DNA of 64,000 bases from Solidesulfovibrio fructosivorans JJ]. Its GTDB lineage: Bacteria > Desulfobacterota > Desulfovibrionia > Desulfovibrionales > Desulfovibrionaceae. Below, in pieces: positions 1 to 64,000 of the stretch. The stretch lies in assembly GCF_000179555.1 (NCBI RefSeq), contig NZ_AECZ01000003.1, positions 62,001-126,000 on the forward strand, written 5' to 3'. The position numbers and the translations under genes are program-made. The notes beneath the pieces are model-generated. The model made no database searches, was not told the origin of the DNA, and saw only the letters and a program-made list of their open reading frames with translations. Positions within the stretch are counted from its first letter, which is position 1. Every line of letters starts with the position of its first letter.

Positions 1-507
1 CAAAAGGGGCTGGACGTGCTGCTCGACGCCCTGGCCAGGCTGCCGGAGAGCGCCTGTTTCGAGGCGACCATCGTCGGCGACGGGCCGCTTCGGGGGGAGC
101 TTGCCGACCGGACGGCGCGCCTGGGGCTTAAGGATCGGGTGCGCTTTGCCGGCTGGGTGTCCCGGGCGGACATGCCGGACGAGTTGCGCCGGGCCGACGC
201 CTTCGTCTTTCCTTCGCGCGACGAGGGCATGCCCAACGCGGTGCTGGAGGCCATGGCCTCGGGGCTGGCCGTGGCGGCCACGCGCATCGCCGGCAACGAG
301 GAACTGGTCCTGGACGGTGAAACCGGCTTTCTCGTGCCGCCGGACGATGCCGCCTCCCTGGCCGGGGTTCTGGTGAAGCTCGTGGCCGACCGCACCCTGT
401 GCAGCCGGCTGGGCCGGGCCGGCCGGGAAAGGGCCGAACGGGAATACTCCTGGCGCGTGGTGGCCGGGGCCTACGCCGACCTGTGCCGGTCGGTTGGAAC
501 GAAGTAG
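1..507 (+). CDS. glycosyltransferase family 4, C-terminal part (5' end outside window)
   Basis: The reading frame is open from base 1, so the gene starts upstream; about 168 C-terminal residues are visible. They show the sugar-nucleotide-binding half of a GT-B, family 4 glycosyltransferase: the strand IVGDGPLRGEL, then FAGWV, then the acidic donor-binding block FVFPSRDEGMPNAVLEAMA (the EX7E-type region), then GETGFLVPPDD. Family members transfer a hexose from a nucleotide sugar to a growing lipid-linked or capsular glycan on the cytoplasmic face of the membrane. The stop lies 9 bases before the next gene, an asparagine-synthase-type amidotransferase, a pairing usual in exopolysaccharide or O-antigen loci. 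The sugar specificity cannot be read from the sequence. Confidence 0.9.
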   Translation, partial: QKGLDVLLDALARLPESACFEATIVGDGPLRGELADRTARLGLKDRVRFAGWVSRADMPDELRRADAFVFPSRDEGMPNAVLEAMASGLAVAATRIAGNEELVLDGETGFLVPPDDAASLAGVLVKLVADRTLCSRLGRAGRERAEREYSWRVVAGAYADLCRSVGTK

Positions 508-516
508 GGCGGGCCT

Positions 517-2424
517 ATGTGCGGCATCTGCGGATTCGTGGCCACGCGGGGCGGCCGGGCGGAGCTGACCGAGCGCCTGGACCGCATGTGCGCGGCCATC
601 GCCCACCGGGGGCCGGACGGGCAGGGCGTCTACGCCGACGCCTTTGCCGACGGCGGCGGCGTGTGGCTCGGGCATCGCCGGCTGGCCGTCATCGACCTTG
701 TCACCGGGGACCAGCCGCTGTTCAACGAAACGCGTTCCCTGGCTATCGTCTTTAACGGCGAGATCTACAATTTCAAGGAATTGCGGGAAGAGCTGATCGC
801 CAAGGGCCACGTCTTCACTACCCGAAGCGACACCGAGGCCATCATCCACCTCTACGAGGAGATGGGGCCGGCCTGCGCCACGCGGCTTCGCGGCATGTTC
901 GCCTTGGCCATATGGGACGCCGGCCGCCGCGAGCTGTTCCTGGCCCGCGATCCCTTCGGCAAAAAGCCGCTTTATTACACGGAAACGGACGGCGGCATCG
1001 TTTTCGGCTCCGAGATCAAGGCGCTGTTCGCCGTTCCCGGCGTCTCCGCCCGTCTGGACGCCTCGGCCGTGGCCCATTACCTGACGCTCCAGCACGTGCC
1101 CGAGCCGGCCACGGGCTTTGCCGGCATCAAGAGCCTGCCCGCCGGGCATACGCTGTCCTGGCGTGACGGCCAGACGTGCCTGACGCGGTATTTCCGGCTC
1201 GACTATCTGCCCAAGCTGACCGGCTCCGAGGACGCCCTGGCCGAAGAGCTGCGTCAGCGCGTCACCGAGGCCGTGCGCCTGCGCCTGGTCGCCGACGTGC
1301 CGCTTGGTGCGCACCTTTCCGGCGGCGTGGATTCCGGCATCATCACCGCCGTCATGGCCGGGCTCACCGACCGGCCCGTGCGCACCTTTTCCATCGGCTT
1401 CGCCGAGGAAGCCTTCAGCGAGACTGCCAAGGCCCGGGCCGTGGCCGGGCGTTTCGGCACCGAACACACCGAATTCACGCTTCGCTTCGACGATGCCCGG
1501 GCAGTCATGGAAGACGTCGCGGCCGCCACGGACATGCCCTTTGCCGACCCGTCCGCCCTGGCCGCCTGGCACCTGTGCAAACTGACGCGGCAGCATGTCA
1601 CCGTGGCCTTAAATGGCGACGGCGGCGACGAGATGTTCGCCGGCTACCAGCGCTACTGGCTCGATCCCTTGGCCGACGTGTACGCCCGCCTGCCCAACGC
1701 CGTGACGCGAAGCCTCGTGCCCTGGCTGGCGAATCTGATCCCGAGCCGGGGCGACGTGCCCGTGGAAGCGGACTGGCGCGCCGGCATCGCCCGTCTGGCC
1801 CAGGCCGCGCGCATCCCCCGCACGGCCAGCCTCGTGCGCTGGGGTTCCTACTTCTCCCCCTGGGACCGCCACGCCCTGCTGCGCCCGGAATTCGAACGCG
1901 CCTCGCGCCCGGCCGATACCGTCGCCCTCTACGAGGCCTTTTACGCTGCGGCCAACGCCGAAGCGCCCCTCGACCACAACCTCTTCGCGGACGTGAGCGT
2001 CTACCTGCCCGGCGACCTGCTGGTCAAAGCCGACCGCATGGCCATGGCCCACGCGCTGGAAGGCCGCTCCCCCTTTCTCGACAGCGAACTGGCCTCCTTC
2101 GCCGCCCGCCTGCCCGTGCGCTGCAAACTGCGCGGCCGCAACGGCAAGTATCTGCTGCGCAAGGCCTTCGCCCACCTGCTTCCCACCGGCATCGCCAGCC
2201 AGCCCAAACGCGGCTTCGGCCTGCCCCTCGCCGGCTGGTTCAAAGGTCCCCTTCGCGAGTTCGCCCGCGATCTCCTCACCAATAGCCGCCTTACCCGCAA
2301 CATCGCCCGCCCCGAAGCCGTGGCCGCGCTGCTCGACGCCCACGAGCGCGGCCAGGCCGACCACGGTAAACGCCTCTACGCCCTCGTCATGCTGGAGCTG
2401 TGGCTGCGACGCTATTTGGCGTAG
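517..2424 (+). CDS. asnB: asparagine synthase (glutamine-hydrolysing) / polysaccharide amidotransferase
   Basis: This 635-residue protein has the two domains of AsnB. The N-terminal class II glutaminase starts MCGICGF, with Cys2 as the nucleophile exposed after Met removal, which fixes the start. The C-terminal synthetase domain carries the ATP-pyrophosphatase loop SGGVDS near residue 268 and GDGGDEMFAGYQRYW further on. Family members transfer ammonia from glutamine to an aspartyl or other carboxyl group with ATP. Homologues of this length beside glycosyltransferases usually modify uronic acids or other parts of exported polysaccharides, so that role is as likely as free asparagine synthesis. 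It follows the glycosyltransferase by 9 bases, probably in one transcript. Confidence 0.9.
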   Translation: MCGICGFVATRGGRAELTERLDRMCAAIAHRGPDGQGVYADAFADGGGVWLGHRRLAVIDLVTGDQPLFNETRSLAIVFNGEIYNFKELREELIAKGHVFTTRSDTEAIIHLYEEMGPACATRLRGMFALAIWDAGRRELFLARDPFGKKPLYYTETDGGIVFGSEIKALFAVPGVSARLDASAVAHYLTLQHVPEPATGFAGIKSLPAGHTLSWRDGQTCLTRYFRLDYLPKLTGSEDALAEELRQRVTEAVRLRLVADVPLGAHLSGGVDSGIITAVMAGLTDRPVRTFSIGFAEEAFSETAKARAVAGRFGTEHTEFTLRFDDARAVMEDVAAATDMPFADPSALAAWHLCKLTRQHVTVALNGDGGDEMFAGYQRYWLDPLADVYARLPNAVTRSLVPWLANLIPSRGDVPVEADWRAGIARLAQAARIPRTASLVRWGSYFSPWDRHALLRPEFERASRPADTVALYEAFYAAANAEAPLDHNLFADVSVYLPGDLLVKADRMAMAHALEGRSPFLDSELASFAARLPVRCKLRGRNGKYLLRKAFAHLLPTGIASQPKRGFGLPLAGWFKGPLREFARDLLTNSRLTRNIARPEAVAALLDAHERGQADHGKRLYALVMLELWLRRYLA

Positions 2425-2593
2425 TTGCTGCGGGCGGGTGTACGCCCCCCCCCGGGGAGGCTCTGCCTCCCCGGACCCCTCCGCCGGGCGCTGCCCGGAC
2501 CCGCCGGGAGGCCACGGGCCCCCGGACCCCCCGCCCGGTGTGCTTTGGCGGGGTGGGGAGGGGATGGTTTGCCGTAAGGCGGTTGGGTGAAGA

Positions 2594-2664
2594 TGGCTGC
2601 GGAATTTGTCGGGACGGTGCATGTCGCTTCGCGACAAGCTCGTCCCAAGCAAATTCCGCAGCCA
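2594..2664. repeat. nested inverted repeat 1
   Basis: Arms 2594-2608 and 2650-2664 are perfect 15-base complements (TGGCTGCGGAATTTG and its reverse complement), extended by GGGACG at 2611-2616 against CGTCCC at 2641-2646. A second hairpin, TGTCGC-TTC-GCGACA at 2622-2636, sits inside the loop. The arm-hairpin-arm design recurs at 2743-2810 and 10818-10897. Confidence 0.8.
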
Positions 2665-2742
2665 CCACGCCGTCGCCCCAAGGGGGCGACATTCAGAGAA
2701 CCGGTTGTTTCTTAAAATGCGGCGCTTCGCCGCTGGCGCGGT

Positions 2743-2810
2743 TGTTGCCGCAATCGTGTCCGGCGTCGAGGCGCGAAGCGCCTCGTGTCGCCGGGCCGAT
2801 TGCGGCAACA
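2743..2810. repeat. nested inverted repeat 2
   Basis: Perfect 14-base arms, TGTTGCCGCAATCG at 2743-2756 and its complement at 2797-2810, enclose an inner hairpin GAGGCGC-GAA-GCGCCTC at about 2768-2784. It has the same architecture as the repeat 130 bases upstream but unrelated arm sequence. Confidence 0.8.
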
Positions 2811-2951
2811 AGATCAACCCGACCCGCACCGTCCCCCGCTCCTCCACCCACCATCCCAACCCGGTAACGGGAGGTCCGGAGGGCATAAGCCCTCCGGCGG
2901 GGTGCAGGGGCGGAGCCCCTGCCGGGGCCTGGGGCAGCGCCCCAGTATGCC

Positions 2952-3710
2952 CTACGCCTGCAGCGCCGCTTCGGCTGCGTCCGGGGCTTGGCGGTAGAGG
3001 CTGTCGGCGAGGTTGGCCAGGGTATCCTTGACGTCGTCGAGGGGGGGCGGGGTCGGCAGTTCCGGGGCTTCGAGGGCTTCGAGGTCGAGGGGGGTATAGG
3101 AGAGCGAGGCGTTGAGGCTGCAGACGTCGCCGGTGAAGCCGCAGGCGGATTCCTGTTCCTGGCGCGCCGGGTCGAGGGACTTGGTGAATTGGAGCATATC
3201 CGAGGGGCATTGGCTGGTGTTGACGGCCTCGATCTCGGCGTTGATTTCGCGTGCGGTATCGATCAGGTGGTCGTAGCCGGGGATGCGCCGCATGCGTCTG
3301 GGGTCGCGGGGATCCGGGGCGTAACCGCCTTCGTTGTAGTGTTCGAGTTCCCGGCGCAGGTCGTCGTAGGCGGCGAGCACGGCCTTGCGGTAGCGGCCGG
3401 CGGCGGTCAGGGCCAGGGGGTGGCGCGGGTGCACCTCGACGCTGTCCTTGTCAGGGATGGCCAGCAGTTTTTGGGGGGCGAATCCGAGCTCTTCCAGGAA
3501 CCGGTCGGCTTCCGGGCTGTCGCACAGCAGGGAGCGGAACGCCAGCCAGCGGGAGAGGGCGAGTCGGCCTTGTCGGGCGACTTTTCCCCGCAAACCGACG
3601 AAGGCTTCCAGGCGTTCGTCCAGGCGGCAGCGGCGGGAGAAGAAGTTGTCCGCCATCTCCGTGAGCAATTCACGCTTGAGGTCGTCGGCGTAGTCGGTTC
3701 CAACCGCCAT
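2952..3710 (-). CDS. conserved-looking helical protein of unknown function
   Basis: A 252-residue, charged, mostly helical protein with no signal peptide or membrane segment; I do not recognise a domain. The start MAVGTDYADD at 3710 is chosen because GGAG lies six bases upstream on the minus strand; longer in-frame starts to 3935 would run into the divergent cyclase gene. Visible features are an Arg/Leu-rich helical N-terminal half (FFSRRCRLDERLEAFVGLRG), a central segment DPRDPRRMRRIPGYDHLID, a Cys pair (ACGFTGDVC) and an acidic, Pro-rich C-terminus. It is divergent from the PAS-GGDEF gene, 121 bases away. Codon use is typical of the window. Confidence 0.65.
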   Translation of the reverse strand: MAVGTDYADDLKRELLTEMADNFFSRRCRLDERLEAFVGLRGKVARQGRLALSRWLAFRSLLCDSPEADRFLEELGFAPQKLLAIPDKDSVEVHPRHPLALTAAGRYRKAVLAAYDDLRRELEHYNEGGYAPDPRDPRRMRRIPGYDHLIDTAREINAEIEAVNTSQCPSDMLQFTKSLDPARQEQESACGFTGDVCSLNASLSYTPLDLEALEAPELPTPPPLDDVKDTLANLADSLYRQAPDAAEAALQA

Positions 3711-3831
3711 GGCGTTCTCCATGATTTGAGGGTCATTTTGCTCGTACCCTTTGCCAAATGCCTTGGCAAGGGTCGATGGGTCATGACAAAGCCGTTGCTT
3801 TGGGCTAGCGTAGTCGTAAGGAGTGTGCTCC

Positions 3832-4905
3832 ATGGCCAACGACTCCCTCAGTGCCGACGCCCTTGCCGCGGAAAACGCGGTGTTGCAGCGCCGCATCGCC
3901 GAACTCGAGCGGTTGCATGAGGAGTGTTTGCTCACGGAGCAGGCCTTGCGCCAGGGCGAGGAACGCTATCGCCGGCTGCTCGAAAGCGTGACGGATTACG
4001 TTTACACGGTTCAGGTCGCGAACGGCCGGGCCGTCTCCACCGTGCACGGACCGAACTGTGTGGCCGTTACCGGCTACACCGCCCAGGAATACCAGGATAA
4101 TCCGCTGTTGTGGCTAACCATGGTCCCGGACGAGGACCGGCCGGCGGTTCTGGAGCATGCCCGCCAGGTGCTGGAAGGCGATCCCACCCCCATCGAACAC
4201 CGCATCATCCATAAGGACGGCACGGTCCGGTACGTGCGCAACACGCCGGTCGTGCACCGCGACGCCTCGGGCGCGCTTGTCGCCTATGACGGCATCATCA
4301 ACGACATCACCGAGCGGCGGCGTGCCGAGGCGCTCATCACCCGCATGTCGCTGCACGACGGCCTGACCGGGTTGCCCAACCGGGTGCTTTTCATGGACCG
4401 GCTGCGCCAGACCCTGCGTCTGGCCGAGCGGTCCCACGAGCGGGCGGCGGTCTATTTCATCGATCTGGACCGTTTCAAAGGCGTCAACGACGCCTTTGGC
4501 CACGAGACCGGGGACAAGGTGTTGCAGGAGACGGCCAGGCGGCTGGCCGGGTGCGTGCGGCGCAGCGACACCGTGGCGCGGCTTGGCGGGGACGAGTTCG
4601 TGGCCCTGACGCCGGCGGTGGGGGACGCCGACCATGCCGGGGTCATAGCCGCCAAGATGGTGGCGGTCCTTCGCAAGCCGTTTTCGGTGTCGGGCCATGA
4701 CTGCCAGCTTGGCGGCAGCGTCGGCGTGGCGCTTTACCCCGAGGACGGCGTGCGTGCCGGGGAGCTGGTGCGCCGGGCCGACGCCGCCATGTATGCCGCG
4801 AAAAACGCCGGGCGCAACGCCTGGCGTATGGCCCAGGATGCGGTTCCCGGGCCTTCAGCCGATCCAGCCGAGCAGCCGCCACCACAGGAAGTCGAGGGGC
4901 CATAG
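3832..4905 (+). CDS. PAS domain diguanylate cyclase (GGDEF)
   Basis: A 357-residue cytoplasmic signalling protein. An N-terminal coiled coil (about residues 8-45, rich in Leu/Glu) leads into a PAS fold (about 46-170) and a GGDEF domain (about 185-340). The active-site motif GGDEF is intact near residue 252, and an RxxD inhibitory site (RRSD) stands five residues before it, so it should make cyclic di-GMP and be feedback inhibited. No transmembrane segment or EAL domain is seen, so the signal is probably sensed in the cytoplasm through PAS. ATG 3832 is favoured by AAGGAG eight bases upstream. Its last 51 bases overlap the convergent transporter gene. Confidence 0.92.
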   Translation: MANDSLSADALAAENAVLQRRIAELERLHEECLLTEQALRQGEERYRRLLESVTDYVYTVQVANGRAVSTVHGPNCVAVTGYTAQEYQDNPLLWLTMVPDEDRPAVLEHARQVLEGDPTPIEHRIIHKDGTVRYVRNTPVVHRDASGALVAYDGIINDITERRRAEALITRMSLHDGLTGLPNRVLFMDRLRQTLRLAERSHERAAVYFIDLDRFKGVNDAFGHETGDKVLQETARRLAGCVRRSDTVARLGGDEFVALTPAVGDADHAGVIAAKMVAVLRKPFSVSGHDCQLGGSVGVALYPEDGVRAGELVRRADAAMYAAKNAGRNAWRMAQDAVPGPSADPAEQPPPQEVEGP

Positions 4906-6291
4906 GGCGACGATGGTGATGGCCGCCGTGATCAGGCACAGCCGCACGACGTCCTTGGCCTCGAGGCCTCCGGACTGGATGGCCACGACCAGCGGCGGGG
5001 CCTGGTAGGGCAGGATGACGGTGGAAAACCCGAGCACCTGGGTCATGGCCACGGCCAGCGGCGGCCAGTGGGTGGCCCCGGCCAGGGGCGACAGCAGGGA
5101 CGTCATGACCGGCGGCACGCCGGGCAGGGTCACCACCATGCCGACCAGCGTGGACAGGCCCGAGAGGATGCCGAAGGTCTGGCCCGGGGCGTTCGGCGCA
5201 AGGGGCAGAAAGGACAGGGCCCAGGCGGCGACCTGCCGGCCCAGGCCGCTGCGGTCCGCGATGACCCCCATGCTGACGATGCCGGCGACATAGACGATCG
5301 GTTCGAATTTCAAGGCGGAAAACGGGTTTTTCCCCATCAGTCCGCTTCCCGGAAAAAGGCACCAGACAGCCACCAGCATGCCGACCCAGGCGGCCGGGAT
5401 GCCGTGCCAGCCGTCCGTGGCCCAAAGTCCCACCGCGATGGCGAGCACGATGCCCAGATGGATTTCCCGGGGCGAGGCCTTGGTCGCGGGGCGCTGGACG
5501 TCGCTTTGGGGCAGGCGCGGGGTGTCGCGGTAGAGGCGGATGAGCAAGGGGAGGAGGATAAGGGCCTTGCACAGCCCGAGGACCGGGAAGTGGAGCAGGA
5601 AGTACTGGCCGTAACTGGGCGGGGTGCCGAGCGCCGCCTCCACGGTGCCGATGAAGACGGTGTTGGGGATATTGGCCGGCAGCACGGCAAAGGCCGGCAG
5701 GTAGGTCCCGAAAACGCCGGCCAGGATGACGCCCCGTCGGCCCTTGCTGCCGAAGGGATAGCCGAGCTGGTCGGCCAGGGCGGTTAATATCGGCAGCACC
5801 AGCATGACCCGGCCCATGGCCGAGGGCATGGCGAAGGTAAGCGCCATGCCGAACAGCGACACGGCGACCACGGCCTTGGGGAAGGACCGCCCGATGAACG
5901 GGGTCAGCCGGGAGGCCAGCCGGTCGCCGAGGCCGGTATGTTGTATGGCCAGGCCGATGACCGCGCCGGCCAGGACCAGCCAGGTGGCGGAGGAGGAAAA
6001 CCCGGCAAAGACGTCGGCGGCCGGGGCCACCTTGCCCATCATGCAAAGGGAGAAGAAGACCAGGGCGGTCAGCCATTCCGGCAGCCAGCCCGTGGTCCAC
6101 AGGCCGATGGCCAGCACGACGACGATGGCGGCCTTGGCCAGGGAGGAATCGCCGGCCGAGGTTTCGGCAAGCAGGACGATCCCGGCCACAATGATCGCGA
6201 TCAGGGACAACAACTGGCGCGGCCGCAAGGACAGCAAGGCCCCGGAATCCTCCGGCCCCTTCGCCAGCGGAGCGGTTACTGCTTTTCGCAT
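4855..6291 (-). CDS. DASS/SLC13-family anion:sodium symporter
   Basis: A 478-residue polytopic membrane protein with about a dozen hydrophobic segments, including paired Ser/Pro-rich re-entrant regions (AMPSAMGRVMLVLPILTAL and VGMVVTLPGVPPVMTSLL) typical of divalent-anion:Na+ symporters. Such proteins import dicarboxylates, sulfate or related anions; the substrate is not decidable here. The gene overlaps the 3' end of the PadR-type regulator by 16 bases, so the two are co-transcribed and the transporter is probably the regulator's target. Its own 3' end overlaps the convergent cyclase gene. Confidence 0.85.
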   Translation of the reverse strand: MRKAVTAPLAKGPEDSGALLSLRPRQLLSLIAIIVAGIVLLAETSAGDSSLAKAAIVVVLAIGLWTTGWLPEWLTALVFFSLCMMGKVAPAADVFAGFSSSATWLVLAGAVIGLAIQHTGLGDRLASRLTPFIGRSFPKAVVAVSLFGMALTFAMPSAMGRVMLVLPILTALADQLGYPFGSKGRRGVILAGVFGTYLPAFAVLPANIPNTVFIGTVEAALGTPPSYGQYFLLHFPVLGLCKALILLPLLIRLYRDTPRLPQSDVQRPATKASPREIHLGIVLAIAVGLWATDGWHGIPAAWVGMLVAVWCLFPGSGLMGKNPFSALKFEPIVYVAGIVSMGVIADRSGLGRQVAAWALSFLPLAPNAPGQTFGILSGLSTLVGMVVTLPGVPPVMTSLLSPLAGATHWPPLAVAMTQVLGFSTVILPYQAPPLVVAIQSGGLEAKDVVRLCLITAAITIVALWPLDFLWWRLLGWIG

Positions 6292-6656
6292 GTTGCGTCT
6301 CCTTTTACGCGCTCTCCGGCCAAAACGGCGTCCGCGTCCTCGAGAAAGGCGGCCAAAAGCCGCGCCCGGTAGGCGATGTCACCGCGCCAGAATTTCAGGC
6401 GCTCCCAGCCGCGTTCGGTCAGTTGATAGGTCTTTTTGGCCGGTCCCCGCTCGCTGACGTCCCACGCCCCGACGACTTCGCCGTCGGCCTCGAGGGTGGC
6501 CAGGGTGCGGTAGACCGCTCCGGAATCCACGCCCCGCACCGGGAGCAGGCCCTGCATGCGGCCGCGCAGGGCCGCGCCGTGACCCGGCCCGTGGGCCAGG
6601 GCCAGGAGCAGGAAGGCGTGCAGATGGCGGTAGCCCTTGGTTTTTTCCGTAGCCAT
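6276..6656 (-). CDS. PadR-family transcriptional regulator
   Basis: A 126-residue winged-helix protein. The N-terminal 80 residues match PadR: a helix-turn-helix containing SGAVYRTLATLEADGEVVGAW, followed by the wing KKTYQLTERGWERL, and a C-terminal helix for dimerisation. PadR proteins are usually repressors released by small molecules. GGAGAG just upstream supports the start. It heads a two-gene operon with the DASS transporter. An inverted repeat (6676-6710) right before the gene is a probable operator. Confidence 0.88.
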   Translation of the reverse strand: MATEKTKGYRHLHAFLLLALAHGPGHGAALRGRMQGLLPVRGVDSGAVYRTLATLEADGEVVGAWDVSERGPAKKTYQLTERGWERLKFWRGDIAYRARLLAAFLEDADAVLAGERVKGDATCEKQ

Positions 6657-6675
6657 GGTACTCTCCGTGATGTTT

Positions 6676-6713
6676 TTTACATCTTACTGTAAACTACACC
6701 TAGATGTAAACTA
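6676..6713. promoter_or_regulatory. candidate PadR operator/promoter
   Basis: A perfect 9-base inverted repeat, TTTACATCT at 6676-6684 and AGATGTAAA at 6702-6710, interleaved with a direct repeat TGTAAACTA at 6688-6696 and 6705-6713. It is an AT-rich island in GC-rich DNA 20-57 bases upstream of the PadR gene. The ACAT/ATGT halves resemble published PadR sites; autoregulation is inferred. Confidence 0.55.
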
Positions 6714-6720
6714 TATTTCT

Positions 6721-6906
6721 CGGAGAAAGTTTTTGAAGGGGGTCCAGGGGCGGGAACCTTTTTGCGAAAAGGGTTCCCCCGTGCCGCCGGAGGCCTTTTC
6801 CTTGCCCCTTGCCAGGGCCGCGTTGCCATCCTTGTTCCAAAACGGTACATGGTTAGTGAAGCGAAAAATGCCAATCCGGCCGGGCATCCGGCTATGCGGG
6901 GGCGAC
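6721..6906. other. spacer with hairpin before the PEP-synthase-like gene
   Basis: The leader contains a strong hairpin, GGGAACC at 6752-6758 pairing with GGTTCCC at 6772-6778 around a T/A-rich loop, of a type common between genes in these genomes. The open frame continues through this segment, but its composition and lack of a ribosome-binding site argue that it is not translated. Confidence 0.45.
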
Positions 6907-9576
6907 GTGTTCGGCACGATAAAGCGCGTACTGGCGGGGCTTTTTTCCGGTGGGGAGCCGGAGGACGCTTCGGCTGAGTCCGGGGAAGCGATCCAGGCCG
7001 AATTCAAGCGCCGCTACCACCACTTCAAGCTGCTTTTAACGGCCAACAAGAAGGCCCTGGAGATCATGTCCGAGATGGAGGAGGCGCTGCATGGCCGGCG
7101 CACTTTCGGCATGTCGTTTATCCGGGCGCATTCCACGGCCGTCTCGGTCAACGTCTACAAGATGGTGGAGCATTTAAACGCCATCGCCCCGGACACGTAC
7201 GCGGTCCTGTACGCGCGTCTCAAGGATATCCAGCGGGGCATCGGCGAATGCCTCCAGCAAAACGCGCCCGAGGGATCGGAGGCGCTGGTGGTGCCTTTTG
7301 CCAAGGCCGGCCGCCACATGGCCGATGCGGTCGGCGGCAAGGTGGCCGGGCTCGGCGAGATCGTGCGCCGCACGGGGCTGCCCGTGCCGCCGGGTTTCGC
7401 GGTCACGGCCCGGGCCTACCACCGGCTCATGGAGGAAAACGACCTCGTGGACGAGGTCAATCGGCTGCTCCAGACCGCCGGCCCCGACGACCAGGCCAAC
7501 CTGCTGATCCTCAGTTCCCGCATCCGCAACGCCATTACCGAGGCCAAGGTGCCGGACGACGTGGCCCGGGCCATCAAGGGGGCCTACAAGGAACTGTGCG
7601 CGCCCTTCGGCCGGGAGTTGCCGGTGTCGCTGCGCAGCTCCGCCTTGGGCGAGGACGAGGCCGGGCAGACGTTTGCCGGCCAGTTTTCCTCCAAGCTCAA
7701 CGTGTCCGGCGAGGACATCCTCACTTCCTACAAGGAGGTCCTGGCCAGCAAGTACAGCCCGCAGGCCATGACCTACCGCTTAAGTCGCGGCATCCCGGAC
7801 GAGGATGTGGCCATGTGCGTGGGCGTCATGGCCATGGTCGACGCCGCCTCCGGCGGGGTGATCTATTCCCGCAACCCGCTGGACATCCGCGACAACGCCA
7901 TACACATCCACAGCGCCTTCGGCCTGCCCAAGTCGGTGGTGGACGGGTCGGTGGCGACCGACGAGTTCGTGATTTCCCGCGACGAGCCGCCGCGCCTTGT
8001 CGCGCGCCATATCCGGGACAAGGACCAGGTGTTCGTGTGCCTGCCCGGGGAAGGCGTGTGCCGTACCGAAACCGCCGGTGAGCGTGCCGGAGAGCCGAGC
8101 ATCAGCGATGCCCAGGCCCTGGAGCTGGGCCGGGCGGCGGTGGCCCTTGAAACCATGTACGGCGCGCCGGTGGATGTGGAATGGGCCTTGGACACGGCCG
8201 GCAAGATCCAGTTTCTCCAGTGCCGGGAGCTGGTGCAGCTGCCGGGCGGCGGGGACGGCGACGCGCCCCGGCGGGTGCATGGCGAGACGCTGGCCGCCGG
8301 CGGGGCGACGGCCAGTCCCGGCGTGGGGTCGGGGCCGGTTTTCGTGGTGCGCCGTGAGGCCGACCTGCTGCGGTTTCCGCGCGGGGGGGTGCTGGTCAGC
8401 ATCGAAGCGCCGCCACGTTATGCCTCCATCATCGACCGGGTGGCGGCCATCGTCACGGAGAAGGGCGGCGCGGCCGGCCATCTGGCCAACGTGGCCCGGG
8501 AATTTCGCGTGCCGGCGCTCATGGGCCTTGCCGGCGCGACGCGGCTTCTGGTCCCGGAGGCCGTGGTCACGGTGGACGCCGATGGCCGGGCCGTTTATCC
8601 GGGCCTGGTGCGGGAGCTGGTCGAAGCGGCGGCCGTCGCCCGGGAGCCCGCTCCGGAACGCGTCACCCCCATGCACGCCATCCTGCGCCGGGTGATGGAC
8701 CGCATCACCCCGCTGTACCTCATCGATCCCAACGTGCCGGCGTTCGCCCCGGAAAACTGCCGCACGCTCCACGACGTGACCCGGTTTTGCCACGAGAAAT
8801 CCGTGACCGAGATGTTCGCCTTCGGCCAGGAGTTCCATTTCTCCAAGCGGGCGGCCAAGCAGCTCAAGTACAAGGGCACGGCCATGAAGTGGTGGTTCCT
8901 CAACCTCGACGATGGGTTCACCCATGACGTCACGGGCAAGTACGTCAAGCTCGAGGAGATCTGCTGCATTCCGGTCGGCGCGCTGTGGGACGGCATCGTG
9001 GCCGTGCCGTGGGAGGGGCCGCCGCCGGTGGACGGCCGGGGCCTTTTGTCCATCATCGCCCAGGCCTCGACCAACCCGCAGCTGGAGACGGCCACGCATT
9101 CGTCCTTCGCCGAGCGAAACTATTTCATGATTTCGAGCAATTATATGTGCCTCAGCTCGCGCTTCGGCTTCCACTTCTGCACGGTGGAGGCGCTTGTGGG
9201 CGAGCGGCCCCAGGAGAACTACGTCAGCTTTCAGTTCAAGGGCGGGGCGGCGGAATATTCGCGGCGCCGGCGTCGGGCCGAGTTCGTGGCCGAGATCCTG
9301 GAAGTGCGGGGCTTTGCCGTGGAGGTCAACGAGGACGCGTCCTTCGCCAGGCTCGGCGGCGGGGCCGTGCCGGAGATGCTGACGGCGCTTATGGTCGTCG
9401 GCTACATGCTCATGCACACCCGCCAGCTCGACATGATCATGCACAACGAGCCGCTGGTGCAAAGCTACAAGCGGAAGATCCTGGCCGACCTGGAGACGGT
9501 GGTCGGATTGCCGGGCCATGTCATGCCGGCCTGCCAGATTTCCGAGGCGGACGCGGAGGCCCAAACGAGCGTATGA
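6907..9576 (+). CDS. PEP-synthase-like protein: ATP-grasp plus phosphohistidine domain, no PEP/pyruvate barrel
   Basis: An 889-residue protein (GTG 6907, preceded by GGGGG; ATG 6868 is an alternative). After a helical region of about 130 residues comes the pyruvate-phosphate-dikinase N-terminal ATP-grasp domain (about 140-440): GGKVAGLGEI, RSSALGEDEAGQTFAGQF, VDVEWALD and IQFLQCRE. The swivelling phosphohistidine domain follows (about 470-560) with EKGGAAGHLANVAREFRVP, in which the phospho-acceptor His is present. The expected C-terminal TIM barrel that converts PEP and pyruvate is absent; about 310 residues of unrecognised sequence take its place. It may be a phosphotransfer or regulatory relative of PEP synthase, acting on an unknown substrate in the cytoplasm. 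The 3' end overlaps the next, convergent gene by 56 bases. Confidence 0.8.
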   Translation: MFGTIKRVLAGLFSGGEPEDASAESGEAIQAEFKRRYHHFKLLLTANKKALEIMSEMEEALHGRRTFGMSFIRAHSTAVSVNVYKMVEHLNAIAPDTYAVLYARLKDIQRGIGECLQQNAPEGSEALVVPFAKAGRHMADAVGGKVAGLGEIVRRTGLPVPPGFAVTARAYHRLMEENDLVDEVNRLLQTAGPDDQANLLILSSRIRNAITEAKVPDDVARAIKGAYKELCAPFGRELPVSLRSSALGEDEAGQTFAGQFSSKLNVSGEDILTSYKEVLASKYSPQAMTYRLSRGIPDEDVAMCVGVMAMVDAASGGVIYSRNPLDIRDNAIHIHSAFGLPKSVVDGSVATDEFVISRDEPPRLVARHIRDKDQVFVCLPGEGVCRTETAGERAGEPSISDAQALELGRAAVALETMYGAPVDVEWALDTAGKIQFLQCRELVQLPGGGDGDAPRRVHGETLAAGGATASPGVGSGPVFVVRREADLLRFPRGGVLVSIEAPPRYASIIDRVAAIVTEKGGAAGHLANVAREFRVPALMGLAGATRLLVPEAVVTVDADGRAVYPGLVRELVEAAAVAREPAPERVTPMHAILRRVMDRITPLYLIDPNVPAFAPENCRTLHDVTRFCHEKSVTEMFAFGQEFHFSKRAAKQLKYKGTAMKWWFLNLDDGFTHDVTGKYVKLEEICCIPVGALWDGIVAVPWEGPPPVDGRGLLSIIAQASTNPQLETATHSSFAERNYFMISSNYMCLSSRFGFHFCTVEALVGERPQENYVSFQFKGGAAEYSRRRRRAEFVAEILEVRGFAVEVNEDASFARLGGGAVPEMLTALMVVGYMLMHTRQLDMIMHNEPLVQSYKRKILADLETVVGLPGHVMPACQISEADAEAQTSV

Positions 9577-10717
9577 AGCGCCGGTCGATCCAATCCTTGA
9601 GCGCCATGCACCACCGGCCTTCGAGGACCAGCGGCCCCTGGCGCAGGATCGCCCGGCCGTCGCCGCAATTGAGCAGCGCCAGATAATCCGTGCCGGTCCG
9701 GCGAAAGGGAGTCAAATTCCGGCCGGTGAGGCGGGCCAGCAGGTTGGCGCACAGGACCGGCCCCTGGCGCACGGCGTAGACCCCGGCCCGGGGAAGCGGC
9801 TTCGGCGCGAAATGGACGCAGTCGCCGCCGCCGAAGATGTCGGGATAAAGCGGGCTTTGTAAAAAGGCGTTGACCGAGAGCCCTCCGTCCGGGGACAGGG
9901 TCAAGCCGCTTCGGGCGAAAACGCCGGGCGGGCGCGTACCCGTGGCCACGAGCAGCATGTCGCAGGAAAGCGACCCGCCGCCGACAAGCATCACCCGTCC
10001 CCCGTCGAACCGCTCCACCCGGTCGCAAAGGACCTTGGCCCCCCGGTACGTGAGGGAGGCATGGGCCAGCCGCCGCGCCCGCGCCGGCCAGCCCGGCAGC
10101 AGCCCGCGCCCGGCCACCACTGTCACCAGCGGTTTGGTGACGCCCAGGCCGGCAAGGAGCCCGAGCGCGTTGCCCGCCACCTCGAAGGCCGAGGCCCCGC
10201 CTCCGGCCACCACCACCCGCACCGCCTCCCCGGCTTCCACCCGGGATTCGATGGCGCATCTGGCCGCAAGCAGGTTTTCGATGGGCTTGACCGTGCGGAC
10301 GCCCTCGCCCGCGACGGGAAACGGCGCGTCGACCACGCTGCCGAGGCCGAAACTCGCCACGTCGTAGGCAAGTTCCCGGCCGTCCTCCAGAACAAGCCCT
10401 TTTCCCTCCGGATCGATGCCGGTCACGCGGCCCTGGACAAAGACATGCCCGAACGCGCCGTTCGCCCGTGCGGGGGGAAAGCGGGAGGCACCGCGCGTAT
10501 GGCGAGCGCCTGCCGACAACATCGCCTCGATATCGAAGCGCAGGTCCTCCAGGGCATAACGACCGGAAAGCATGCCCGGGCCCATGCCGGAATAGGCGAG
10601 GAACGGACCGGGCGCGACGCAGACGACGTCGATGCCGGCATCGTCAAAGACACCAAGCCGGGACAGGGTGAAGAGGTGGGCGTGGCCGCCGCCGGCCAAG
10701 ACGAGTCGTTTGCGCAT
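9521..10717 (-). CDS. FAD-dependent pyridine-nucleotide-disulfide-type oxidoreductase
   Basis: A 398-residue flavoprotein. It starts MRKRLVLAGGGHAHLF, a GxGxxx-type FAD-binding strand of the variant (GGGHAH) seen in the NADH-dehydrogenase-like domain sometimes fused to selenophosphate synthase. A second Rossmann motif VVVAGGGASAFEVAG near residue 145 should bind NAD(P)H, and LLVATGTRPP plus FGGGDCVHF complete the flavin site. No redox-active CxxC is obvious, and no transmembrane segment is seen. It may act as a soluble or peripheral NAD(P)H:acceptor oxidoreductase. A longer frame to 10849 starts inside an inverted repeat and is rejected. Confidence 0.8.
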   Translation of the reverse strand: MRKRLVLAGGGHAHLFTLSRLGVFDDAGIDVVCVAPGPFLAYSGMGPGMLSGRYALEDLRFDIEAMLSAGARHTRGASRFPPARANGAFGHVFVQGRVTGIDPEGKGLVLEDGRELAYDVASFGLGSVVDAPFPVAGEGVRTVKPIENLLAARCAIESRVEAGEAVRVVVAGGGASAFEVAGNALGLLAGLGVTKPLVTVVAGRGLLPGWPARARRLAHASLTYRGAKVLCDRVERFDGGRVMLVGGGSLSCDMLLVATGTRPPGVFARSGLTLSPDGGLSVNAFLQSPLYPDIFGGGDCVHFAPKPLPRAGVYAVRQGPVLCANLLARLTGRNLTPFRRTGTDYLALLNCGDGRAILRQGPLVLEGRWCMALKDWIDRRFIRSFGPPRPPRKSGRPA

Positions 10718-10817
10718 GCCGCAGCATACGCTATGGGGTGAAAAGCGGGAAGACGTAAAGAGGTGAGGTGGGAGTCTTTTGGGAAAGGGGGGGGCGGTCC
10801 CATATTCCGCAAGAGAG

Positions 10818-10897
10818 GGGCCTGTAACGAAATCTGTGTAAATCTCCACTAAGGGGCGAACGCCCCAGGAGGTTTACACAGATTTCGTTACAGGCCC
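10818..10897. repeat. nested inverted repeat 3 (25-base perfect arms)
   Basis: Perfect 25-base arms at 10818-10842 and 10873-10897 enclose an inner hairpin GGGGCG-AA-CGCCCC at 10853-10866. As RNA this would be a very stable cruciform-like stem upstream of the FAD oxidoreductase gene. It matches the architecture of the repeats at 2594-2664 and 2743-2810. Confidence 0.9.
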
Positions 10898-11253
10898 GGC
10901 TGCATTGTCTTCCGCGGTTCAAGCCAAGGTTGTGATCGGGGGGCTGTTCGGCCATGTCTGCTGACTGGCATCAGGCGGTTGTGTCAGTCGTGCCCCCTGC
11001 CGTTCTCCCGTTTCCCGATCCTGGCGATCTGCTCGCTTCCATCAAGTTTCTTCCTGCGTCTGGCGAATGGATGTATTTCCGGGAATGTTTTTTGGGCAAC
11101 GCATCTTTTCCTTTTGATGATTTGTTTTTTATGTGATCGTGTTTTTGTATGTCTCGCCCGGTCCCCGTGAAACCGGCTGGCGTGCGCAGTGATCCCTGAC
11201 GCGGTTCTGTTGGTCCATTGTTCCACAAAAAACATAGCGCCTGAATCAACATT
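10898..11253. other. AT-rich intergenic region upstream of the AraC-type gene
   Basis: No gene supported. GC content falls sharply around 11090-11140 (many T runs), suggesting promoter and control DNA for the regulator that starts at 11254. The region right of the long inverted repeat shows nothing else distinctive. Confidence 0.5.
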
Positions 11254-12261
11254 ATGCCTGACGGAAACAATCTTCTCGATGTTGACAGTATTTATATTCC
11301 CCTATCTCCCTATCGCTATTTTGAAACAAACAGCCCTGACGACGTGAATGCCGCGTTATCTGAAAATTTTCGGAATGGGCATATCGACGTGGTTAACAAG
11401 AAAAAATTCAAAATGATCTACAACCATGTGAAGATTGGGCATGTTTCCTTCAATGCCGCGGCGTCGTCAGCCGGCTTTCATATCCATGCCGCCATCGACA
11501 TCAAGAGTTTCGTACTGATCTTTGTGACGCATGGGCGACTGGAAGCCCGCATAAAAGGAAAGACATCCCTTTGCATTCCGGACAAACTCGCCAGCCTTCT
11601 CGATTTCGATCAGCCTTCCGTTATTGCCGTCGAGCCTTTTTATAACAATATGACGGTCCGTTTCGCCCGCGTGGCTGTCGAACGAATGCTGGAAAAACTC
11701 ACCGGCAAACCTTTGCGACACGCGCTTCGTTTCGCCAATCAAATCGATTTGTCGCAACCCGGCCCCAAGCGCTTGTTGGCCATCATCAACCAAGTGGCCG
11801 CCTTGTACGAACACGATACCGCGCTCGCCCAGGAACCTCTGCTCGTCGGCCAATACGAACAGCTCCTTTTGACGGCCCTTTTGACCTGCCTGGAGCACAA
11901 TGCCCGGGGGGCTCTGCTGGCGCCGCCGTTGCCGGCCCCACCCAAGGTGGTCGCCCTGGTGGAAAACTTCCTTGAAGCCAATGCCGACAAACCGCTCAAT
12001 CTCGGCGATTTGGCCGACCTCACAAACATGAGCGCCCGTTCCATCCAGCTGGCCTTCAAAAAGCATCGCGGCTATAGCCCGTCGCGGTTTCTGCGGGAAT
12101 GCCGCTTATCCCGGGCTCGGGATTTGTTGCGTTGCGCCGCGCCGGGCACAAGCGTGCTGTCCGTTTCCCTGGCCTGCGGTTTCGCCTCCCAGAGCCTGTT
12201 CAGCCGCCTTTACCGCGAGCGGTTCGGCGAAAAGCCTTCCGAATCCGTGGCAAGAACCTGA
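11254..12261 (+). CDS. AraC-family transcriptional regulator
   Basis: A 335-residue protein with an N-terminal sensory domain (about 1-215) of the AraC_binding_2/cupin-like kind and a C-terminal pair of helix-turn-helices (about 230-335): LGDLADLTNMSARSIQLAFKKHRG and then SLACGFASQSLFSRLYRERFG, the classic AraC signature. It probably activates neighbouring genes in response to a small effector. The first gene downstream, an outer-membrane barrel protein after a terminator, begins 225 bases away, and the envelope gene cluster beyond is a plausible target. The 5' part is less GC-rich than its neighbours, hinting at acquisition. Confidence 0.88.
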   Translation: MPDGNNLLDVDSIYIPLSPYRYFETNSPDDVNAALSENFRNGHIDVVNKKKFKMIYNHVKIGHVSFNAAASSAGFHIHAAIDIKSFVLIFVTHGRLEARIKGKTSLCIPDKLASLLDFDQPSVIAVEPFYNNMTVRFARVAVERMLEKLTGKPLRHALRFANQIDLSQPGPKRLLAIINQVAALYEHDTALAQEPLLVGQYEQLLLTALLTCLEHNARGALLAPPLPAPPKVVALVENFLEANADKPLNLGDLADLTNMSARSIQLAFKKHRGYSPSRFLRECRLSRARDLLRCAAPGTSVLSVSLACGFASQSLFSRLYRERFGEKPSESVART

Positions 12262-12285
12262 CGCCGCGCCATTTCCTTGCATTGG

Positions 12286-12322
12286 GACCCGCTATCCACG
12301 ATGGCGGGTCTTTCGTTTTTTT
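12286..12322 (+). terminator. rho-independent terminator of the AraC-type gene
   Basis: Stem GACCCGC (12286-12292) / GCGGGTC (12304-12310) followed by a T-rich tract, TTTCGTTTTTTT, 25 bases after the stop codon. Confidence 0.85.
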
Positions 12323-12486
12323 AGCAAAACTTGCGTCTTCGAATAAGACATCAGCCGTGAAAAGTGCTACCGATCGGTTTAATTCTGCAATCTCTTCGTC
12401 CCGGGGAAATCCCTTTGCGTCACGGCCCGATGTTCGCGATGTCGCAATAATCTCTTTTCATCGCCGAAAAAATGCCGGAGCCAGGA

Positions 12487-13278
12487 ATGCGTAAAATAGT
12501 ACTCTTCCCCCTGTTTATCGCCATCTGCATCATGCTTGCCGCCGTTCCCGCCGAAGTCCGTGCAACGGAAACGAAAACACAAGGCGACTTTCGTTGGACC
12601 GTCGTTCCCTATGCCTGGCTGACGGGCCTTTCCGGCACCATCGGCGCGAAAGGCTACGACACCACGGTCGACGCCTCCTTCGCCGACCTTTCAAAGTACC
12701 TGAACATGGCCGCCATGGTGCACCTCGAGGGCCTCTACAGGGATCGCGTGGGGCTTTTTACCGATTTCAACTATTCGCTGCTTGGCGACCAGGCCTCGGG
12801 CAAGCGCGTCTCCCTCGACGGCAAGACCAGCCTGCTGCTCATCGACATCGCCGCCTTTTACCGCCTGGGGAGCGTCCCCCTGGGCCGGACGGGCAACGCC
12901 TCCCTGGACTTCGATCTCCTGGCCGGGGCGCGCATCTGGAGTCTGGCGCTCAAGCTCGACGGCGACCGGGCCCGGGGCGGGCGCGACATCTTCCAGTCGA
13001 AGACCTGGGTCGATCCCATCGTCGGGGCCAGGGCCGAAATTCATTTCGCCAGGGACTGGCTTTTGAACCTGCGCGGCGGCATCGGCGGCTTCTCCATCAG
13101 CTCGGCCATCACCTGGGACGTCACGGCCGCCCTGGGCTACACGTTCTGGAAACACGGCACGGTGCTCCTCGGCTACCGGGCCGTGGGCGTCAACCACGAT
13201 GAGGGCAGCGGCAAAAGCGCCTTCAAGTTCGATGCGACCCTAAGCGGTCCCATTCTGGGGTTGGCCTTCACGTTTTAG
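12487..13278 (+). CDS. outer-membrane beta-barrel protein
   Basis: A 263-residue exported protein. Residues 1-25 form a signal peptide ending near VRATE, followed by alternating hydrophobic/polar strands (FRWTVVPYAWLTGLSGTIG, MVHLEGLYRDRVGLFTDFN, LLIDIAAFYRLG) and a C-terminal Phe (LGLAFTF), the outer-membrane barrel signature recognised by BAM. It looks like an 8- to 10-stranded OmpW/YfaZ-like barrel, but I do not recognise the exact family. ATG 12487 is preceded by GGAG; an upstream ATG at 12472 lacks one. Role unknown; it opens the envelope gene cluster. Confidence 0.78.
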   Translation: MRKIVLFPLFIAICIMLAAVPAEVRATETKTQGDFRWTVVPYAWLTGLSGTIGAKGYDTTVDASFADLSKYLNMAAMVHLEGLYRDRVGLFTDFNYSLLGDQASGKRVSLDGKTSLLLIDIAAFYRLGSVPLGRTGNASLDFDLLAGARIWSLALKLDGDRARGGRDIFQSKTWVDPIVGARAEIHFARDWLLNLRGGIGGFSISSAITWDVTAALGYTFWKHGTVLLGYRAVGVNHDEGSGKSAFKFDATLSGPILGLAFTF

Positions 13279-13415
13279 TCCACAGACCCCCCGGGCTCCG
13301 GCCCGACCCATCACCACCCGGCGGGGGAGGTCTTTCGCGCCCCCGCAAACCCGCCGGCCGCCCAGGGGCGTGTTTCCCGGGCCAGGCATGGCGGCTGAGG
13401 ATGAGGAATCCGCCC

Positions 13416-14183
13416 ATGCGCAAACACGCTCTTTTGGTGGCGACGGCCTTGCTGTGCCTCGCGTTTTTGTCCGGGCCGGCCGGGGCCGCGACGACCATCG
13501 ACCCCAAGGCCGACGCCCTGCTGCGCGCCGTGGCCGCCCACATGCAGTCCCTAAGCGCCTTTTCGGTCACGGAAAAAAGCCTGGTGGACAGGGTCTTCCC
13601 CAACGGACAGAAGGTGGCCTTTTTCCACAAGACGGCCATCAAGGTCGCGCGTCCGGACAAACTGCGCGCCGAGGCCGTCGGCGACGACATCTCCGGCGTC
13701 TGGAACCAAAACGGCACGGCCTTCCAGGTCTACGACGCCACCTCCAAGGCCTACGTCGCCTTCGACGTGCCGCCGCGACTGGCCGCCGCCCTGGACATGG
13801 CCATGGCGCGGTTGCGTCTGGTCGGACCCATGATCGATCTGCTGGCCGACGATCCCTACAAGAGCATGATGGATGGGGTGCTCGAAGCCGTCTATGTCGG
13901 CGAGAGCGAGGTCGGCGGCAAACCCTGCCATCATCTGGCCTTGCGCCAGCTCACCCGCGATTTCGAGTTGTGGGTCGACGCCGGCAAGACCCCCTGGCCG
14001 TTGCGCCTGGCCGTCACGGACAAGACGCTGCACGGCAATCCCCGCACCCTGGTCGAATATGCCGACTGGAAGGCGGTTTCCCACTTTCCGGCCAAGACGT
14101 TCGCATTCACGCCGCCGTCCGACGCCGTGCGGGTCAAACTCGCCGCTCCCGCCCCCGCCCCCGCGGCCGGGCCCAAGCCCTGA
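13416..14183 (+). CDS. DUF2092-type periplasmic protein
   Basis: A 255-residue exported protein with a signal peptide (MRKHALLVATALLCLAFLSGPAGA) and a DUF2092-like body: DALLRAVAAHMQSLSAFSV, then a beta-rich fold with VARPDKLRAE and FELWVDAGKTPWPLRLAV, similar to the LolA/LolB-like lipoprotein-binding half-barrel. The C-terminus is an Ala-Pro repeat tail. The family is commonly found next to DUF1254 proteins, sulfatases and the Gly/Pro-rich protein encoded next. It probably handles a hydrophobic ligand in the periplasm; its ligand is unknown. It sits 12 bases before the next gene. Confidence 0.75.
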   Translation: MRKHALLVATALLCLAFLSGPAGAATTIDPKADALLRAVAAHMQSLSAFSVTEKSLVDRVFPNGQKVAFFHKTAIKVARPDKLRAEAVGDDISGVWNQNGTAFQVYDATSKAYVAFDVPPRLAAALDMAMARLRLVGPMIDLLADDPYKSMMDGVLEAVYVGESEVGGKPCHHLALRQLTRDFELWVDAGKTPWPLRLAVTDKTLHGNPRTLVEYADWKAVSHFPAKTFAFTPPSDAVRVKLAAPAPAPAAGPKP

Positions 14184-14195
14184 CGGAGGCGCGCC

Positions 14196-14921
14196 ATGGC
14201 AATGCTCCTTTCGCGTAAAATCATGCGGCTGGCGGGCCTTCTCGGGCTGGCGGCCGGTCTGGTCCTGGTTTTTGCACCGTCCGCCCCGTGCTTTCGGGGC
14301 TTCGGCGGCGGCTTTCACGGTGGTGGGTTCGGTGGTTTCCACGGCGGCGGTTTCGGCGGCTTTCATCCACCGGCCGGCGGTTTTGGCGGCGGCTTCCACC
14401 CCCCGATGCCCGGCGGCATGGAGGGCGGTTTTCATCCGCCCATGCCGGCTGGCGGTATGAACGGTGGCTTTCATCCGCCCGCCGGCGGCTTCGGCGGCAT
14501 GAACGCTGGCTACCATCCGCCCGCGCCTTATGGCGGCATGCCCCCGGCCGGGGCCATGCACGTTCCGCCGCCCATGGGCCCGGCCGCGTTCGGGGCTGGT
14601 CCGCACCCCATGGGGCCGGCTCCCATGCCCGCCCCCTTCGCCCCGGCCTTCGGTCCGGTCGGCTACCATCCGCCCGCGCCCTGGTTCGGACCGCACCCCA
14701 TCGCACCCGTGCCGGTCGTGAACCCTGGCGCGGTGGCGGCTGCCGCCGCCGTGACCACCGCGGCCGTGGCGGCGACCGCCGCAACGCTCTACGCCCTGCC
14801 GCCCGCGGCCGAACCGGTACTCGTCAACGGGGCGACGTACTACACCGTGGGCGGCGCCTACTACCAGCCTGTGATCCAAAACGGCGTGACGGTCTATGTC
14901 CCGGTCAACCCGCCGTTTTAG
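14196..14921 (+). CDS. secreted Gly/Phe/His/Pro-repeat protein with DUF6515-like tail
   Basis: A 241-residue protein. An N-terminal hydrophobic signal (RLAGLLGLAAGLVLVFAPSAP) is followed by about 120 residues of low-complexity repeats (GGFHGGGFGG, GGFHPPMPGG, YHPPAP), an Ala-rich hydrophobic stretch (AAAAAVTTAAVAATAATLYA) and a compact end NGATYYTVGGAYYQPVIQNG, which resembles the DUF6515 wall-associated module. The repeats suggest a flexible surface or periplasmic linker; the His-rich units could bind metal, which is inference. Probably co-transcribed with the DUF2092 gene (12-base gap). Confidence 0.75.
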   Translation: MAMLLSRKIMRLAGLLGLAAGLVLVFAPSAPCFRGFGGGFHGGGFGGFHGGGFGGFHPPAGGFGGGFHPPMPGGMEGGFHPPMPAGGMNGGFHPPAGGFGGMNAGYHPPAPYGGMPPAGAMHVPPPMGPAAFGAGPHPMGPAPMPAPFAPAFGPVGYHPPAPWFGPHPIAPVPVVNPGAVAAAAAVTTAAVAATAATLYALPPAAEPVLVNGATYYTVGGAYYQPVIQNGVTVYVPVNPPF

Positions 14922-15033
14922 ATGTTCCGGCGACGTGCGCGCCAAGCGGGCCGCGTCTGTTCGGAGGGCCTTCTGACGGCAGGCTGACGCATGCCGATCC
15001 GGCAATCATGCATCGAACCGATGGAGGAAACAT

Positions 15034-17529
15034 ATGCCACGCGTCCTCGCCATCGTCCTGACGGCGCTTGTGCTGACAGCCCTCGGGCCCTTCCCGGCAG
15101 CGGCCCAGCAAAGCGGCCCCCCGGGATCGCCAAGCGCCACCATCACCATTCCGGGCGGCCAGCTCCCGGCCCCGCCCCAGAAATTCCACGGCATCATCAA
15201 AGACACCGCGCAGCAGTCCAAACCCTACTGGCCGGCGCGCATCGTGCCGCCCAAAGGCGCGCCCAACATCCTCCTCATCATGACCGACGATTCGGGCTTC
15301 GGCGTGCCAAGCACCTTTGGCGGCGTGATCCCGACCCCGGCCCTGGACCGCATCGCCGAGGCCGGCCTGCGCTACACCAACTTCAACTCCACCTCCCTGT
15401 GCTCCCCGACCCGGGCGGCGCTGATTACCGGCCGCAACCACCACTCGGTGGGATTTGGCGTCATCGCCGAGCAGGCCACGGGCTTCCCCGGCTACGACAG
15501 TTTCATCCCCAAGGACAAGGCCACCATCGGCACGATCCTCAAGGACCACGGCTACCGCACCTCCTGGTTCGGCAAGGACCACAACACCCCGGCCTTCCAG
15601 GCCAGCCAGGACGGCCCCTTCGACCAGTGGCCCATCGGCATGGGCTTCGACTATTTCTACGGGTTCGTCGGCGGCGACGCCAACCAGTGGGAACCGAACC
15701 TCTTCCGCAACACCACCCAGATCTACCCCTTCAAGGGCAAACCCGGCTGGAACCTGACCACGGCCATGGCCGACGACGCCATCGACTACATGAACCGCAT
15801 CAACGCCCTGTCCCCCGACCAGCCGTTTTTCGTCTACTACGTGCCCGGCGGCACCCACGCCCCGCATCATCCGACCCCGGAATGGATCGAGAAAATCAGC
15901 AAGATGCACCTGTTCGACCAGGGCTGGAACAAACTGCGTGAACAGATCTTCACCAACCAGAAAAAGCTCGGGGTCATTCCGGCCGACGCCAAGCTCACCC
16001 CCTGGCCGGACGACCTGCTCAAGAAGTGGGATTCGCTTAACGCCGACGAAAAGAAGCTCTTTATCCGGCAAGCCGACGTCTTCGCCGCCTACGTGGCCTA
16101 CACCGACCACGAGATCGGCCGGGTCATCCAGGCCGTGGAGGACATGGGCAAGCTCGACAATACGCTCATCATCTACATCAACGGCGACAACGGCACGAGC
16201 TCGGAAGGCACCCTCGTCGGCACGCCCAACGAAGTGGCCATGTTCAACGGCATCACCGTGCCCGTCGAGGACCAGCTCAAGGCCTTCTATGACGTCTGGG
16301 GATCGGACAAGACCTATCCCCACATGGCCGTGCCCTGGGCCTGGGCCTTTGACACGCCGTTTCCCTGGACCAAGCAGATCGCCTCGCACATCGGCGGCGT
16401 GCGCCAGGGCATGGCCATCGCCTGGCCCAAGGTCATCAAGGACGCTGGCGGCATCCGCACCCAGTTCTCCCACGTCATCGACATCGTGCCGACCCTCCTC
16501 GAGGCCACCGGCATCAAAGCCCCGGAAGTGGTGGACGGCATCAAGCAAAGCCCCATCGAGGGTGTGAGCCTGTACTACACCTTCGACGCGAAAAACGCCC
16601 AAGCGCCCTCGCGGCATCACACGCAATACTTTGAAATGATGGGCGACCGGGCCATCTACCACGACGGCTGGCTGGCCAGCACCAAGGTCATGCGGCCGCC
16701 ATGGGACATGGTTTCCCCGGCCAGGGACCCCATGACCTACCCCTGGGAACTCTACGACCTCACCAAGGACTGGACCCAGTTCTCGGACGTGGCGGCAAAG
16801 CATCCGGAAAAGCTCAAGCAGATGCGGGGGCTTTTCATGGACGAAGCCAGGAAGCACCAGGTGCTGCCCCTCAATACCGAGGTGGTGCAACGCCTCATCG
16901 CGCCGCGACCGAGCCTCACCGCCGGCCGCGACGTCTTCACCTGGACAAGGCCGCTTACCGGCACGCCCAACGGCGACGCCCCCTCGGTCTTGAACGCCTC
17001 CTACAACTTCAAGGCCGAAGTCGAGGTCCCCGAAGGGGGCGGCGACGGCATGCTCATCACCCAGGGCGGCCGTTTCGGCGGCTACGGCTTCTACTTGCTT
17101 AGGGGCAAGCCCGTGTTCCTGTGGAACCTGGTCGACCTCGAGCGGATCAAGTGGGAAGGCCCGGCGCTTACTCCGGGCAAGCATGTGTTGGAATTCGACT
17201 TCGCCTACGACGGCATGGGGCCGGGCACCCTGGCCTTCAACAGCTTCTCGGGCGTCGGGCGCGGCGGCACGGGCACCCTCAAGGTCGACGGCCAGGCCGT
17301 GGACACCAGAAAGATGGAACACTCCCTGCCGTTTACCCTGCAATGGGACGAGTCCCTCGACATCGGCTCGGACACCCTGACCGGCGTCAACGACGCCGAT
17401 TACCAGACGCCGTTTCCCTTTAACGGCACAATCGAAAAGATCACGCTGACCGTGGACCGGCCCAAGCTCTCTCCCGAAGACGAGAAGAAGCTGGCCGCTG
17501 CCCAGCGCGCCAAAGGCACGAGCGATTAA
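15034..17529 (+). CDS. secreted arylsulfatase (Cys-type), large form
   Basis: An 831-residue sulfatase with a signal peptide (MPRVLAIVLTALVLTALGPFPAAA). The catalytic domain begins PNILLIMTDDSGFGVPS, giving the first metal-binding Asp pair; the modification motif CSPTR at residue 123 is intact, so the Cys would be oxidised to formylglycine. Metal and substrate residues follow in TSWFGKDHNTP and INGDNGTSSEG. The C-terminal 250 residues form a beta-rich domain (FNGTIEKITLTVD). Such enzymes hydrolyse sulfate esters in the periplasm or outside the cell. No formylglycine-generating enzyme is in the window. In a sulfate reducer it could release sulfate from organic sulfate esters, but homologous phosphonate or phosphodiester hydrolases exist. 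Confidence 0.9.
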   Translation: MPRVLAIVLTALVLTALGPFPAAAQQSGPPGSPSATITIPGGQLPAPPQKFHGIIKDTAQQSKPYWPARIVPPKGAPNILLIMTDDSGFGVPSTFGGVIPTPALDRIAEAGLRYTNFNSTSLCSPTRAALITGRNHHSVGFGVIAEQATGFPGYDSFIPKDKATIGTILKDHGYRTSWFGKDHNTPAFQASQDGPFDQWPIGMGFDYFYGFVGGDANQWEPNLFRNTTQIYPFKGKPGWNLTTAMADDAIDYMNRINALSPDQPFFVYYVPGGTHAPHHPTPEWIEKISKMHLFDQGWNKLREQIFTNQKKLGVIPADAKLTPWPDDLLKKWDSLNADEKKLFIRQADVFAAYVAYTDHEIGRVIQAVEDMGKLDNTLIIYINGDNGTSSEGTLVGTPNEVAMFNGITVPVEDQLKAFYDVWGSDKTYPHMAVPWAWAFDTPFPWTKQIASHIGGVRQGMAIAWPKVIKDAGGIRTQFSHVIDIVPTLLEATGIKAPEVVDGIKQSPIEGVSLYYTFDAKNAQAPSRHHTQYFEMMGDRAIYHDGWLASTKVMRPPWDMVSPARDPMTYPWELYDLTKDWTQFSDVAAKHPEKLKQMRGLFMDEARKHQVLPLNTEVVQRLIAPRPSLTAGRDVFTWTRPLTGTPNGDAPSVLNASYNFKAEVEVPEGGGDGMLITQGGRFGGYGFYLLRGKPVFLWNLVDLERIKWEGPALTPGKHVLEFDFAYDGMGPGTLAFNSFSGVGRGGTGTLKVDGQAVDTRKMEHSLPFTLQWDESLDIGSDTLTGVNDADYQTPFPFNGTIEKITLTVDRPKLSPEDEKKLAAAQRAKGTSD

Positions 17530-17536
17530 TAACCGC

Positions 17537-17580
17537 GTCCTGTCCCCCTCTTTCTCCGGAAAGGGGGGGACAGGACCTCT
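17537..17580 (+). terminator. terminator after the large sulfatase
   Basis: Perfect 12-base stem GTCCTGTCCCCC (17537-17548) / its complement (17564-17575) immediately after the stop codon, followed by CTCTT. Weak T-tract, strong hairpin. Confidence 0.6.
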
Positions 17581-17719
17581 TGCGCAAAGACAGGTGATGC
17601 AAACGAGGCGGGGAATCCGACGTGGCACGGACGGGGCCTCCCGGCTCCATACAAAAGGAACGGGTTTTCCCAAAAAGGGCTTCGGTCCATTCAGGCATTT
17701 TTCTACAAAGGAGGGATTT

Positions 17720-18493
17720 GTGCGTATGAAAATAGTGGCGCTCATGTGCGCCATGATCCTTGCCGCGGCAACGACTTCTTCCTTTGCCGCCGGCAAAAAA
17801 CAGGTTCCTGTCCCTGCGACAGCAAGGAACATGACATTCAAATCCCTGCGGGGCGTCCAATATTGTGAAATATGGATGCTTGTCGGCTCTCCGGAAACCG
17901 GAATAACCGGGCACTATTTTAACACCAGCAACCTTAACGATGGCACGAACAAAATGGACACGTGTCCACAGGCCATGTGGTCCAAGGTCGACGCCAAAGC
18001 GCTGCACGACGACTACGACACCTACACGGTCTTTAAAAATGGCCCCCGTGGCTGGACGATGGACTCGGTCACGATCCCCGTCGGTCCCGTGGATACGTTC
18101 GACGGTCTGAAGGCCCGTTGGTGGGGCAAGGGCGTTCTGCCAAAAGGTGCTGACTTCAAAAAAGGCCTGGAACCTTACAAGCCACTCAAATCGCATCGCA
18201 AGTCCGTTTTTACCTTTAAGAAGGGCGAGCCCGTGTTCATTATCGAGGATGCGCAGGGGACGCCATGGGTCATGCAGGCTTTCAGTAAAATCGTCGACCC
18301 CGCCATGTCCTACAACGCCCTTAAGACCCTTGGTGACAGAATAAAGCCTGCTTCGGGCTGGAAATACCGGGTGGCCATACCGGAGAAGGATCTCGTTGTC
18401 TCGACGCCCAAAGGCTACAATTGGATTGTCCAGGATGAGTTCGGCAATACCTATGACGCTTGCAAGGAGGGCGCCTGCAACTTCCAGCCGTAG
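17720..18493 (+). CDS. exported protein of unknown function
   Basis: A 257-residue protein with a signal peptide (MKIVALMCAMILAAATTSSFAA). AAGGAGG at 17708-17714 supports a start at GTG 17720 or ATG 17726. The mature part has paired cysteines (YCEIW, DTCPQ, DACKEGAC) suited to disulfide bonds, and the segments TFDGLKARWWGKGVLPKG and QDEFGNTYDACKEG. I do not recognise a family. It sits directly before the DUF1254 lipoprotein and after a sulfatase, and its GC content is lower than both, so it may have a different history. Likely a periplasmic partner of the DUF1254 protein. Confidence 0.75.
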   Translation: MRMKIVALMCAMILAAATTSSFAAGKKQVPVPATARNMTFKSLRGVQYCEIWMLVGSPETGITGHYFNTSNLNDGTNKMDTCPQAMWSKVDAKALHDDYDTYTVFKNGPRGWTMDSVTIPVGPVDTFDGLKARWWGKGVLPKGADFKKGLEPYKPLKSHRKSVFTFKKGEPVFIIEDAQGTPWVMQAFSKIVDPAMSYNALKTLGDRIKPASGWKYRVAIPEKDLVVSTPKGYNWIVQDEFGNTYDACKEGACNFQP

Positions 18494-18615
18494 ATACGGA
18501 CATGGTCGCGAGAAGGTTTGGGATGAGGCGAGTGTTGGATGGGGGAGAACCCTTGTGAAGGGATTTTCCTTTCACAGTTCCTTGTTATGCATCTTTCATG
18601 GAGAAGGAGGGCGAA

Positions 18616-20151
18616 ATGCGATATACAACAATAGCGCTTGTGGCCGTGGCGCTGGCCCTGTCCGCCTGCGCCCGGACGAAAGGCCCGGCCGTTGTGCCGC
18701 CGCCTGCCGCACCCCCGCAGACGTATAAAATGACCACCCCCATGCCGCCGGGCGTGGCCGCGCCGGCGAGCGTGGAAACGCGCCTTGGCACCTTGCGTTT
18801 CGACTCCGGCTTCCCGGATGCGGCGACCGTGGCCAAGCTCTACGACAACCTGGATTTCCAGCGCGCCGTGCAGGCCTATCTGCTGGGGCTGCCGGCCGTG
18901 AACCAGGCCTCCAACCGCAACGCCATAGCGACGCTCGGCCCGAAAAACGCCACCGTGCCCATTTTCGAGCAGCTCGTGAATTCGCGTTCGATTTTCCTGA
19001 CCGCCAACGACAACACCGTCTACAGCTGGACCTGGGTTGACCTCAAAGACGGGCCGCTGGTGCTCGAAGTGCCGCCCAAGGTCCTCGGGCTCATCGACGA
19101 CATGTGGTACAGGTGGGTGGGGGATGTCGGCATCACCGGCCCGGACCACGGCAAGGGCGGCAAGTACCTGCTTTTGCCTCCCGGTTACAAAGGCGCCGTG
19201 CCCAAGGGCTACCACGTGGTCCATGCGCCGACCTACAGCCTGTGGATTCCCTGGCGCAGCTTCCTCGTCGCCGGTGATCCCAAGCCCGGTGTGGATCTCG
19301 TCAAGAAGTTCACCAGGATCTATCCCCTGGGACACAAGGGACCGGCTCCCGAAATGCATTTCGTGGACCTGTCGAACAAGGACTTCAACACCGTGGCCCC
19401 GGCCGATTACAGCTTCTGGGGACTCCTGAACCAAGTGGTGCAGGAGGAGCCGACCGCGTCCCTCGATCCGGTGACGCTGGGCTATTTCGCCTCCATCGGC
19501 ATCGAAAAGGGCAAGCCGTTCGCGCCCGACGCCCGCCTGCGCAAGATCCTGACCGAGGCCGTGGCCGTGGCCGACGGCACGGCCCGGGCGGTGGCCTACA
19601 AGATGCGCCAGAAAGCGGGCTACTATTACGCTAACAGCGCCTGGCGGGTGCCCTTCGTCGGCGGCTACAAATTCGAGAGCCAGCCCGGGGTCGACAACCT
19701 CGACGGGGCCATCATGTTCTTCTTCGTGGCTACGGGCGTGACTCCGGCCATGGAGGTGCAGATGGTCGGCCGGGGCTCCCAGTACGCCTGGGCCCTGCTC
19801 GACGCCAATGGCAAGCCCCTCGACGGCGGCAAAAACTATACGCTGCACCTGCCGCCGAACATCCCGGTCAAGGATTTCTGGTCCGTCATCGTCTACAGCA
19901 ACCAGACCCGCTCCATGCTCCAGACCGACCAGGAATTTCCGAGCGTCAGCAGCCAGACCAAGGGGCTCGCCGTCAATGCGGACGGGTCTGTGGACGTGTA
20001 CTTCGGGCCGAAGCCTCCGGCGGGCAAGGAGAAGAACTGGGTCCAGACCATCCCAGGCCAGGGCTGGAACGTGATCCTGCGGCTTTACGGCCCGCTCGAA
20101 CCGTGGTTCGCGCACAAGTGGCGGCCCGGGGAGATCGTGCCCATGCCGTAA
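18616..20151 (+). CDS. DUF1254/DUF1214 lipoprotein
   Basis: A 511-residue protein. The N-terminus MRYTTIALVAVALALSAC has a lipobox (LSAC), so it should be lipid-anchored, probably at the outer membrane. DUF1254 follows (about residues 60-200: LDFQRAVQAYLLGLPAVN, SRSIFLTANDNTVYSW, PPGYKGAVPKGYHVV) and DUF1214 ends the chain (about 390-510: KDFWSVIVYSNQTRSMLQ, EKNWVQTIPGQGWNVILRLY). The biochemical function of the family is not established. AAGGAGG five bases upstream fixes the start; the longer frame from 18598 is rejected. Family members are often next to sulfatases, HAD proteins and porins, as here. Confidence 0.88.
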   Translation: MRYTTIALVAVALALSACARTKGPAVVPPPAAPPQTYKMTTPMPPGVAAPASVETRLGTLRFDSGFPDAATVAKLYDNLDFQRAVQAYLLGLPAVNQASNRNAIATLGPKNATVPIFEQLVNSRSIFLTANDNTVYSWTWVDLKDGPLVLEVPPKVLGLIDDMWYRWVGDVGITGPDHGKGGKYLLLPPGYKGAVPKGYHVVHAPTYSLWIPWRSFLVAGDPKPGVDLVKKFTRIYPLGHKGPAPEMHFVDLSNKDFNTVAPADYSFWGLLNQVVQEEPTASLDPVTLGYFASIGIEKGKPFAPDARLRKILTEAVAVADGTARAVAYKMRQKAGYYYANSAWRVPFVGGYKFESQPGVDNLDGAIMFFFVATGVTPAMEVQMVGRGSQYAWALLDANGKPLDGGKNYTLHLPPNIPVKDFWSVIVYSNQTRSMLQTDQEFPSVSSQTKGLAVNADGSVDVYFGPKPPAGKEKNWVQTIPGQGWNVILRLYGPLEPWFAHKWRPGEIVPMP

Positions 20152-20209
20152 GCGCGGCATGAAACCGGCCGGCGGCGTTTCCCAGCGTCGCCGGCCGCCG
20201 CTTTTCACC

Positions 20210-21220
20210 ATGAGCGCCAAAGCCAACAAAACCCTGATCGGCCTGTTCGTGCTCGGAGCCCTGGCCCTGGGGCTCGGGGCCATCGTCGCCCTGGGCTCGG
20301 GCACGCTTTTCACGCCGAAACTCCGCTGCATCATGTTTTTCCCCAATTCCGTCAGCGGACTCGAGGTCGGCGCACCGGTTCTTTTTCGCGGCGTCCCCCT
20401 GGGCACGGTCAAGGGAATCCGCATCCTGGCCGATCCGGAGCACCTGAAGTTTTACATCCCCGTGGTGGTGGAAATCCTGGGCGGCCGCGTCGAACTGAGC
20501 GGCCCGGGGCCCAAACGGACGGTTGAAACACTCCTGCAGGCGCGCGACACCTCGCCCGCCGATCTGCTGCGGCTGTTGATCCGAAAGGGCCTGCGCGCCC
20601 AGCTCGTCACCCAGAGCTTCGTGACCGGGCAACTGGCCATCGCCCTGGACCTCATGCCCGACACCCCGGAACGGCTGGTCGGCAAGTCCGATCTGGTCGA
20701 GATCCCCACCGTGCCGTCCATGTTCGAAAAGCTGACCAAGACCCTGGAGAAGCTCCCGCTCCAGGAACTCGTCGACCGGCTTATCGGCGCGGTCACGGGC
20801 ATCGAGGCCCTGGTCAACTCGCCCCAGGTCAAGCGGATGCCGGCCAAGATCGACACCGCGCTCACCAGCGCCACGACCATGCTGGAAGCCGTCAAAAGCC
20901 AGGTGAACCCGCTGGCGCACATGCTGGAAATAACCTTGGACGCCTACAGCGGCCTGGCCCGGAATGTCGACCGCCGCGCCGACGGACTGGCGGCGGCGGC
21001 CATCTCCGCCATGGGCTCCTTCGACGCAACCCTCAAGGATGCCCGGGGGGCGCTCGGCAATTTCCAGAAGATCGTCAACGCCAACTCGCCCACCGTCACG
21101 GACCTCAACCGGGCCTTGTCGGAAATCGCGCGCGCCGCCCGGTCCATCCGCGAACTGGCCGACTTCCTCGAACGCCACCCCGAGGCCCTCATCCAGGGTA
21201 AGGGAGGAGCCCGCAAATGA
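20210..21220 (+). CDS. MlaD/MCE-family membrane-anchored protein
   Basis: A 336-residue protein with one N-terminal transmembrane helix (LIGLFVLGALALGLGAIVAL) and an MCE/MlaD domain: FFPNSVSGLEVGAPVLFRGVPLGTV, the family hallmark. The C-terminal half is a long helical region. This matches PqiB/MlaD-type proteins that form a hexameric needle for lipid transport between inner and outer membranes. The usual MlaE/MlaF ABC partners are not adjacent. A start at 20159 is possible; 20210 (MSAKANKTL) is chosen because the upstream piece is Arg/Pro-rich and unlike the family. It follows the DUF1254 gene closely, suggesting an envelope operon. Confidence 0.82.
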   Translation: MSAKANKTLIGLFVLGALALGLGAIVALGSGTLFTPKLRCIMFFPNSVSGLEVGAPVLFRGVPLGTVKGIRILADPEHLKFYIPVVVEILGGRVELSGPGPKRTVETLLQARDTSPADLLRLLIRKGLRAQLVTQSFVTGQLAIALDLMPDTPERLVGKSDLVEIPTVPSMFEKLTKTLEKLPLQELVDRLIGAVTGIEALVNSPQVKRMPAKIDTALTSATTMLEAVKSQVNPLAHMLEITLDAYSGLARNVDRRADGLAAAAISAMGSFDATLKDARGALGNFQKIVNANSPTVTDLNRALSEIARAARSIRELADFLERHPEALIQGKGGARK

Positions 21221-21283
21221 TGCGTCCCCCCTTGGCGGCGACATCCGCTCCGACGTGAACCGGGAAGGCCACTCGGCATGCGA

Positions 21284-21360
21284 GGCGGCATGGACACCAA
21301 CCGGACTCTCTTTACCGTAACTTCGCCGCCAACCTGTCCAACCAATCCGTACCACCTCAG
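21284..21360. repeat. dispersed repeat copy A
   Basis: About 77 bases that align, with gaps and roughly three-quarters identity by eye, to 53369-53442: both begin GGCGGCATG, share CACCAACCGG, and end with CCAACC plus ACCACCTCAG. It lies in the otherwise empty spacer between the MCE gene and the cytochrome operon. It probably derives from a mobile element, but no terminal repeats are visible. Confidence 0.5.
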
Positions 21361-21411
21361 TCCGAACGCAGGACGCCATTGTTCATGCAAAATAGCAACA
21401 GTGGGACGAGG

Positions 21412-23685
21412 CTAATTCCCCAGGCGACGTAAGAGTTGCTTTGCGCCCTGGTGGTTCGGGAACTCATGCAGGAGACGCTCGGCCAGCTCCCTGGCCTTGT
21501 CCGTCCGCCCCGTGCGCAGGTAAAGCCCGGCCAGGGCGGCAAATGCCTGTTGATCCCCGGGAGCGAGCTCCAGGGCCCGCGAAAACGCCCGCGCCGCCCG
21601 CTCGGGCTCCCCAAGCACCAGCAGCACCTGGCCCAGGTTGTAGGAGGCGCGGCCGTAGTCCATGCCCATCGCGGCGCTTTCCAGATAATGCTCCGCTTCC
21701 TTGTACTTGCGCATCTCGGCCAGTAGCAGTCCCAACGAATACGACACTTCGTAAAGCTCGGGGCGTTGCAGCAGGACTTCCTTCAAGAGCCGTTCGGCTT
21801 CCTCGTTTTTCCCCTGCCCGTTCAAAAGGACGGCCAGATTGACCTTGGCCGGGTAGAACTGGGAATCGATGGCAATGGCTTTTTCGTATTCGCGGATGGC
21901 CGTCGGCACATCGTGCCGGTTGGCGGCCAGGTTGCCGAGATTGTAGCGCTCCGGGGCCAGGTCGGCGTTGTAGCGCATGGCTTGCCGGTAGTCGCCAAGG
22001 GCCTTGCGAAAGGCCTCCCGGTCGTCCGGGCGCAGACGGTCTTCCGGCAGGGCGGAGAGCATCATGGCCGCTTCCATGCGCACCGCCTTGACCGGGTCGT
22101 AGAGCTTGGGCGCGATGCGCCTGAGCCTTGTGTCGGGATCGAAGTATTCCAGGCTGCGGATGGCGGTGTAGCGGATCAGGGCGTCCGGGTCGTCGAGCCC
22201 CTTGGCCAGACAGGCGTGGCTGGCCGGGTTGGGATAGGCGCGCAAGAGCCCCAGGGCCGTGGCCCGGACGATGGCCGGCAACAGCGGGTCCTCGGCCAGA
22301 CGGATCAGGCCCGCCTCGGCCTCCGGCTTCCGGGCGCGACCGGCGGCGAAGACCGTCCCGTACTGGGGCTTTCGCGTCTCGCCGTACCATTTCGTGCAGG
22401 CCTCGATATTCCAGGCGAGGCTCTTGTCCGCATGGCAGCCCTTGGCCATGCAGGCGTTGGGCGTGTCGATGCTGGCGCTTAAGTCCGGACGGGGCACGCG
22501 CAGGCTGTGGTCCGGGCGGTAGTCGATGCCCATGTAATAGCGGCCGGGCATGTGGCACTTGACGCACAGGTGCCCGTCGCTTGGCTTTCCCTCATGCACT
22601 TCCTTATGAAAATGATGCTCCTTGGTGTCGTAGACGGCGGCCCGGTGGCATTGGGTGCACACGGCGTTGCCTTCCTTGTGAAGCTTGCCGCTATGCACGT
22701 CGTGACAATCGCTGCACCGAATGCCGCGCTGGTGCATCTTGCTTTGGGCAAAGGAGCCGTACACATAGTCCTCGCCGAGGATCTGGCCGTCGGGATAATA
22801 GACCCCTTCGTTTAAAAGCTCCGGCACCATGAGGTCGAGCAGCTCGCCCTGGACATGGCGGTTGTCGCCGAGCTGGAAGCGCCGGGAATGGCAGGGCGCG
22901 CACAGCCGTATTTGCGCGTCGGCGGTGACGTTTCCCGTGCGCACGGTGAGGCCGGAATTGTCGGTCCGGCTTCGGGCCAGAGGCGGCATAGCGGCCCAGG
23001 CCAGGTGTTTGGAGCCCGGGCCATGGCAGGCCTCGCAGCCCACGGTGATCTCGGACCAGGTGGTATGGTAGTCGCCGGTTTCGGGATCGTAGCCCTTGGT
23101 CACGTTGGTCGAGTGGCACTCGGCGCACATGGCGTTCCAGGTCTGCCCGCCGCCGGTCCAGTGCAGCCAGTCGCCCGGCGGGACCGCGTCATAGGGCGGC
23201 AGGCGGTACCAGGTCTTTTTGTCCACGTCCCAGGCGATGTTGAGGCATTGGAGCCGGCCGCCGGGAAAGGGCACGAGGTACTGCTGCAAGGGGCGCGCGC
23301 CAAAGGTGTAGGCGATCCGGAACTGCCCGGGCTTGCCGTCCGGGCCTTCGGTTTCGACGTAATAGCGGCCGTCCTTGCGGAAAAAACGCGAGACCACGTG
23401 GCTGTAGGGATCGGTGAAGCTGACGTTGCCGAAATCGCCGAGCACCGTGCCCTCGCCGGCTTCGGCCATGGCCAGGCGGTGGTCGGAGCCGAGCCATTTC
23501 TTGTATTGCGTCTCATGGCACTTCTGGCATTTCGCGCTGCCGACGAAGGCGGCCGGCGTGTCCTTGGGCGGGGGCTTTCCCGGGCCGAAGACGAGCAGAT
23601 AGAGAACCGGCGAGGCCAGGATGATCCCGGCGGCGAAAAGGGCCGCCCGTTCCCAGGGTTTGGTGTTGTCCGTGGCCTGCGTCAT
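21412..23685 (-). CDS. octahaem cytochrome c with HEAT and TPR repeats
   Basis: A 757-residue protein. Residues 12-33 form a signal anchor. The haem domain (about 50-400) has seven CXXCH sites (CQKCH, CAECH, CEACH, CAPCH, CSDCH, CTQCH, CVKCH) plus one CX4CH (CMAKGCH), so eight c-type haems are expected. Helical HEAT-like repeats follow (about 430-550), then three or more TPRs (about 570-755). Family resemblance is to tetratricopeptide multihaem cytochromes (cytochrome c554/NrfA relatives). It should lie on the periplasmic side. It is the last gene of an operon after cytochrome b and a Rieske protein, 30 bases downstream of the latter, so it probably accepts electrons from the Rieske centre. 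Confidence 0.9.
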   Translation of the reverse strand: MTQATDNTKPWERAALFAAGIILASPVLYLLVFGPGKPPPKDTPAAFVGSAKCQKCHETQYKKWLGSDHRLAMAEAGEGTVLGDFGNVSFTDPYSHVVSRFFRKDGRYYVETEGPDGKPGQFRIAYTFGARPLQQYLVPFPGGRLQCLNIAWDVDKKTWYRLPPYDAVPPGDWLHWTGGGQTWNAMCAECHSTNVTKGYDPETGDYHTTWSEITVGCEACHGPGSKHLAWAAMPPLARSRTDNSGLTVRTGNVTADAQIRLCAPCHSRRFQLGDNRHVQGELLDLMVPELLNEGVYYPDGQILGEDYVYGSFAQSKMHQRGIRCSDCHDVHSGKLHKEGNAVCTQCHRAAVYDTKEHHFHKEVHEGKPSDGHLCVKCHMPGRYYMGIDYRPDHSLRVPRPDLSASIDTPNACMAKGCHADKSLAWNIEACTKWYGETRKPQYGTVFAAGRARKPEAEAGLIRLAEDPLLPAIVRATALGLLRAYPNPASHACLAKGLDDPDALIRYTAIRSLEYFDPDTRLRRIAPKLYDPVKAVRMEAAMMLSALPEDRLRPDDREAFRKALGDYRQAMRYNADLAPERYNLGNLAANRHDVPTAIREYEKAIAIDSQFYPAKVNLAVLLNGQGKNEEAERLLKEVLLQRPELYEVSYSLGLLLAEMRKYKEAEHYLESAAMGMDYGRASYNLGQVLLVLGEPERAARAFSRALELAPGDQQAFAALAGLYLRTGRTDKARELAERLLHEFPNHQGAKQLLRRLGN

Positions 23686-23715
23686 GGCATGCTGTCGTCC
23701 CGGGTTGGCACGGCG

Positions 23716-24243
23716 TCAGATCCGGGCGGCCTGATCCGGTTCGAAGCGGTCCCGGCGGCGCGGGGCGGCCACGTCCACCTTGACCAGGCCGTTTTCGATG
23801 CGCACCGGGTAACAGTCCAGGGGCCTCGGGGCCGGGGCGCTTAGGACCTCGCCGGCCAGACTGAAGCTCGAACCGTGGCAGGGGCACTGGAAGCGGCTTT
23901 TTTCCGCGTCCCAATGGATCGAGCAGCCCAGGTGCGTGCAGGTGCGCGACAGGGCCAGAAAACCGCCGTCGGGCAGGCGGGCCAGGAAGAACTGGCCGCT
24001 TGGGATGGCGGTCACCGTATCCGGCGAAAAGGCGTCGACGGCCCCGGCGGTAACGATGCGCGCCCCGGCGGCCTTGGCGCTTCGCGCCTTGCGGGCAAGC
24101 AGAAACGAGACGCCGATCCAGCAGAATTCCGCCACGGCGGCGAGTCCGATCACGGCCCACAGCCAGCCGAAGAACCGGCGGCGGCCGGGTTCGGCCTGGG
24201 CGTTATCCATGGCCTTCGCCGCCTCCTTTCTGTTCCGCTTCAT
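23716..24243 (-). CDS. Rieske [2Fe-2S] protein of a cytochrome bc-type complex
   Basis: A 175-residue protein with an N-terminal transmembrane helix (GWLWAVIGLAAVAEFCWIG) and a Rieske fold in which both cluster loops are intact: CTHLGC and CPCHGSSF, supplying two Cys and two His ligands plus the disulfide Cys pair. It transfers electrons from quinol, oxidised at cytochrome b, to a periplasmic cytochrome c. The start at 24243 overlaps the cytochrome b stop in an ATGA arrangement, which implies translational coupling; ATG 24210, behind an AAGGAGG, is an alternative. Confidence 0.92.
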   Translation of the reverse strand: MKRNRKEAAKAMDNAQAEPGRRRFFGWLWAVIGLAAVAEFCWIGVSFLLARKARSAKAAGARIVTAGAVDAFSPDTVTAIPSGQFFLARLPDGGFLALSRTCTHLGCSIHWDAEKSRFQCPCHGSSFSLAGEVLSAPAPRPLDCYPVRIENGLVKVDVAAPRRRDRFEPDQAARI

Positions 24244-25532
24244 GGTGTCGACGCGCCTCCTTGCGCCAGGGGCCAGACAAGGCGCATCTCCGGGCCGCGA
24301 AACCAGACGCCGACGACCGTGCACACGACAAGTCCGGCCAGGGCCAGGCACAGACAGGCCATCACGGCTTCGGCCCGGGGCGCGCCCCATGTTTTGACCA
24401 GCAACCGATACGCGCCCGCGAAGACGGCGAGCACGAGGAACGTGGGCAAAAGGCCCCGGGTGATCCAGGCGCTGCCGGACGGCCCGGCGGCGACCGGCAG
24501 GAAATTGTCCAGCAGGATGACCCCGGTGGTGAGCAGCAGGCCGGCCGCGAACATCCCGGCGGCCAGACGCCGGCCGCGCGGCGAGCCGAACCAGTCCCCG
24601 GGCGGCAGGGCGCTGCCGGGCCAAAAGGGCACGGCCAGCAAGGCCGCCGCGCCGAGAAGCGGCCAGATACAGACGGCGAAAACCGGATCGAGATGGAGCA
24701 GGAGCTCCTGGAAGCCCTGGAAATACCACGGCGCCTTGGCCGGATTGGGGCTCAGCGCGGGATTTGCCTGGGCCAGAAGCGGCGCGTCCCAGACCATGGC
24801 GACAAGGAGCACGAAAGCAATCAGCGACAGGCCCACGGCCGCCTCCCGCGCAAGCAGATGCGGCACGGTCGGCAGGCGCGGACCGCCCTCCTCCCCGGAG
24901 CGGACAAGCCCCCCGGCCCGGCGGACCAGCCAGAAGTGCCAGAAGGAAAAGGCGATCAGCAGACCGGGCACGGCCGCCACGTGGAGCACGAAGAAATTGG
25001 CCAGGGTCGGTTGACCGATGTCCGTGCCGCCCCGGAACAGTTCCAGCAGCCACTGCCCGCCAAGGGGCACGTAGCTAAGCATGCTGGTGCAGATGGTCAC
25101 GGCCCAGTAGGCGAGCTGGTCCCAGGGGAGCAGGTAGCCGGTGAAGTTCGCGGCCAGGACCAGGGCCAAAAGCGCAAGGCCGATGATCCAGTTGAGCCGC
25201 CGTCCCGGGCCGAACGCGCCGGTCGCCGCCACGCGGAAAAGGTGCAGCAGGGCCACGGCCACCAGCAGGTTGGCGCTGGCGTGGTGGATGTTGCGGACAA
25301 AGGGACCGAAGGGGACTTCCCGGGTGATGACCAGGATCGAACCGTAGGCCGCGTCGGTTTCGGGGCGGTAGGCCAGCAGCAGCAGAAGGCCCGTGACGAA
25401 AAGCAGCCCGGCAAGTGTCACGGCCATGCCGCCAAGGCCGAAACTCAGCCTGAAACGCAGCGTCGCGGCGGGCACGCTTGGCGGATGCAGGTGCAGGATC
25501 AGGTCCGTGACGGATTTCCGGGAAGACGCCAT
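24240..25532 (-). CDS. cytochrome b (fused b6/subunit IV form) of a bc-type complex
   Basis: A 430-residue polytopic protein. The N-terminal half carries the four-helix haem b core with His pairs in NIHHASANLLVAVALLHLF and NFFVLHVAAVPGLL; the C-terminal half contains KAPWYFQGFQELLLHLDP, equivalent to the PEWY region of subunit IV. It would oxidise menaquinol at the membrane. The operon order is cytochrome b, Rieske, octahaem cytochrome c. The start at 25532 (MASSRKSV) is chosen over a TTG 54 bases upstream. Desulfovibrio-type organisms are generally thought to lack classical bc1 complexes, so this set is notable. Confidence 0.9.
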   Translation of the reverse strand: MASSRKSVTDLILHLHPPSVPAATLRFRLSFGLGGMAVTLAGLLFVTGLLLLLAYRPETDAAYGSILVITREVPFGPFVRNIHHASANLLVAVALLHLFRVAATGAFGPGRRLNWIIGLALLALVLAANFTGYLLPWDQLAYWAVTICTSMLSYVPLGGQWLLELFRGGTDIGQPTLANFFVLHVAAVPGLLIAFSFWHFWLVRRAGGLVRSGEEGGPRLPTVPHLLAREAAVGLSLIAFVLLVAMVWDAPLLAQANPALSPNPAKAPWYFQGFQELLLHLDPVFAVCIWPLLGAAALLAVPFWPGSALPPGDWFGSPRGRRLAAGMFAAGLLLTTGVILLDNFLPVAAGPSGSAWITRGLLPTFLVLAVFAGAYRLLVKTWGAPRAEAVMACLCLALAGLVVCTVVGVWFRGPEMRLVWPLAQGGASTP

Positions 25533-25649
25533 GCGGCAAAAAACCTCTTGGGCGACCGGACGGTAAAGGTGCACTGCGGACGCCAAGCCCGGCGACGCCG
25601 GACGTGGCCAGGGGAAATCGTGGACCCTGCGCGTTCCTCCGGCCTTGCC

Positions 25650-26645
25650 CTATTTTTTCACGGAAGGATAGATGACGTTCCAATCGTCCTTCATGTCCAC
25701 GATGTTCCAGCCCCGGGCCGTGGCTTCCTTCAAGGCTTTTTCCGTGCCCTTGTCGTAGGCGTATTCGCGGGCGGCGTCGGTGTGGTGCACCAGCATGGCC
25801 AGCCGCGCCCCCTTTTGGCCCACGGTGGTCCATTCCAGCATCTGGATGTCGCCGTCGGAGTTGCCGAAGGCGGCGACGGGACGACGGCCGATATGTGCGT
25901 TGATGCCCACGGGCTTGCCTTCCCTGTCGTCGACAAAGGCGATCTTGGGCAGGCGCATGAGAACCGGGCCGTCCGGGGTCATCTCGTATTGCGTCTGGAA
26001 ACTGCTGCCCACCACCTGTTCGGGCGGCACGCCGTAAACCCTTTCCGTCCAGGGCCGCATGAATTCGATGCCCCCGCCGGAGACGATGAAGGTCTTGAAA
26101 CCGTTGGCGCGAAGATAGCCAAGCAGTTCCAGCATGGGCTGGTAGACCATCTCCGTGAAAAGCATCCCGGTCTGGGGATGGCGGGCGGTGGCGATCCAGT
26201 CTTGCACCTCCCGCGCGAAGTCCGCCGTGGACATGCCGGTCTGGGCGGCCAGGGCCAGGGCGACAAGCGCTTGGTCGCCGCCGGAAAAGGCGCCCTTGAG
26301 GTCCCCCTTGAGCACCGAGGCAAACGGTTCCCGGGTTTGCCACTCGGGATGCTGCGGGGCCATGGCCTTCACCCGGTCGAGAATAAAAAACACTTGGAAA
26401 TAGAGCGGCTTTTCGGCCCAGAGCGTGCCGTCGTTGTCAAAGGTGGCGATGCGTTCGGGCACGGGCACGAAATCCGGCGAACCTTCGCGGGTCACCTTGT
26501 GCACGAAATCGAGGATGGCCGTCTTGTTCGGGCCGTCGTTCCACGAGGGCAGCGGATCGCCCGGCTGCGCCAGGGACAGTTGGGCACAGGCGAGAAGCAG
26601 GGCCAGGACAAGCGCCGTCAGTGCGGTTCTGTGCAGTTTCAGCAT
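25650..26645 (-). CDS. secreted HAD-superfamily phosphatase-like protein
   Basis: A 331-residue exported protein. The signal region ALVLALLLAC could also be a lipobox. HAD motifs are intact: FDNDGTLW (nucleophile Asp near residue 70), SGGGIEF (motif II Ser) and GNSDGDIQML (motif IV). It probably hydrolyses a phosphoester in the periplasm. GGGGAG five bases before ATG 26645 supports the start. Relatives of this exported HAD type co-occur with sulfatases and DUF1254 proteins, matching the neighbourhood. Confidence 0.82.
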   Translation of the reverse strand: MLKLHRTALTALVLALLLACAQLSLAQPGDPLPSWNDGPNKTAILDFVHKVTREGSPDFVPVPERIATFDNDGTLWAEKPLYFQVFFILDRVKAMAPQHPEWQTREPFASVLKGDLKGAFSGGDQALVALALAAQTGMSTADFAREVQDWIATARHPQTGMLFTEMVYQPMLELLGYLRANGFKTFIVSGGGIEFMRPWTERVYGVPPEQVVGSSFQTQYEMTPDGPVLMRLPKIAFVDDREGKPVGINAHIGRRPVAAFGNSDGDIQMLEWTTVGQKGARLAMLVHHTDAAREYAYDKGTEKALKEATARGWNIVDMKDDWNVIYPSVKK

Positions 26646-26700
26646 AAGGACTCCCCGGTCGAGGGTTGCAGCGTGACGCCCAGGCCGTCGCGGCGTCATG

Positions 26701-26749
26701 AAAAGCCCGCCCCCAGGGCGAAACGGTTTCCCGGGGGCAGGCTTTTTTT
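26701..26749 (-). terminator. bidirectional terminator downstream of sulfatase 2
   Basis: Long GC stem: AAGCCCGCCCCCAGGG on the left pairs with CCCGGGGGCAGGCTT on the right, with A runs on the left and T runs on the right, so it can terminate on both strands. It lies 44 bases after the sulfatase stop and upstream of the HAD gene. Confidence 0.75.
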
Positions 26750-26792
26750 ACACGGTTACGCTGGCAATGGTGCTGCAAGCGCGGCGCCTGGC

Positions 26793-28430
26793 CTAGTTGC
26801 CGGTCGGCATGGGCAGGCTGACGCCCTCTTTCTTGAGCGCTTCGCGAACGAACTGAAAGTTCTGATACCGCGAAAGCGTGATGGGGCCTGTGTACACTTC
26901 ACTTTGCATCTTGCGGGGCGGGTACTTGACGTAGGTCTTCATGAGGTCGCCGACCGCCTGGTTGAAGGTCACGAGCGTCCAGGTGTGTTCGGTGTAGTTG
27001 TTCATGAAGATGTCGTAGCGTTCCTGGGGGTCCTGCCAGAGGTCGAAGACCTGGGGCACGGTGGCGACGTACTTGCTCGCGCCCTTCCAGCCGAGGTTGC
27101 TGTCCACGGCCAAGCCGCCGGTCTGGGCGCCGTCGTCGCCGCGCAGGTTGAACACGGCCTTGTAATGGCCCACGCGCGCCGCGCCGGGGGTGAGTTCTTC
27201 CTCGGTGAAGTAGAACCAGGTGGTGCGATCGGACTTGCCGGTGCCGAACAGCACGGGCGACATGTCGTGGCTGTCGAAGATGATGGGCTGGCCCTCACGG
27301 TCCTTTTCCGGGAGCGTGAGGCCGGCCAGATGGGCGAAGGTGGCCATGAGGTCCAGGCCGCCGAGGATGTCGTTGTTTCTGACGTGCTCCTTGATCTTGC
27401 CGGGCATCCAGGCAATGGCCGGCACGCGGTTGCCGCCTTCGCGCACCGTGCCCTTGGTGCCCCTAAAAGGCGTGTAGCCGGCGTCGGGGTACACGTCCTG
27501 CCAGGCGCCGTTATCCGTGGTGAAAAAGACCAGGGTGTTCTTGTCCAGGCCAAGCTCGCGCAGCTTGTCCATGAGGCGCCCGACGCGGGTGTCGAGTTCC
27601 ACCATGGAGTCGGCGTACTTGCTCTTGGACAGGGACTTGTGCTCGAATTCCGGGGCCGGAAGATTCGGCTGGTGCACCTTCATGAAGTTGACGTTGATGA
27701 AAAAGGGCTTCTTGGACTTGGCCGCCTCTTCCAGGAATTCCAAGCCCGCCTTTTCCACGTACTTGTCGAGGAAAGGAATGCCCACCACACCCTTTTCCGG
27801 CGTATCGACATACTCGCCGTTGACCGCCCAGTCCTGGGTGACCTTTCCCCCGGCATCGCCCGACAGCGCGCCCTTGGTCACCTTCTGGAACATCTCGCGC
27901 AGCTTGGGGTCCATGTCCGGGAACCACTTGGGGTCGCCGTAGGTGTAGGCATTGAGGTGGTACAGCAGGGCGTACTTCATGTGGTCGTAGCCCTGGGCGT
28001 TGGGCAGGGCGTAATCGGCCTCGCCCAGGTGCCATTTGCCGGTGAAGTAGGTGTCGTAGCCGGCCTGCTTGAGGACCGAAGCCAGGGTCCATTCCGCCTT
28101 CGGCAGGCCGCCGCCCTGGCCCTGGAAGGCCACGGTGGTCATGCCGCTGCGGTTGGGGATGCGGCCGGTCTGCATGGCGGCGCGGCCGGGGGTGCAGCTC
28201 GGCTGGCCGTAGAACGAGAACATGGTCATGCCCTCGTCCGCCATCCGGTCAAAGTTGGGCGTGGGCATGCCGCGCCCCGCGCCGCCGCCGTACACGCCAA
28301 GGTCGCCGAAGCCCACGTCATCGGCAACGATAAGCAAAATGTTCGGTTTGTCCGCCGCCCGGGAAACTCCCGGAAAACACAACAGGGCCGCGAATACGCT
28401 CATTGCCAGCCGTCTCGTCCATCTCCGCAT
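26793..28430 (-). CDS. secreted arylsulfatase (Cys-type), small form
   Basis: A 545-residue sulfatase with a signal peptide (MRRWTRRLAMSVFAALLCFPGVSRA). PNILLIVADDVGFGDLG supplies metal ligands, CTPGR at residue 79 is the formylglycine motif, and TGKWHLGE and FFTTDNGAW supply further active-site residues. It should need the same maturation enzyme as the larger sulfatase at 15034, to which it is only distantly similar. The substrate is unknown. The genes in this cluster together suggest scavenging of sulfated or phosphorylated organic compounds at the cell envelope. Confidence 0.9.
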   Translation of the reverse strand: MRRWTRRLAMSVFAALLCFPGVSRAADKPNILLIVADDVGFGDLGVYGGGAGRGMPTPNFDRMADEGMTMFSFYGQPSCTPGRAAMQTGRIPNRSGMTTVAFQGQGGGLPKAEWTLASVLKQAGYDTYFTGKWHLGEADYALPNAQGYDHMKYALLYHLNAYTYGDPKWFPDMDPKLREMFQKVTKGALSGDAGGKVTQDWAVNGEYVDTPEKGVVGIPFLDKYVEKAGLEFLEEAAKSKKPFFINVNFMKVHQPNLPAPEFEHKSLSKSKYADSMVELDTRVGRLMDKLRELGLDKNTLVFFTTDNGAWQDVYPDAGYTPFRGTKGTVREGGNRVPAIAWMPGKIKEHVRNNDILGGLDLMATFAHLAGLTLPEKDREGQPIIFDSHDMSPVLFGTGKSDRTTWFYFTEEELTPGAARVGHYKAVFNLRGDDGAQTGGLAVDSNLGWKGASKYVATVPQVFDLWQDPQERYDIFMNNYTEHTWTLVTFNQAVGDLMKTYVKYPPRKMQSEVYTGPITLSRYQNFQFVREALKKEGVSLPMPTGN

Positions 28431-28625
28431 TACGTCATGCCTCCATTTTTCGTTAGCACGGCGCCCAGAGTATGCATGGGCGATGATCCAGCCTTTGTAT
28501 CGCTTTTTGAAGAACTCCCGCGCTCCCATTGCCCGTTGCGCCCGGGAAGGCCTCCCGTGGAGCGCGGGGCCAAAGCCGCCCGCGGGAAATTCGAAAATGC
28601 GCGCATGTCGAGCCCGCCGGGCAGG

Positions 28626-28955
28626 TTATTGCCCGAAGACCGGATTCTTGATCAGCGATTCGATGACCGGCGTGTGGCCGATTTTGACGTTCCTTCCGAC
28701 AAAAAGGCCCACCGGCACGTCCCACCGGTTCCCTTCGGTTGCCTGATGATCGTAGGTTATGGTGGGATTCATTCCAATTTGCCATGCCTTGGGCGGATTG
28801 AACACAAGAAAAAAAACAGAATGCCCTGATTGATGTCAGGCGTCCTATCCCCTTGGCTGCTCGATCCGATTTTCCAGAAGTAATTCGGGAAAACGCCCAC
28901 GGTCAGCAGCTTGTTCTGATGGCCTGCCCAGGGCTTTCCCCTTCACGGCATTTTG
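28626..28955 (-). pseudogene. truncated, frameshifted porin-like C-terminus
   Basis: Two frames on the minus strand join into one recognisable outer-membrane 'transporter'-type porin end: LLTVGVFPNYFWKIGSSSQ up to an eight-T tract at 28811-28818, then, one frame over, NPPKAWQIGMNPTITYDHQ and NRWDVPVGLFVGRNVKIGH, ending SLIKNPVFGQ before TAA at 28626. The T tract is the natural frameshift point, and the part normally between the VKIG strand and the SLIKNP end seems deleted. The 5' part of the gene is missing, replaced by an IS3 remnant. Such porins often accompany sulfatases and DUF1254 genes. Confidence 0.55.
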
Positions 28956-29300
28956 GCCATCTCACGGCGGCGAGAGGTCCTGATTACTTTTTCCCGAGCG
29001 CCTCCCGGAGAACCTCGGCCTTCATCTGGGCTTCGGCGTACATGCCCTTGAGTCGGCGGTTTTCCTCCCCAAGCTCTTTCATCCGGGCCATGAGGGAGGC
29101 GTTCATGCCGCCGTATTTCGCCCGCCACTTGTAGAACGTGGCGCTGCTCATACCGTGTTCGAGGCAAAGTTCTGCTACGGCAATGCCATTTCCGGCCTGT
29201 TTCAGGATGCTTAGGATCTGGCTATCGGAGTAGAGAGACGTCTTCATGTAAAAATTTCCTCGTCCGGGGTTCCGAGAAAATACTACTTTTTAGAGCGAGC
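28943..29300 (-). mobile_element. IS3-family insertion sequence remnant
   Basis: Contains a complete orfA (28984-29247) and the first codons of orfB in the -1 frame (EKVIRTSRRREMAK, near 28945-28990), after which orfB is lost and porin sequence begins. The upstream end, with the AT-rich leader around 29250-29295, probably marks the left terminus, but I cannot identify a matching inverted repeat because the right end is deleted. Confidence 0.7.
28984..29247 (-). CDS. IS3-family transposase OrfA
   Basis: An 87-residue protein with the IS3-type helix-turn-helix: SDSQILSILKQAGNGI, AELCLEHGMSSATFYKWRAKYGG, and a leucine-zipper-like end MKELGEENRRLKGMYAEAQ. OrfA binds the IS ends and is normally fused to the OrfB integrase by frameshifting. 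OrfB is missing here, so the element should be immobile unless complemented. Confidence 0.9.
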   Translation of the reverse strand: MKTSLYSDSQILSILKQAGNGIAVAELCLEHGMSSATFYKWRAKYGGMNASLMARMKELGEENRRLKGMYAEAQMKAEVLREALGKK

Positions 29301-29515
29301 TTTTTTCGGGGGGGGTGCCCTCCCACCCGGATGGACATGCAACAACAAGATGGTCTCCACTTTTATTTTCGGGCCAGCCCTTTACATTTGCCGCGATGGG
29401 CGTATCTGTTTCGAGTTCAGTCTATTTTAATAAGCATGGATTTTTTGGATCTTGGGCGATCTGATGTACAGTTCCAATTGATACGAAAAGAAGTGCTAAA
29501 AAACAGGAGCGACCC

Positions 29516-29800
29516 ATGTCCAAGAAACTCTATGTCGGTAATTTGTCTTTCAATTCCAGCGAAGACGACATCCGCACCCAGTTCTCCAACTTCGGCGAAG
29601 TCATCAGTGTCAATCTCATTACTGATCGTGAAACAGGCCGCCTGCGCGGTTTTGGTTTCGTAGAGATGGACGATGAAGGCGCCCGGGCGGCCATCGCCGG
29701 CATGGACGGCCAGGAGTTTGGCGGCCGCAATCTGAAAGTGAACGAAGCCGAGGACAAGCCCCGCTCCGGCGGCAGCAACCGTAGCGGCAGCCGCTGGTAG
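29516..29800 (+). CDS. RNA-binding protein with one RRM domain
   Basis: A 94-residue protein made of a single RNA recognition motif (residues 3-80) and a short Gly/Ser/Arg tail (SGGSNRSGSRW). RNP2 (LYVGNL) and RNP1 (RGFGFVEM) are intact. Bacterial RRM proteins of this type are small, often cold-inducible RNA chaperones. CAGGAG supports the start, and the gene has its own terminator, so it is monocistronic. Confidence 0.93.
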   Translation: MSKKLYVGNLSFNSSEDDIRTQFSNFGEVISVNLITDRETGRLRGFGFVEMDDEGARAAIAGMDGQEFGGRNLKVNEAEDKPRSGGSNRSGSRW

Positions 29801-29835
29801 TCGCCGAAGACTCGGGTCGGACAACCTAACGACGA

Positions 29836-29864
29836 AGGGCCAGGACATGTTCCTGGCCCTTTTT
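29836..29864 (+). terminator. terminator of the RRM gene
   Basis: Perfect 10-base stem AGGGCCAGGA (29836-29845) / TCCTGGCCCT (29851-29860) followed by TTTT, 36 bases after the stop. Confidence 0.9.
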
Positions 29865-29986
29865 GCGTGGCGGGGATGGGTGCTTGCGGCGCATGGCCGC
29901 CTGGTCGGAATCCTGGTGGCGGGAGGCCCGGGGCAAAACGTAGTTGAGCCCTTCCCTTTCGGGGTGAGGTGGTCCGGGTGGTCACG

Positions 29987-30310
29987 TCAGCCAACGCAGC
30001 TATCAAGGTGGCGGGCATAGAACACAACGCCAACACGTTCAATGTGGTCGCGTAACTGGACGTGGTTCAGTCGACTGAAAACTGAAAGGTCGATACTATA
30101 GGGCAGATCAAGCTCCTCAAGATCATCAAGAATTCGGTTCGTTTCTTTCTGGGAAATTTCATTTCCGTAAAGGGTCAAGTCGATATCCGAACCCGGCTTG
30201 TGCGTCCCCTTGGCACGTGAACCATAAAGCACCACCTTTTCAACCTCGGGGTGCCTTGCGAAAACCGAGTTGATTTTTTCTATTGTTTGCTCACTGAGCC
30301 CGAATTGCAT
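29987..30310 (-). CDS. MNT-type nucleotidyltransferase antitoxin (MntA-like)
   Basis: A 107-residue minimal nucleotidyltransferase. The catalytic motif GSRAKGTHKPGSDIDL is intact (GS-x10-DxD). In HEPN/MNT pairs this enzyme adds AMP to the HEPN partner and blocks its RNase. Start and partner stop overlap as TGATG at 30308-30312, so translation is coupled. The last 17 codons form a segment (29990-30040) that recurs, diverged, at 53987-54037 (see findings). Confidence 0.9.
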   Translation of the reverse strand: MQFGLSEQTIEKINSVFARHPEVEKVVLYGSRAKGTHKPGSDIDLTLYGNEISQKETNRILDDLEELDLPYSIDLSVFSRLNHVQLRDHIERVGVVFYARHLDSCVG

Positions 30311-30735
30311 CACTCGTTTCCAGATTGTTCGTAGAGACTGCTGAATTTTTTTGACATCTTCAGAAAAGCCGGATGATGTTCCCCCAGAATTCTCTTGACG
30401 ATGTCTTGAGCTGTCCCCTGATTGTAGGTGTGCGAGGAGAGATTTCTGTCCCGGATCATCGTCATCCATGTTTCGCCATCTTCAATCAGTCCATTCTTGA
30501 ACGCCTCGCGAACAGCCCCTCTCGAACCAACGATGTCCCTGACACCCTGGTACTCAAGGTAATCCTTCAAGACATTCCAGGCGAGTTCATGCGTGAATTC
30601 GAATGACTGGATCACTCCCTGCTCTTCCAGCATCGAGAGGGCTCGCTTTTGGGCCAGTTCTACGGCGTCGGAAAGTGTCTGGAGCGCCTTTACGTAGTTT
30701 TCAAACCGCTGTTTCCAGCGAATATCTTCCGGCAT
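30310..30735 (-). CDS. HEPN-family toxin (HI0074-like nucleotidyltransferase partner)
   Basis: A 141-residue helical protein. It starts MPEDIRWKQRFENYVKALQ and contains ALSMLEEQGVIQSFEFTHELAW and RNLSSHTYN, an Rx4H motif matching the RNase site of HEPN toxins. Together with the downstream nucleotidyltransferase it forms a HEPN/MNT toxin-antitoxin module, probably acting on tRNA or mRNA. AGGGAG upstream supports the start. It lies between an RRM gene and a SNF2 helicase gene in a patchwork region. Confidence 0.88.
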   Translation of the reverse strand: MPEDIRWKQRFENYVKALQTLSDAVELAQKRALSMLEEQGVIQSFEFTHELAWNVLKDYLEYQGVRDIVGSRGAVREAFKNGLIEDGETWMTMIRDRNLSSHTYNQGTAQDIVKRILGEHHPAFLKMSKKFSSLYEQSGNE

Positions 30736-31035
30736 CCCTTATCTCCCTGATCTCACCGAGAATTCCGCGCCGGGGTTTGACATATCGGCACATTCCACGA
30801 ATGGCCGGGCAGAATCGCTCTCTGAATATTCCTCGGCGACCGAGGCCACGCGAACTGAGATGGAGGGCATGGCGAACATTACACCTAGCCCCCGGATATC
30901 CTGTCGATCACCCGTTTACAAGGGCCTGTGATCGGAGCTTGTAAAAGCTTTCAAGGTGCCGCTTCTTGTAGCTGCTTGCGAGAGTCAATGCATCCTGCTA
31001 CCCCTGCCGCCAAATGCCATGCAGGGTCAAGGCTT
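30736..31035. other. intergenic region before the SNF2 gene
   Basis: About 300 bases separating divergent genes. It contains upstream in-frame start codons for the helicase (30928, 30988) but no good ribosome-binding site before them. No RNA gene or repeat is apparent; presumably promoters for both directions. Confidence 0.4.
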
Positions 31036-34000
31036 ATGATTATCCTTCATGCCGCCCACTCCGATGTCGGGTTGCTCCTCTGGGGGGAAGCGCCTTTTGA
31101 TGCCGCCGCCAGCCCCAGCCCTTTGAAGGGGAAAAAATCTCCTCCACGTCCGTCGCCCAGTGCCGTCCGCGCAGAATCACTTGATGCGCTGCTGAAAAAA
31201 AGATTTCCCTTGGCCAAGGCTGCAGCATTGCCAATTGATGCCGCAGTTTGGCTGCCCTCCCATGCGAAAGCCCCCCTTCCCTCAAGCCATCTTCTTGGAG
31301 ATACGGAAGCACCCACATCGGCCACGACCTTGACCCCGTGGTTGGTCCCTGCGTTGCTTCTGGAGAGTGATGCGCTTTTGGCCATTCTTGCAGTCTGTTG
31401 GCGGAAAAGGACACTCGCCAGCGGCGTCGTCGTGGGTGACGATCTCGCCTACTGGGCGGAGATGCTTCGATTCGCGGGGGCGCTGGTGGCCAAACAGCAA
31501 TTTCTTCCCGGCATTCGTACTGTCGGCGGCGAACTGCATGCCGTGTGGGAGCCTGCGCTCGACGCCGGGGATCAAGGGCGCTTGGTGACGTTCGCGGGGC
31601 GGATGCCGCCTTCGGCTCGCGCCCTGGCCGATCCCAGCCAAAAACAATCGCCATCGATACCGGCGCAGCAAGTCCTGCGGTCATTCCTCGTCGAAGCGGT
31701 TGATGCCCTGGTTCGATCAGCCATTGCGGCGGAAAGGAAATCCGACCGACGCTCACGGCAATCGCTTGCACCGGAAAGCGTCCATGATGCCTGGATGGCC
31801 GCATTACGTGCTCCAGAAGGGCTGATCGAGTGGGCAAGAAAGGATGTCTCCGCGCTCCACAAGGACATCATGCGCTGGAAGCGGCCTGTCACTGTGACGG
31901 CAGCTTCTCCGGTGCGCCTGTGTTTCAGGCTGGAAGAACCAAGCGAGGAGGCACCACCAGGGAAAGAGACCTGGAAGGTATCGTATTTTTTGCAACCGCA
32001 TAGCGACCGCAGTTTACTGGTCCCCTTGGCTGAACTCTGGAAGACAAAAGCAGCAAAGCGTGAAGCACTTAAGCCCCTTGGCCCCAATCCCAAGGAATAC
32101 GTGCTGCTGTCCCTGGGGCAAGCGTCCGTCCTCTCCGCGCCTATTGCCGCCAGTCTGAAAGGGCCGGCCCCAACCGGGTTTCCCTGCGACACCAAGGCTG
32201 CCCACGAGTTCCTGACATTGACAGCCCCCGCGCTCGAACAAGCCGGTTTCGGCGTCATGCTCCCGGCCTGGTGGACCCGCACAGGGACGAAACTGCGCCC
32301 TGTCGTCCGGGCGCATGTAGCGAGTCCGCAATTTACTACGTCAGGCGGCTTGTCCCTGGACGCCATTGCGGAATTTCAGTGGGAAGTCTCACTCGGGGAA
32401 ACCCGCAAGAGTCTTAAGGAACTCACGGCCCTGGCCAAACTCAAGGCACCATTGGTCCAGGTTCGGGGGCAATGGGTCGAGGTCAATGCCGAAGCGATCG
32501 CCTCCGCCGTGGCCTATTGGAAGAAAAAGGCGAACGAAGCGGCTTCGGTGCGCGAGATCATCCACATGGCGCTTGGAGGCCAGGAAACGCATCATGGGTT
32601 TGCTTTTGGCGGCATCGAGGCGACCGGTTGGATCAAAGACCTCCTGGAACAGCTTGAAGGACGGACGAACTACCAGGAGTTTTCCCCTCCAGGGGCACTC
32701 GCCGCCAGGCTGCGCCCCTATCAACTTCGCGGATTCTCCTGGCTGTCTTTTTTACGGCACTGGGGTCTCGGAGCCTGCCTTGCCGACGACATGGGACTCG
32801 GCAAAACCATGCAGACCTTGGCGCTGCTCCTTTCGCTGCGGGAGGGCGGCGAGAAGAAACCCAGTCTGCTGATCTGCCCGACTTCCGTGGTCAACAACTG
32901 GGTCCAGGAAGCGGCCCAATTCGCTCCCGGGTTGCCGGTCATGGTGCATCATGGACTGGGCCGGAAAAAAGATGCAACTTTTCAAAAAACAGCATCCGGG
33001 CATGCCTTGGTCATTACGAGCTATGGGCTTTTGCAGCGTGACGTATCCTTTTTTCAAAAAATCACCTGGGCCGGAGTGATTCTGGACGAGGCGCAAAACA
33101 TCAAGAATCCTGAGACGAAACAAGCCAAGGCGGCCCGGGGTATCCCGGCGGATTTTCGAATCGCCCTGACCGGTACGCCTGTCGAGAACAATGTCGGCGA
33201 TCTGTGGTCGATCATGGAGTTTCTCAACCCGGGATTTCTGGGAACTCAGGCGGAGTTTCGCCGACGATTTTTCGTTCCTATCCAGACCGGTCGCGATCCC
33301 GAGGCCCCGGAAAAGCTCAAGCGTTTGACCGGCCCCTTCATCCTGCGTCGCGTCAAGACAGACAAGACCGTCATCGCCGACCTGCCCGACAAGGTGGAAC
33401 GCAAGGAACGCTGCCATCTGACGAAGGAACAGGCCTCTCTGTACGCCGCCGTACTCAAGGATTTGGAAAAGACCCTGGCCGAAGCCGAAGGCATAAAGCG
33501 CAAGGGGATCATCCTGGCCACTCTGTCCAAGCTCAAGCAGGTGTGCAACCACCCGGCCCAATTCCTCGGCGACAATTCGGCCATCGCCGATCGGTCCGGC
33601 AAACTCTCCCGCCTGACGGAAATGCTCGAGGAAGTGGTCGAAGCCGGCGACAGGGCACTGGTCTTTACCCAGTTCAAAGAGATGGGGGACCTCCTCAAAA
33701 CCCACCTCCAGGAAACGTTTGGCCAGGAACTCCTCTTCCTGCACGGCGGCGTGACGAAAAACCTTCGAGACAAGATGGTCGAGCGTTTCCAGTCGTCCGC
33801 CGGGGCACCGCCGATATTTATCCTGTCGCTAAAGGCTGGCGGGACGGGGCTCAACCTGACCAATGCCAACCACGTCTTCCACTATGACCGCTGGTGGAAT
33901 CCGGCAGTGGAAAATCAGGCCACGGACCGGGCCTTTCGCATCGGACAACACAAAAACGTCCTGGTACACAAATTCCTGTGCGTCGGAACCTTGGAAGACA

Positions 34001-34137
34001 AAATAGACGCCATGATCGAACAGAAGCAGAGTTTGGCCAATGCCGTGGTGGGCACTGGCGAAGCATGGCTTACGGAGCTGTCCAACGCCGAGCTCAAAGA
34101 CCTCTTTGCGCTTCGCAAGGAAGCGCTTGGAGCATAG
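31036..34137 (+). CDS. SNF2/HepA-type helicase-like ATPase
   Basis: A 1033-residue Swi2/Snf2-family DNA translocase. The N-terminal 520 residues form a bacterial SNF2-associated region. The ATPase core follows: Walker A MGLGKTMQTLALLL near 585, DEAQ box VILDEAQNIKN near 682, ALTGTPVENN, then the helicase C domain with LSLKAGGTGLNL and ATDRAFRIGQ. Bacterial members remodel protein-DNA or RNA polymerase complexes, and some belong to defence systems. It is followed after one base by a SWIM zinc-finger gene, a conserved pair. Start uncertain (31036 chosen). Confidence 0.92.
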   Translation: MIILHAAHSDVGLLLWGEAPFDAAASPSPLKGKKSPPRPSPSAVRAESLDALLKKRFPLAKAAALPIDAAVWLPSHAKAPLPSSHLLGDTEAPTSATTLTPWLVPALLLESDALLAILAVCWRKRTLASGVVVGDDLAYWAEMLRFAGALVAKQQFLPGIRTVGGELHAVWEPALDAGDQGRLVTFAGRMPPSARALADPSQKQSPSIPAQQVLRSFLVEAVDALVRSAIAAERKSDRRSRQSLAPESVHDAWMAALRAPEGLIEWARKDVSALHKDIMRWKRPVTVTAASPVRLCFRLEEPSEEAPPGKETWKVSYFLQPHSDRSLLVPLAELWKTKAAKREALKPLGPNPKEYVLLSLGQASVLSAPIAASLKGPAPTGFPCDTKAAHEFLTLTAPALEQAGFGVMLPAWWTRTGTKLRPVVRAHVASPQFTTSGGLSLDAIAEFQWEVSLGETRKSLKELTALAKLKAPLVQVRGQWVEVNAEAIASAVAYWKKKANEAASVREIIHMALGGQETHHGFAFGGIEATGWIKDLLEQLEGRTNYQEFSPPGALAARLRPYQLRGFSWLSFLRHWGLGACLADDMGLGKTMQTLALLLSLREGGEKKPSLLICPTSVVNNWVQEAAQFAPGLPVMVHHGLGRKKDATFQKTASGHALVITSYGLLQRDVSFFQKITWAGVILDEAQNIKNPETKQAKAARGIPADFRIALTGTPVENNVGDLWSIMEFLNPGFLGTQAEFRRRFFVPIQTGRDPEAPEKLKRLTGPFILRRVKTDKTVIADLPDKVERKERCHLTKEQASLYAAVLKDLEKTLAEAEGIKRKGIILATLSKLKQVCNHPAQFLGDNSAIADRSGKLSRLTEMLEEVVEAGDRALVFTQFKEMGDLLKTHLQETFGQELLFLHGGVTKNLRDKMVERFQSSAGAPPIFILSLKAGGTGLNLTNANHVFHYDRWWNPAVENQATDRAFRIGQHKNVLVHKFLCVGTLEDKIDAMIEQKQSLANAVVGTGEAWLTELSNAELKDLFALRKEALGA

Positions 34138-34138
34138 T

Positions 34139-35011
34139 ATGTCTCCGTATTACGGATATTTCCCCCCATCCAAGCCCAAGACGGCAAAGGGCGGCATCAA
34201 GGCGCAAAGCAAACGTGGTCCTTTCGGCGAAAGCTGGTGGGCCAAGCGGTGGATCGAGGTTCTCTCCGGATTCAACCTTGGGGCCAGACTGGCCCGGGGG
34301 CGCAGTTATGCTCGGAGCGGGCAGGTCCTCGCCGTGGAAATCGGCGTTGGTGCCATTTCCGCCATGGTGCAGGGCTCTCGATCGAAGCCCTATGTCGTTA
34401 CCATACGCGTCAAAACACTGTCTCCAGCGGAATGGTCCAAGGTCGCCACCGTTCTTTCTCACGAGACAGGCCATGTCGCTGCCCTGCTCGCGGGGCAAAT
34501 GCCGCAGGCCCTGGAGGACGTTTTCAAAAAGGCCAAGGTGTCGCTTTTCCCCTCCCGTTACGAAGACTTGATAACGGAGTGCTCCTGCCCGGACTGGTCA
34601 AATCCCTGCAAACATATCGCCGCCGTGTATTTTCTCGTGGCCGAAGAATTCGACCGAGATCCGTTTTTGCTTTTTAAGCTCAGGGGGATGACGCGGGCGG
34701 GTCTGATTGAGATGCTACAGGATGTACAGGTGGAAGATGATGCGCCTCAGGCCGAGGCGCATGCGCAAAAGTCAGGCAGCGCGAGTAGTGCACGTGAACC
34801 GCTGCCCGTCGATTGCGGCGCGTTCTGGGGCCAAGAAGCACACGAGGACGTGACGCTGGGGGAAATATCCGTGCCGGCGGTTAAAGCGTCGTTAGTCTGC
34901 CGCCTGGGTGCATTTCCATTTTGGCGGGGTCAGGAGGAATTTTTGCCGGCACTTGAGACGTTGTATGAGGCGGCATCAAAAAGGGGGCTGGCGGCAATCC
35001 TTGAGGAGTAA
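34139..35011 (+). CDS. SWIM zinc-finger protein paired with the SNF2 ATPase
   Basis: A 290-residue protein. The N-terminal half begins YYGYFPPSKPKTAKGGIKAQS and has WWAKRWIEVL, conserved in SNF2-linked SWIM proteins. The zinc finger CSCPDWSNPCKH (residues about 146-157) is the CxCx(n)CxH SWIM motif. It probably binds DNA or protein and partners the adjacent SNF2 ATPase. The start lies one base after the helicase stop, so the two are translationally linked. Confidence 0.9.
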   Translation: MSPYYGYFPPSKPKTAKGGIKAQSKRGPFGESWWAKRWIEVLSGFNLGARLARGRSYARSGQVLAVEIGVGAISAMVQGSRSKPYVVTIRVKTLSPAEWSKVATVLSHETGHVAALLAGQMPQALEDVFKKAKVSLFPSRYEDLITECSCPDWSNPCKHIAAVYFLVAEEFDRDPFLLFKLRGMTRAGLIEMLQDVQVEDDAPQAEAHAQKSGSASSAREPLPVDCGAFWGQEAHEDVTLGEISVPAVKASLVCRLGAFPFWRGQEEFLPALETLYEAASKRGLAAILEE

Positions 35012-35528
35012 GGGAGAGCTGACCCCCTAGAAAATCGAAAATGGTCCCCCGATTGCTTGAATCAAATTCAAGCGGCCTTTTCCGGATGCTCATGCTGGCC
35101 CGCGTCTGCGCCCCCTTGTGCCGCTCCTACAGGGGGGCCAACAAAACCCGTTGGCGCAGTGTTGGCTGGGGAAAAAAAGAAGGGGTTATCCCCTTGGGGG
35201 TGTTTTTCGTTGTTGCAGCGCGGTAACGGCGACCGGCCTAAGTGAGGTCGCCCGGGAAGCCGATCTTGCGGATGTTTTTCAGGATCAGCCTTTCCAGGCC
35301 CGCGCGGGAGCGATCATCGACGAACCAGCGGCGGCACCGGTAGGCCATGCCGATAAACGGGCTAAACTTGATCCAGGTGATACCCCGCAGGGCGAGAACA
35401 AGATGCCAATGGCGCGCTGCGTGGCCGGGACAGGCATCAACAGGGACGGAACGGGCAAGGCCCCGGGGATGGGCCTGATCGGGATCGGGCCGTCGGCCCC
35501 CCCCCCGGGGCCGGGACAAGGCCCCGTC
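35012..35528. other. spacer with terminator-like hairpin and GTTGGC motifs
   Basis: About 517 bases without a gene I trust. At 35138-35166 GCCAAC and two GTTGGC motifs occur in a pattern resembling 53670-53695. A hairpin AAGGGGTTATCCCCTT with flanking A and T runs (about 35170-35207) could terminate transcription in either direction. A 93-codon minus-strand frame (35238-35519) ending KIGFPGDLT is probably a gene fragment. Confidence 0.45.
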
Positions 35529-36359
35529 TTAGCGCGTCACCCCGTAAAACGGGAACGGTCCGGGAAAGCTGTGGCCGCAGCCCGGGATCAGACCGAAATG
35601 GGTGACGAGGCCGGCCGGATCGCGGTCAGGGCAAGCCAGGTAATGCAGGGCCAGGCCGCCGGGTTCCAGCATGAACCGGGACGGCGCGTCCGGGGTCAGG
35701 TCCAGGGCCAGTTGCAGGCTTGTGGAGGGGGCGATGCAGGCCAGGGTTCCACCGAACGCGCGCACGACAGGTCGGTGCATGTGGCCGCAGCACAGGCGCG
35801 CCACATTGGGGAAGCGGCCGAGCAGGTCTTGCAAGGGCGCGGCCCGGGTGAAGCCGTCGGCATCCATGTTGCCGATGCCCACCGTGAAGGGCGGATGGTG
35901 CATGAAAAGCAGTGTCGGCCTGCCTTCGGCCAGAACCTGCTCCAGCCAGTCCAGGTCCTGGGGGGTCAAGCCGCCGCCGTGCTGCCCGGGCCTGGTGGAG
36001 TCCAGCCCGACCAAGCGCAGGGGCAGGGTATCGTCCACATAGCGCACCGGCGCGTCGGGATGCGCGGCCTGAAGGGAGCTCTGCGGGGCAAAGGCGGCGC
36101 GCAAGCGGGCCCGGTTGTCGTGGTTGCCGGGGATCGGCAGGAATCGGGCCTTCAAGCGGCCCAGCAGGGAGGCGGCCTGGGCGTACTCGCCGTCCAGGCC
36201 ATGGTCCGCGATGTCGCCCGAGACAAGCACGACATCCGGGGCCGGGACAAGGGCGTTGAGATAGGCCACGGCATTGGCCAGGGCCTGGGTGGACGGGGCC
36301 TGGCCATAGGCCAGGCCGTTCTCCGCCACGTGCAGGTCGGAGAGCTGGGCGATCAGCAT
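35529..36359 (-). CDS. calcineurin-like metallophosphoesterase (CpdA/class III PDE type)
   Basis: A 276-residue cytoplasmic phosphoesterase with all five metal-binding blocks: SDLHV, GDIAD, GNHDN, MHHPP and GHMH. Relatives hydrolyse cyclic nucleotides or glycerophosphodiesters. It overlaps the end of the ABC ATPase gene by seven bases, so it belongs to that operon and probably acts on the imported compound. That suggests the transporter carries a phosphodiester or phosphonate-like compound; this is inference. Confidence 0.9.
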   Translation of the reverse strand: MLIAQLSDLHVAENGLAYGQAPSTQALANAVAYLNALVPAPDVVLVSGDIADHGLDGEYAQAASLLGRLKARFLPIPGNHDNRARLRAAFAPQSSLQAAHPDAPVRYVDDTLPLRLVGLDSTRPGQHGGGLTPQDLDWLEQVLAEGRPTLLFMHHPPFTVGIGNMDADGFTRAAPLQDLLGRFPNVARLCCGHMHRPVVRAFGGTLACIAPSTSLQLALDLTPDAPSRFMLEPGGLALHYLACPDRDPAGLVTHFGLIPGCGHSFPGPFPFYGVTR

Positions 36360-38281
36360 GCGGACGCTCCGGGAAGGAGGGAGAGCGCTCGGGGCGGCAC
36401 GGTAAAGGAAATGGTTTCCCCCGGGGTAAACTCCCGGCCAGCCGAGGCGTCCAGGGTGCAGACGGATCCGTCCTGGAGCGTGACCTTCAGCCGATTCCTA
36501 TCGCCCAGAAAGCTGGCGGACAGGATTTCCGCCCGGATCTGGCCGTCGCCGTTGGCCATGATTTCCGCTGCCTCGGGCCGGAAAAGCAGGGTGAGGGAGG
36601 CCGCCGTTGCCCGGTTGGCCCCCTCAAGCGAGCGGCGCGGGAGGCAATGCCCGCCAGGCAAAAGGATGCCGTCCTCGTGCACGGCGCACCGCAGCCTGTT
36701 CACGGTGCCGATGAAATCCGCCACAAAGGGGTCCGCCGGGTGGCAATAGATGTCCCGGGGCGAGCCCTGTTGGGCCACCGCGCCATTGTTCATGACCACC
36801 ACCACGTCGCCCAGGGCCATGGCCTCGCCCTGGTCATGGGTCACGTACACGGCCGTGATGCCCAGGCGCGTGAGCAGGGTGTGGATTTCCTCGCGCAGGC
36901 TGTGGCGGAGCTTGGCGTCCAGGGCGGTGAGGGGTTCGTCCAGCAGCAGGACGCGGGGCCGCACCGCAATGGCCCGGGCCAGGGCCACCCGCTGGCGCTG
37001 GCCGCCGGAAAGCTGTTCGATGCGCCGGTCCGCCAGATGGCCGATCCGCATCATGGCGAGCATTTCCCTGACCCGCTCGGCCCGCTTGGGCGCGGCATCC
37101 CCACGGACGCGCAGGCCGTATTCGATATTGCGAGACACGCTCAGGTTGGGAAACAGGGCGTAGTTCTGGAAGACCATGCCCACGTTGCGCGCCTCGATGG
37201 GCACCCCGGTGACATCGGTATCCCCGAAAAGGACCTTGCCGCCGCTGTCCGGCGTTTCCAGTCCCGCGATGAGGCGCAGGGCGGTTGTCTTGCCACAGCC
37301 GGAGGGCCCCAATAGCACCACGGTCTGCCCGGCTTCGATGGTCAGGTCCAAGGGTTTGAGCCCTGTCGTGCCGTCCGGAAAGGTTTTGGCGCAGGAGCGC
37401 AGGCGCACGGGGACGCCACGCGCTTCGGGCATGGGGGAAGAGAGGGGCATGGCCTGTGCCTCCTTGCCGTCCTGGGCGGGCTCTTTGGCCGCCACGGTGG
37501 CGATGGTTCGCGATCCCAGCCATTGCATGGCGGTGAGAAGCGGGATGATGAGGGCAAAAAAGTAAATGGTGTAGGCGGAGCCGATTTCCAGCCGCATGGA
37601 GGCATAGCTGTTGGCGAGTCCCACCGGCAGGGTTTTGGTCAGGGGCGTGTGCAGCATCCAGGTGAGGTTGAATTCCCCCACCGACAGGGTGAAGACCATC
37701 AGCGCGCCGGAGAGGATGCCCGGCCGGGCATTGGGCACGATAACGGTCATAAAGCGCGTCAGAAACCCCGCGCCCAGGCTGGCGGCGCCTTCTTCCAGCG
37801 TGCGCAGGTCCACCATGGCCATGACCGCGGCCACGGACCGGACCATAAACGGCAGGCAGAAGACGACGTGGCCGGCCAGGATGAACAGCCAGCTCATGCG
37901 AAACCAGGTGAACCCGCCGTAATTGAGCAAGAGGCCCAAAGCGATGGCCAGGCCCGGAACGGCCAGGGGCAGCACCAGCAACTCTTCCAGCATGGCGGTC
38001 CAGCGGCTTTTCAGGCGCACCATGCAATACGCGGCCGGAATGCCGACAACCAGGCAGCAGCCCAGACAGACCAGGGCGATAAGGAGGCTTCTCCAGATGG
38101 TATCGCTGTAAAGGCTCCAGACCTGGCACACCCAGCGCAGGGTCAGGCCGCTGGAAACGCCCTTGAAGGCGTTGGCCGACAGGCCCGTGAGCACGGACTG
38201 CCCCACCGGTATGATGAGAAAGGCGCCGCAGGCCAGGGTCAGGCCCAGTTGCGCGGCCCAGAGGAAAGTCGGTTTTTTCAT
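36353..38281 (-). CDS. ABC transporter permease fused to its ATPase
   Basis: A single 642-codon frame. Residues 1-265 are a PotC-type inner-membrane permease with six hydrophobic segments and the EAA loop (LEEGAASLGAGFLTRFMTV). Residues 278-642 are a full ATPase of the CUT1/PotA class: Walker A GPSGCGKTT, signature LSGGQRQRVALA, Walker B VLLLDEPLTALD, switch VTHD, and a C-terminal TOBE-like domain. These are normally separate genes. At the joint, ATG 37450 has an AAGGAGG at 37459-37465, so a free 365-residue ATPase may also be made. The fusion start overlaps the preceding permease stop (ATGA). Confidence 0.88.
   Translation of the reverse strand: MKKPTFLWAAQLGLTLACGAFLIIPVGQSVLTGLSANAFKGVSSGLTLRWVCQVWSLYSDTIWRSLLIALVCLGCCLVVGIPAAYCMVRLKSRWTAMLEELLVLPLAVPGLAIALGLLLNYGGFTWFRMSWLFILAGHVVFCLPFMVRSVAAVMAMVDLRTLEEGAASLGAGFLTRFMTVIVPNARPGILSGALMVFTLSVGEFNLTWMLHTPLTKTLPVGLANSYASMRLEIGSAYTIYFFALIIPLLTAMQWLGSRTIATVAAKEPAQDGKEAQAMPLSSPMPEARGVPVRLRSCAKTFPDGTTGLKPLDLTIEAGQTVVLLGPSGCGKTTALRLIAGLETPDSGGKVLFGDTDVTGVPIEARNVGMVFQNYALFPNLSVSRNIEYGLRVRGDAAPKRAERVREMLAMMRIGHLADRRIEQLSGGQRQRVALARAIAVRPRVLLLDEPLTALDAKLRHSLREEIHTLLTRLGITAVYVTHDQGEAMALGDVVVVMNNGAVAQQGSPRDIYCHPADPFVADFIGTVNRLRCAVHEDGILLPGGHCLPRRSLEGANRATAASLTLLFRPEAAEIMANGDGQIRAEILSASFLGDRNRLKVTLQDGSVCTLDASAGREFTPGETISFTVPPRALSLLPGASAC
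37448..37465 (-). promoter_or_regulatory. internal ribosome-binding site and ATG inside the permease-ATPase fusion
   Basis: Minus-strand AAGGAGG (complement of 37459-37465), eight bases before an in-frame ATG (37450-37448) that begins MPLSSPMPEARG, exactly where the ATPase of related operons would start. It suggests re-initiation, giving extra ATPase. Confidence 0.65.
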
Positions 38282-39099
38282 CCCGCGGCCCCGATGGAGT
38301 CCTCGCGGGCCACGCTTCGCGCCGCGAACAGGGTGGCCCAGGTGATTGCGCCCAGAATCAGGGACAGGCAGGCCGCCATGCCGATGTTGGCCGACAGCGT
38401 GAACTCCGTATAAATGGTGATGGGCAGCACATCGATGTCGGTGGCCAGGGTGAAGGCGGTGCCGAACGCGCCCATGGACGTGGCGAAGCAGATGGCGCCG
38501 GAGGAGATGAAGGCCGGGGTCAGGGCGGGGATGATGACATCCCGCGTCACGCGCCAGGGCGAGGCGCCCAGGGACCGGGCGGCCTCTTCCAGTTCCCGGT
38601 CGATTTTTTCCGCGGCGGCCATGACCGCCGTCACCACCCGGGGAATGGAAAAATACACGTAGCCCAAGAACAGGCCGGTCATGGAATAGGCCAGCACGAC
38701 CTTGTGGCCAAAGACCATGGTGGTGAGTTGTCCCAGAAGCCCCTGGCGTCCGGTCCAGAGGATGACCATGAAGCCCACGACCACACCCGGGAAGGCCAGG
38801 GGAAACGTCAGCATGGAAACCAGCAGGCGCTTGCCGGGAAAGGTGTTGCGGGCCAGAAACACCCCCACCACGCCGGAGAGGGCCAGGGAGAACAGGGTGA
38901 CCACGGCGGACAGGGCCACGGTGTAGCACAGGCTGGTGAGATAGCGCGGCCTGGTCAGGGCGTCGATGTAAAGCCGCAGCCCGCCCTGGGAGCCGGTCTC
39001 CAGAACCAGACGGGCCATGGGGAGCAGGAAAAAGGCGAAAAGCACCGCGCCCAGGGGCAAGCCCATGGCCACAATCCAATGACGGTTGGAGCGAAACAT
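38278..39099 (-). CDS. ABC transporter permease 1
   Basis: A 273-residue inner-membrane permease (PotB class) with about six transmembrane helices and the cytoplasmic EAA loop ELEEAARSLGASPWRVTRDV that docks on the ATPase. It pairs with the permease half of the downstream fusion, overlapping it by four bases. A strong hairpin separates it from the upstream binding-protein gene. Substrate unknown. Confidence 0.9.
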   Translation of the reverse strand: MFRSNRHWIVAMGLPLGAVLFAFFLLPMARLVLETGSQGGLRLYIDALTRPRYLTSLCYTVALSAVVTLFSLALSGVVGVFLARNTFPGKRLLVSMLTFPLAFPGVVVGFMVILWTGRQGLLGQLTTMVFGHKVVLAYSMTGLFLGYVYFSIPRVVTAVMAAAEKIDRELEEAARSLGASPWRVTRDVIIPALTPAFISSGAICFATSMGAFGTAFTLATDIDVLPITIYTEFTLSANIGMAACLSLILGAITWATLFAARSVAREDSIGAAG

Positions 39100-39112
39100 A
39101 TGCCGATCCCTT

Positions 39113-39142
39113 GCGGGAGCGGGGCTTTGCCCCCGCTCCCGC
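39113..39142 (-). promoter_or_regulatory. intercistronic stem-loop between binding protein and permease
   Basis: Perfect 12-base stem GCGGGAGCGGGG (39113-39124) / CCCCGCTCCCGC (39131-39142) with a six-base loop and no T-run, between the stop of the binding-protein gene and the permease start. Such loops usually stabilise upstream mRNA or attenuate, giving excess binding protein. Confidence 0.7.
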
Positions 39143-39160
39143 TGGATGAAGGGAAAAAAC

Positions 39161-40168
39161 CTATTGCACTTCCGCGCGGAACCGATCGCGGAAAGCGGCC
39201 TGCACCGCGCCCATCTTGGCATAGTCGATGGGGGTCGCGCGGGCGTATTCGGACTCGGGCAGGAATTTGGCCGCCACCTCCTTGCTCATGGCCGAGGGGC
39301 GGACGGGCTTGAGATAGGCATTGGCCCACACGGCCTGCCCCTTGTCGCTCATGACGAAATCCAGGATTTTCTTGGCCAGTTCCGGATGGGGGGCGTTTTT
39401 CACCAGGCTCATGACATAGGGGACGATGATGGTGCCTTCCTGGGGAATGACGAACTCCACATTGGCCTTGTCCTTGTACTTGGCCCGGTAGGCATTGAAG
39501 TCGTAGTCCAGCAGGATGGGAATCTCGCCGGAGAGCACCCGGGCATACGAGGTCTGCTTGGGCACGATGGGCTCGTTGGCCTGCAGCTTTTTCATGAAGG
39601 CGAGACCCGGAGCGAAGTTCTCCAGCGTTCCGCCCATGGCCTTGTTGGCGGCGCACACGGACGCATAGCCCACGAAGGCCGAGGTGGGGTCGAGGTAGCC
39701 GATCATGCCCTTGTAGCGGGGATCGAGCAGGTCGTTCCAGGAACGGGGAACGGGCTTTCCCTCCAAGGCGTCCTTGTTGACGAAAAAGCCGATGGTGCCG
39801 GAGTGGATGGCGAACCAGAAACCGTCGGGGTCCTTGAGGCCTTTGGGGATCGCATCCCAGTGAGCGGGCTTGTAGGGGGCGACGACGCCTTTCTTTTTGG
39901 CCTCGATGCCGAAGGACACGCCGTAATAGACCACGTCCGCCACGGGATTGTTTTTTTCCGCGATGAGCTGGGACAGGCTCTGGCCGGAATTCTTGTTGTC
40001 CTGGGGGATGTGGATGCCCAGTTCCCGCTCGATGGTTTTAAGCTGGGTCCCCCAGTCCGCCCATTCGGGCGGACAGTTGTAACAGATGGCCGTATCCGTA
40101 GCGTGGGCGGGGCCCGCCCCGAACATGACGGCCATGGCCAAGGTCAATAGCCAGACAAGATGACGCAT
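39161..40168 (-). CDS. periplasmic solute-binding protein of the ABC transporter
   Basis: A 335-residue type II (PotD/iron/2-aminoethylphosphonate-like) binding protein with a signal peptide ending at AHA. Family features are VVYYGVSFGIEAKKKGVV, WNDLLDPRYKGMIGYLDP and LLDYDFNAYRAKYK. A Cys pair near the N-terminus (ICYNC) may form a disulfide. It delivers substrate to the permeases. Ligand class is uncertain: polyamine, phosphonate or phosphodiester are all possible. GGAG supports the start; the gene is 25 bases after lacI. Confidence 0.88.
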   Translation of the reverse strand: MRHLVWLLTLAMAVMFGAGPAHATDTAICYNCPPEWADWGTQLKTIERELGIHIPQDNKNSGQSLSQLIAEKNNPVADVVYYGVSFGIEAKKKGVVAPYKPAHWDAIPKGLKDPDGFWFAIHSGTIGFFVNKDALEGKPVPRSWNDLLDPRYKGMIGYLDPTSAFVGYASVCAANKAMGGTLENFAPGLAFMKKLQANEPIVPKQTSYARVLSGEIPILLDYDFNAYRAKYKDKANVEFVIPQEGTIIVPYVMSLVKNAPHPELAKKILDFVMSDKGQAVWANAYLKPVRPSAMSKEVAAKFLPESEYARATPIDYAKMGAVQAAFRDRFRAEVQ

Positions 40169-40193
40169 AATGCTCTCCAAAGGGGGCGGGAGG

Positions 40194-41240
40194 TCATGGT
40201 ACCGGGAATCCCCGTTCGCCGAACCCCGCGGACATTCGGCGAATGGGAGCGGTGGACTCCCTGACAACCAACTCGTGCTCCAAAATAAGGTGGCGGGGCC
40301 CGGCATCGCCGCCCTCCAGGGCGTCCAAGGCCACCTTGGCGGCCAGCCGGCCCATTTCGTAGACGGGCTGGCGAATGGTGGTGAGCCTGGGCGTGACATA
40401 GGAGGCAAAGGTCACGTCATCGAATCCCACCACGGAAACATCTTGCGGCACGGTCAGGCCGAAGGCGCGCAACGCGCCCATGGCGCCGATGGCCATCAAA
40501 TCGTTGGAAGCGAAAATGGCAGTGGGCGGAGCTGCCCGGTTCATGAGCCGGGACACGGCCTCGCGGCAGTGCTCCAGGCCGAAGGGGGCTTGCACCACCA
40601 GGGACGGATCGTGGTCCAGACCGCGCTGCCTCAGGCAGCGGCGATAGCCTTCATACCGGTGCCGGCTGCGGTCGGATGCCGCGAAACTTCCGGCCAGCAT
40701 GGCGAGGCGTTCATGGCCCAGGTCCAGCAAGTGGGCTGTGGCGTCATACCCGCCTTTTTCGTTGTCGATGCCCACGCTCGAGACCGGCGCGTCCGCGAGC
40801 GTGCTGTAGAGGAAGACCGACGGGATATCGAGGGCAGGCGTTTCCCGGGCCATGATCGCCAGGGGATCGGAGACCGTCATGACCAGCGCGTCCACCTGCC
40901 GTTCCAGAAGATGGCGGATGAGCCGGCCTTCGGCGGCCGGATCGTAGTCGGCATTGGCCAGGAGCACCTGGTAGCCGCGCCGGGTGGCCTCGTCCTGCAG
41001 CCCCCTGGTAGAATCGGCGAACACCGTGTTCGTGATGGTGGGGATCACCAGGCCAAGGGTCTTGGTGCGCTGCGTGGAAAGGACCTTGGCCGCGTAGTTG
41101 AACCGGTAGCCGCATGCCTTCATGGCCGCCCGGATCCTTTCTGCGGTCGCCTGGCGCACTTTTTCCGGCGTGTTGAGGTAGCGGGAAACACTCGCGATCG
41201 ATACGCTCGCCAGCGCGGCCACATCTCGGATGGTTGCCAT
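40194..41240 (-). CDS. LacI-family repressor of the ABC operon
   Basis: A 348-residue regulator. The N-terminal helix-turn-helix ATIRDVAALASVSIASVSRYL and hinge helix (ERIRAAMKACGYRFNYAAKVL) are textbook LacI, followed by a periplasmic-binding-protein-like effector domain (TKTLGLVIPTITNTVFAD). It is the first gene of the operon, 25 bases before the binding-protein gene, so it probably controls the operon and itself through the TGTAAC palindromes upstream. LacI control usually implies a sugar-like effector. Confidence 0.92.
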   Translation of the reverse strand: MATIRDVAALASVSIASVSRYLNTPEKVRQATAERIRAAMKACGYRFNYAAKVLSTQRTKTLGLVIPTITNTVFADSTRGLQDEATRRGYQVLLANADYDPAAEGRLIRHLLERQVDALVMTVSDPLAIMARETPALDIPSVFLYSTLADAPVSSVGIDNEKGGYDATAHLLDLGHERLAMLAGSFAASDRSRHRYEGYRRCLRQRGLDHDPSLVVQAPFGLEHCREAVSRLMNRAAPPTAIFASNDLMAIGAMGALRAFGLTVPQDVSVVGFDDVTFASYVTPRLTTIRQPVYEMGRLAAKVALDALEGGDAGPRHLILEHELVVRESTAPIRRMSAGFGERGFPVP

Positions 41241-41244
41241 GTCG

Positions 41245-41258
41245 TGTAACCTGTTACA
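41245..41258. promoter_or_regulatory. LacI-type operator 1
   Basis: Perfect palindrome TGTAAC-CT-GTTACA, starting five bases from the lacI start codon. Confidence 0.7.
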
Positions 41259-41322
41259 GCAAAAGGGTGTCGGGAGAGCGAGGGGTACGGCGGATGCCGC
41301 GAACGCTCTCGCCCGGGCACGA

Positions 41323-41336
41323 TGTAACCGGTTCTA
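41323..41336. promoter_or_regulatory. LacI-type operator 2
   Basis: TGTAACCGGTTCTA shares the TGTAAC half and the central AACCGGTT palindrome with the site 78 bases away. Two sites allow looping or cooperative repression across the lacI promoter. Confidence 0.55.
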
Positions 41337-41341
41337 TTTTT

Positions 41342-41640
41342 GCTTCGCATGCCAAACCCGTGACGATCCGGTCAGGTTTTGGCGTGGGGGAGCGGGGGGG
41401 CTTGGGATGGCGCCTGGCGGGCGGCTGGACCGGGGCCGTGGTGCTCACGCCGGCAGTTTCCGCGCCTTCACCCGCACCTGGGCGCAATCAAGTAGTCCAT
41501 GATGCCCGGCCCCAAAGCCGTAACACCCCGGCTTCGGAGGCGGCCGCCATTTTTTCAACCATGCGCAGGGAATGTCCAAATGCCCAAACAGGGACAGGTG
41601 TCTCGCTGGGGCGTCAGTCGGCCAAGGGGCATTTCTCTCG
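41342..41640. other. intergenic region upstream of lacI
   Basis: No gene supported; presumably promoter DNA for the operon. No repeat stands out. Confidence 0.4.
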
Positions 41641-41643
41641 CTG

Positions 41644-41679
41644 TAAAAAAGAAAGGCCCCGACTGTAGAAGCCAGGGCC
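41644..41679 (-). terminator. terminator downstream of the amber-containing mini-gene
   Basis: On the minus strand GGCCC pairs with GGGCC (about 25-base hairpin), followed by TTTCTTTTTT. It ends the short transcription unit that begins at about 41886 and insulates the lacI operon. Confidence 0.7.
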
Positions 41680-41729
41680 AGTAAGGTTATAGTCGAGATT
41701 TTTTATAGGTTATTGGGAATGACTCAGCA

Positions 41730-41840
41730 TCAAGCGTAGGGCTGGTGTTTACCACACGTGCAGTTTGCCAGCTTTTCTTTATCGATGCTGGCCTATTTAT
41801 GCCCTACATCAAAAAACTGTTCCTCGTCTGACTGGCCCAT
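41730..41840 (-). CDS. 36-codon mini-gene with an in-frame TAG
   Basis: ATG 41840 opens MGQSDEEQFFDVGHK, then TAG (41795-41793), then, still in frame, ASIDKEKLANCTCGKHQPYA before TGA at 41732-41730. The Shine-Dalgarno GGAGGTGAT (complement of 41845-41853) is a nine-base match to the 16S tail, and both promoter and terminator look good. The second half, with CTCGKH, looks like a real small Cys/His protein end. Either a 15-residue peptide is made, the amber codon is read through (for example as pyrrolysine), or the gene carries a nonsense mutation. Family unknown. Confidence 0.5.
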
Positions 41841-41892
41841 CGGCATCACCTCCGTTAAGGTTACAACCAACCTTTCCAAAGGACTCGCTTAC

Positions 41893-41921
41893 TATATAGG
41901 CCTGGGCCATGCCCGTGTCTA
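41893..41921 (-). promoter_or_regulatory. sigma-70 promoter of the mini-gene
   Basis: Minus strand TAGACA (41921-41916), 17-base spacer, TATATA (41898-41893); both hexamers match consensus at five of six positions. The ATG lies about 52 bases downstream. Confidence 0.65.
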
Positions 41922-42150
41922 GTGCTTTTTTGAGGAAGGGAAAAAGTCCCGGGACCGGGTCCGGTCCGGAGAATTGGGAGCGGCAGAAGACCGATGGGGT
42001 CTGCCCTTGGCTCATTGGCTGCCGCCTCTGGTGGCGGTGAGTGATTTGCCAGGAAAGTATCCTGAACTGGGGGCTGGTCACGGGGGGAGCGGCAAGGAAC
42101 GCGATGCCGCACTGGGATCAGGCGTCCCCATTGGCCGGAACGCCTTGGCC

Positions 42151-42187
42151 GAGAGTGGAGAACCCTTTGAAAGGGTTCTCCACTCTC
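42151..42187 (-). terminator. hairpin after the CoA-disulfide reductase gene
   Basis: Arms GAGAGTGGAGAACCCTTT (42151-42168) and its exact complement (42170-42187) form a long perfect hairpin 23 bases beyond the stop of the minus-strand gene. There is no U-run on that strand, so it may act as a transcript-stabilising end or as a terminator for plus-strand transcripts (TCTTTT follows). Confidence 0.6.
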
Positions 42188-42209
42188 GCACGCTCTTTTC
42201 AAAAGGATA

Positions 42210-43904
42210 TTATTGTTCAAGGCCGAACGGCCAAGCCACCAGTCCGCCTTCCAGCACCGTCACGTTGTCGTAACCGTTGGCTTCGAGCACCCGCTGGGCC
42301 TCGTAGCCGCGCATGGACACCTTGCAGTAGGTGATGACCGGGGCCTGCTTGTCCGCCGGGAGTTCGCCGAGGCGCTTGCGCAGCTGTCCCAGGGGAATGA
42401 GCGTCTCGCCGCGCCCAAGGCGCATTTCCTCGAACTCCTTGGGACCGCGCACGTCGAGCAGGTAGGGATGCTCCCCGTTGTCGATGCGGGATTTGGCCAC
42501 GATGCTCGACTGGCCCCGCATGAGCCCGCGCATCTTGTTTTGCAGGATGTGCGCCGTGGCGATGGCGTGGTCGATGGCCAGGGAAAACGGCGGGGCGTAG
42601 GGCAGGTCGGCCATGGCCACGTCGTCCACGGTCAGCCCGCCGAGGATGGCCATGGCCATTTCCGCTGCCTGCCGGTTGACGTTGCCCAGGCCCACGCAAG
42701 CGAACCCCAGGATACGGCCGGTTTTGGCGTCGGCGATGAGCTTGGACACCACCGGCTTGGCCCCCATGAAGCCGGGCTTGTCCGGGCTGGCGTTTATGGC
42801 CGTCACCACGTCGAAGCCGGCTTGTTTGGCCCGGAACTCGGACAGGCCGGTGGAGGCGGCGGTGAAGTCGAAAATCTTGCAGATGCCGCTGCCGATGGTG
42901 CCGGGGAAGGTGGCCGTGTCGCCAAGGACCGCGTTCTCGCCGGCCACCCGGCCTTCCAGGTTGGCCAGATCGCCGAAGGGGGCGAGCATGGGCTCGCCGG
43001 TCAGGCGGTTTTTCACTTCCACGCAGTCGCCGGCGGCATAGACGTCCGGATCGGAGGTGCGCATGCGCTCGTCCGTGATGATGCCGCCGGTGGGACCGAG
43101 CGCCAGGCCCGCCGCCTTGGCCAGCCCCGTGTTGGGAGCCACGCCGATGGCCATGATGACCAGCGTGCAGGGCAGTTCCCGGCCGTCGGCCAGGGTGACG
43201 CCGGTGACCTTGCCGTCCTGGCCGTTAATGGAGGAAATCCCCACGCCGGTGATGATCTTCGCGCCCTTGGATGTGGCGTGGTTCTGCACCAAAAGCGCCA
43301 ATTCCGGGTCCAGGAAGCTCAGGGTCTGGGGCAGGGCCTCGACCACGGTCGCGTCCATGCCGGCTGCAACCAGCGCTTCGCAGGTCTCCATGCCGATAAG
43401 CCCGCCGCCGATGATGACGGTCTTCTCGTCTTTGTTGGTGGCGGCCAGCTCACGCAGCCGGTCGGCGTCCTCGAGGCTGGTCAGGGTGGTGACCCCGGCC
43501 AGTTCGCGGCCCGGGATGGGCGGCACCTTGGGCACGGACCCGGTGCACAAAATCAGCTTGTCATAGGGCAGGAGCCCCGTCTCGCCGGTATCCACGCGCT
43601 TCCAGGCCACGGTCTTGGCCTCCCGGTCGATGCCCGTGACCTCAGTCGAGACTTTGGCGATGATGCCCTTAGCCCCGGCGAAAAATGCTGAATCGCGCAC
43701 CACGCCGGCCGGGGTGGCGAGCAGCATGTCGCGGTCCTTGACCTCACCGGCCACGTAATAAGGATAGCCGCAGGAGGCCATGGACAGCGCGGATGCTTTT
43801 TGCAGCAGGGTGACTTCCGCAGTCTCATCCAGGCGCTTGGCTCGGGAGGCCGCCTTTGGACCGGCGGCGGTGCCACCGATGACGACAATGCGTTTGGTGC
43901 TCAT
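42210..43904 (-). CDS. CoA-disulfide reductase with C-terminal rhodanese domain
   Basis: A 564-residue FAD enzyme. The N-terminal FAD motif VVIGGTAAGPKAASRAKR, the single catalytic Cys in SMASCGYPYYVAG, the NAD(P)H motif VIIGGGLIGMETCEAL, and DVYAAGDCVEV mark the CoA-disulfide reductase/NADH oxidase group. The last 110 residues form a rhodanese domain with active-site Cys in VITYCKVSMRG. Such fusions act as NAD(P)H-dependent polysulfide or CoA-persulfide reductases. AAAGGAG nine bases before ATG 43904 fixes the start. It is probably involved in cytoplasmic sulfane-sulfur handling or redox balance. Confidence 0.93.
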   Translation of the reverse strand: MSTKRIVVIGGTAAGPKAASRAKRLDETAEVTLLQKASALSMASCGYPYYVAGEVKDRDMLLATPAGVVRDSAFFAGAKGIIAKVSTEVTGIDREAKTVAWKRVDTGETGLLPYDKLILCTGSVPKVPPIPGRELAGVTTLTSLEDADRLRELAATNKDEKTVIIGGGLIGMETCEALVAAGMDATVVEALPQTLSFLDPELALLVQNHATSKGAKIITGVGISSINGQDGKVTGVTLADGRELPCTLVIMAIGVAPNTGLAKAAGLALGPTGGIITDERMRTSDPDVYAAGDCVEVKNRLTGEPMLAPFGDLANLEGRVAGENAVLGDTATFPGTIGSGICKIFDFTAASTGLSEFRAKQAGFDVVTAINASPDKPGFMGAKPVVSKLIADAKTGRILGFACVGLGNVNRQAAEMAMAILGGLTVDDVAMADLPYAPPFSLAIDHAIATAHILQNKMRGLMRGQSSIVAKSRIDNGEHPYLLDVRGPKEFEEMRLGRGETLIPLGQLRKRLGELPADKQAPVITYCKVSMRGYEAQRVLEANGYDNVTVLEGGLVAWPFGLEQ

Positions 43905-44272
43905 ACGAATTTGCTCCTTTAGGATTTCGTAACTCATGCCTGAAAACCTTCTTGCTTGTTGACCGCACTGGATATGCACCACGCGCAGCTGTCGGGCATT
44001 GATTACAATCAACGCGGGAGAAAAAATGGGAAAATAAGGAAGGATGCGTCCGAACGAGGCTCACGGCCGGTGGTGGCCCAACATTTTTCCCCTCCAGTTG
44101 GGAATAGTGTTGGGAACAAAAAAGGGCTCACAGCCCTATCAGAGGATTAATCTAAAGGATGTTGCCGGGGTAGTGATCGTCTGATCCCATCCCCAGTTTC
44201 AGCCTCTTCACCCCGTGCCCAGCCCTAGTCCCCACCAGTTCAGCCGCAATTGATCACTTTCTGAAATGAAAA

Positions 44273-44298
44273 AGGACCCCGCTCGAGGGCAAGGTCCC
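44273..44298 (-). terminator. terminator of the DsrE gene
   Basis: Minus strand GGACC...GGTCC stem with an inner CCCTCGAGCGGGG stem, followed by TTTTT, about 135 bases after the DsrE stop. Confidence 0.6.
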
Positions 44299-44336
44299 AG
44301 TATGTTCACGTAGTCCTGCCGCCGTCCCTGAGAGGT

Positions 44337-44423
44337 CTGTGGCGCATCAGCCAACATATCGCCAACGGACAGCCAACAGGCTGCCAAAGCGTCTGTGGCG
44401 CGGTTGCCAACGGTTATGTTGGC
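44337..44423. repeat. GCCAAC-rich direct repeat, left copy
   Basis: Starts CTGTGGCGCATCAGCCAACA, contains four GCCAAC motifs and ends with ATGTTGGC. It aligns in the same orientation with 53906-53980 at high identity apart from one gap of about 14 bases. The two copies bracket a 9.5-kb accessory segment. Regularly spaced hexamers of this sort suggest binding sites for an integrase or excisionase. Confidence 0.7.
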
Positions 44424-44433
44424 GAGACTTAAC

Positions 44434-44784
44434 CTAAAAATTGAAAATTTTCGCCTCTGCCGCCATATCGATCAGATGAGGCCCGCCATCTAACTGCATG
44501 TTTGAATGGAAAGTGGCCTCGTCCAAAGATCGATTATTTGCACATGGAGTACAGATGCCAACCTTTACTTCATTTTCAACCAAATAAGGCAGATAATCTT
44601 GCGGACAATCTCCTGTCGTGGTTTTCTGAGTCAAATCACGGCTGGAAACTGCCCATTCAACACCACCATCAATGAAAAACATATCCACATGGTGCCCCTT
44701 GCCATGAGCTATCTTTGCAAACTGAAAACACCGTGTCGCTGACTCATTATCATTTTTACTCAAAACGAACAAAAAGTTGGCCAT
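44434..44784 (-). CDS. DsrE-family sulfur-relay-like protein
   Basis: A 116-residue alpha/beta protein of the DsrE/F family: ANFLFVLSKNDNESATRCFQF at the N-terminus, HHVDMFFIDGGVEWA, then KVGICTPCANNRSL, in which the Cys corresponds to the position that carries sulfur in active DsrE/TusD proteins. It may trap or hand on persulfide sulfur. AAGGAGG supports the start. Lower GC than its neighbours suggests acquisition. Confidence 0.85.
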   Translation of the reverse strand: MANFLFVLSKNDNESATRCFQFAKIAHGKGHHVDMFFIDGGVEWAVSSRDLTQKTTTGDCPQDYLPYLVENEVKVGICTPCANNRSLDEATFHSNMQLDGGPHLIDMAAEAKIFNF

Positions 44785-44870
44785 ATCATCCTCCTTCGTT
44801 CATCAGTCCAAACCTGTAGTGAAAACGACTTTGACGCGCCTGACACTGCTTCGAGTGTCCAATCAAGCAT

Positions 44871-45020
44871 TTACTGGCAGACAAACCTGAACATGGAGTC
44901 AATCTCGTCAAGCACTTTGCCCGATCGGTCGGCCAGGGCAGTGGCCTGGGCAATTTCCTCTACGGCGGCGTTGACATGTCCCATATTGCGTTTTGCTTCC
45001 TCTTGGAAGCCTAAGATGGT
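44871..45020 (-). pseudogene. remnant of a methyl-accepting chemotaxis protein
   Basis: An open stretch of 49 codons, ending TAA at 44871, contains NMGHVNAAVEEIAQATALA and DRSGKVLDEI, which resemble the signalling region just after the hairpin tip of MCPs. There is no start codon context, no upstream domain and no hydrophobic region, so only a scrap remains. Confidence 0.4.
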
Positions 45021-45089
45021 TTAAGCATGACCAGGGGGCCGGGGCATGGGCGCAATGTTATCGGAAAAGGCGGAGCAGGCCTGCGGCGA

Positions 45090-45842
45090 TCATTTAAGGC
45101 CGATAGGAGCGCCTGAGGCAAACGACGGCTCATGAAGCGGGAGAACGATGTCCGCCGCGTCCCGAATTCGCCGCAAAATGTCGTAGGCGGCGTAGGTATT
45201 GACGCAGGTGCCCGGCGGGATGACTTCCATTTCCCGGGCCGTCACAGACGTCGGCGGAAACAGGTTTTCGCGGATGACGCAAAAGCCGGTGATGACGGCT
45301 AATCCAGCCGGAGTGTCCACAAACACGGACATGCCGCCTTCCGTATGGGCCGGGGTATGTACCATGCGCAGACCGGGAACAATTTCGGTGTCTTCGGTTA
45401 AGGACACCATCTGCCCGGCTTCCGCCACGTCTTCGATGTATTCCTCGTTATAGCGGTAATCCAGGGGGTGCGGGTTCCGTGCGTGCGCCAGCTCCCTTTC
45501 GTGGACATAAAACAGGGCGTTCTCGCACAAGCTGTCATTTTCACAATGATCGTTGTGAAGATGGGTGTGCACTACCACATCAACGTCGGCGGGCGTCAGG
45601 CCGAAACGGGCCAGTCCCGCAGCAAAGCCATGGATCGCCCCCCCGATGGCCGCCTCTCGGGCTTCGGAAACCACGGGACGCATTTCCCCGGTATCCACCA
45701 GGATACGCGTATCCCCTCCTTCCAGATACCAACCGTAGATGGGAATGGTATACGGCTTCCCGTACTCGAATTGGTACGTCATCATTCCCTTGTCGAATTC
45801 CTTGGTTCCCAACACGATGGGATGGATCACAAACGTGCTCAC
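45090..45842 (-). CDS. metallo-beta-lactamase-fold hydrolase (AHL-lactonase-like)
   Basis: A 250-residue protein with the metal site HTHLHNDHCEND (HxHxDH) plus later ligands in MVHTPAHTEGGM and LHEPSF, closest in pattern to N-acyl-homoserine lactonase-like enzymes. It would hydrolyse a lactone or thioester in the cytoplasm. GTG 45842, five bases after GGAGG, is preferred over ATG 45908. It lies downstream of the CGGC/DUF364 operon with a 165-base gap and may be a separate unit. Confidence 0.85.
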   Translation of the reverse strand: MSTFVIHPIVLGTKEFDKGMMTYQFEYGKPYTIPIYGWYLEGGDTRILVDTGEMRPVVSEAREAAIGGAIHGFAAGLARFGLTPADVDVVVHTHLHNDHCENDSLCENALFYVHERELAHARNPHPLDYRYNEEYIEDVAEAGQMVSLTEDTEIVPGLRMVHTPAHTEGGMSVFVDTPAGLAVITGFCVIRENLFPPTSVTAREMEVIPPGTCVNTYAAYDILRRIRDAADIVLPLHEPSFASGAPIGLK

Positions 45843-46007
45843 GACATCCTCCAAATTCCGGCATCCCTCTCGCCTGTTCGATTTGTCTTCCGCGAACTTT
45901 GCACTCATTTTCAGGAAACCGGATTCGCCGGCACATTCAAACTGTCCCGTGCACCGATGACAGTGCTCTAAATCATGCTTGGCTTAGGCATCAATTTCAG
46001 GAACAAC

Positions 46008-46376
46008 TTATTTCGGCCTGTATTCATGAGGAAGATGCGCGGTCCCTTTTACGCAAGGGATACCGGCTTCACGGGCGATTCGAGACAACAAGCTATCGCT
46101 GTCCGCACAAAACCCGTTTCCATTGACCCATTTTCCTTCTTCCTTGTGCGCGAACGTGCAGGTGCACCAGTGCAGAATTTCCGCTCCCTTGGCTTTCAGG
46201 ACCTTTGCCAATGCCACGGCGCGGTCGCCAGGGCAGCGGCATGTCATGACGCCGACAAGTTCAGGATGGTCGGTCCCCGCAAAACCTTGGGAACCACTGG
46301 CAAGACAGGAAAGGCAGCCGGTGAGGGGGCACGTGGTTTCATTTTTCTCGCACCGGATCAATCCGATTTTGGTCAT
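46008..46376 (-). CDS. CGGC-domain-like protein, diverged copy
   Basis: A 122-residue Cys-rich protein starting MTKIGLIRCEKNETTCPLTG. It resembles CGGC proteins (proposed metal binders), but the namesake CGGC is TCRCPG here. Other Cys clusters are CLSC, HWCTC and GIPC. AAGGAG seven bases before ATG 46376 supports the start. It is the last gene of the seven-gene operon. Loss of CGGC suggests an altered ligand preference. Confidence 0.75.
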   Translation of the reverse strand: MTKIGLIRCEKNETTCPLTGCLSCLASGSQGFAGTDHPELVGVMTCRCPGDRAVALAKVLKAKGAEILHWCTCTFAHKEEGKWVNGNGFCADSDSLLSRIAREAGIPCVKGTAHLPHEYRPK

Positions 46377-46424
46377 GGCCGAACTCCTTGTAATCAACGG
46401 CGATTGTCGGGCGTTGTTTCCAAC

Positions 46425-47156
46425 CTATTGTCCGTTCTTGAAAATGGTCAGCCGTTTGACGCCCTGTATCTGCCTGTAGTTTCCCCCCTGGCTGACGCAG
46501 CGAAGCACCTTGTCAGGTTCAGAAACCACGGTTCCGCACAAGGCATCCACCCTGTGATCGAACAGCAGCGGCGTGAACGGCACCGAATCGCCCAGCATGA
46601 GCACGAATGCGTCGGGTCGGCACAGGCGGATGAGCCCGTCAAACGTATGGTTGGTGATGGAGGTGCCGGTAATGGCCACGACATCGGCCTGTGGCAGGAA
46701 CTCTTCAGCCTGTTCGGGGCCGAAATCGCCTTCGTGGGGATTGTTTTCCAGAACCCAGAGGTTGGCGGCCTGTTGTCGGACCTTGGGAAGGAAGGGAAAA
46801 TGGCCGATGACCGCCACGTTTTTTTCGGTCCCCTTTTCCAGGAGGATGTCTCCGGCATTGCGCTCCACCATGACGGACTCGTCCACGGGCAGGAGGGAAT
46901 TGATGGTGGCCATGCCAATGGCCGCTTCCAGCAGGCTTTGCGAATGCACCAGGGAGACAAGTTCCTCGGCGGTTTTTTCCAGAAGGAAACCTGGTTCCGC
47001 CACAAGGGGCGGTTCTTGGCGCAAGGCATCCTTGGGCAGCGTCGCGGCCAGCCCGCAACGCCGGGTGACCACTGCGGTATGGAATACGCCCTGGCGAATA
47101 TCCATGACCGGACAATCGTAGTCGAGCACGCGTGTGAGTTCTTCAAGCAATGTCAT
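46425..47156 (-). CDS. DUF4213/DUF364 protein, copy 1 (putative metal/chelate binding)
   Basis: A 243-residue protein. An enolase-N-like DUF4213 part (about 1-100: GMATINSLLPVDES) is followed by a Rossmann-like DUF364 domain (about 110-240) with VAVIGHFPFLPKVRQ and VVAITGTSITNHTFDGL. The family is predicted to bind heavy metals or related ligands and is common in anaerobes; function is unproven. Translation signal AAGGA precedes the start. Paired with a second DUF364 gene 46 bases upstream. Confidence 0.82.
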   Translation of the reverse strand: MTLLEELTRVLDYDCPVMDIRQGVFHTAVVTRRCGLAATLPKDALRQEPPLVAEPGFLLEKTAEELVSLVHSQSLLEAAIGMATINSLLPVDESVMVERNAGDILLEKGTEKNVAVIGHFPFLPKVRQQAANLWVLENNPHEGDFGPEQAEEFLPQADVVAITGTSITNHTFDGLIRLCRPDAFVLMLGDSVPFTPLLFDHRVDALCGTVVSEPDKVLRCVSQGGNYRQIQGVKRLTIFKNGQ

Positions 47157-47202
47157 GAACGTTCCTTGTGCTTGGTTGTTTCCGGAAGGAAGGAGCAAAA
47201 GC

Positions 47203-47931
47203 TCAAAGGGCCTTGGCGCAAAACCGTTCCCAACCCATAAGTTCCGCCGCGCCGGCGATGGTCGTGCCGTAAAAGATGATCGGGCGGTCATCGAGAAACG
47301 CACCCACGGTATCGTTGGCCAGGGTGGATCCCGTAACCACGAGCAGATCGGCCCGAGCCAGGGCCTCGTCCTTCCGGTCCGGCCCGAGGATCTCGGTGTC
47401 GTATTGGACCGTGCCGATGTTGTCCGGGTCGAGATCAAGCACCTTCAGGGCAAACCGTTCGCTCAGAGCCTGGATGATCTTGGGCTGGAATCCGACCTGC
47501 GTGATACGGACGTCGCCAAAACGCTCGCTGATGTAGTGGCTGAATTTCGCGGCGCATTCATTGGGTTCCTTGTCGCGGCAATGGATGGTGCGGTCGCACA
47601 GCCCCAGTCCCCGAACCGTGGCGTTGACCGAAGCCACGAACACCGCCCGGCGGAAGTTGTTTTCCAGCGGCATCGCGGCGACATCGGCCAGGGTTCTGGA
47701 AAAATCCCCGAAGCGGTCGGTGAAAGCCTGTCCCTTGGCACCCCGGAACTCGGCTTCCATGAGCCGTTCCTTGCCTTTTTGCAGGGGGAAATCCTCGCCT
47801 TCGGGATCGCCTATGGCCTCATGGACGGTCAGCGTTCTGGCCGTGACCGTGATGGGTTCACGAAGCAGATCGTGTTCCTCCCACAAGGCCAGGGCCTTGC
47901 GCCGGACAAGTTCAAGCGTTCCAGGTTGCAT
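47203..47931 (-). CDS. DUF364-family protein, copy 2
   Basis: A 242-residue paralogue of the next gene with the same DUF364 signature LLVVTGSTLANDTVGAFL and a Rossmann-like core DVRITQVGFQPKIIQAL. Its N-terminal part differs and includes two Cys (GLCDRTIHCRD). The two copies may form a heterodimer. AAAGGAG seven bases before ATG 47931. Confidence 0.82.
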   Translation of the reverse strand: MQPGTLELVRRKALALWEEHDLLREPITVTARTLTVHEAIGDPEGEDFPLQKGKERLMEAEFRGAKGQAFTDRFGDFSRTLADVAAMPLENNFRRAVFVASVNATVRGLGLCDRTIHCRDKEPNECAAKFSHYISERFGDVRITQVGFQPKIIQALSERFALKVLDLDPDNIGTVQYDTEILGPDRKDEALARADLLVVTGSTLANDTVGAFLDDRPIIFYGTTIAGAAELMGWERFCAKAL

Positions 47932-47991
47932 GGCATCACTCCTTTGGTGTGTACAGGGAGGCAACATTCAATGTTCAAGTTCAATACGTTT

Positions 47992-48435
47992 TCAGTCGTA
48001 TGCGGCCATGACGTCCGGAGCCTCCTGCAGGAGGGCTTCGGCTGCCGCAGCCATGTTGCTGTCCGCCCAAAACGGCAGTTTCCGATGCGCATTGAAATAA
48101 TTGAGAGGGATGGGATGTGTCCCGACCACCACGGGAAGGTTGTATTGGGATTCGATAAACGTCTTGAAATGGCTCAGGTGGGGGCATGGCGGGTAGCCGA
48201 CGACCAATCCGGTGGCCAGATGGACAACCGTCGCGCCGTTTTTGATAAATTCCGCCGGAACATATTCTACATTTCCCCCGGGGCAGCCGCCACAGGAGGC
48301 GAAACCGACAATGGATGCGCTTTGCTCCGCCGCGTAGCGGGCGAATCCGCCCCGGCGTTCCCGCAGAGCCCGAAAACACTTGCCGGCCCCGCAATTTCCG
48401 TACCGGGCGCAAATGATGATACCGATGCTGACCAT
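47992..48435 (-). CDS. CGGC-domain protein
   Basis: A 147-residue protein with an intact CGGC motif (VGFASCGGCPGGNV) and N-terminal Cys (ARYGNCGAGKC). CGGC proteins are short predicted metal-binding or redox proteins of anaerobes. AGAGGG supports the start. It lies 60 bases upstream of DUF364 copy 2 in the same operon, 73 bases after the DUF5320 gene. Confidence 0.85.
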   Translation of the reverse strand: MVSIGIIICARYGNCGAGKCFRALRERRGGFARYAAEQSASIVGFASCGGCPGGNVEYVPAEFIKNGATVVHLATGLVVGYPPCPHLSHFKTFIESQYNLPVVVGTHPIPLNYFNAHRKLPFWADSNMAAAAEALLQEAPDVMAAYD

Positions 48436-48508
48436 GTGTTTTCCCTCTCGACGGAACTCCCGTCACCCGGAACGGGTGGCGGGAGTCTCGCGTCATGGCC
48501 GTACGCCG

Positions 48509-48871
48509 TCAGCCCTGCGTGGTTTCATCGCCCATCTTGGCCAGGCGTGCCTTGATGGCCGCCAGGGAGCTTTCCATGGCCGTGGCCTGCTGCCGCAGAA
48601 ATTGCCGTTCCATCTCCGGCGTGGCCGCGCCGGAGACGGGCCCGACCGGTGCGGCGCCCATGAAATTCGAACGCCAAGCACCGCGAAAGCCACCCCGGTA
48701 GAAGCCGCCGCGACATCCCCGGCCAAAGCCGCCCTGGCCGAAGCCGAGCCGTTGTCCGCCCCACCCCGGAGCACTGGCAAACCCGGGAGTATTCGCCCCC
48801 GAGCAATAGCCCATAGAGCGTCCCGTCCCGGACCCCATTCCGTTAGGTCCTGTTCCATCACCGCGTGGCAT
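48509..48871 (-). CDS. DUF5320-family small protein
   Basis: A 120-residue protein opening MPRGDGTGPNGMGSGTGR, the DUF5320 hallmark, then a Gly/Phe-rich middle (GFGQGGFGRGCRGGF) and a C-terminal coiled coil (MERQFLRQQATAMESSLAA). DUF5320 genes accompany NifX/NifB-like and Mrp-type proteins in anaerobes and may bind a metal or Fe-S cargo. AAAGGAG seven bases before ATG 48871. Confidence 0.85.
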   Translation of the reverse strand: MPRGDGTGPNGMGSGTGRSMGYCSGANTPGFASAPGWGGQRLGFGQGGFGRGCRGGFYRGGFRGAWRSNFMGAAPVGPVSGAATPEMERQFLRQQATAMESSLAAIKARLAKMGDETTQG

Positions 48872-48896
48872 GATGCATCTCCTTTCGGTTAGAGGG

Positions 48897-49208
48897 TTAT
48901 GGCCTCGCCATGGCCGCCCCGCAGGCGGGGCAACGCATGGTGGCGCAGGCGACTCCCGGCGTATGCGGCGCTGTCTGGCCGCATTGCGGGCAGACGCATA
49001 CGTCCGTTCCTGGCTGCGACCCGCTCGAAACGCCAGGCGCATTACCCGATCGGCCAGCCTGACCCAGGCCGCGTCCCTGGCCTTGGCCGCATCGGCCACC
49101 GCCGCCCCGGCCGCCACCCTGGCCGCCTTGTCCCTGTCCTTTGCCTTGACCCTGACCGCATCGGCCCTGGCCACCTCTTCCACCTTGCGTCGCGCAACCT
49201 TGCCGCAT
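48897..49208 (-). CDS. Gly/Gln-rich protein with C-terminal zinc ribbon
   Basis: A 103-residue protein. Residues 8-60 are almost only Gly, Gln and Arg (GQGKGQGQGGQGGGRGGGGR), followed by a zinc-ribbon-like end with CPQCG and CPACG. The low-complexity part may be a flexible linker or metal-storage tail. GGAGG eight bases before the start. It lies directly after the DUF134-NifX regulator in the operon and probably works with it. Confidence 0.75.
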   Translation of the reverse strand: MRQGCATQGGRGGQGRCGQGQGKGQGQGGQGGGRGGGGRCGQGQGRGLGQAGRSGNAPGVSSGSQPGTDVCVCPQCGQTAPHTPGVACATMRCPACGAAMARP

Positions 49209-49281
49209 AAAAATATCCTCCAGTTAAAAGGGGATTCCCTTTGCTCGCGTCTGTTTTTCCCGCCACGAAGGCGCAGGGTGC

Positions 49282-49989
49282 CTATTGCCCATCATAAGGC
49301 CCCGATTCGTTGTTGGTTGCATCGGCAGCCAGTCGTCCCACCGCTTCTCCGGCCGTTTCCTCCATGGACAAGGGCACGTGCTCAATGAAATCCAGGCCGG
49401 CCCGGGATACTGCGTTGAGAAATCCAGGATGGGGAGGACTGGCCAGCAGCGCATTGGCCCCGGCGTCGCGCAGGTTGTGCAGAAGGTGCATCACGGCACC
49501 CCTTCCGCGACCGGTCTGCCGGGTATTTTCCAGGTACTGAAAGGACATGTCCGCCAAATTCACCAACGTGAATCCAGTGGCCCGGTCGAAGCGGGGAGCG
49601 ACCAAGGAATCCAGCGTCGGCCCTTGGCTTGGCACAGCCACGACATACCCTCCACCGACAGGCTGGGCCTCCTGAAGACTTGCCGCATCCTGAGGTTGCG
49701 CTACTTCATAATGGCCACCCTCGATGCGCAGCGCCGCGCCTCCAACCAAGGCCCGGGCGACACTCGTCCTGGCCTCAGCCAGCACCCGGCCAAACGTATG
49801 CCGGGAAACCCCCATGCCCACGGCGGCTGCCTCGGTGGTCAGCCCTTCCAGGTCAGCCAGACGCAACGCCTCCAGGCCCTCTATGGAAAGCCGGATTTCC
49901 ACGAGTTCGCACAGGGGAATGCCTTGTGGCTTAAAATAGGTTGCCTTGGGGATACCGGCCACCCACCGGCGCAGACGAGGGCGTGGCAT
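49282..49989 (-). CDS. DUF134 regulator fused to a NifX/NafY-type metal-cofactor domain
   Basis: A 235-residue protein. DUF134 (about 1-100) starts MPRPRLRRWVAGIPKATYFKP and has a sigma-like helix-turn-helix ALRLADLEGLTTEAAAVGMG. The second domain (about 115-225) is of the dinitrogenase iron-molybdenum cofactor (NifX/NafY/NifB-C) type: YVVAVPSQGPTLDSLVAPRF, FLNAVSRAGLDFIEH. A DNA-binding domain joined to a cofactor-binding domain suggests a regulator sensing a metal cluster. First gene of the operon; AAAGGAG supports the start. The two palindromes upstream are its likely sites. Confidence 0.88.
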   Translation of the reverse strand: MPRPRLRRWVAGIPKATYFKPQGIPLCELVEIRLSIEGLEALRLADLEGLTTEAAAVGMGVSRHTFGRVLAEARTSVARALVGGAALRIEGGHYEVAQPQDAASLQEAQPVGGGYVVAVPSQGPTLDSLVAPRFDRATGFTLVNLADMSFQYLENTRQTGRGRGAVMHLLHNLRDAGANALLASPPHPGFLNAVSRAGLDFIEHVPLSMEETAGEAVGRLAADATNNESGPYDGQ

Positions 49990-50004
49990 ACAGGACTCCT
50001 TTGT

Positions 50005-50022
50005 TTTGCTCAAAAGAGCAAA
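50005..50022. promoter_or_regulatory. operator 1 of the DUF134-NifX operon
   Basis: Perfect palindrome TTTGCTC-AAAA-GAGCAAA, 16 bases upstream of the start codon of the DUF134-NifX gene. Confidence 0.7.
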
Positions 50023-50061
50023 TAACGCCTCGCTGGCCCGAGTCAAGCCTGTTGGCGTTTT

Positions 50062-50079
50062 TTCTCTCATTTGAGCAAA
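50062..50079. promoter_or_regulatory. operator 2 of the DUF134-NifX operon
   Basis: TTCTCTC-ATTT-GAGCAAA repeats the 7-4-7 geometry of operator 1; the right half is identical and the left half matches at five of seven bases. Centres of the two sites are 57 bases apart. Confidence 0.55.
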
Positions 50080-50488
50080 ATTACCCCCCCCGCCTGGCCG
50101 ATCGATTGACGAAAGGCCATGCGTATGAATCAGGATAAAAAGCGGAAAAGCCCTTTCTGCCGCGTACCCCCCTCGGGCCTGTAGAGATCGCGCGGGCTGT
50201 TCCTGATCTTTTCCCCGCGCCAAAGCTCAGTATCGCCGTCACCGATGCGCGGTCCATCCATGTTGAAGGTTCCCGGCATAGGTCCTCTTTTTGCCACGGC
50301 AATTGTGGCGGCGGTGCCCGACATGCCGGATACATGGTTGCATTCAACCGGAAGCCGTCAAAAATCTCTTGCCGTCGGAGCGCGCCATACATGTCCAAAC
50401 CGGAGGGGGTGAGCCAGCGCGCTTGAGTGTGCAGGATGTGTGTATCCTCATGTGTACCCCTTCAATAGTTACCTAAAAGGAAGTATTG
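50080..50488. other. intergenic region between divergent operons
   Basis: No gene firmly supported. A minus-strand frame (ATG 50279, 49 codons) has a mediocre ribosome-binding site and no known family. The remaining DNA separates the metal-related operon from the aldehyde dehydrogenase operon. Confidence 0.4.
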
Positions 50489-50548
50489 AACAAAAAAGTT
50501 AGTACAAAACAAAAAAGTTAGTACTTGACGGAAAATAAGCAACGCCTA
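50489..50548 (+). promoter_or_regulatory. promoter of the aldehyde dehydrogenase operon with 17-base tandem repeats
   Basis: AACAAAAAAGTTAGTAC occurs at 50489-50505 and again at 50508-50524, period 19 bases, ending exactly at a -35-like TTGACG (50525-50530); a weak -10 (TATTTC) follows after 16 bases. Tandem sites abutting -35 are typical of activator binding. Confidence 0.6.
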
Positions 50549-50595
50549 TTTCTGCCCACAGGTAAAGCATTACCCGCTTCGCTAAGGAGTCAGAA

Positions 50596-52062
50596 ATGGA
50601 CCAAGAAAAACAACGAGAGCAACCGCTCGCCGAAGTGGAAAAAGATTTTGGATTCGTCCCCAACCTGAAGGAAGAGATGGACCAGAACCGTCATGGCCTG
50701 TCGTTTCTCGGAGAAAACCAAATAAACGAACAACTTCACTCATTCGACCCCAGCAACGACGAGCTTGTCGGCAGCGTCGCGATTACTCCGTTGGAATCCA
50801 TTGGCGAAATTGTTGCCAGAGCACATTCCGCCGCCACCAGTTGGAAAAACATCGGCATAACCAGGAGAATGGAAATGGTTATGCAAGCTTTTGCCGGAAT
50901 GGAGCCTCATATGACTACGCTGGCTGAGTTGATCAGCCGAGAGATGGGCAAGGACATCCGCCGAGCCAATGGGGAAGTTTCCGGTACGGCGTATAGTGGC
51001 GTGTACATTGCCCAGGCGACAAATGAGGCCCTCGGGCCACGACGCCTAAGCGCTGAAACCCGTGTGGAATATAAGCCTCTTGGCGTGGCTGCGGTCATCT
51101 CTCCGTGGAACTATCCGCTGGCAATGGCCAATAACCTCATCGTCCCTGCACTGGTGGCTGGCAATACCGTGGTGTTCAAGCCCTCCGAGGAAACACCGCT
51201 TGTGGCAAAGGACTATGTCGATATTCTCAACAGAAATTTGCCCGAGGGAGTGTTAGAAGTTGTCTTTGGTGATGCGAAGCAGGGCAAGGCGCTTGTCGAA
51301 AGCGACGTAAATCTGGTCGCCTTCACGGGTTCAATGGCTGCGGGCAAGGACATCATGGCCAGGTCTGCCAGCGGGTTGAAACGTCTTATAATGGAGTTAG
51401 GCGGTAACGACCCTATGATTGTACTGAACGATGCCGACATCAATTCAGCAGCCCGATTCGCTGTTGCCAGTAGTTTTGAAAACGCGGGACAGATGTGCAC
51501 CTCAACGGAACGCATCTATGTGGATGCAGGCATTGCAGATGTATTTGAATCCCGTGTCGTCGAGATAGCCCGGACATACAGGGTGGGGCCATGGAACGAA
51601 CCGGGAGTCAACATTGGCCCCCTTGTGAACGCACGGCAGCATGCCAAGGTGCTGAAACACATCCAAGACGCCGAAGATAAAGGCGCAAGGATGCTTTTGG
51701 GAGGATCAGACCAACCTAAAAGATATATCCACCCCACGGTTATCGCGGACATGTCTCCCGAGATGCTCCTGGAGCGGGAGGAAACATTCGGTCCCGTGGT
51801 GGCCATGAGTAGGTTTAAAAATGTCGAGGATGCCATTGAACGTGCCAATGCAACCGATTACGGTTTGGGAGCCGTTGTCTTCGGAAAGGCGGAGGCAAAT
51901 CGTGTCGCGGATCAGGTAGAAGCGGGAATGGTCGGTATTAATCAAGGTGTCGGAGGAATGGGCGACGCCCCCTGGGTGGGGGCAAAGCAAAGCGGATTCG
52001 GCTTTCATGGATCTGCGGATGGACATCGCCTTTTTGCGCAGACAAGGGTGGTGAACAGTTGA
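50596..52062 (+). CDS. NAD(P)-dependent aldehyde dehydrogenase
   Basis: A 488-residue aldehyde dehydrogenase, succinate-semialdehyde type. Key parts are SPWNYPLAMANNLIVPALVAG, KPSEETP, the catalytic Glu in IMELGGNDP and nucleophile Cys in FENAGQMCTS. The first 28 residues (LAEVEKDFGFVPNLKEEM) do not belong to the fold and resemble the start of carboxymuconolactone decarboxylases (FGFVPN). TAAGGAG six bases before ATG 50596 makes this the true start. Followed, with a four-base overlap, by a radical SAM gene. Lower GC than the core genes suggests transfer. Confidence 0.9.
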   Translation: MDQEKQREQPLAEVEKDFGFVPNLKEEMDQNRHGLSFLGENQINEQLHSFDPSNDELVGSVAITPLESIGEIVARAHSAATSWKNIGITRRMEMVMQAFAGMEPHMTTLAELISREMGKDIRRANGEVSGTAYSGVYIAQATNEALGPRRLSAETRVEYKPLGVAAVISPWNYPLAMANNLIVPALVAGNTVVFKPSEETPLVAKDYVDILNRNLPEGVLEVVFGDAKQGKALVESDVNLVAFTGSMAAGKDIMARSASGLKRLIMELGGNDPMIVLNDADINSAARFAVASSFENAGQMCTSTERIYVDAGIADVFESRVVEIARTYRVGPWNEPGVNIGPLVNARQHAKVLKHIQDAEDKGARMLLGGSDQPKRYIHPTVIADMSPEMLLEREETFGPVVAMSRFKNVEDAIERANATDYGLGAVVFGKAEANRVADQVEAGMVGINQGVGGMGDAPWVGAKQSGFGFHGSADGHRLFAQTRVVNS

Positions 52063-53222
52063 GTCCACAAACTTCAGAAACAGAAAGATACGCAGGATTT
52101 GAGCAGGGGCCTATCCGCCCTCCCAGTGAGGCGGAAAGCCTTCTTATTCGGGTCTCACGGAATTGTCCGTGGAATCAGTGCTCATTCTGTGGCTTCTACA
52201 AGGGAAAAAAATTCTCGATGCGTCCAGTGGACCACATCCTGCGCGATATTGATACTGTCTACGATTACGTGCAGAAGTTATTGAGATTCACCAACGAGGA
52301 CGGGCACATCCAATTCGACCGGTTCCATGCATTTGAAAAAGAACCGAGTTACGACAGCCAGGCTTTCCATGCCGCTTACAACTTCGTGATCAACGGCATG
52401 CAGTCCATCTTCATGCAGGATGGCAACAGCTTCATTCTCAAGCCTGATGATTTGGTGCGGGTTTTGGAGCATATCCGGGCCTGCTTCCCGGGCGTGGACC
52501 GCGTCACGACCTATGCCCGGTCAAAATCCGTGGTCAAGGTCAGTGACGAGGACATGCTCCGCATTGCCCAGGCAGGCCTCAATCGAGTCCATATCGGCAT
52601 GGAATCTGGTTCAGATAACGTGCTGAAGGCAGTCAAAAAGGGTGTGGATAAGGCTACCCAGATTGCTGCGGGGCAAAAAGTCAAGCGAGCTGGGATGGAG
52701 CTTTCAGAATATTGGATGCCGGGCCTTGGCGGGCGTGCATTGTCATGGGAAAACGCCCATGAAACAGCGGACGCGTTGAATCAGATTAATCCCGATTTCA
52801 TCCGCTTGCGCACCCTGGGCCTAGCCGAAAGCGCCCCCATTACGGCGCAATATCAGGCGGGTGTGTTTGACAAGATGGGTGAGGTGGAAACCGCTCGTGA
52901 ATTATTGCTTATGCTTGAGTCATTAAACGGAATCCACTCGGCGGTGAGAAGCGACCACGTCCTGAACCTGTTTCAGGAGGTTAATGGCAAGCTCCCCGAC
53001 GACCTTGAGGCAATGACTGGGACAATTAAGACCTTTCTCGATCTCCCGCCTGAAGAACAGATGCTGTTCAGCATCGGACGCCGAACGCACCGCATGGCCC
53101 GCCTGGAAGATCTGGGCAACAATGAAAGACGGGGATACGCTAAACAAATGCTGATAGAGCTTGGGGTGAATGCTGACAACTGGGACGCGGTAGTCGATGC
53201 AATCATGAGGCGATTCATCTGA
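52059..53222 (+). CDS. radical SAM protein (CX4CX2C type)
   Basis: A 387-residue radical SAM enzyme starting at TTG 52059, overlapping the aldehyde dehydrogenase stop as TTGA. The cluster motif is NCPWNQCSFCGFY with Cys 36, 41 and 44: CX4CX2C instead of CX3CX2C, a spacing I associate with one COG1032-like subgroup. RVHIGMESGSDNVLKAVKKG is the usual SAM-binding strand and loop. No cobalamin domain. Coupling to an aldehyde dehydrogenase suggests a modified aldehyde product, but the substrate is unknown. Confidence 0.85.
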   Translation: MSPQTSETERYAGFEQGPIRPPSEAESLLIRVSRNCPWNQCSFCGFYKGKKFSMRPVDHILRDIDTVYDYVQKLLRFTNEDGHIQFDRFHAFEKEPSYDSQAFHAAYNFVINGMQSIFMQDGNSFILKPDDLVRVLEHIRACFPGVDRVTTYARSKSVVKVSDEDMLRIAQAGLNRVHIGMESGSDNVLKAVKKGVDKATQIAAGQKVKRAGMELSEYWMPGLGGRALSWENAHETADALNQINPDFIRLRTLGLAESAPITAQYQAGVFDKMGEVETARELLLMLESLNGIHSAVRSDHVLNLFQEVNGKLPDDLEAMTGTIKTFLDLPPEEQMLFSIGRRTHRMARLEDLGNNERRGYAKQMLIELGVNADNWDAVVDAIMRRFI

Positions 53223-53306
53223 CGAGGACTCCTGGATATCATCCGCGTAGCTCAGGTGCCGATTGAACAAAATCCAAGAAACCATGAAACACCTCTACGA
53301 ACAGAA

Positions 53307-53341
53307 GCCAACGCCGACTTTTTAAAAAAGTCGGCGTTGGC
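53307..53341. repeat. 35-base palindrome
   Basis: GCCAACGCCGACTTTTT at 53307-53323 and its exact complement at 53325-53341 around one A. The AT-rich centre makes cruciform extrusion possible. It lies 85 bases after the radical SAM gene and may also act as its terminator. Confidence 0.75.
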
Positions 53342-53368
53342 GTACCGAGATGGCCATGCAACCCCCAA

Positions 53369-53442
53369 GGCGGCATGAGCACCAACCGGGCTATAGAGCT
53401 TAAATGCATCGCCAACTTGTCCAACCAAGTCAGACCACCTCA
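53369..53442. repeat. dispersed repeat copy B
   Basis: Counterpart of 21284-21360; starts GGCGGCATG and ends ACCACCTCAG. Confidence 0.5.
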
Positions 53443-53717
53443 GATTACGCAACGACCTCAAGCACATCATCTGATTGTTTGAATAGTAGCCCACAAAAAT
53501 CCATCCCGGACCCAGCGGCGCACCACCAGCAAAAATTCCTAAAAAATCTACACGGAAACAGAAAACCTCACCAAACTAGACACTTGGGGAACTTTCCAGA
53601 AGCATTGGGATACTTTCTCGTACAAATCGAAGGGAAAATTGAGATGGGGATGCTGGGACGGGGTCCAACACCTCAGCCAACGGGTAGTGTTGGCGCTGGT
53701 GCTTTTTCCAAAAGAAA

Positions 53718-53750
53718 AAGGGGTCACCGATTTCTCGGTAACCCCTTGGC
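53718..53750 (-). terminator. terminator downstream of the tRNA/tmRNA 3' fragment
   Basis: On the minus strand GGGGTTACCGA-GAAA-TCGGTGACCCC followed by TTTTT, a nearly perfect 11-base stem starting 18 bases after the CCA end. It is the natural terminator of the structural RNA gene whose 3' end is preserved. Confidence 0.8.
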
Positions 53751-53758
53751 ATGCTTCG

Positions 53759-53810
53759 TGGTGGAGTTGGAGGGAATCGAACCCACGACCTCTTGAATGC
53801 CATGCCTCCA
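53759..53810 (-). other. 3' end of a tRNA or tmRNA (attachment-site relic)
   Basis: Minus-strand sequence contains GTGGGTTCGATTCCCTC (T-arm with one mismatch), then CAACTCC, A and CCA (53759-53761). No anticodon arm or 5' acceptor can be folded upstream, so this is not a full tRNA. A 3' end alone, with its terminator, is what integration at a tRNA or tmRNA gene leaves behind at one end of the element. Confidence 0.6.
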
Positions 53811-53905
53811 GTAGAAAATAACATATTGAAATTTCAAGTATTTTTAGAAAAAATTCGGGGAGCCACAGAGCCTTTGTTGACTCCAGCCAACAGTAACCAT
53901 TAGGC

Positions 53906-53980
53906 CTGTGACGCATCAGCCAACATACCGCCAACGGACAGCCACAGCGTCTGTGGTGCGCCTGCCAACGATCATGTGGC
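53906..53980. repeat. GCCAAC-rich direct repeat, right copy
   Basis: Starts CTGTGACGCATCAGCCAACA; same orientation as 44337-44423. It lies 100 bases from the tRNA-like 3' end, where arm-type integrase sites would be expected. Confidence 0.65.
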
Positions 53981-53986
53981 GTGGCC

Positions 53987-54037
53987 GCCAACACAACTAT
54001 CAAGGTGGCGAACATAGAGCACAATGCCAACACGTTC
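53987..54037. repeat. segment similar to the 3' end of the MNT nucleotidyltransferase gene
   Basis: Fifty-one bases match 29990-30040 with about seven differences. Read on the minus strand it gives ERVGIVLYVRHLDSCVG against ERVGVVFYARHLDSCVG. Confidence 0.6.
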
Positions 54038-54145
54038 TCAACCGGTTCCGCAAGCTGGCGATTCGGTATGAACAGCTCGGGACAACGCCTTTAGCATTGA
54101 TCCACTTGGCGGCAGCAATCATTGCATTCCGAAAGTTAAAAACTC
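54038..54145 (+). pseudogene. IS5-family transposase C-terminal scrap
   Basis: The plus-strand frame reads LNRFRKLAIRYEQLGTTPL and then ALIHLAAAIIAFRKL, the characteristic end of IS5-group transposases (FRRIATRYxK...FLAxxHLAA). No upstream DDE domain is present and no inverted repeats are visible. Confidence 0.65.
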
Positions 54146-54190
54146 AAATAATTTATGAGCAAGTCCTTAAACACACTTCTCACTTTCCTT

Positions 54191-54982
54191 TTAAGCACAG
54201 GCTCCCAAAGCCTGGTTCGGGGTGCACAGGGAGAATTCACGAAACTCGTTGATGAGATGCGCTTGGTCGTAATAGCCACTATCCTGGGCCAGGGTTGCGA
54301 ATGAAGGGGATTGCTGTTGACGCAACAGTCCGAAGCAGCGTTGAAAACGGACGATGCGGGAATAAAGCTTCGGAGAGATGCCCACGGTCCGTGTAAAAAT
54401 CCCGCTTATGTGGCGAACCGAATATCCGGTTGCCGCTGCCAAGTCGCCAACCCGGATATTTCCGTTGGAACTATCTATCTTTTCAACAAGATAAGACACC
54501 AGTGACGAAATGCCGGCACCATACTGCGCACAACCGGCATAGAACCTTTCGAACAGGTCGATACGCTCTCCGAACGAGACGGCCGTACTGATGCGCTCCA
54601 CCAACTCTCCAGCGCTTCCCTGTACATCGCGAAGAAGGATCTGCCGTTCCGTGAACTGGTTGAGCGGGCATTGCAGCAACGCTTCGGCCGTGCCCGGGAA
54701 AAACCTCGCCCCGAAGTACACCCCCCCGCGTTCGAATTCGACCAGGGTTCCCTTTTTTACCGAACCGCAAATTTGGGCCTCAGGCTTGCCGCCAGAACAC
54801 TGAAAGAGAATGTCAACGGTTCCGTCCGGCACAGCGACAATGGCTCGTTCGTCCCCACGGGAAACGACGAAGCTGTAATACTGCGCCAAGCCCACTGCGT
54901 ACGCGCCGAACCGGGAATTGTAGTTCTCCGTGGACAATTCAAAAAAAGGCTGCTCCGGTATATATTGTTTCAAGGACACCAT
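54191..54982 (-). CDS. AraC-family regulator of the amine/amino-acid operon
   Basis: A 263-residue regulator. The N-terminal half (VAVPDGTVDILFQCSGG, RGGVYFGARFFPGTAEALL) is the DUF6597-like sensory part; the C-terminal half has the two AraC helix-turn-helices: VGDLAAATGYSVRHISGIF and SGYYDQAHLINEFREFS. AAGGAGG six bases before the start. It is divergent from the catabolic operon that begins at 55722 and is its most likely activator. Confidence 0.88.
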   Translation of the reverse strand: MVSLKQYIPEQPFFELSTENYNSRFGAYAVGLAQYYSFVVSRGDERAIVAVPDGTVDILFQCSGGKPEAQICGSVKKGTLVEFERGGVYFGARFFPGTAEALLQCPLNQFTERQILLRDVQGSAGELVERISTAVSFGERIDLFERFYAGCAQYGAGISSLVSYLVEKIDSSNGNIRVGDLAAATGYSVRHISGIFTRTVGISPKLYSRIVRFQRCFGLLRQQQSPSFATLAQDSGYYDQAHLINEFREFSLCTPNQALGACA

Positions 54983-55721
54983 AACACGCCTCCTTGGACT
55001 GTACCGGATTTAGCAACGACAGCGCCCAAACGACTTCTTCACACTCCAAGTCCTTTCTTTTAAAAAATCAACAAGTTGAGAGGACAAGGAAAAGCTCTTC
55101 TCAAGCTGCCGTCCACTCCTGCGCTTCTAGGAATTTGGGTCCTTCCGGGTTTCCCGTGGATAACACCAGGCTCAGGCATGTTCGGGCTAGCAACCCAGGC
55201 CGCCCCAGAAGAGGGAGATGACGGTCGTGAAGTACGCTTTGTTCCCGTACCGCATGCCCTGTGCCAGCTTGCCGGCAGCCCACTCAACAAGGGCATCCAC
55301 TCGGCCTTCGACCGTGTCCAACCTGCCGTCGCCACCAAAACCACGAGTCGATCAGTCCAGAATCCGAGCATACTGACCATGTTCTTCATGGGGTCTCCGG
55401 GTTGGTCATAACCTGTCCCCTCACCACGGAAAAGTTGGAAGGCCCAACGGAATCCTTACATATTTGAAAAAATACTTCCAAATTTGCGCGGCAGCGCCTG
55501 CAAAATGTAACCAATTTTGTCAATTCAACACAACCCGGGAACCAACGGAAATGGCCGAATAAAATGCTTAAATTATTAAATAAAATATAAAAAAGCGTTT
55601 ACAACGAGAAGCTCTGACCGTTCTCGGCACACAAGGAGTGCCGATTTTTACAATATTCGAAATATCCTTTCCGGCGATCGGTTGGGTAACGGTTCATCAA
55701 AAAATGCCAGGAGGCAGCCTC
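54983..55721. other. long control region between AraC-type gene and catabolic operon
   Basis: About 740 bases. The left part (55190-55375) holds frames on the minus strand that read as a small degraded protein (GRVDALVEWAAGKLAQGM and RYGNKAYFTTVISLFWGGL, then a stop), probably a relic. The right part (55500-55600) is strongly AT-rich and likely carries the promoter. A terminator-like hairpin lies at 55624-55649. Confidence 0.5.
55624..55649 (+). terminator. terminator-like hairpin in the operon leader (possible attenuator)
   Basis: TCGGCAC (55624-55630) pairs with GTGCCGA (55638-55644), followed by TTTTT, 72 bases before the RidA start codon. If the promoter is in the AT-rich block upstream, transcripts would have to read through this hairpin. 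Confidence 0.5.
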
Positions 55722-56117
55722 ATGCAGCGCATGAACTACTCTTCAGGAGCTCCTCTGGAGGACATCACCGGATACTCCCGGATGGTGAAAGTCGGCGACC
55801 ACATCTACATCGGCGGCACCACCGCCGTGCAGCCGGATGGCACCGTGGCCGGCGACAACCCGCATGATCAGGCCGCGTATATTTTCTCGAAATGCATCGC
55901 CCTGCTGCAACAGGTACAAGCCTCAGCTTCGGACGTCATCAAGGTCAAAGCCTACCTTACGGACATGGCCTACGCCAAAGACGTGGCCGCAGCATACAGC
56001 GAACACTTCAAGACCGTCAGGCCGCTGTTCACCATGGTTGAAACGCCCAAGCTCAATCGTCGGACCCAGTTCGTCGAAATCGAACTCGAGGCCCATATCG
56101 GCTGTGAACTCGGCTGA
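55722..56117 (+). CDS. ridA: RidA-family imine/enamine deaminase
   Basis: A 131-residue RidA (YjgF) protein: YSRMVKVGDHIYIGGTTAV, then the conserved region DVIKVKAYLTDM and the end LFTMVETPKLNRRTQFVEIELEA. The catalytic Arg of active RidA enzymes is expected near the C-terminal block (here NRRTQFVEIE), so deaminase activity is plausible. It hydrolyses reactive imines made by amine oxidases or PLP enzymes. AGGAGG seven bases before ATG 55722. First gene of the operon; the imine producer is probably the FAD dehydrogenase encoded downstream. Confidence 0.88.
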   Translation: MQRMNYSSGAPLEDITGYSRMVKVGDHIYIGGTTAVQPDGTVAGDNPHDQAAYIFSKCIALLQQVQASASDVIKVKAYLTDMAYAKDVAAAYSEHFKTVRPLFTMVETPKLNRRTQFVEIELEAHIGCELG

Positions 56118-56150
56118 CCCTGTACCCTCAAATCACAAGGAGCAAAACCA

Positions 56151-57287
56151 ATGACATACCCAAAGATTGAGTTTCTGTACCTCAACGAAGACGACATGAT
56201 CAAAGCAGGCGTTACCGACATGGCTGGCTGCGTGGACGCCATGGAGGAAATGTTTCGACTGCTCAAAGTCGGCGATTTCCGCATGGGCGGAGCGAACAAC
56301 AATTCCCATGGCGTGATGATGCTGTTCCCTGACGAGTCCCCCTTTCCGAACATGCCGCTGAACGGACCAGACCGTCGCTTCATGGCCATGCCGGCCTATC
56401 TCGGCGGCCGGTTCGATATGGTTGGCATGAAATGGTACGGATCAAACACTGCCAACAAGCAAAAAGATCTGCCGCGCTCCATTTTGATGCTGACGCTCAA
56501 CGACAAGGACACGGGTGCGCCGCTGGCCTACATGTCGGCCAACATCCTCAGCGCCTATCGCACCGGCGCGATCCCCGGGGTCGGCGTTCGCTATTTTGCC
56601 CGCGAGGAAAGCCGCGTTGTGGGCATTGTCGGACCCGGCGTCATGAGCAAGACCGCCTTTGACGCCTTCATGACCGTGCGTCCCGGCATTGCGCGCGTCA
56701 AGGTCAAAGGAAGGGGCAAAAAATCCATCTCCAGTTTCATCGATTACATCAAGAACAAATATCCGTCCGTAAAAGCCATTGAACCCGTCGACGCCATTGA
56801 AGACGCGGTGCGCGATGCCGACATCATCTGCGTAGCCACCTCCTCTCCGACAGGCAACGTCAACGAATACCCGTACATCAAGGAGGAATGGATCAAACCC
56901 GGTGCGGTCATCTGTTGCCCCGCCGCAGGACGTTTCGACGATGACTTCATCCTCAACCGCGCCCGCAACGTCGCAGATTACGTTGGGCTCTATGAAGCCT
57001 GGGCTGAAGAGATGCCGTATCCCGCCTACCACACCATTCCCATCCCGGCCGTGCATTGCATGGATCTTATCGCGGAAGGTCGGATGGACAAGAAGCAACT
57101 CGAGGATTTGGGCGACGTCATAACAGGAAAGCTGCCGGCACGCAGGCGCGATGACGAAACCGTTATCTATTCTGTCGGAGGCATGCCCATCGAGGATGTG
57201 GCCTGGGGGACCACCGTATACCGCAACGCTCTGGAACAGGGCATAGGCACCCGACTCAACCTCTGGGACAAACCGCAGCTCGCATAA
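56151..57287 (+). CDS. ornithine cyclodeaminase/mu-crystallin family protein
   Basis: A 378-residue NAD(P)-dependent protein: MSANILSAYRTGAIPGVGVRY (substrate-pocket helix), the Rossmann strand VVGIVGPGVMSKTAFDAF, and DADIICVATSSP. Members are ornithine cyclodeaminases, ketimine reductases, opine-type dehydrogenases, or the so-called tyramine oxidase subunit B. Located between RidA and a four-subunit dehydrogenase, it probably reduces or converts a cyclic imine. The second glycine-motif position has Met-Ser, so cofactor preference is uncertain. Confidence 0.85.
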   Translation: MTYPKIEFLYLNEDDMIKAGVTDMAGCVDAMEEMFRLLKVGDFRMGGANNNSHGVMMLFPDESPFPNMPLNGPDRRFMAMPAYLGGRFDMVGMKWYGSNTANKQKDLPRSILMLTLNDKDTGAPLAYMSANILSAYRTGAIPGVGVRYFAREESRVVGIVGPGVMSKTAFDAFMTVRPGIARVKVKGRGKKSISSFIDYIKNKYPSVKAIEPVDAIEDAVRDADIICVATSSPTGNVNEYPYIKEEWIKPGAVICCPAAGRFDDDFILNRARNVADYVGLYEAWAEEMPYPAYHTIPIPAVHCMDLIAEGRMDKKQLEDLGDVITGKLPARRRDDETVIYSVGGMPIEDVAWGTTVYRNALEQGIGTRLNLWDKPQLA

Positions 57288-57311
57288 ACCTGGCATGGCA
57301 GGAAAACTATC

Positions 57312-57635
57312 GTGCGCATCGAACAGCATCCCATTCTCGGGGAAACCCCGAAAGGCAAGCAGGTCACTTTTATCTGCGATGGCCAGGAGGTGACCGGCAT
57401 AGAAGGCGAACCCATTGCCGCGGCCCTTTACGCGTCGGGACTGCGGGTTCACCGATACACGACAAAGCACCGTGAGCCGCGCGGCGTGTTCTGCGCCATC
57501 GGCCGATGCACGGACTGCGTCATGATCGTGGACGGAAAACCGAACATACGCACCTGCGTCACCCCGCTGGTGGCGGGCATGCATGTGCAGACCCAAAACG
57601 GCGTCGTTCCCATGGGCGAGGAGAACAAGGAATGA
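57312..57635 (+). CDS. [2Fe-2S] small subunit of amine/proline-type dehydrogenase
   Basis: A 107-residue protein of the HcnA/sarcosine-oxidase-N type with a plant-type cluster motif CAIGRCTDC plus a later Cys (RTC). It starts at GTG 57312 (RIEQHPILG). Its stop overlaps the start of the next gene in an ATGA arrangement. Size and order match the delta subunit of four-subunit dye-linked L-proline dehydrogenases and the opine/hydrogen-cyanide-synthase family. Confidence 0.88.
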   Translation: MRIEQHPILGETPKGKQVTFICDGQEVTGIEGEPIAAALYASGLRVHRYTTKHREPRGVFCAIGRCTDCVMIVDGKPNIRTCVTPLVAGMHVQTQNGVVPMGEENKE

Positions 57636-59212
57636 CCAGACATGACCTGATCATTGTCGGAGCGGGGCCAGCTGGTCTGTCAGCAGCCATCGAGGCCGCG
57701 AGGCGGGGACTCGACGTCGTTGTCTTCGACGAAAACGCCAAGCCAGGCGGCCAGCTCTTCAAGCAAATCCACAAATTTTTTGGCTCAAAGGCACACAAGG
57801 CCAAGATTCGCGGCTTCAAAATCGGTGCGGACCTGCTGCGTGAAGCCAACGAGGCCGGTGTCCGGGTCGTGCTCGGAGCCGCGGTGACGGGGCTGTACCT
57901 GGACCATGAGGTTACGGTTCGAATCGATGATCGCCTGGAGCATTACAAGGCCGACGCCATCATCGTGGCAACGGGCGCATCGGAAAACATGGTGCCCTTC
58001 GAGGGCTGGACATTACCCGGTGTCATCGGCGCTGGCGCAGCCCAAACCATGATGAACCTGCATCACATCAGGCCGGGAAACAGGGTACTGATGCTCGGTT
58101 CGGGCAACGTCGGACTGGTGGTCGGTTTCCAGTTGTTGCAGGCGGGATGCGAAGTGGTGGCCGTGGTGGACGCGGCTCCCCGCATCGGCGGCTACGGTGT
58201 GCACGCAGCCAAGCTCGCCCGCTGCGGCGTCCCTTTTTTACTCTCGCACACCATACAAAAGGCCCACGGCACAAACGGAGTGACCGGGGTCACCATCACT
58301 CGGATCGGGTCGGACTGGGCTCCCCTCCCTGGGGAGGAAACGTATTACGACGTCGACACAATCTGCCTGGCCGTGGGCCTGTCTCCCATGTCGCAGCTAC
58401 TGAAAATGGCGGGCTGTCGGATGAAAGACTCCCCGCTCGGATACGTGCCTGATATCGACGCCACCGGTTCGACCAGCGTTCCCGGCATCTTTGCCGCGGG
58501 CGACGTCTCCGGCATTGAAGAAGCGAGTTCGGCCATGATCGAAGGACGTATCGCCGGTGTGGCCGCCGCCGAATACCTCGGCTTCATTGGCGCCGGCGAC
58601 CTTGAGCAAAACGTCGCGGATTTCGAAGAAGCGCTTGGCTGTCTGCGTGAAGGCATGTTTGCCCCGAAAAACCGAGGCAAGGAGATCGCCGCAACCGATG
58701 AGGGCATCCCCCTCTCCCGCGCCTTGCTGACCAAGGGCTACCTCGCCAATGACGAACTCGAGCGCTTCCCTGGCATTGCCGCTTCCCGCCGCGAAGGCAT
58801 TCACCCTGTCATCGAATGCACGCAAAACATCCCCTGCAACCCGTGCCAGGACGCCTGCAAACAACACTGCATTAAAATTGGCGAGAAGATCACCGTCTTG
58901 CCGGTAATTGATACGGAACAGCTGTGCACAGGCTGTGGGATGTGCGTGGCTTCCTGCTCCGGACAAGCCATCTTCCTGATCGACGAATCGCAAAATGACG
59001 GCTTTGCTACGGTGACCTTGCCCTATGAATTCCTGCCCCTCCCCTCTCCCGGGACCCTTGGCAAAGGATTGGACCGCAGCGGCAGCCCGGTCTGTGATGC
59101 GGAAGTCGTGGACGTCAAAACCGTCAAGGCTTTTGACCAGACATCCTTGGTGACCATGCGCGTACCGGCGGACATGGCCATGACGGCGCGTTTCTTTCGT
59201 GCGGCAAGTTAA
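57632..59212 (+). CDS. FAD/NAD-binding large subunit with Fe-S motifs (alpha subunit)
   Basis: A 526-residue flavoprotein. LIIVGAGPAGLSAAIEAAR binds FAD; VLMLGSGNVGLVVGFQLL is the second nucleotide site; GIFAAGDVSG closes the FAD site. The C-terminal part has CNPCQDACKQHC and CTGCGMCVASC, which can bind iron-sulfur clusters. It resembles HcnB, LhpE/LhpF and proline dehydrogenase alpha subunits, which move electrons from the amine-oxidising subunit to an acceptor. Translationally coupled to the small [2Fe-2S] subunit. Confidence 0.9.
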   Translation: MTRHDLIIVGAGPAGLSAAIEAARRGLDVVVFDENAKPGGQLFKQIHKFFGSKAHKAKIRGFKIGADLLREANEAGVRVVLGAAVTGLYLDHEVTVRIDDRLEHYKADAIIVATGASENMVPFEGWTLPGVIGAGAAQTMMNLHHIRPGNRVLMLGSGNVGLVVGFQLLQAGCEVVAVVDAAPRIGGYGVHAAKLARCGVPFLLSHTIQKAHGTNGVTGVTITRIGSDWAPLPGEETYYDVDTICLAVGLSPMSQLLKMAGCRMKDSPLGYVPDIDATGSTSVPGIFAAGDVSGIEEASSAMIEGRIAGVAAAEYLGFIGAGDLEQNVADFEEALGCLREGMFAPKNRGKEIAATDEGIPLSRALLTKGYLANDELERFPGIAASRREGIHPVIECTQNIPCNPCQDACKQHCIKIGEKITVLPVIDTEQLCTGCGMCVASCSGQAIFLIDESQNDGFATVTLPYEFLPLPSPGTLGKGLDRSGSPVCDAEVVDVKTVKAFDQTSLVTMRVPADMAMTARFFRAAS

Positions 59213-59289
59213 ACCGGTGTGCATCGTATTGTCCGCAACAATTGCCCCTCTCCTCAGTGCAAGGCCTTAATCTGGCCGGGAGGAACACT

Positions 59290-59622
59290 ATGCATGATTT
59301 CAACGACAGATCGACAGATATCGGCCCGTTCATCCCTCAGCCGGATGATGACTTGCTCATCTGCCGCTGTGAGGAAGTGACCAAAGGCGAAATTCGCCGG
59401 GCCGTCCATGACGGCATGTTTACCCTGACAGAGATTCGCCGCTACCTCCGCACGGGCATGGGCCTGTGCCAGGGCCAGACCTGCGGGACGTTAATCAAAC
59501 GCATTGTGGCCAGAGAGTTGGGCATTTCACCTTTGGAGCTCGAACCAACGGTTTCACGCGCACCCATGCGTCCGGTGGAGATGCGCATTATGGCCAATGA
59601 CGTATCGGGAAATCGCAAATGA
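59290..59622 (+). CDS. BFD-type [2Fe-2S] subunit
   Basis: A 110-residue protein with the bacterioferritin-associated-ferredoxin motif: LICRCEEVTKGEIRRAVHDG and GMGLCQGQTCGTLI (four Cys). In homologous dehydrogenases this domain links the flavin subunits. GGGAGG six bases before ATG 59290. Its stop overlaps the next start (ATGA). Confidence 0.9.
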   Translation: MHDFNDRSTDIGPFIPQPDDDLLICRCEEVTKGEIRRAVHDGMFTLTEIRRYLRTGMGLCQGQTCGTLIKRIVARELGISPLELEPTVSRAPMRPVEMRIMANDVSGNRK

Positions 59623-60746
59623 GCAACAACACGGACGTGCTCATCATAGGCAGCGGGATCACAGGCAACGCCACTGCTTATTATCTGACCCGAAAGGGGC
59701 TGTCGGTTACCGTGCTGGAAAAAAGCCCGCATATCGGCAATGGAGGTTCAACCCGTAACGGAGGCGGTGTCCGTCAGTCAGGCCGCGACAAGCGCGAGTT
59801 GCCCCTGGCCATATACGCGGTGCAAAACCTGTGGCCGACCCTGTCGGACGAACTGGAAATGGATGTCGAATACTACCAGGCCGGCAATCTGCGCCTGGGG
59901 AAGACCGACGCCCATATGACAACCCTTGTCGGGCTGACGGAGAAGGCGCGTTCAACGGGGCTGGACGTTCGCATGATCGATGGCGCGGAGGCCCGCGAAA
60001 TCTGCCCGTATCTCTCCGACCAGGTTTTGGGCGCCAGTTGGTGTCCCACCGACGGCCACGCCAACCCTCTGCTGGCGACACTGGCGTATTATCGACAGGC
60101 TCGTCGCCTCGGCGCGCGCTTCATCACCGGTGAAGAAGTGACTGCCATACGGAAGGTCCGCGGTCGAGCCAGAAAAGTCATCACAAAGACAGCTACATAC
60201 GAAGCTGAAACCATCATTCTTGCAGCCGGGTTCGAAAGCCGCCCCATCGCCTCCGCCGTCGGCATCGATGTACCGATGACCAGGGCGCTGCTGGAAGTGC
60301 TGGTGACGGAAGCGCAGCCGCCCATGTTTTATCAGATGCTCGGCACTGCCGCGGCAGACTTTTACGGGCACCAGAGCACGCATGGATCGTTCGTGTTCGG
60401 CGGAATATCCGGACTGGAAAGCGTGAACAAGGACAATGGAACGCCTGTGACCAACAGCTTGACGGCCTCATGCTGCTGCAGGGGCATCATGGATTATTTC
60501 CCCTGCCTGGCGGACGCGAAGATAGTCCGCACCTGGGCCGGATGGATCGACGTCTGCGCCGATCACATTCCAGTCCTGAGCACTGTGGAGGAGGTCCCAG
60601 GGTTGATTCTTGCGTGCGGCTTTTCCGGACATGGTTTCGGTATAGCGCCTGCCGTGGGGACACTCCTGGCCCAGATGGCGGCTGGAGAAGACCCCGTGCT
60701 CGATGTCGAAGCGTTCAGGTACGACCGCTTCAAAGCCAAGATCTGA
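59619..60746 (+). CDS. DAO-family FAD oxidoreductase (amine-oxidising beta subunit)
   Basis: A 375-residue flavoprotein of the glycine/sarcosine/D-amino acid oxidase superfamily: VLIIGSGITGNATAYYLTRKG, NGGSTRNGGGVRQSG (flavin phosphate loop), TWAGWIDVCADHIPV and ACGFSGHGFGIAPAVG. It should oxidise a secondary amine or amino acid to an imine and pass electrons to the other subunits. In a strict anaerobe it would act as a dehydrogenase, not an oxidase. The substrate could be proline, hydroxyproline, an opine or an N-methyl amino acid. Confidence 0.9.
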   Translation: MSNNTDVLIIGSGITGNATAYYLTRKGLSVTVLEKSPHIGNGGSTRNGGGVRQSGRDKRELPLAIYAVQNLWPTLSDELEMDVEYYQAGNLRLGKTDAHMTTLVGLTEKARSTGLDVRMIDGAEAREICPYLSDQVLGASWCPTDGHANPLLATLAYYRQARRLGARFITGEEVTAIRKVRGRARKVITKTATYEAETIILAAGFESRPIASAVGIDVPMTRALLEVLVTEAQPPMFYQMLGTAAADFYGHQSTHGSFVFGGISGLESVNKDNGTPVTNSLTASCCCRGIMDYFPCLADAKIVRTWAGWIDVCADHIPVLSTVEEVPGLILACGFSGHGFGIAPAVGTLLAQMAAGEDPVLDVEAFRYDRFKAKI

Positions 60747-60763
60747 GTGCTCAAGGAATCGTC

Positions 60764-62194
60764 GTGAAATACAGAGTCGAACAAGACAGCCTCGGTCAGC
60801 GCCAGGTCCCTGCTTCGGCCTATTATGGGATACAGACGCTTAGGGCCATGGAAAATTTTCAGGTCACAGGCATCCCCATATCCCATTATCCCCGACAGAT
60901 TCAGGGGCTGGCATGCATCAAAAAAGCTGCTGCCCTGGTCAACATGGAACTCGGGTTGCTCGATCCGGCCATGGGCGAGGCCATCGTGAAAGCGTGTCAC
61001 GAAGTCCGGGCCGGCCTTCTGGATGATCAGTTCTCGGTGGACGTCATCCAGGGGGGCGCAGGGACTTCGGTGAACATGAACATGAATGAAGTCCTCGCCA
61101 ACCGGGCGCTGGAAATTCTTGGCCATTCCAAGGGGGAGTATACATTCTGCCACCCCAACAACCACGTCAACCTGTCCCAATCCACCAACGACGTATACCC
61201 CACGTGCCTTCGCCTGAGTTCGATCTGGACCGGGCAGGATCTCATCCGGGCATTATACCGCCTGCGGCAGGGGTTCGATGCCAAGGGAGCCGAGTTCTCC
61301 GACGTGATCAAGATGGGAAGGACCCAGCTCCAGGACGCCGTCCCGATGACCCTGGGGCAGGAATTCTCCGCATACGGGGTCACCATCGGTGAAGACATCC
61401 AACGTCTCGAGGAAGTCCTTGATCTTTTGCTGGAGATCAATATGGGCGGCACGGCCATCGGGACAGGCATCAATACCAAGCCTGGTTACGCCCCCATGGT
61501 CTGCGAACAACTGGCCCACATTACGGGCCTGCCCCTCGTCAAATCGGCAGACCTGGTTGAGGCGAGCAGTGATACGGGCGTTTTCGTGCAGCTTTCAGGC
61601 GTCCTCAAGCGCATCGCCGTCAAGTTGTCCAAGATCTGCAACGACCTTCGCCTGCTCTCCTCCGGTCCTTTTGCCGGGCTCAACGAAATCAACCTCCCCC
61701 CCATGCAGCCGGGGTCTTCCATCATGCCCGGAAAGGTCAATCCCGTTATCCCGGAGGTGGTCAACCAAGTCTGTTTTCGGGTCATCGGGAACGATCTGAC
61801 GGTGACCATGGCTGCCGAGGCCGGACAGCTTGAGCTCAACGTGTTCGAGCCAATCATCGCCTTCAACATATTCCAGTCCATGGACATGCTCACCAGAGCT
61901 TCGGTCATTTTGCGGGAACGGTGCCTGCTGGGAATCACCGCCAACCGGGAACGATGTCTGGAGTTGGTCCACGGCTCGGCCGGTATCGTGACCATCCTGG
62001 TCCCCTACCTCGGCTATGACGAGGCGGCCTGCATTGCCAAGGAAGCTCAATGCTCAGGGAGAGCGGCATACGACTTGATACTCGAGAAAGGGATCATGAC
62101 CTCGTCCCTTCTCAAAGACATTCTGGACCCGGCCAAGATGACCGGTCCACGCATGATTCCCAGGGAGAGAAAATACGACAGGCTTCAAGGATAA
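60764..62194 (+). CDS. aspA: aspartate ammonia-lyase / fumarase superfamily lyase
   Basis: A 476-residue lyase with the superfamily signature GSSIMPGKVNP and other conserved blocks: VKYRVEQDSLGQRQVPASAYYG, GGAGTSVNMNMNEVLANRAL, LSQSTNDVYPT. Sequence style (YYGIQTLRAMENF) favours aspartase over fumarase. The reaction would be L-aspartate to fumarate and ammonia; fumarate then feeds anaerobic respiration. GTG 60764, six bases after AAGGA, is chosen; the open frame upstream lies in the previous gene. Confidence 0.88.
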   Translation: MKYRVEQDSLGQRQVPASAYYGIQTLRAMENFQVTGIPISHYPRQIQGLACIKKAAALVNMELGLLDPAMGEAIVKACHEVRAGLLDDQFSVDVIQGGAGTSVNMNMNEVLANRALEILGHSKGEYTFCHPNNHVNLSQSTNDVYPTCLRLSSIWTGQDLIRALYRLRQGFDAKGAEFSDVIKMGRTQLQDAVPMTLGQEFSAYGVTIGEDIQRLEEVLDLLLEINMGGTAIGTGINTKPGYAPMVCEQLAHITGLPLVKSADLVEASSDTGVFVQLSGVLKRIAVKLSKICNDLRLLSSGPFAGLNEINLPPMQPGSSIMPGKVNPVIPEVVNQVCFRVIGNDLTVTMAAEAGQLELNVFEPIIAFNIFQSMDMLTRASVILRERCLLGITANRERCLELVHGSAGIVTILVPYLGYDEAACIAKEAQCSGRAAYDLILEKGIMTSSLLKDILDPAKMTGPRMIPRERKYDRLQG

Positions 62195-62219
62195 CATGTA
62201 CTAAGATAACATGTACTAA
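62190..62219. repeat. 15-base exact tandem duplication
   Basis: GATAACATGTACTAA occurs twice head to tail (62190-62204, 62205-62219), spanning the aspartase stop codon and the spacer to the permease. The second copy ends 13 bases before the permease ATG. Confidence 0.85.
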
Positions 62220-62232
62220 CCGGGAGTACGCT

Positions 62233-63723
62233 ATGAAGGCAGAGCTACGAAAAACCCTCGGTTTCTTTTCCTGCTTTTCCGTTGCAGTGGGATTGGTTGT
62301 TGCTTCCAGCACTCTGGTCTCTCTTGGCCAGGGAATGGGGTTGGCTGGAGGCGGATTCATCATTGCCATGGCAGCGGCCTGGGTCCTGCAGTTGTTTTCC
62401 GCGCAAAGTTACGCGGAACTCTCCTGCATGATGCCCCACGCCGGAGGCATCAGGTCCTACACCAAGGTCTCCATGGGCTCGCTGCCCGCAATGGCCGCAG
62501 TGATACTAGCCTATATCATCCCCAACCTCTTTGCCGCGCCGGCGGAACTGGCGGTGGCAGGGACGGTCATCAAAGAAACCTTTGTCCCCGGTATCCCTTC
62601 CATCGTCTGTGGAGGGCTGCTTCTGGCTCTGCTGACCATTACTAATGTCATAGGCGTGGATGTCTTCGCCAAGCTTCAGATAGCCTTCACGCTGACCATG
62701 ATGATCTCCATGGCCCTGCTCGGCATTATCGGCCTGACTGGAATTGGCGCCCGGCCTGCACCGGACCTGCCGAACATGCCGTTCAATCCGATGGGAATAG
62801 GCGTACTCGGCCTGACGGCGTTGGCCATCTGGCTGTACATAGGCATCGAGTTCGTCACGCCGATGGCCCAGGAAGCCAGGCAGGCCGAGAAAAACATTCC
62901 CCGTGCCATGTTTTACGGACTCTTGGCGATCTTTTGTGTCAATCTTGTGTACGGATATGCTTCGCTTAAGTATGTCCCGGCGGAGCAGTTGGCCAACTCC
63001 AATCATCCCCACGTGGACATGGCTCTGGCCATGCTCGGCAAGCCCGGCATGATTTGGATCGCCATCGTCTCTGTCTTCGCCAGCGCCAGCACCATCAACA
63101 CCGTTATCGGCGTCGTCCCACGCATGCTGTACGGGATGGCCGTCAGCCGCGAGCTGCCTGCAGTCTTTCGATCCATTCACCCCCGCTTCCATACACCATG
63201 GATAGGTATTTTGTTCATGGCCGGCTGCATAAGCCTGTTTTTCTTCGGAGGCATATATAAAGCGCCCAATCTTATTGTCTACATCCTGGCCGCTTGCTGC
63301 TCATGGCTGTTTGCCTACATCATCGCCCACCTCGACGTCATCATCCTTCGCCGCCGCTATCCGCATTTCAAGCGTCCGTACAAGGCCCCGTTTTATCCGA
63401 TTCCGCAGATTATCGGCGCCCTCGGTATGGGGTACGCCATCGTGAACATTGCGCCCGTCCCCGAGATGGAAAGCACTATTTTCCGCCTTGTCGGCATTAT
63501 GGTCGCCGGAACGTTCGTCTATGTAATCTTCTGGCTGCGCTTTATCGCCAAGGAGCCCATGTTCCGTCCCATGCCCATGCAGGATGCGCAAGAGGAATGG
63601 GGCCTCGTGGAAAAAGAGCTCTACCCAAACGGCATTCCGGCAACTTTTGTTATCAATCCCGGCTGCATCCCAAACTGCGGTTCGGACATCAACCCGGTTG
63701 CAGCTGTCTCAACCGACAAGTAG
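62233..63723 (+). CDS. APC-superfamily amino acid permease
   Basis: A 496-residue polytopic permease with about twelve transmembrane helices. The first helix GLVVASSTLVSLGQGMGLAGG is the APC substrate-binding unwound region, followed by SCMMPHAGGIRSYTKVSMG and IEFVTPMAQEARQAEKNIPRA. A C-terminal tail of about 50 residues contains two Cys (CIPNCG). It probably imports the compound degraded by the operon. GGGAG six bases before ATG 62233. Confidence 0.92.
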   Translation: MKAELRKTLGFFSCFSVAVGLVVASSTLVSLGQGMGLAGGGFIIAMAAAWVLQLFSAQSYAELSCMMPHAGGIRSYTKVSMGSLPAMAAVILAYIIPNLFAAPAELAVAGTVIKETFVPGIPSIVCGGLLLALLTITNVIGVDVFAKLQIAFTLTMMISMALLGIIGLTGIGARPAPDLPNMPFNPMGIGVLGLTALAIWLYIGIEFVTPMAQEARQAEKNIPRAMFYGLLAIFCVNLVYGYASLKYVPAEQLANSNHPHVDMALAMLGKPGMIWIAIVSVFASASTINTVIGVVPRMLYGMAVSRELPAVFRSIHPRFHTPWIGILFMAGCISLFFFGGIYKAPNLIVYILAACCSWLFAYIIAHLDVIILRRRYPHFKRPYKAPFYPIPQIIGALGMGYAIVNIAPVPEMESTIFRLVGIMVAGTFVYVIFWLRFIAKEPMFRPMPMQDAQEEWGLVEKELYPNGIPATFVINPGCIPNCGSDINPVAAVSTDK

Positions 63724-63744
63724 TCACAACTCCTGGGAGGCATC

Positions 63745-64000
63745 ATGTATCTTATTCAGTCAATCATTCGTCCGGAAAAAATACTTGAAGTGGCCGAGGC
63801 CCTCGCTGCAATCGGCGTGTACGGCATGACCAAATTCTCGGTTGTCGGGCGTGGCAAGCAAAGCGGCCTCAAAGTCGGGGACATTATGTACAAGGATATG
63901 CCCAAGGAAATAGTCCAGACGATTGTCGACGCAGAACAGAAGGATGCCGCTGTGGCAACGATCATGAAGGTGGCGCGCACCGGAGAAGGGAACCATGGTG
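63745..64000 (+). CDS. P-II nitrogen regulator, NifI-like (3' end outside window)
   Basis: The first 85 residues of a P-II protein are visible: MYLIQSIIRPEKILEVAEAL, GVYGMTKFSVVGRGKQSG, then a T-loop KVGDIMYKDMPKEIVQ and ATIMKVARTGEG. The shape (short T-loop with LKVGDxMYxDMPKE) is closest to NifI1-type proteins rather than GlnB. It is placed right behind an amino acid permease, 21 bases after its stop, where no AmtB or nif gene is visible. It may sense nitrogen released by the operon and control transport or uptake. Partial gene. Confidence 0.88.
   Translation, partial: MYLIQSIIRPEKILEVAEALAAIGVYGMTKFSVVGRGKQSGLKVGDIMYKDMPKEIVQTIVDAEQKDAAVATIMKVARTGEGNHG

Follow-up and report, generated by a model that had tools for sequence, protein, structure and literature searches.

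Seven consecutive minus-strand genes in the 64,000-nucleotide window (the whole stretch of DNA analyzed here) of the anaerobic sulfate reducer Solidesulfovibrio fructosivorans JJ form an ordered set that we consider, on balance, to be a self-repressing operon for the handling of molybdenum (or tungsten/thiomolybdate), which would be sensed through a regulator joining DUF134 to an ORP-like domain. The sequence itself shows the gene set and order, the operator, the kinship of the domains and the linkage of one gene, D364a, to Mod genes; DNA binding, repression, the ligand and all biochemical roles are inferred. The seven genes, read from first to last and separated by gaps of 73, 25, 73, 60, 46, and 48 bases in the ORF list and sequence, are:

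49282–49989, minus strand: DUF134-NifX/ORP-like fusion, the first gene, with PF02001 and PF02579 matches
48897–49208, minus strand: Gly/Gln-rich zinc-ribbon-like protein with two CxxC pairs at the C-terminus and a counterpart in locus L061
48509–48871, minus strand: DUF5320 protein (Pfam, 81.6 bits)
47992–48435, minus strand: CGGC-domain protein 1 (CGGC1; Pfam), with an intact CGGCPGGN motif
47203–47931, minus strand: D364a, a DUF364 subfamily protein (Pfam, 32.3 bits) with invariant H117, C118, and C126
46425–47156, minus strand: D364b, a canonical DUF364 protein with an N-terminal DUF4213 (Pfam, 133 bits)
46008–46376, minus strand: CGGC-domain protein 2 (Pfam), with the motif altered to CRCPGD

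The sequence-only reading had described seven genes on one strand with gaps of 25–73 bases, a layout confirmed by the ORFs, the sequence, Pfam, and Solidesulfovibrio alcoholivorans (L061), which carries counterparts of all seven in identical order. The dN/dS ratio against L061 ranges from 0.09 to 0.48 across the seven genes, all below 0.5 (the zinc-ribbon comparison spans only 50 codons), and synonymous divergence is uneven along the operon, from 0.06 to 1.0. A sigma-70 scan of the operon region returned 0 promoters and a terminator scan 3 sites versus 5.4 in shuffles, so the argument for co-transcription comes from spacing and conserved order only. The expected co-occurrence in other genomes was found for sub-sets that recur in other taxa, namely D364a-D364b, DUF134-DUF5320-D364a, and CGGC with DUF134 or NifX-type genes, but the complete set was seen in two genomes only, the window and L061, among 108 loci examined, whose genes were called by a simple script that missed some. 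An MBL gene at 45090–45908 was rejected as an operon member, having no counterpart adjoining the L061 operon. In another genome, G109, the MBL gene adjoins a broken piece of D364b.

Upstream of the first gene lie two predicted operator copies and a candidate promoter:

50005–50022, minus strand: predicted proximal operator, the palindrome TTTGCTC-N4-GAGCAAA, whose end lies 15 bases ahead of the start codon of DUF134-NifX
50019–50024, minus strand: possible -10 TATTTG, overlapping the proximal operator (by eye)
50041–50046, minus strand: -35-like hexamer TTGACT between the two operator copies (by eye), unreported by the automatic sigma-70 scan
50064–50079, minus strand: predicted distal operator copy, imperfect, TTTGCTCAAATGAGAG, ~58 bases further upstream

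The 4.67-Mb genome contains exactly two exact copies of TTTGCTC-N4-GAGCAAA (the reversed-pattern control gives 0) and two DUF134 genes in total, and the palindromes pair with these genes one to one, each lying just upstream. Across the genus, all eight exact sites, found in 6 of the 14 genomes examined, lie no more than 76 bases from a DUF134 match; the exact site is absent from four DUF134-bearing genus genomes (G025, G080, G097, and G226), three of which have the shorter TGCTCATATGAGCA. None of the four exact sites outside the genus adjoins DUF134, and these may be chance, since the pattern occurs 3 times in reversed form across the 199 genomes. DUF134 itself is present in 106 of the 199 genomes of the order examined. 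A palindrome of this general type was found in 21 of 45 distinct DUF134 upstream regions, against 0.34 in shuffled sequence (never more than 3 in 500 shuffles); a second rule also gave 21 of 45, and both rules were set after sites had been viewed. The 45 regions remain from 48 once duplicates are removed, with 6 of 30 automatically fetched loci unlocated by the motif rule, and the strict palindrome is missing from 18 of 38 Desulfovibrionales and 6 of 7 Bacillota regions. Paired copies 55–60 bases apart also precede seven other DUF134 genes. A role as the switch of a wider regulon was rejected, as only one further site exists in the genome, with one mismatch. That site lies ~63 bases before a small called gene, and a 38% MoeA-like match ends ~1 kb away.

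The regulator matches DUF134 (72.4 bits) and Nitro_FeMo-Co (PF02579; 27.9 bits against a cut-off of 26.3) in Pfam, and its gene has a dN/dS of 0.25 versus L061; an NCBIfam scan of the seven proteins gave one DUF134 match, below cut-off. Matches of the window protein to sigma-70 region 4 and HTH families are weak and all below their cut-offs, hinting at a helix-turn-helix in DUF134. The best solved structure for the C-terminal domain (residues 117–201) is ORP (PDB 2wfb, E = 2.3e-10). This domain is diverged, with FGR changed to FDR, some consensus residues altered, and a Nitro_FeMo-Co score barely over cut-off, and it may bind another ligand or nothing. Residues 126–242 of a 242-residue DUF134-ORP-type frame in G015 are identical to the D. 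gigas ORP in PDB 2wfb. In loci L236–L241, a Gly/Gln-rich segment with CxxC pairs resembling the window zinc-ribbon protein (by eye) is fused to DUF134. ORP-family proteins are reported to hold a non-covalent S2MoS2CuS2MoS2 cluster (PMC6345978). It is conceivable, though we rate it as doubtful, that DUF134-ORP proteins are a regulator family sensing a Mo-sulfide(-Cu) cluster directly through the ORP domain and that several members also release the ORP domain on its own from an internal start codon and ribosome-binding site at the domain junction, a single gene thus supplying a sensor on the DNA together with a competitor or carrier in solution.

Both DUF364 proteins exceed the Pfam cut-off of 23 bits (PF04016), D364a as a diverged member whose N-terminal DUF4213 is unmatched. 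Its predicted model (pLDDT 89.8) has the two-domain DUF364 fold, enolase-N-like and Rossmann-like, and matches its top structures, PH1506 (3npg) and Dhaf4260 (3l5o), along its length, with E-values of 9.5e-9 and 1.4e-5 and TM scores of 0.59 and 0.51 in Foldseek, respectively, although identity is 17% and 13%. The invariant His-Cys...Cys motif of D364a is absent from D364b in alignments covering part of the loci (25, 19, and 42 sequences). D364b also stands in tandem with D364a in G069 (L034) and in Atribacterota (L099 and L116), and D364a is linked to DUF134 in L033, L035, L061, and L062. Genome context had already tied DUF364 to the transport of molybdate, tungstate, and other metals in a 2010 paper, which also proposes that DUF364 proteins catalyze a reaction whose substrate is a metal chelate or of pterin type (PMC2954201). 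The earlier description of the system as undescribed thus holds only in part. No account of a DUF134 operator was found in the literature searched; nor was anything found there on DUF364 together with CGGC, and the DUF134 or DUF5320 papers listed (20 of 23), judged by title, include no work on DNA binding.

The genomic surroundings of D364a point to molybdenum. ModA and ModB lie within 4 kb of D364a in 56 of 108 loci, and ModA, ModB, or a MoeA-like gene in 68; for the 80 named loci, which with 28 from family genomes make up the 108 (some genomes enter twice, e.g., L042 and L067), the counts are 36 and 47. None of the three occurs within 4 kb in 40 of 108 loci, or in 25 of the 74 with full flanks. 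Against NCBIfam modA (cut-off 62.5), the ModA of one Mod-linked locus reaches 182 bits. The S. fructosivorans genome (4.67 Mb) has four modA matches, three of them over cut-off; at that density, an 8.7-kb stretch picked from it at random would hold one ~0.7% of the time. Loci lacking Mod genes include L098, with NUBPL-type ATPase and Nitro_FeMo-Co genes, L106, with MOSC, and L082, with a MobA-like NTP transferase, and in Atribacterota D364a lies behind a MoeA-like gene. In a tree with 104 distinct rows among 109, the window copy and the DUF134-linked copies of L033, L035, L061, and L062 belong to a starred group of 6 rows nested in a starred group of 51, 37 of them Mod-linked. Mod-linked copies from family genomes are mostly 49–60% identical to the window D364a (three are 40–41%), and neither D364a gene of the window's own genome adjoins ModABC. 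The sequence-only reading, a metal or cofactor operon with a ligand-binding regulator, is therefore supported and narrowed to molybdenum (or tungsten) by the D364a-ModABC linkage, the MoeA-like, MOSC, and ORP-type neighbors, the ORP-like domain, and the operator; the present evidence does not distinguish tungsten from molybdenum.

The two CGGC proteins score 89.3 and 73.4 bits in Pfam. In CGGC1, C9, C15, C48, C51, and C84 are invariant across 22 aligned sequences, and a fold search with its model (pLDDT 92.8) found no match reaching E = 0.001, the nearest being lumazine synthase at 8e-3; its alignment, searched against PDB sequences, reached E = 0.14 at best. Homologues of CGGC protein 2 lie near a NifX-like gene (L298, by eye) and a DUF5320 gene (L304), and DUF5320 adjoins DUF134 also in L033, L035, and L062. 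The Gly-rich protein matches no Pfam family over cut-off, and the literature searched yielded nothing on the CGGC domain, family, or protein.

In the mechanism we propose, DUF134-ORP, taken as DNA-binding, would sit on the palindromes around the promoter and keep its own operon off until a Mo-sulfide species, alone or with copper, binds the ORP-like domain and lifts repression. The D364a/D364b pair may then act as soluble enzymes or carriers for the incoming oxyanion or its pterin-type chelate, and the zinc-ribbon, DUF5320, and Cys-rich CGGC proteins may hold the metal or pass it on.

Parts of this arrangement resemble known systems. Among solved structures, the regulator C-terminal domain is closest to ORP of the Desulfovibrio system (D. 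gigas ORP, Orp8 and the orp operons of D. vulgaris), and DUF134, NifX-type, and CGGC genes occur together in ORP-type clusters of four relatives. Unlike in that system, the window ORP-like domain is diverged and fused to DUF134, DUF364 genes are added, and Orp3/Orp4 and any MrpORP-type P-loop or MinD/Mrp-type ATPase are absent among the seven proteins; no sigma-54 site was seen either, the best candidate in 314 bases matching 6 of 10 positions of the consensus. The seven genes were rejected as the orp operon of this genome, given the missing MinD/Mrp-type protein and a separate cluster on contig C46 that contains two NifX-type genes. The window D364a falls among the Mod-linked rows of the modABC-D364a operons of Desulfovibrionaceae and Bacillota, whereas its own operon has no transport gene among its seven (no substrate-binding protein, permease, or ATPase) and places D364a alongside a second DUF364, two CGGC proteins, and a DUF134 regulator. 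In ModE-type regulators, which govern molybdate transport, a DNA-binding domain is combined with a domain for a Mo-related ligand, an outline that the window regulator is proposed to share. TOBE domains are named for ModE-type regulators in PMC11980592; the window regulator has DUF134 and an ORP-like domain instead.

Other readings of the operon are less probable. It is unlikely to be an iron-sulfur or copper stress module, in which the ORP-like domain would sense Fe-S or Cu, the CGGC, zinc-ribbon, and DUF5320 proteins would buffer soft metals, and D364a would have a side role. The ORP-type clusters of G046, G004, G072, and G207 favor such a module, with CGGC and DUF134 genes ~4 kb apart alongside MinD-type ATPases (by eye), yet it leaves unexplained why 56 of 108 loci have D364a next to ModA and ModB and why D364a lies behind a MoeA-like gene in Atribacterota. 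We regard as quite improbable a collection of metal-related genes, mobile or in decay, that has no common function and is held by a shared promoter: the restriction of the full set to two genomes, flanks that are not alike in the window and L061, the D364b remnant of G109, and the uneven synonymous divergence speak for it, but dN/dS is below 0.5 for all seven genes, operator and gene order are kept in L061, and sub-sets recur in other taxa.

It is also quite improbable that the operon is one for tungsten in place of molybdenum, loading or sorting tungstate for tungsten enzymes. ModABC-type systems able to carry both molybdate and tungstate count in favor of this reading. So does the finding that, in D. 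vulgaris under chlorate, genes for tungstate uptake matter, as does an aldehyde oxidoreductase that is putatively tungsten-dependent (PMC10102598). Against it, the neighboring binding protein checked matches modA, and ORP is described as a Mo protein in PMC6345978.

If an ORP-like domain does serve as sensor in a DNA-binding protein whose operator is defined, the role of ORP would become directly testable. DUF134 would then gain a first function, and one subfamily of DUF364 would be connected with the handling of molybdenum.

The first gene of the operon encodes a DUF134 domain fused to a NifX-type domain, and the only good solved-structure match to its C-terminal half is the orange protein (ORP) of Desulfovibrio gigas (PDB 2wfb, E 2.3e-10). 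A profile built from 13 DUF134-NifX proteins, including one near-identical to ORP from genome G015, matches 2wfb with an E of 9.5e-46. The profile matches that hint at a helix-turn-helix in DUF134 are weak and, for the window protein, below their cut-offs, a point against a DNA-binding role. In G015 (L246:5407-6132), a single frame opens with DUF134, and its residues 126–242 are identical over 117 residues to the ORP of 2wfb; the sole differing aligned residue, 125, lies ahead of the first Met of ORP, and at the DUF134/ORP junction the frame contains an ATG accompanied by an AGGAG-type site. Across the junctions of the 13 fused genes, 6/18 in-frame starts, in six of the genes, have at least 5/6 ribosome-site bases, compared with 33/910 for background in-frame internal starts in nine loci; the test is rough, and the fused genes are related to one another. 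The window gene and its S. alcoholivorans counterpart (L061) are among these six, both with GTG. A non-covalent S2MoS2CuS2MoS2 cluster has been reported in ORP-family proteins, according to the available part of PMC6345978.

Upstream of this gene lie the following elements:
50005-50022, minus strand: exact palindrome TTTGCTC-N4-GAGCAAA, 15 bases ahead of the DUF134-NifX start codon
50064-50079, minus strand: imperfect copy of the palindrome, upstream of the exact one
between the two copies, minus strand: the sequence TTGACT

With up to one mismatch allowed, the palindrome occurs three times in the genome, and the two exact occurrences precede its two DUF134 genes; the reversed pattern, used as a control, gives no site there. 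The exact palindrome is found in 10/199 family genomes, at 12 sites in total. Eight of these fall in 6/14 genomes of the genus, none of them more than 76 bases away from a DUF134 match. The other four (L194–L197), in other genera of the family, have no operon gene within 1.5 kb and may be chance occurrences, since the reversed pattern yields three sites in the 199 genomes. No exact palindrome is present in four genomes of the genus that carry DUF134 (G025, G080, G097, and G226), three of which have TGCTCATATGAGCA 30–31 bases ahead of DUF134. A looser rule, TNNNC-N4-GNNNA with all five arm pairs, fixed only after the sites had been looked at, is satisfied by 21 of 45 distinct DUF134 upstream regions (mean 0.34 and maximum 3 in 500 shuffles under the same rule), namely 20/38 from Desulfovibrionales and 1/7 from Bacillota; the remaining 18/38 Desulfovibrionales regions, with no strict site under this rule, count against the operator reading. 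Seven upstream regions bear paired palindromes 55 to 60 bases apart. The palindromes differ in class (TGCTC, TGAAC, and TGGGC), as expected if the DUF134 protein and its putative site had co-evolved. Separately, AACAAAAAAGTTAGTAC was seen by eye to occur twice at 50490-50525, a short direct repeat upstream of a plus-strand gene at 50596.

The operon spans 46008-49989 on the minus strand, with successive gaps of 73, 25, 73, 60, 46, and 48 bases. Pfam places its products in DUF134 plus Nitro_FeMo-Co (one protein), DUF5320, CGGC, DUF364, DUF364 with DUF4213, and CGGC; the Pfam profile search assigned no family to the Gly-rich protein. Open reading frames, sequence, and Pfam agree with the seven one-strand genes, short gaps, and family names proposed by the sequence-only reading. 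The two DUF364 genes are:
47203-47931, minus strand: D364a, DUF364 of a diverged subfamily
46425-47156, minus strand: D364b, canonical DUF364 with DUF4213

The 4.67-Mb genome, which its closest named relatives place in Solidesulfovibrio, holds two CGGC genes, both inside the operon, two DUF134 genes, and two D364a genes. The sequence-only reading had also proposed a check for conserved co-occurrence: all seven genes recur in unchanged order in S. alcoholivorans DSM 5433 and subsets recur elsewhere, but the complete set appears at no other of the 108 D364a loci mapped. Both organisms also have a second, smaller copy made up of DUF134-DUF5320-D364a (L033 here, L062 in S. alcoholivorans). Genome G109 has D364a ~3 kb from DUF134 and DUF5320 (L035); in G069 (L034), D364a adjoins D364b, with two CGGC genes close by on the opposite strand; and two Atribacterota loci carry a D364a-D364b pair behind a MoeA-like gene. 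Between the window and L061, dN/dS in operon order is 0.25, 0.30 (50 codons only), 0.48, 0.15, 0.14, 0.20, and 0.09. Synonymous divergence over 46008-48871 ranges from 0.056 (DUF5320) to 1.005 (CGGC2) within a single operon, a spread suggestive of recombination or of genes with distinct histories. At another G109 locus (L187, C1:3115000-3134000, ~9243-10451), a broken D364b piece adjoins an MBL gene 89% identical to that next to the operon (45090-45908), as if the operon had once been present there.

By eye, CGGC and DUF134 stand ~4 kb apart in the ORP-type clusters of four genomes, with NifX-type genes in between. Homologues of CGGC2 have a NifX-like gene close by in L298 and a DUF5320 gene close by in L304. 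The CGGC1 model is highly confident (pLDDT 92.8), a structure search with it returned no convincing fold relative, and five cysteines are invariant among 22 aligned sequences. Metal holding by the CGGC, DUF5320, and zinc-ribbon proteins is a guess based on cysteines and gene company. Elsewhere in the genome (L314, contig C46), Mrp-like and MinD-like ATPase genes accompany two NifX-type genes, preceded by a gene for a small TOBE-like protein (named by eye, NifX excepted).

Homologues of D364a occur in 28/119 family genomes, counting the organism's own; the named-genome scan gave 225 relatives and was narrowed to the best 80. Many stand after ModA, ModB, and ModC genes, and frequent further neighbors are MoeA-like, aldehyde-oxidoreductase-like (~907 residues), and TOBE-plus-integrase-type genes (ModA, MoeA-like, TOBE, and permease checked by profile, the rest named by eye). 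ModA and ModB lie within 4 kb of D364a in 56/108 loci, and ModA, ModB, or a MoeA-like gene in 68/108; when only the 74 loci flanked by 4 kb or more on each side are considered, the counts are 44 and 49. Some remaining loci have ORP-type, MOSC, or MobA-like neighbors, and some of the 108 have no Mod, MoeA, ORP, MOSC, or MobA-type neighbor at all. TauE/SafE-type transporter genes adjoin D364a in L082, L070, and L073 (TauE confirmed by Pfam in L070 only), as does a MobA-like NTP transferase gene in L082. A 109-row D364a tree unites six rows in a starred group: the window copy, the DUF134-linked L033, L035, L061, and L062, and L063, which is a short contig. Two genus g41 copies extend it to a starred group of eight, nested in starred groups of 15 (5 Mod-linked) and 51 (37 Mod-linked); the Bacillota DUF134-linked copies L105 and L134 fall elsewhere. 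Contig C19 of the same genome carries a ModA-type gene of related kind without D364a alongside. The simplest account would be that D364a moved out of a Mod operon into the DUF134 operon in this lineage.

The D364a AlphaFold2 model, of good confidence (pLDDT 89.8), matches the DUF364 structures 3npg (TM 0.59) and 3l5o (TM 0.51). Residues invariant in 42 aligned sequences include N103, H117, C118, C126, G147, D166, T200, and N206; the His-Cys...Cys motif is absent from D364b in the alignment. In its available part, the 3l5o paper proposes that DUF364 uses a cleft for catalysis on metal chelates of flavin or pterin type, and it ties the DUF364 genome context to molybdate and tungstate transport (PMC2954201). 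The general molybdenum link is therefore not new, and "undescribed" may hold only for the His-Cys...Cys subfamily and its DUF134-operon location, of which that part makes no mention. A separate DUF364 paralogue has a recurrent Desulfovibrionales neighborhood of YcaO-, methyltransferase-, DsrC-, and DksA-like genes (by eye), each kind in 8–9 of 20 fetched loci (three or all four in L174, L179, L180, L182, L185, L186, L189, and L190; some in L181 and L183); its own-genus copies (L171, L175, L177, and L178) share a different neighborhood.

The operon resembles a ModE-type circuit in the outline of its working, but lacks a TOBE domain. Some of its parts also occur in the orp system, whose ATPases and sigma-54 site it lacks, and D364a is common to it and to modABC operons, whose transporter it lacks. 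The literature on DUF134, ORP, DUF364, and CGGC (open-access, mostly short of full text) yielded neither an operator described for DUF134 nor a fusion of DUF134 with ORP.

Judged from sequence, a DUF134 domain, a matching palindrome at the likely promoter, and an ORP-like domain in the ligand-domain position look like a self-contained switch. The DUF134-ORP protein would repress its own operon, and autoregulation is very probable. Sulfate reducers produce sulfide, and molybdate reacts with sulfide to give thiomolybdates, which bind copper. A molybdenum-sulfide species may lift the repression, although as the specific ligand it is a tentative and rather doubtful candidate. The downstream proteins would bind, convert, or hand on metal, and the operon is likely concerned with molybdenum or tungsten.
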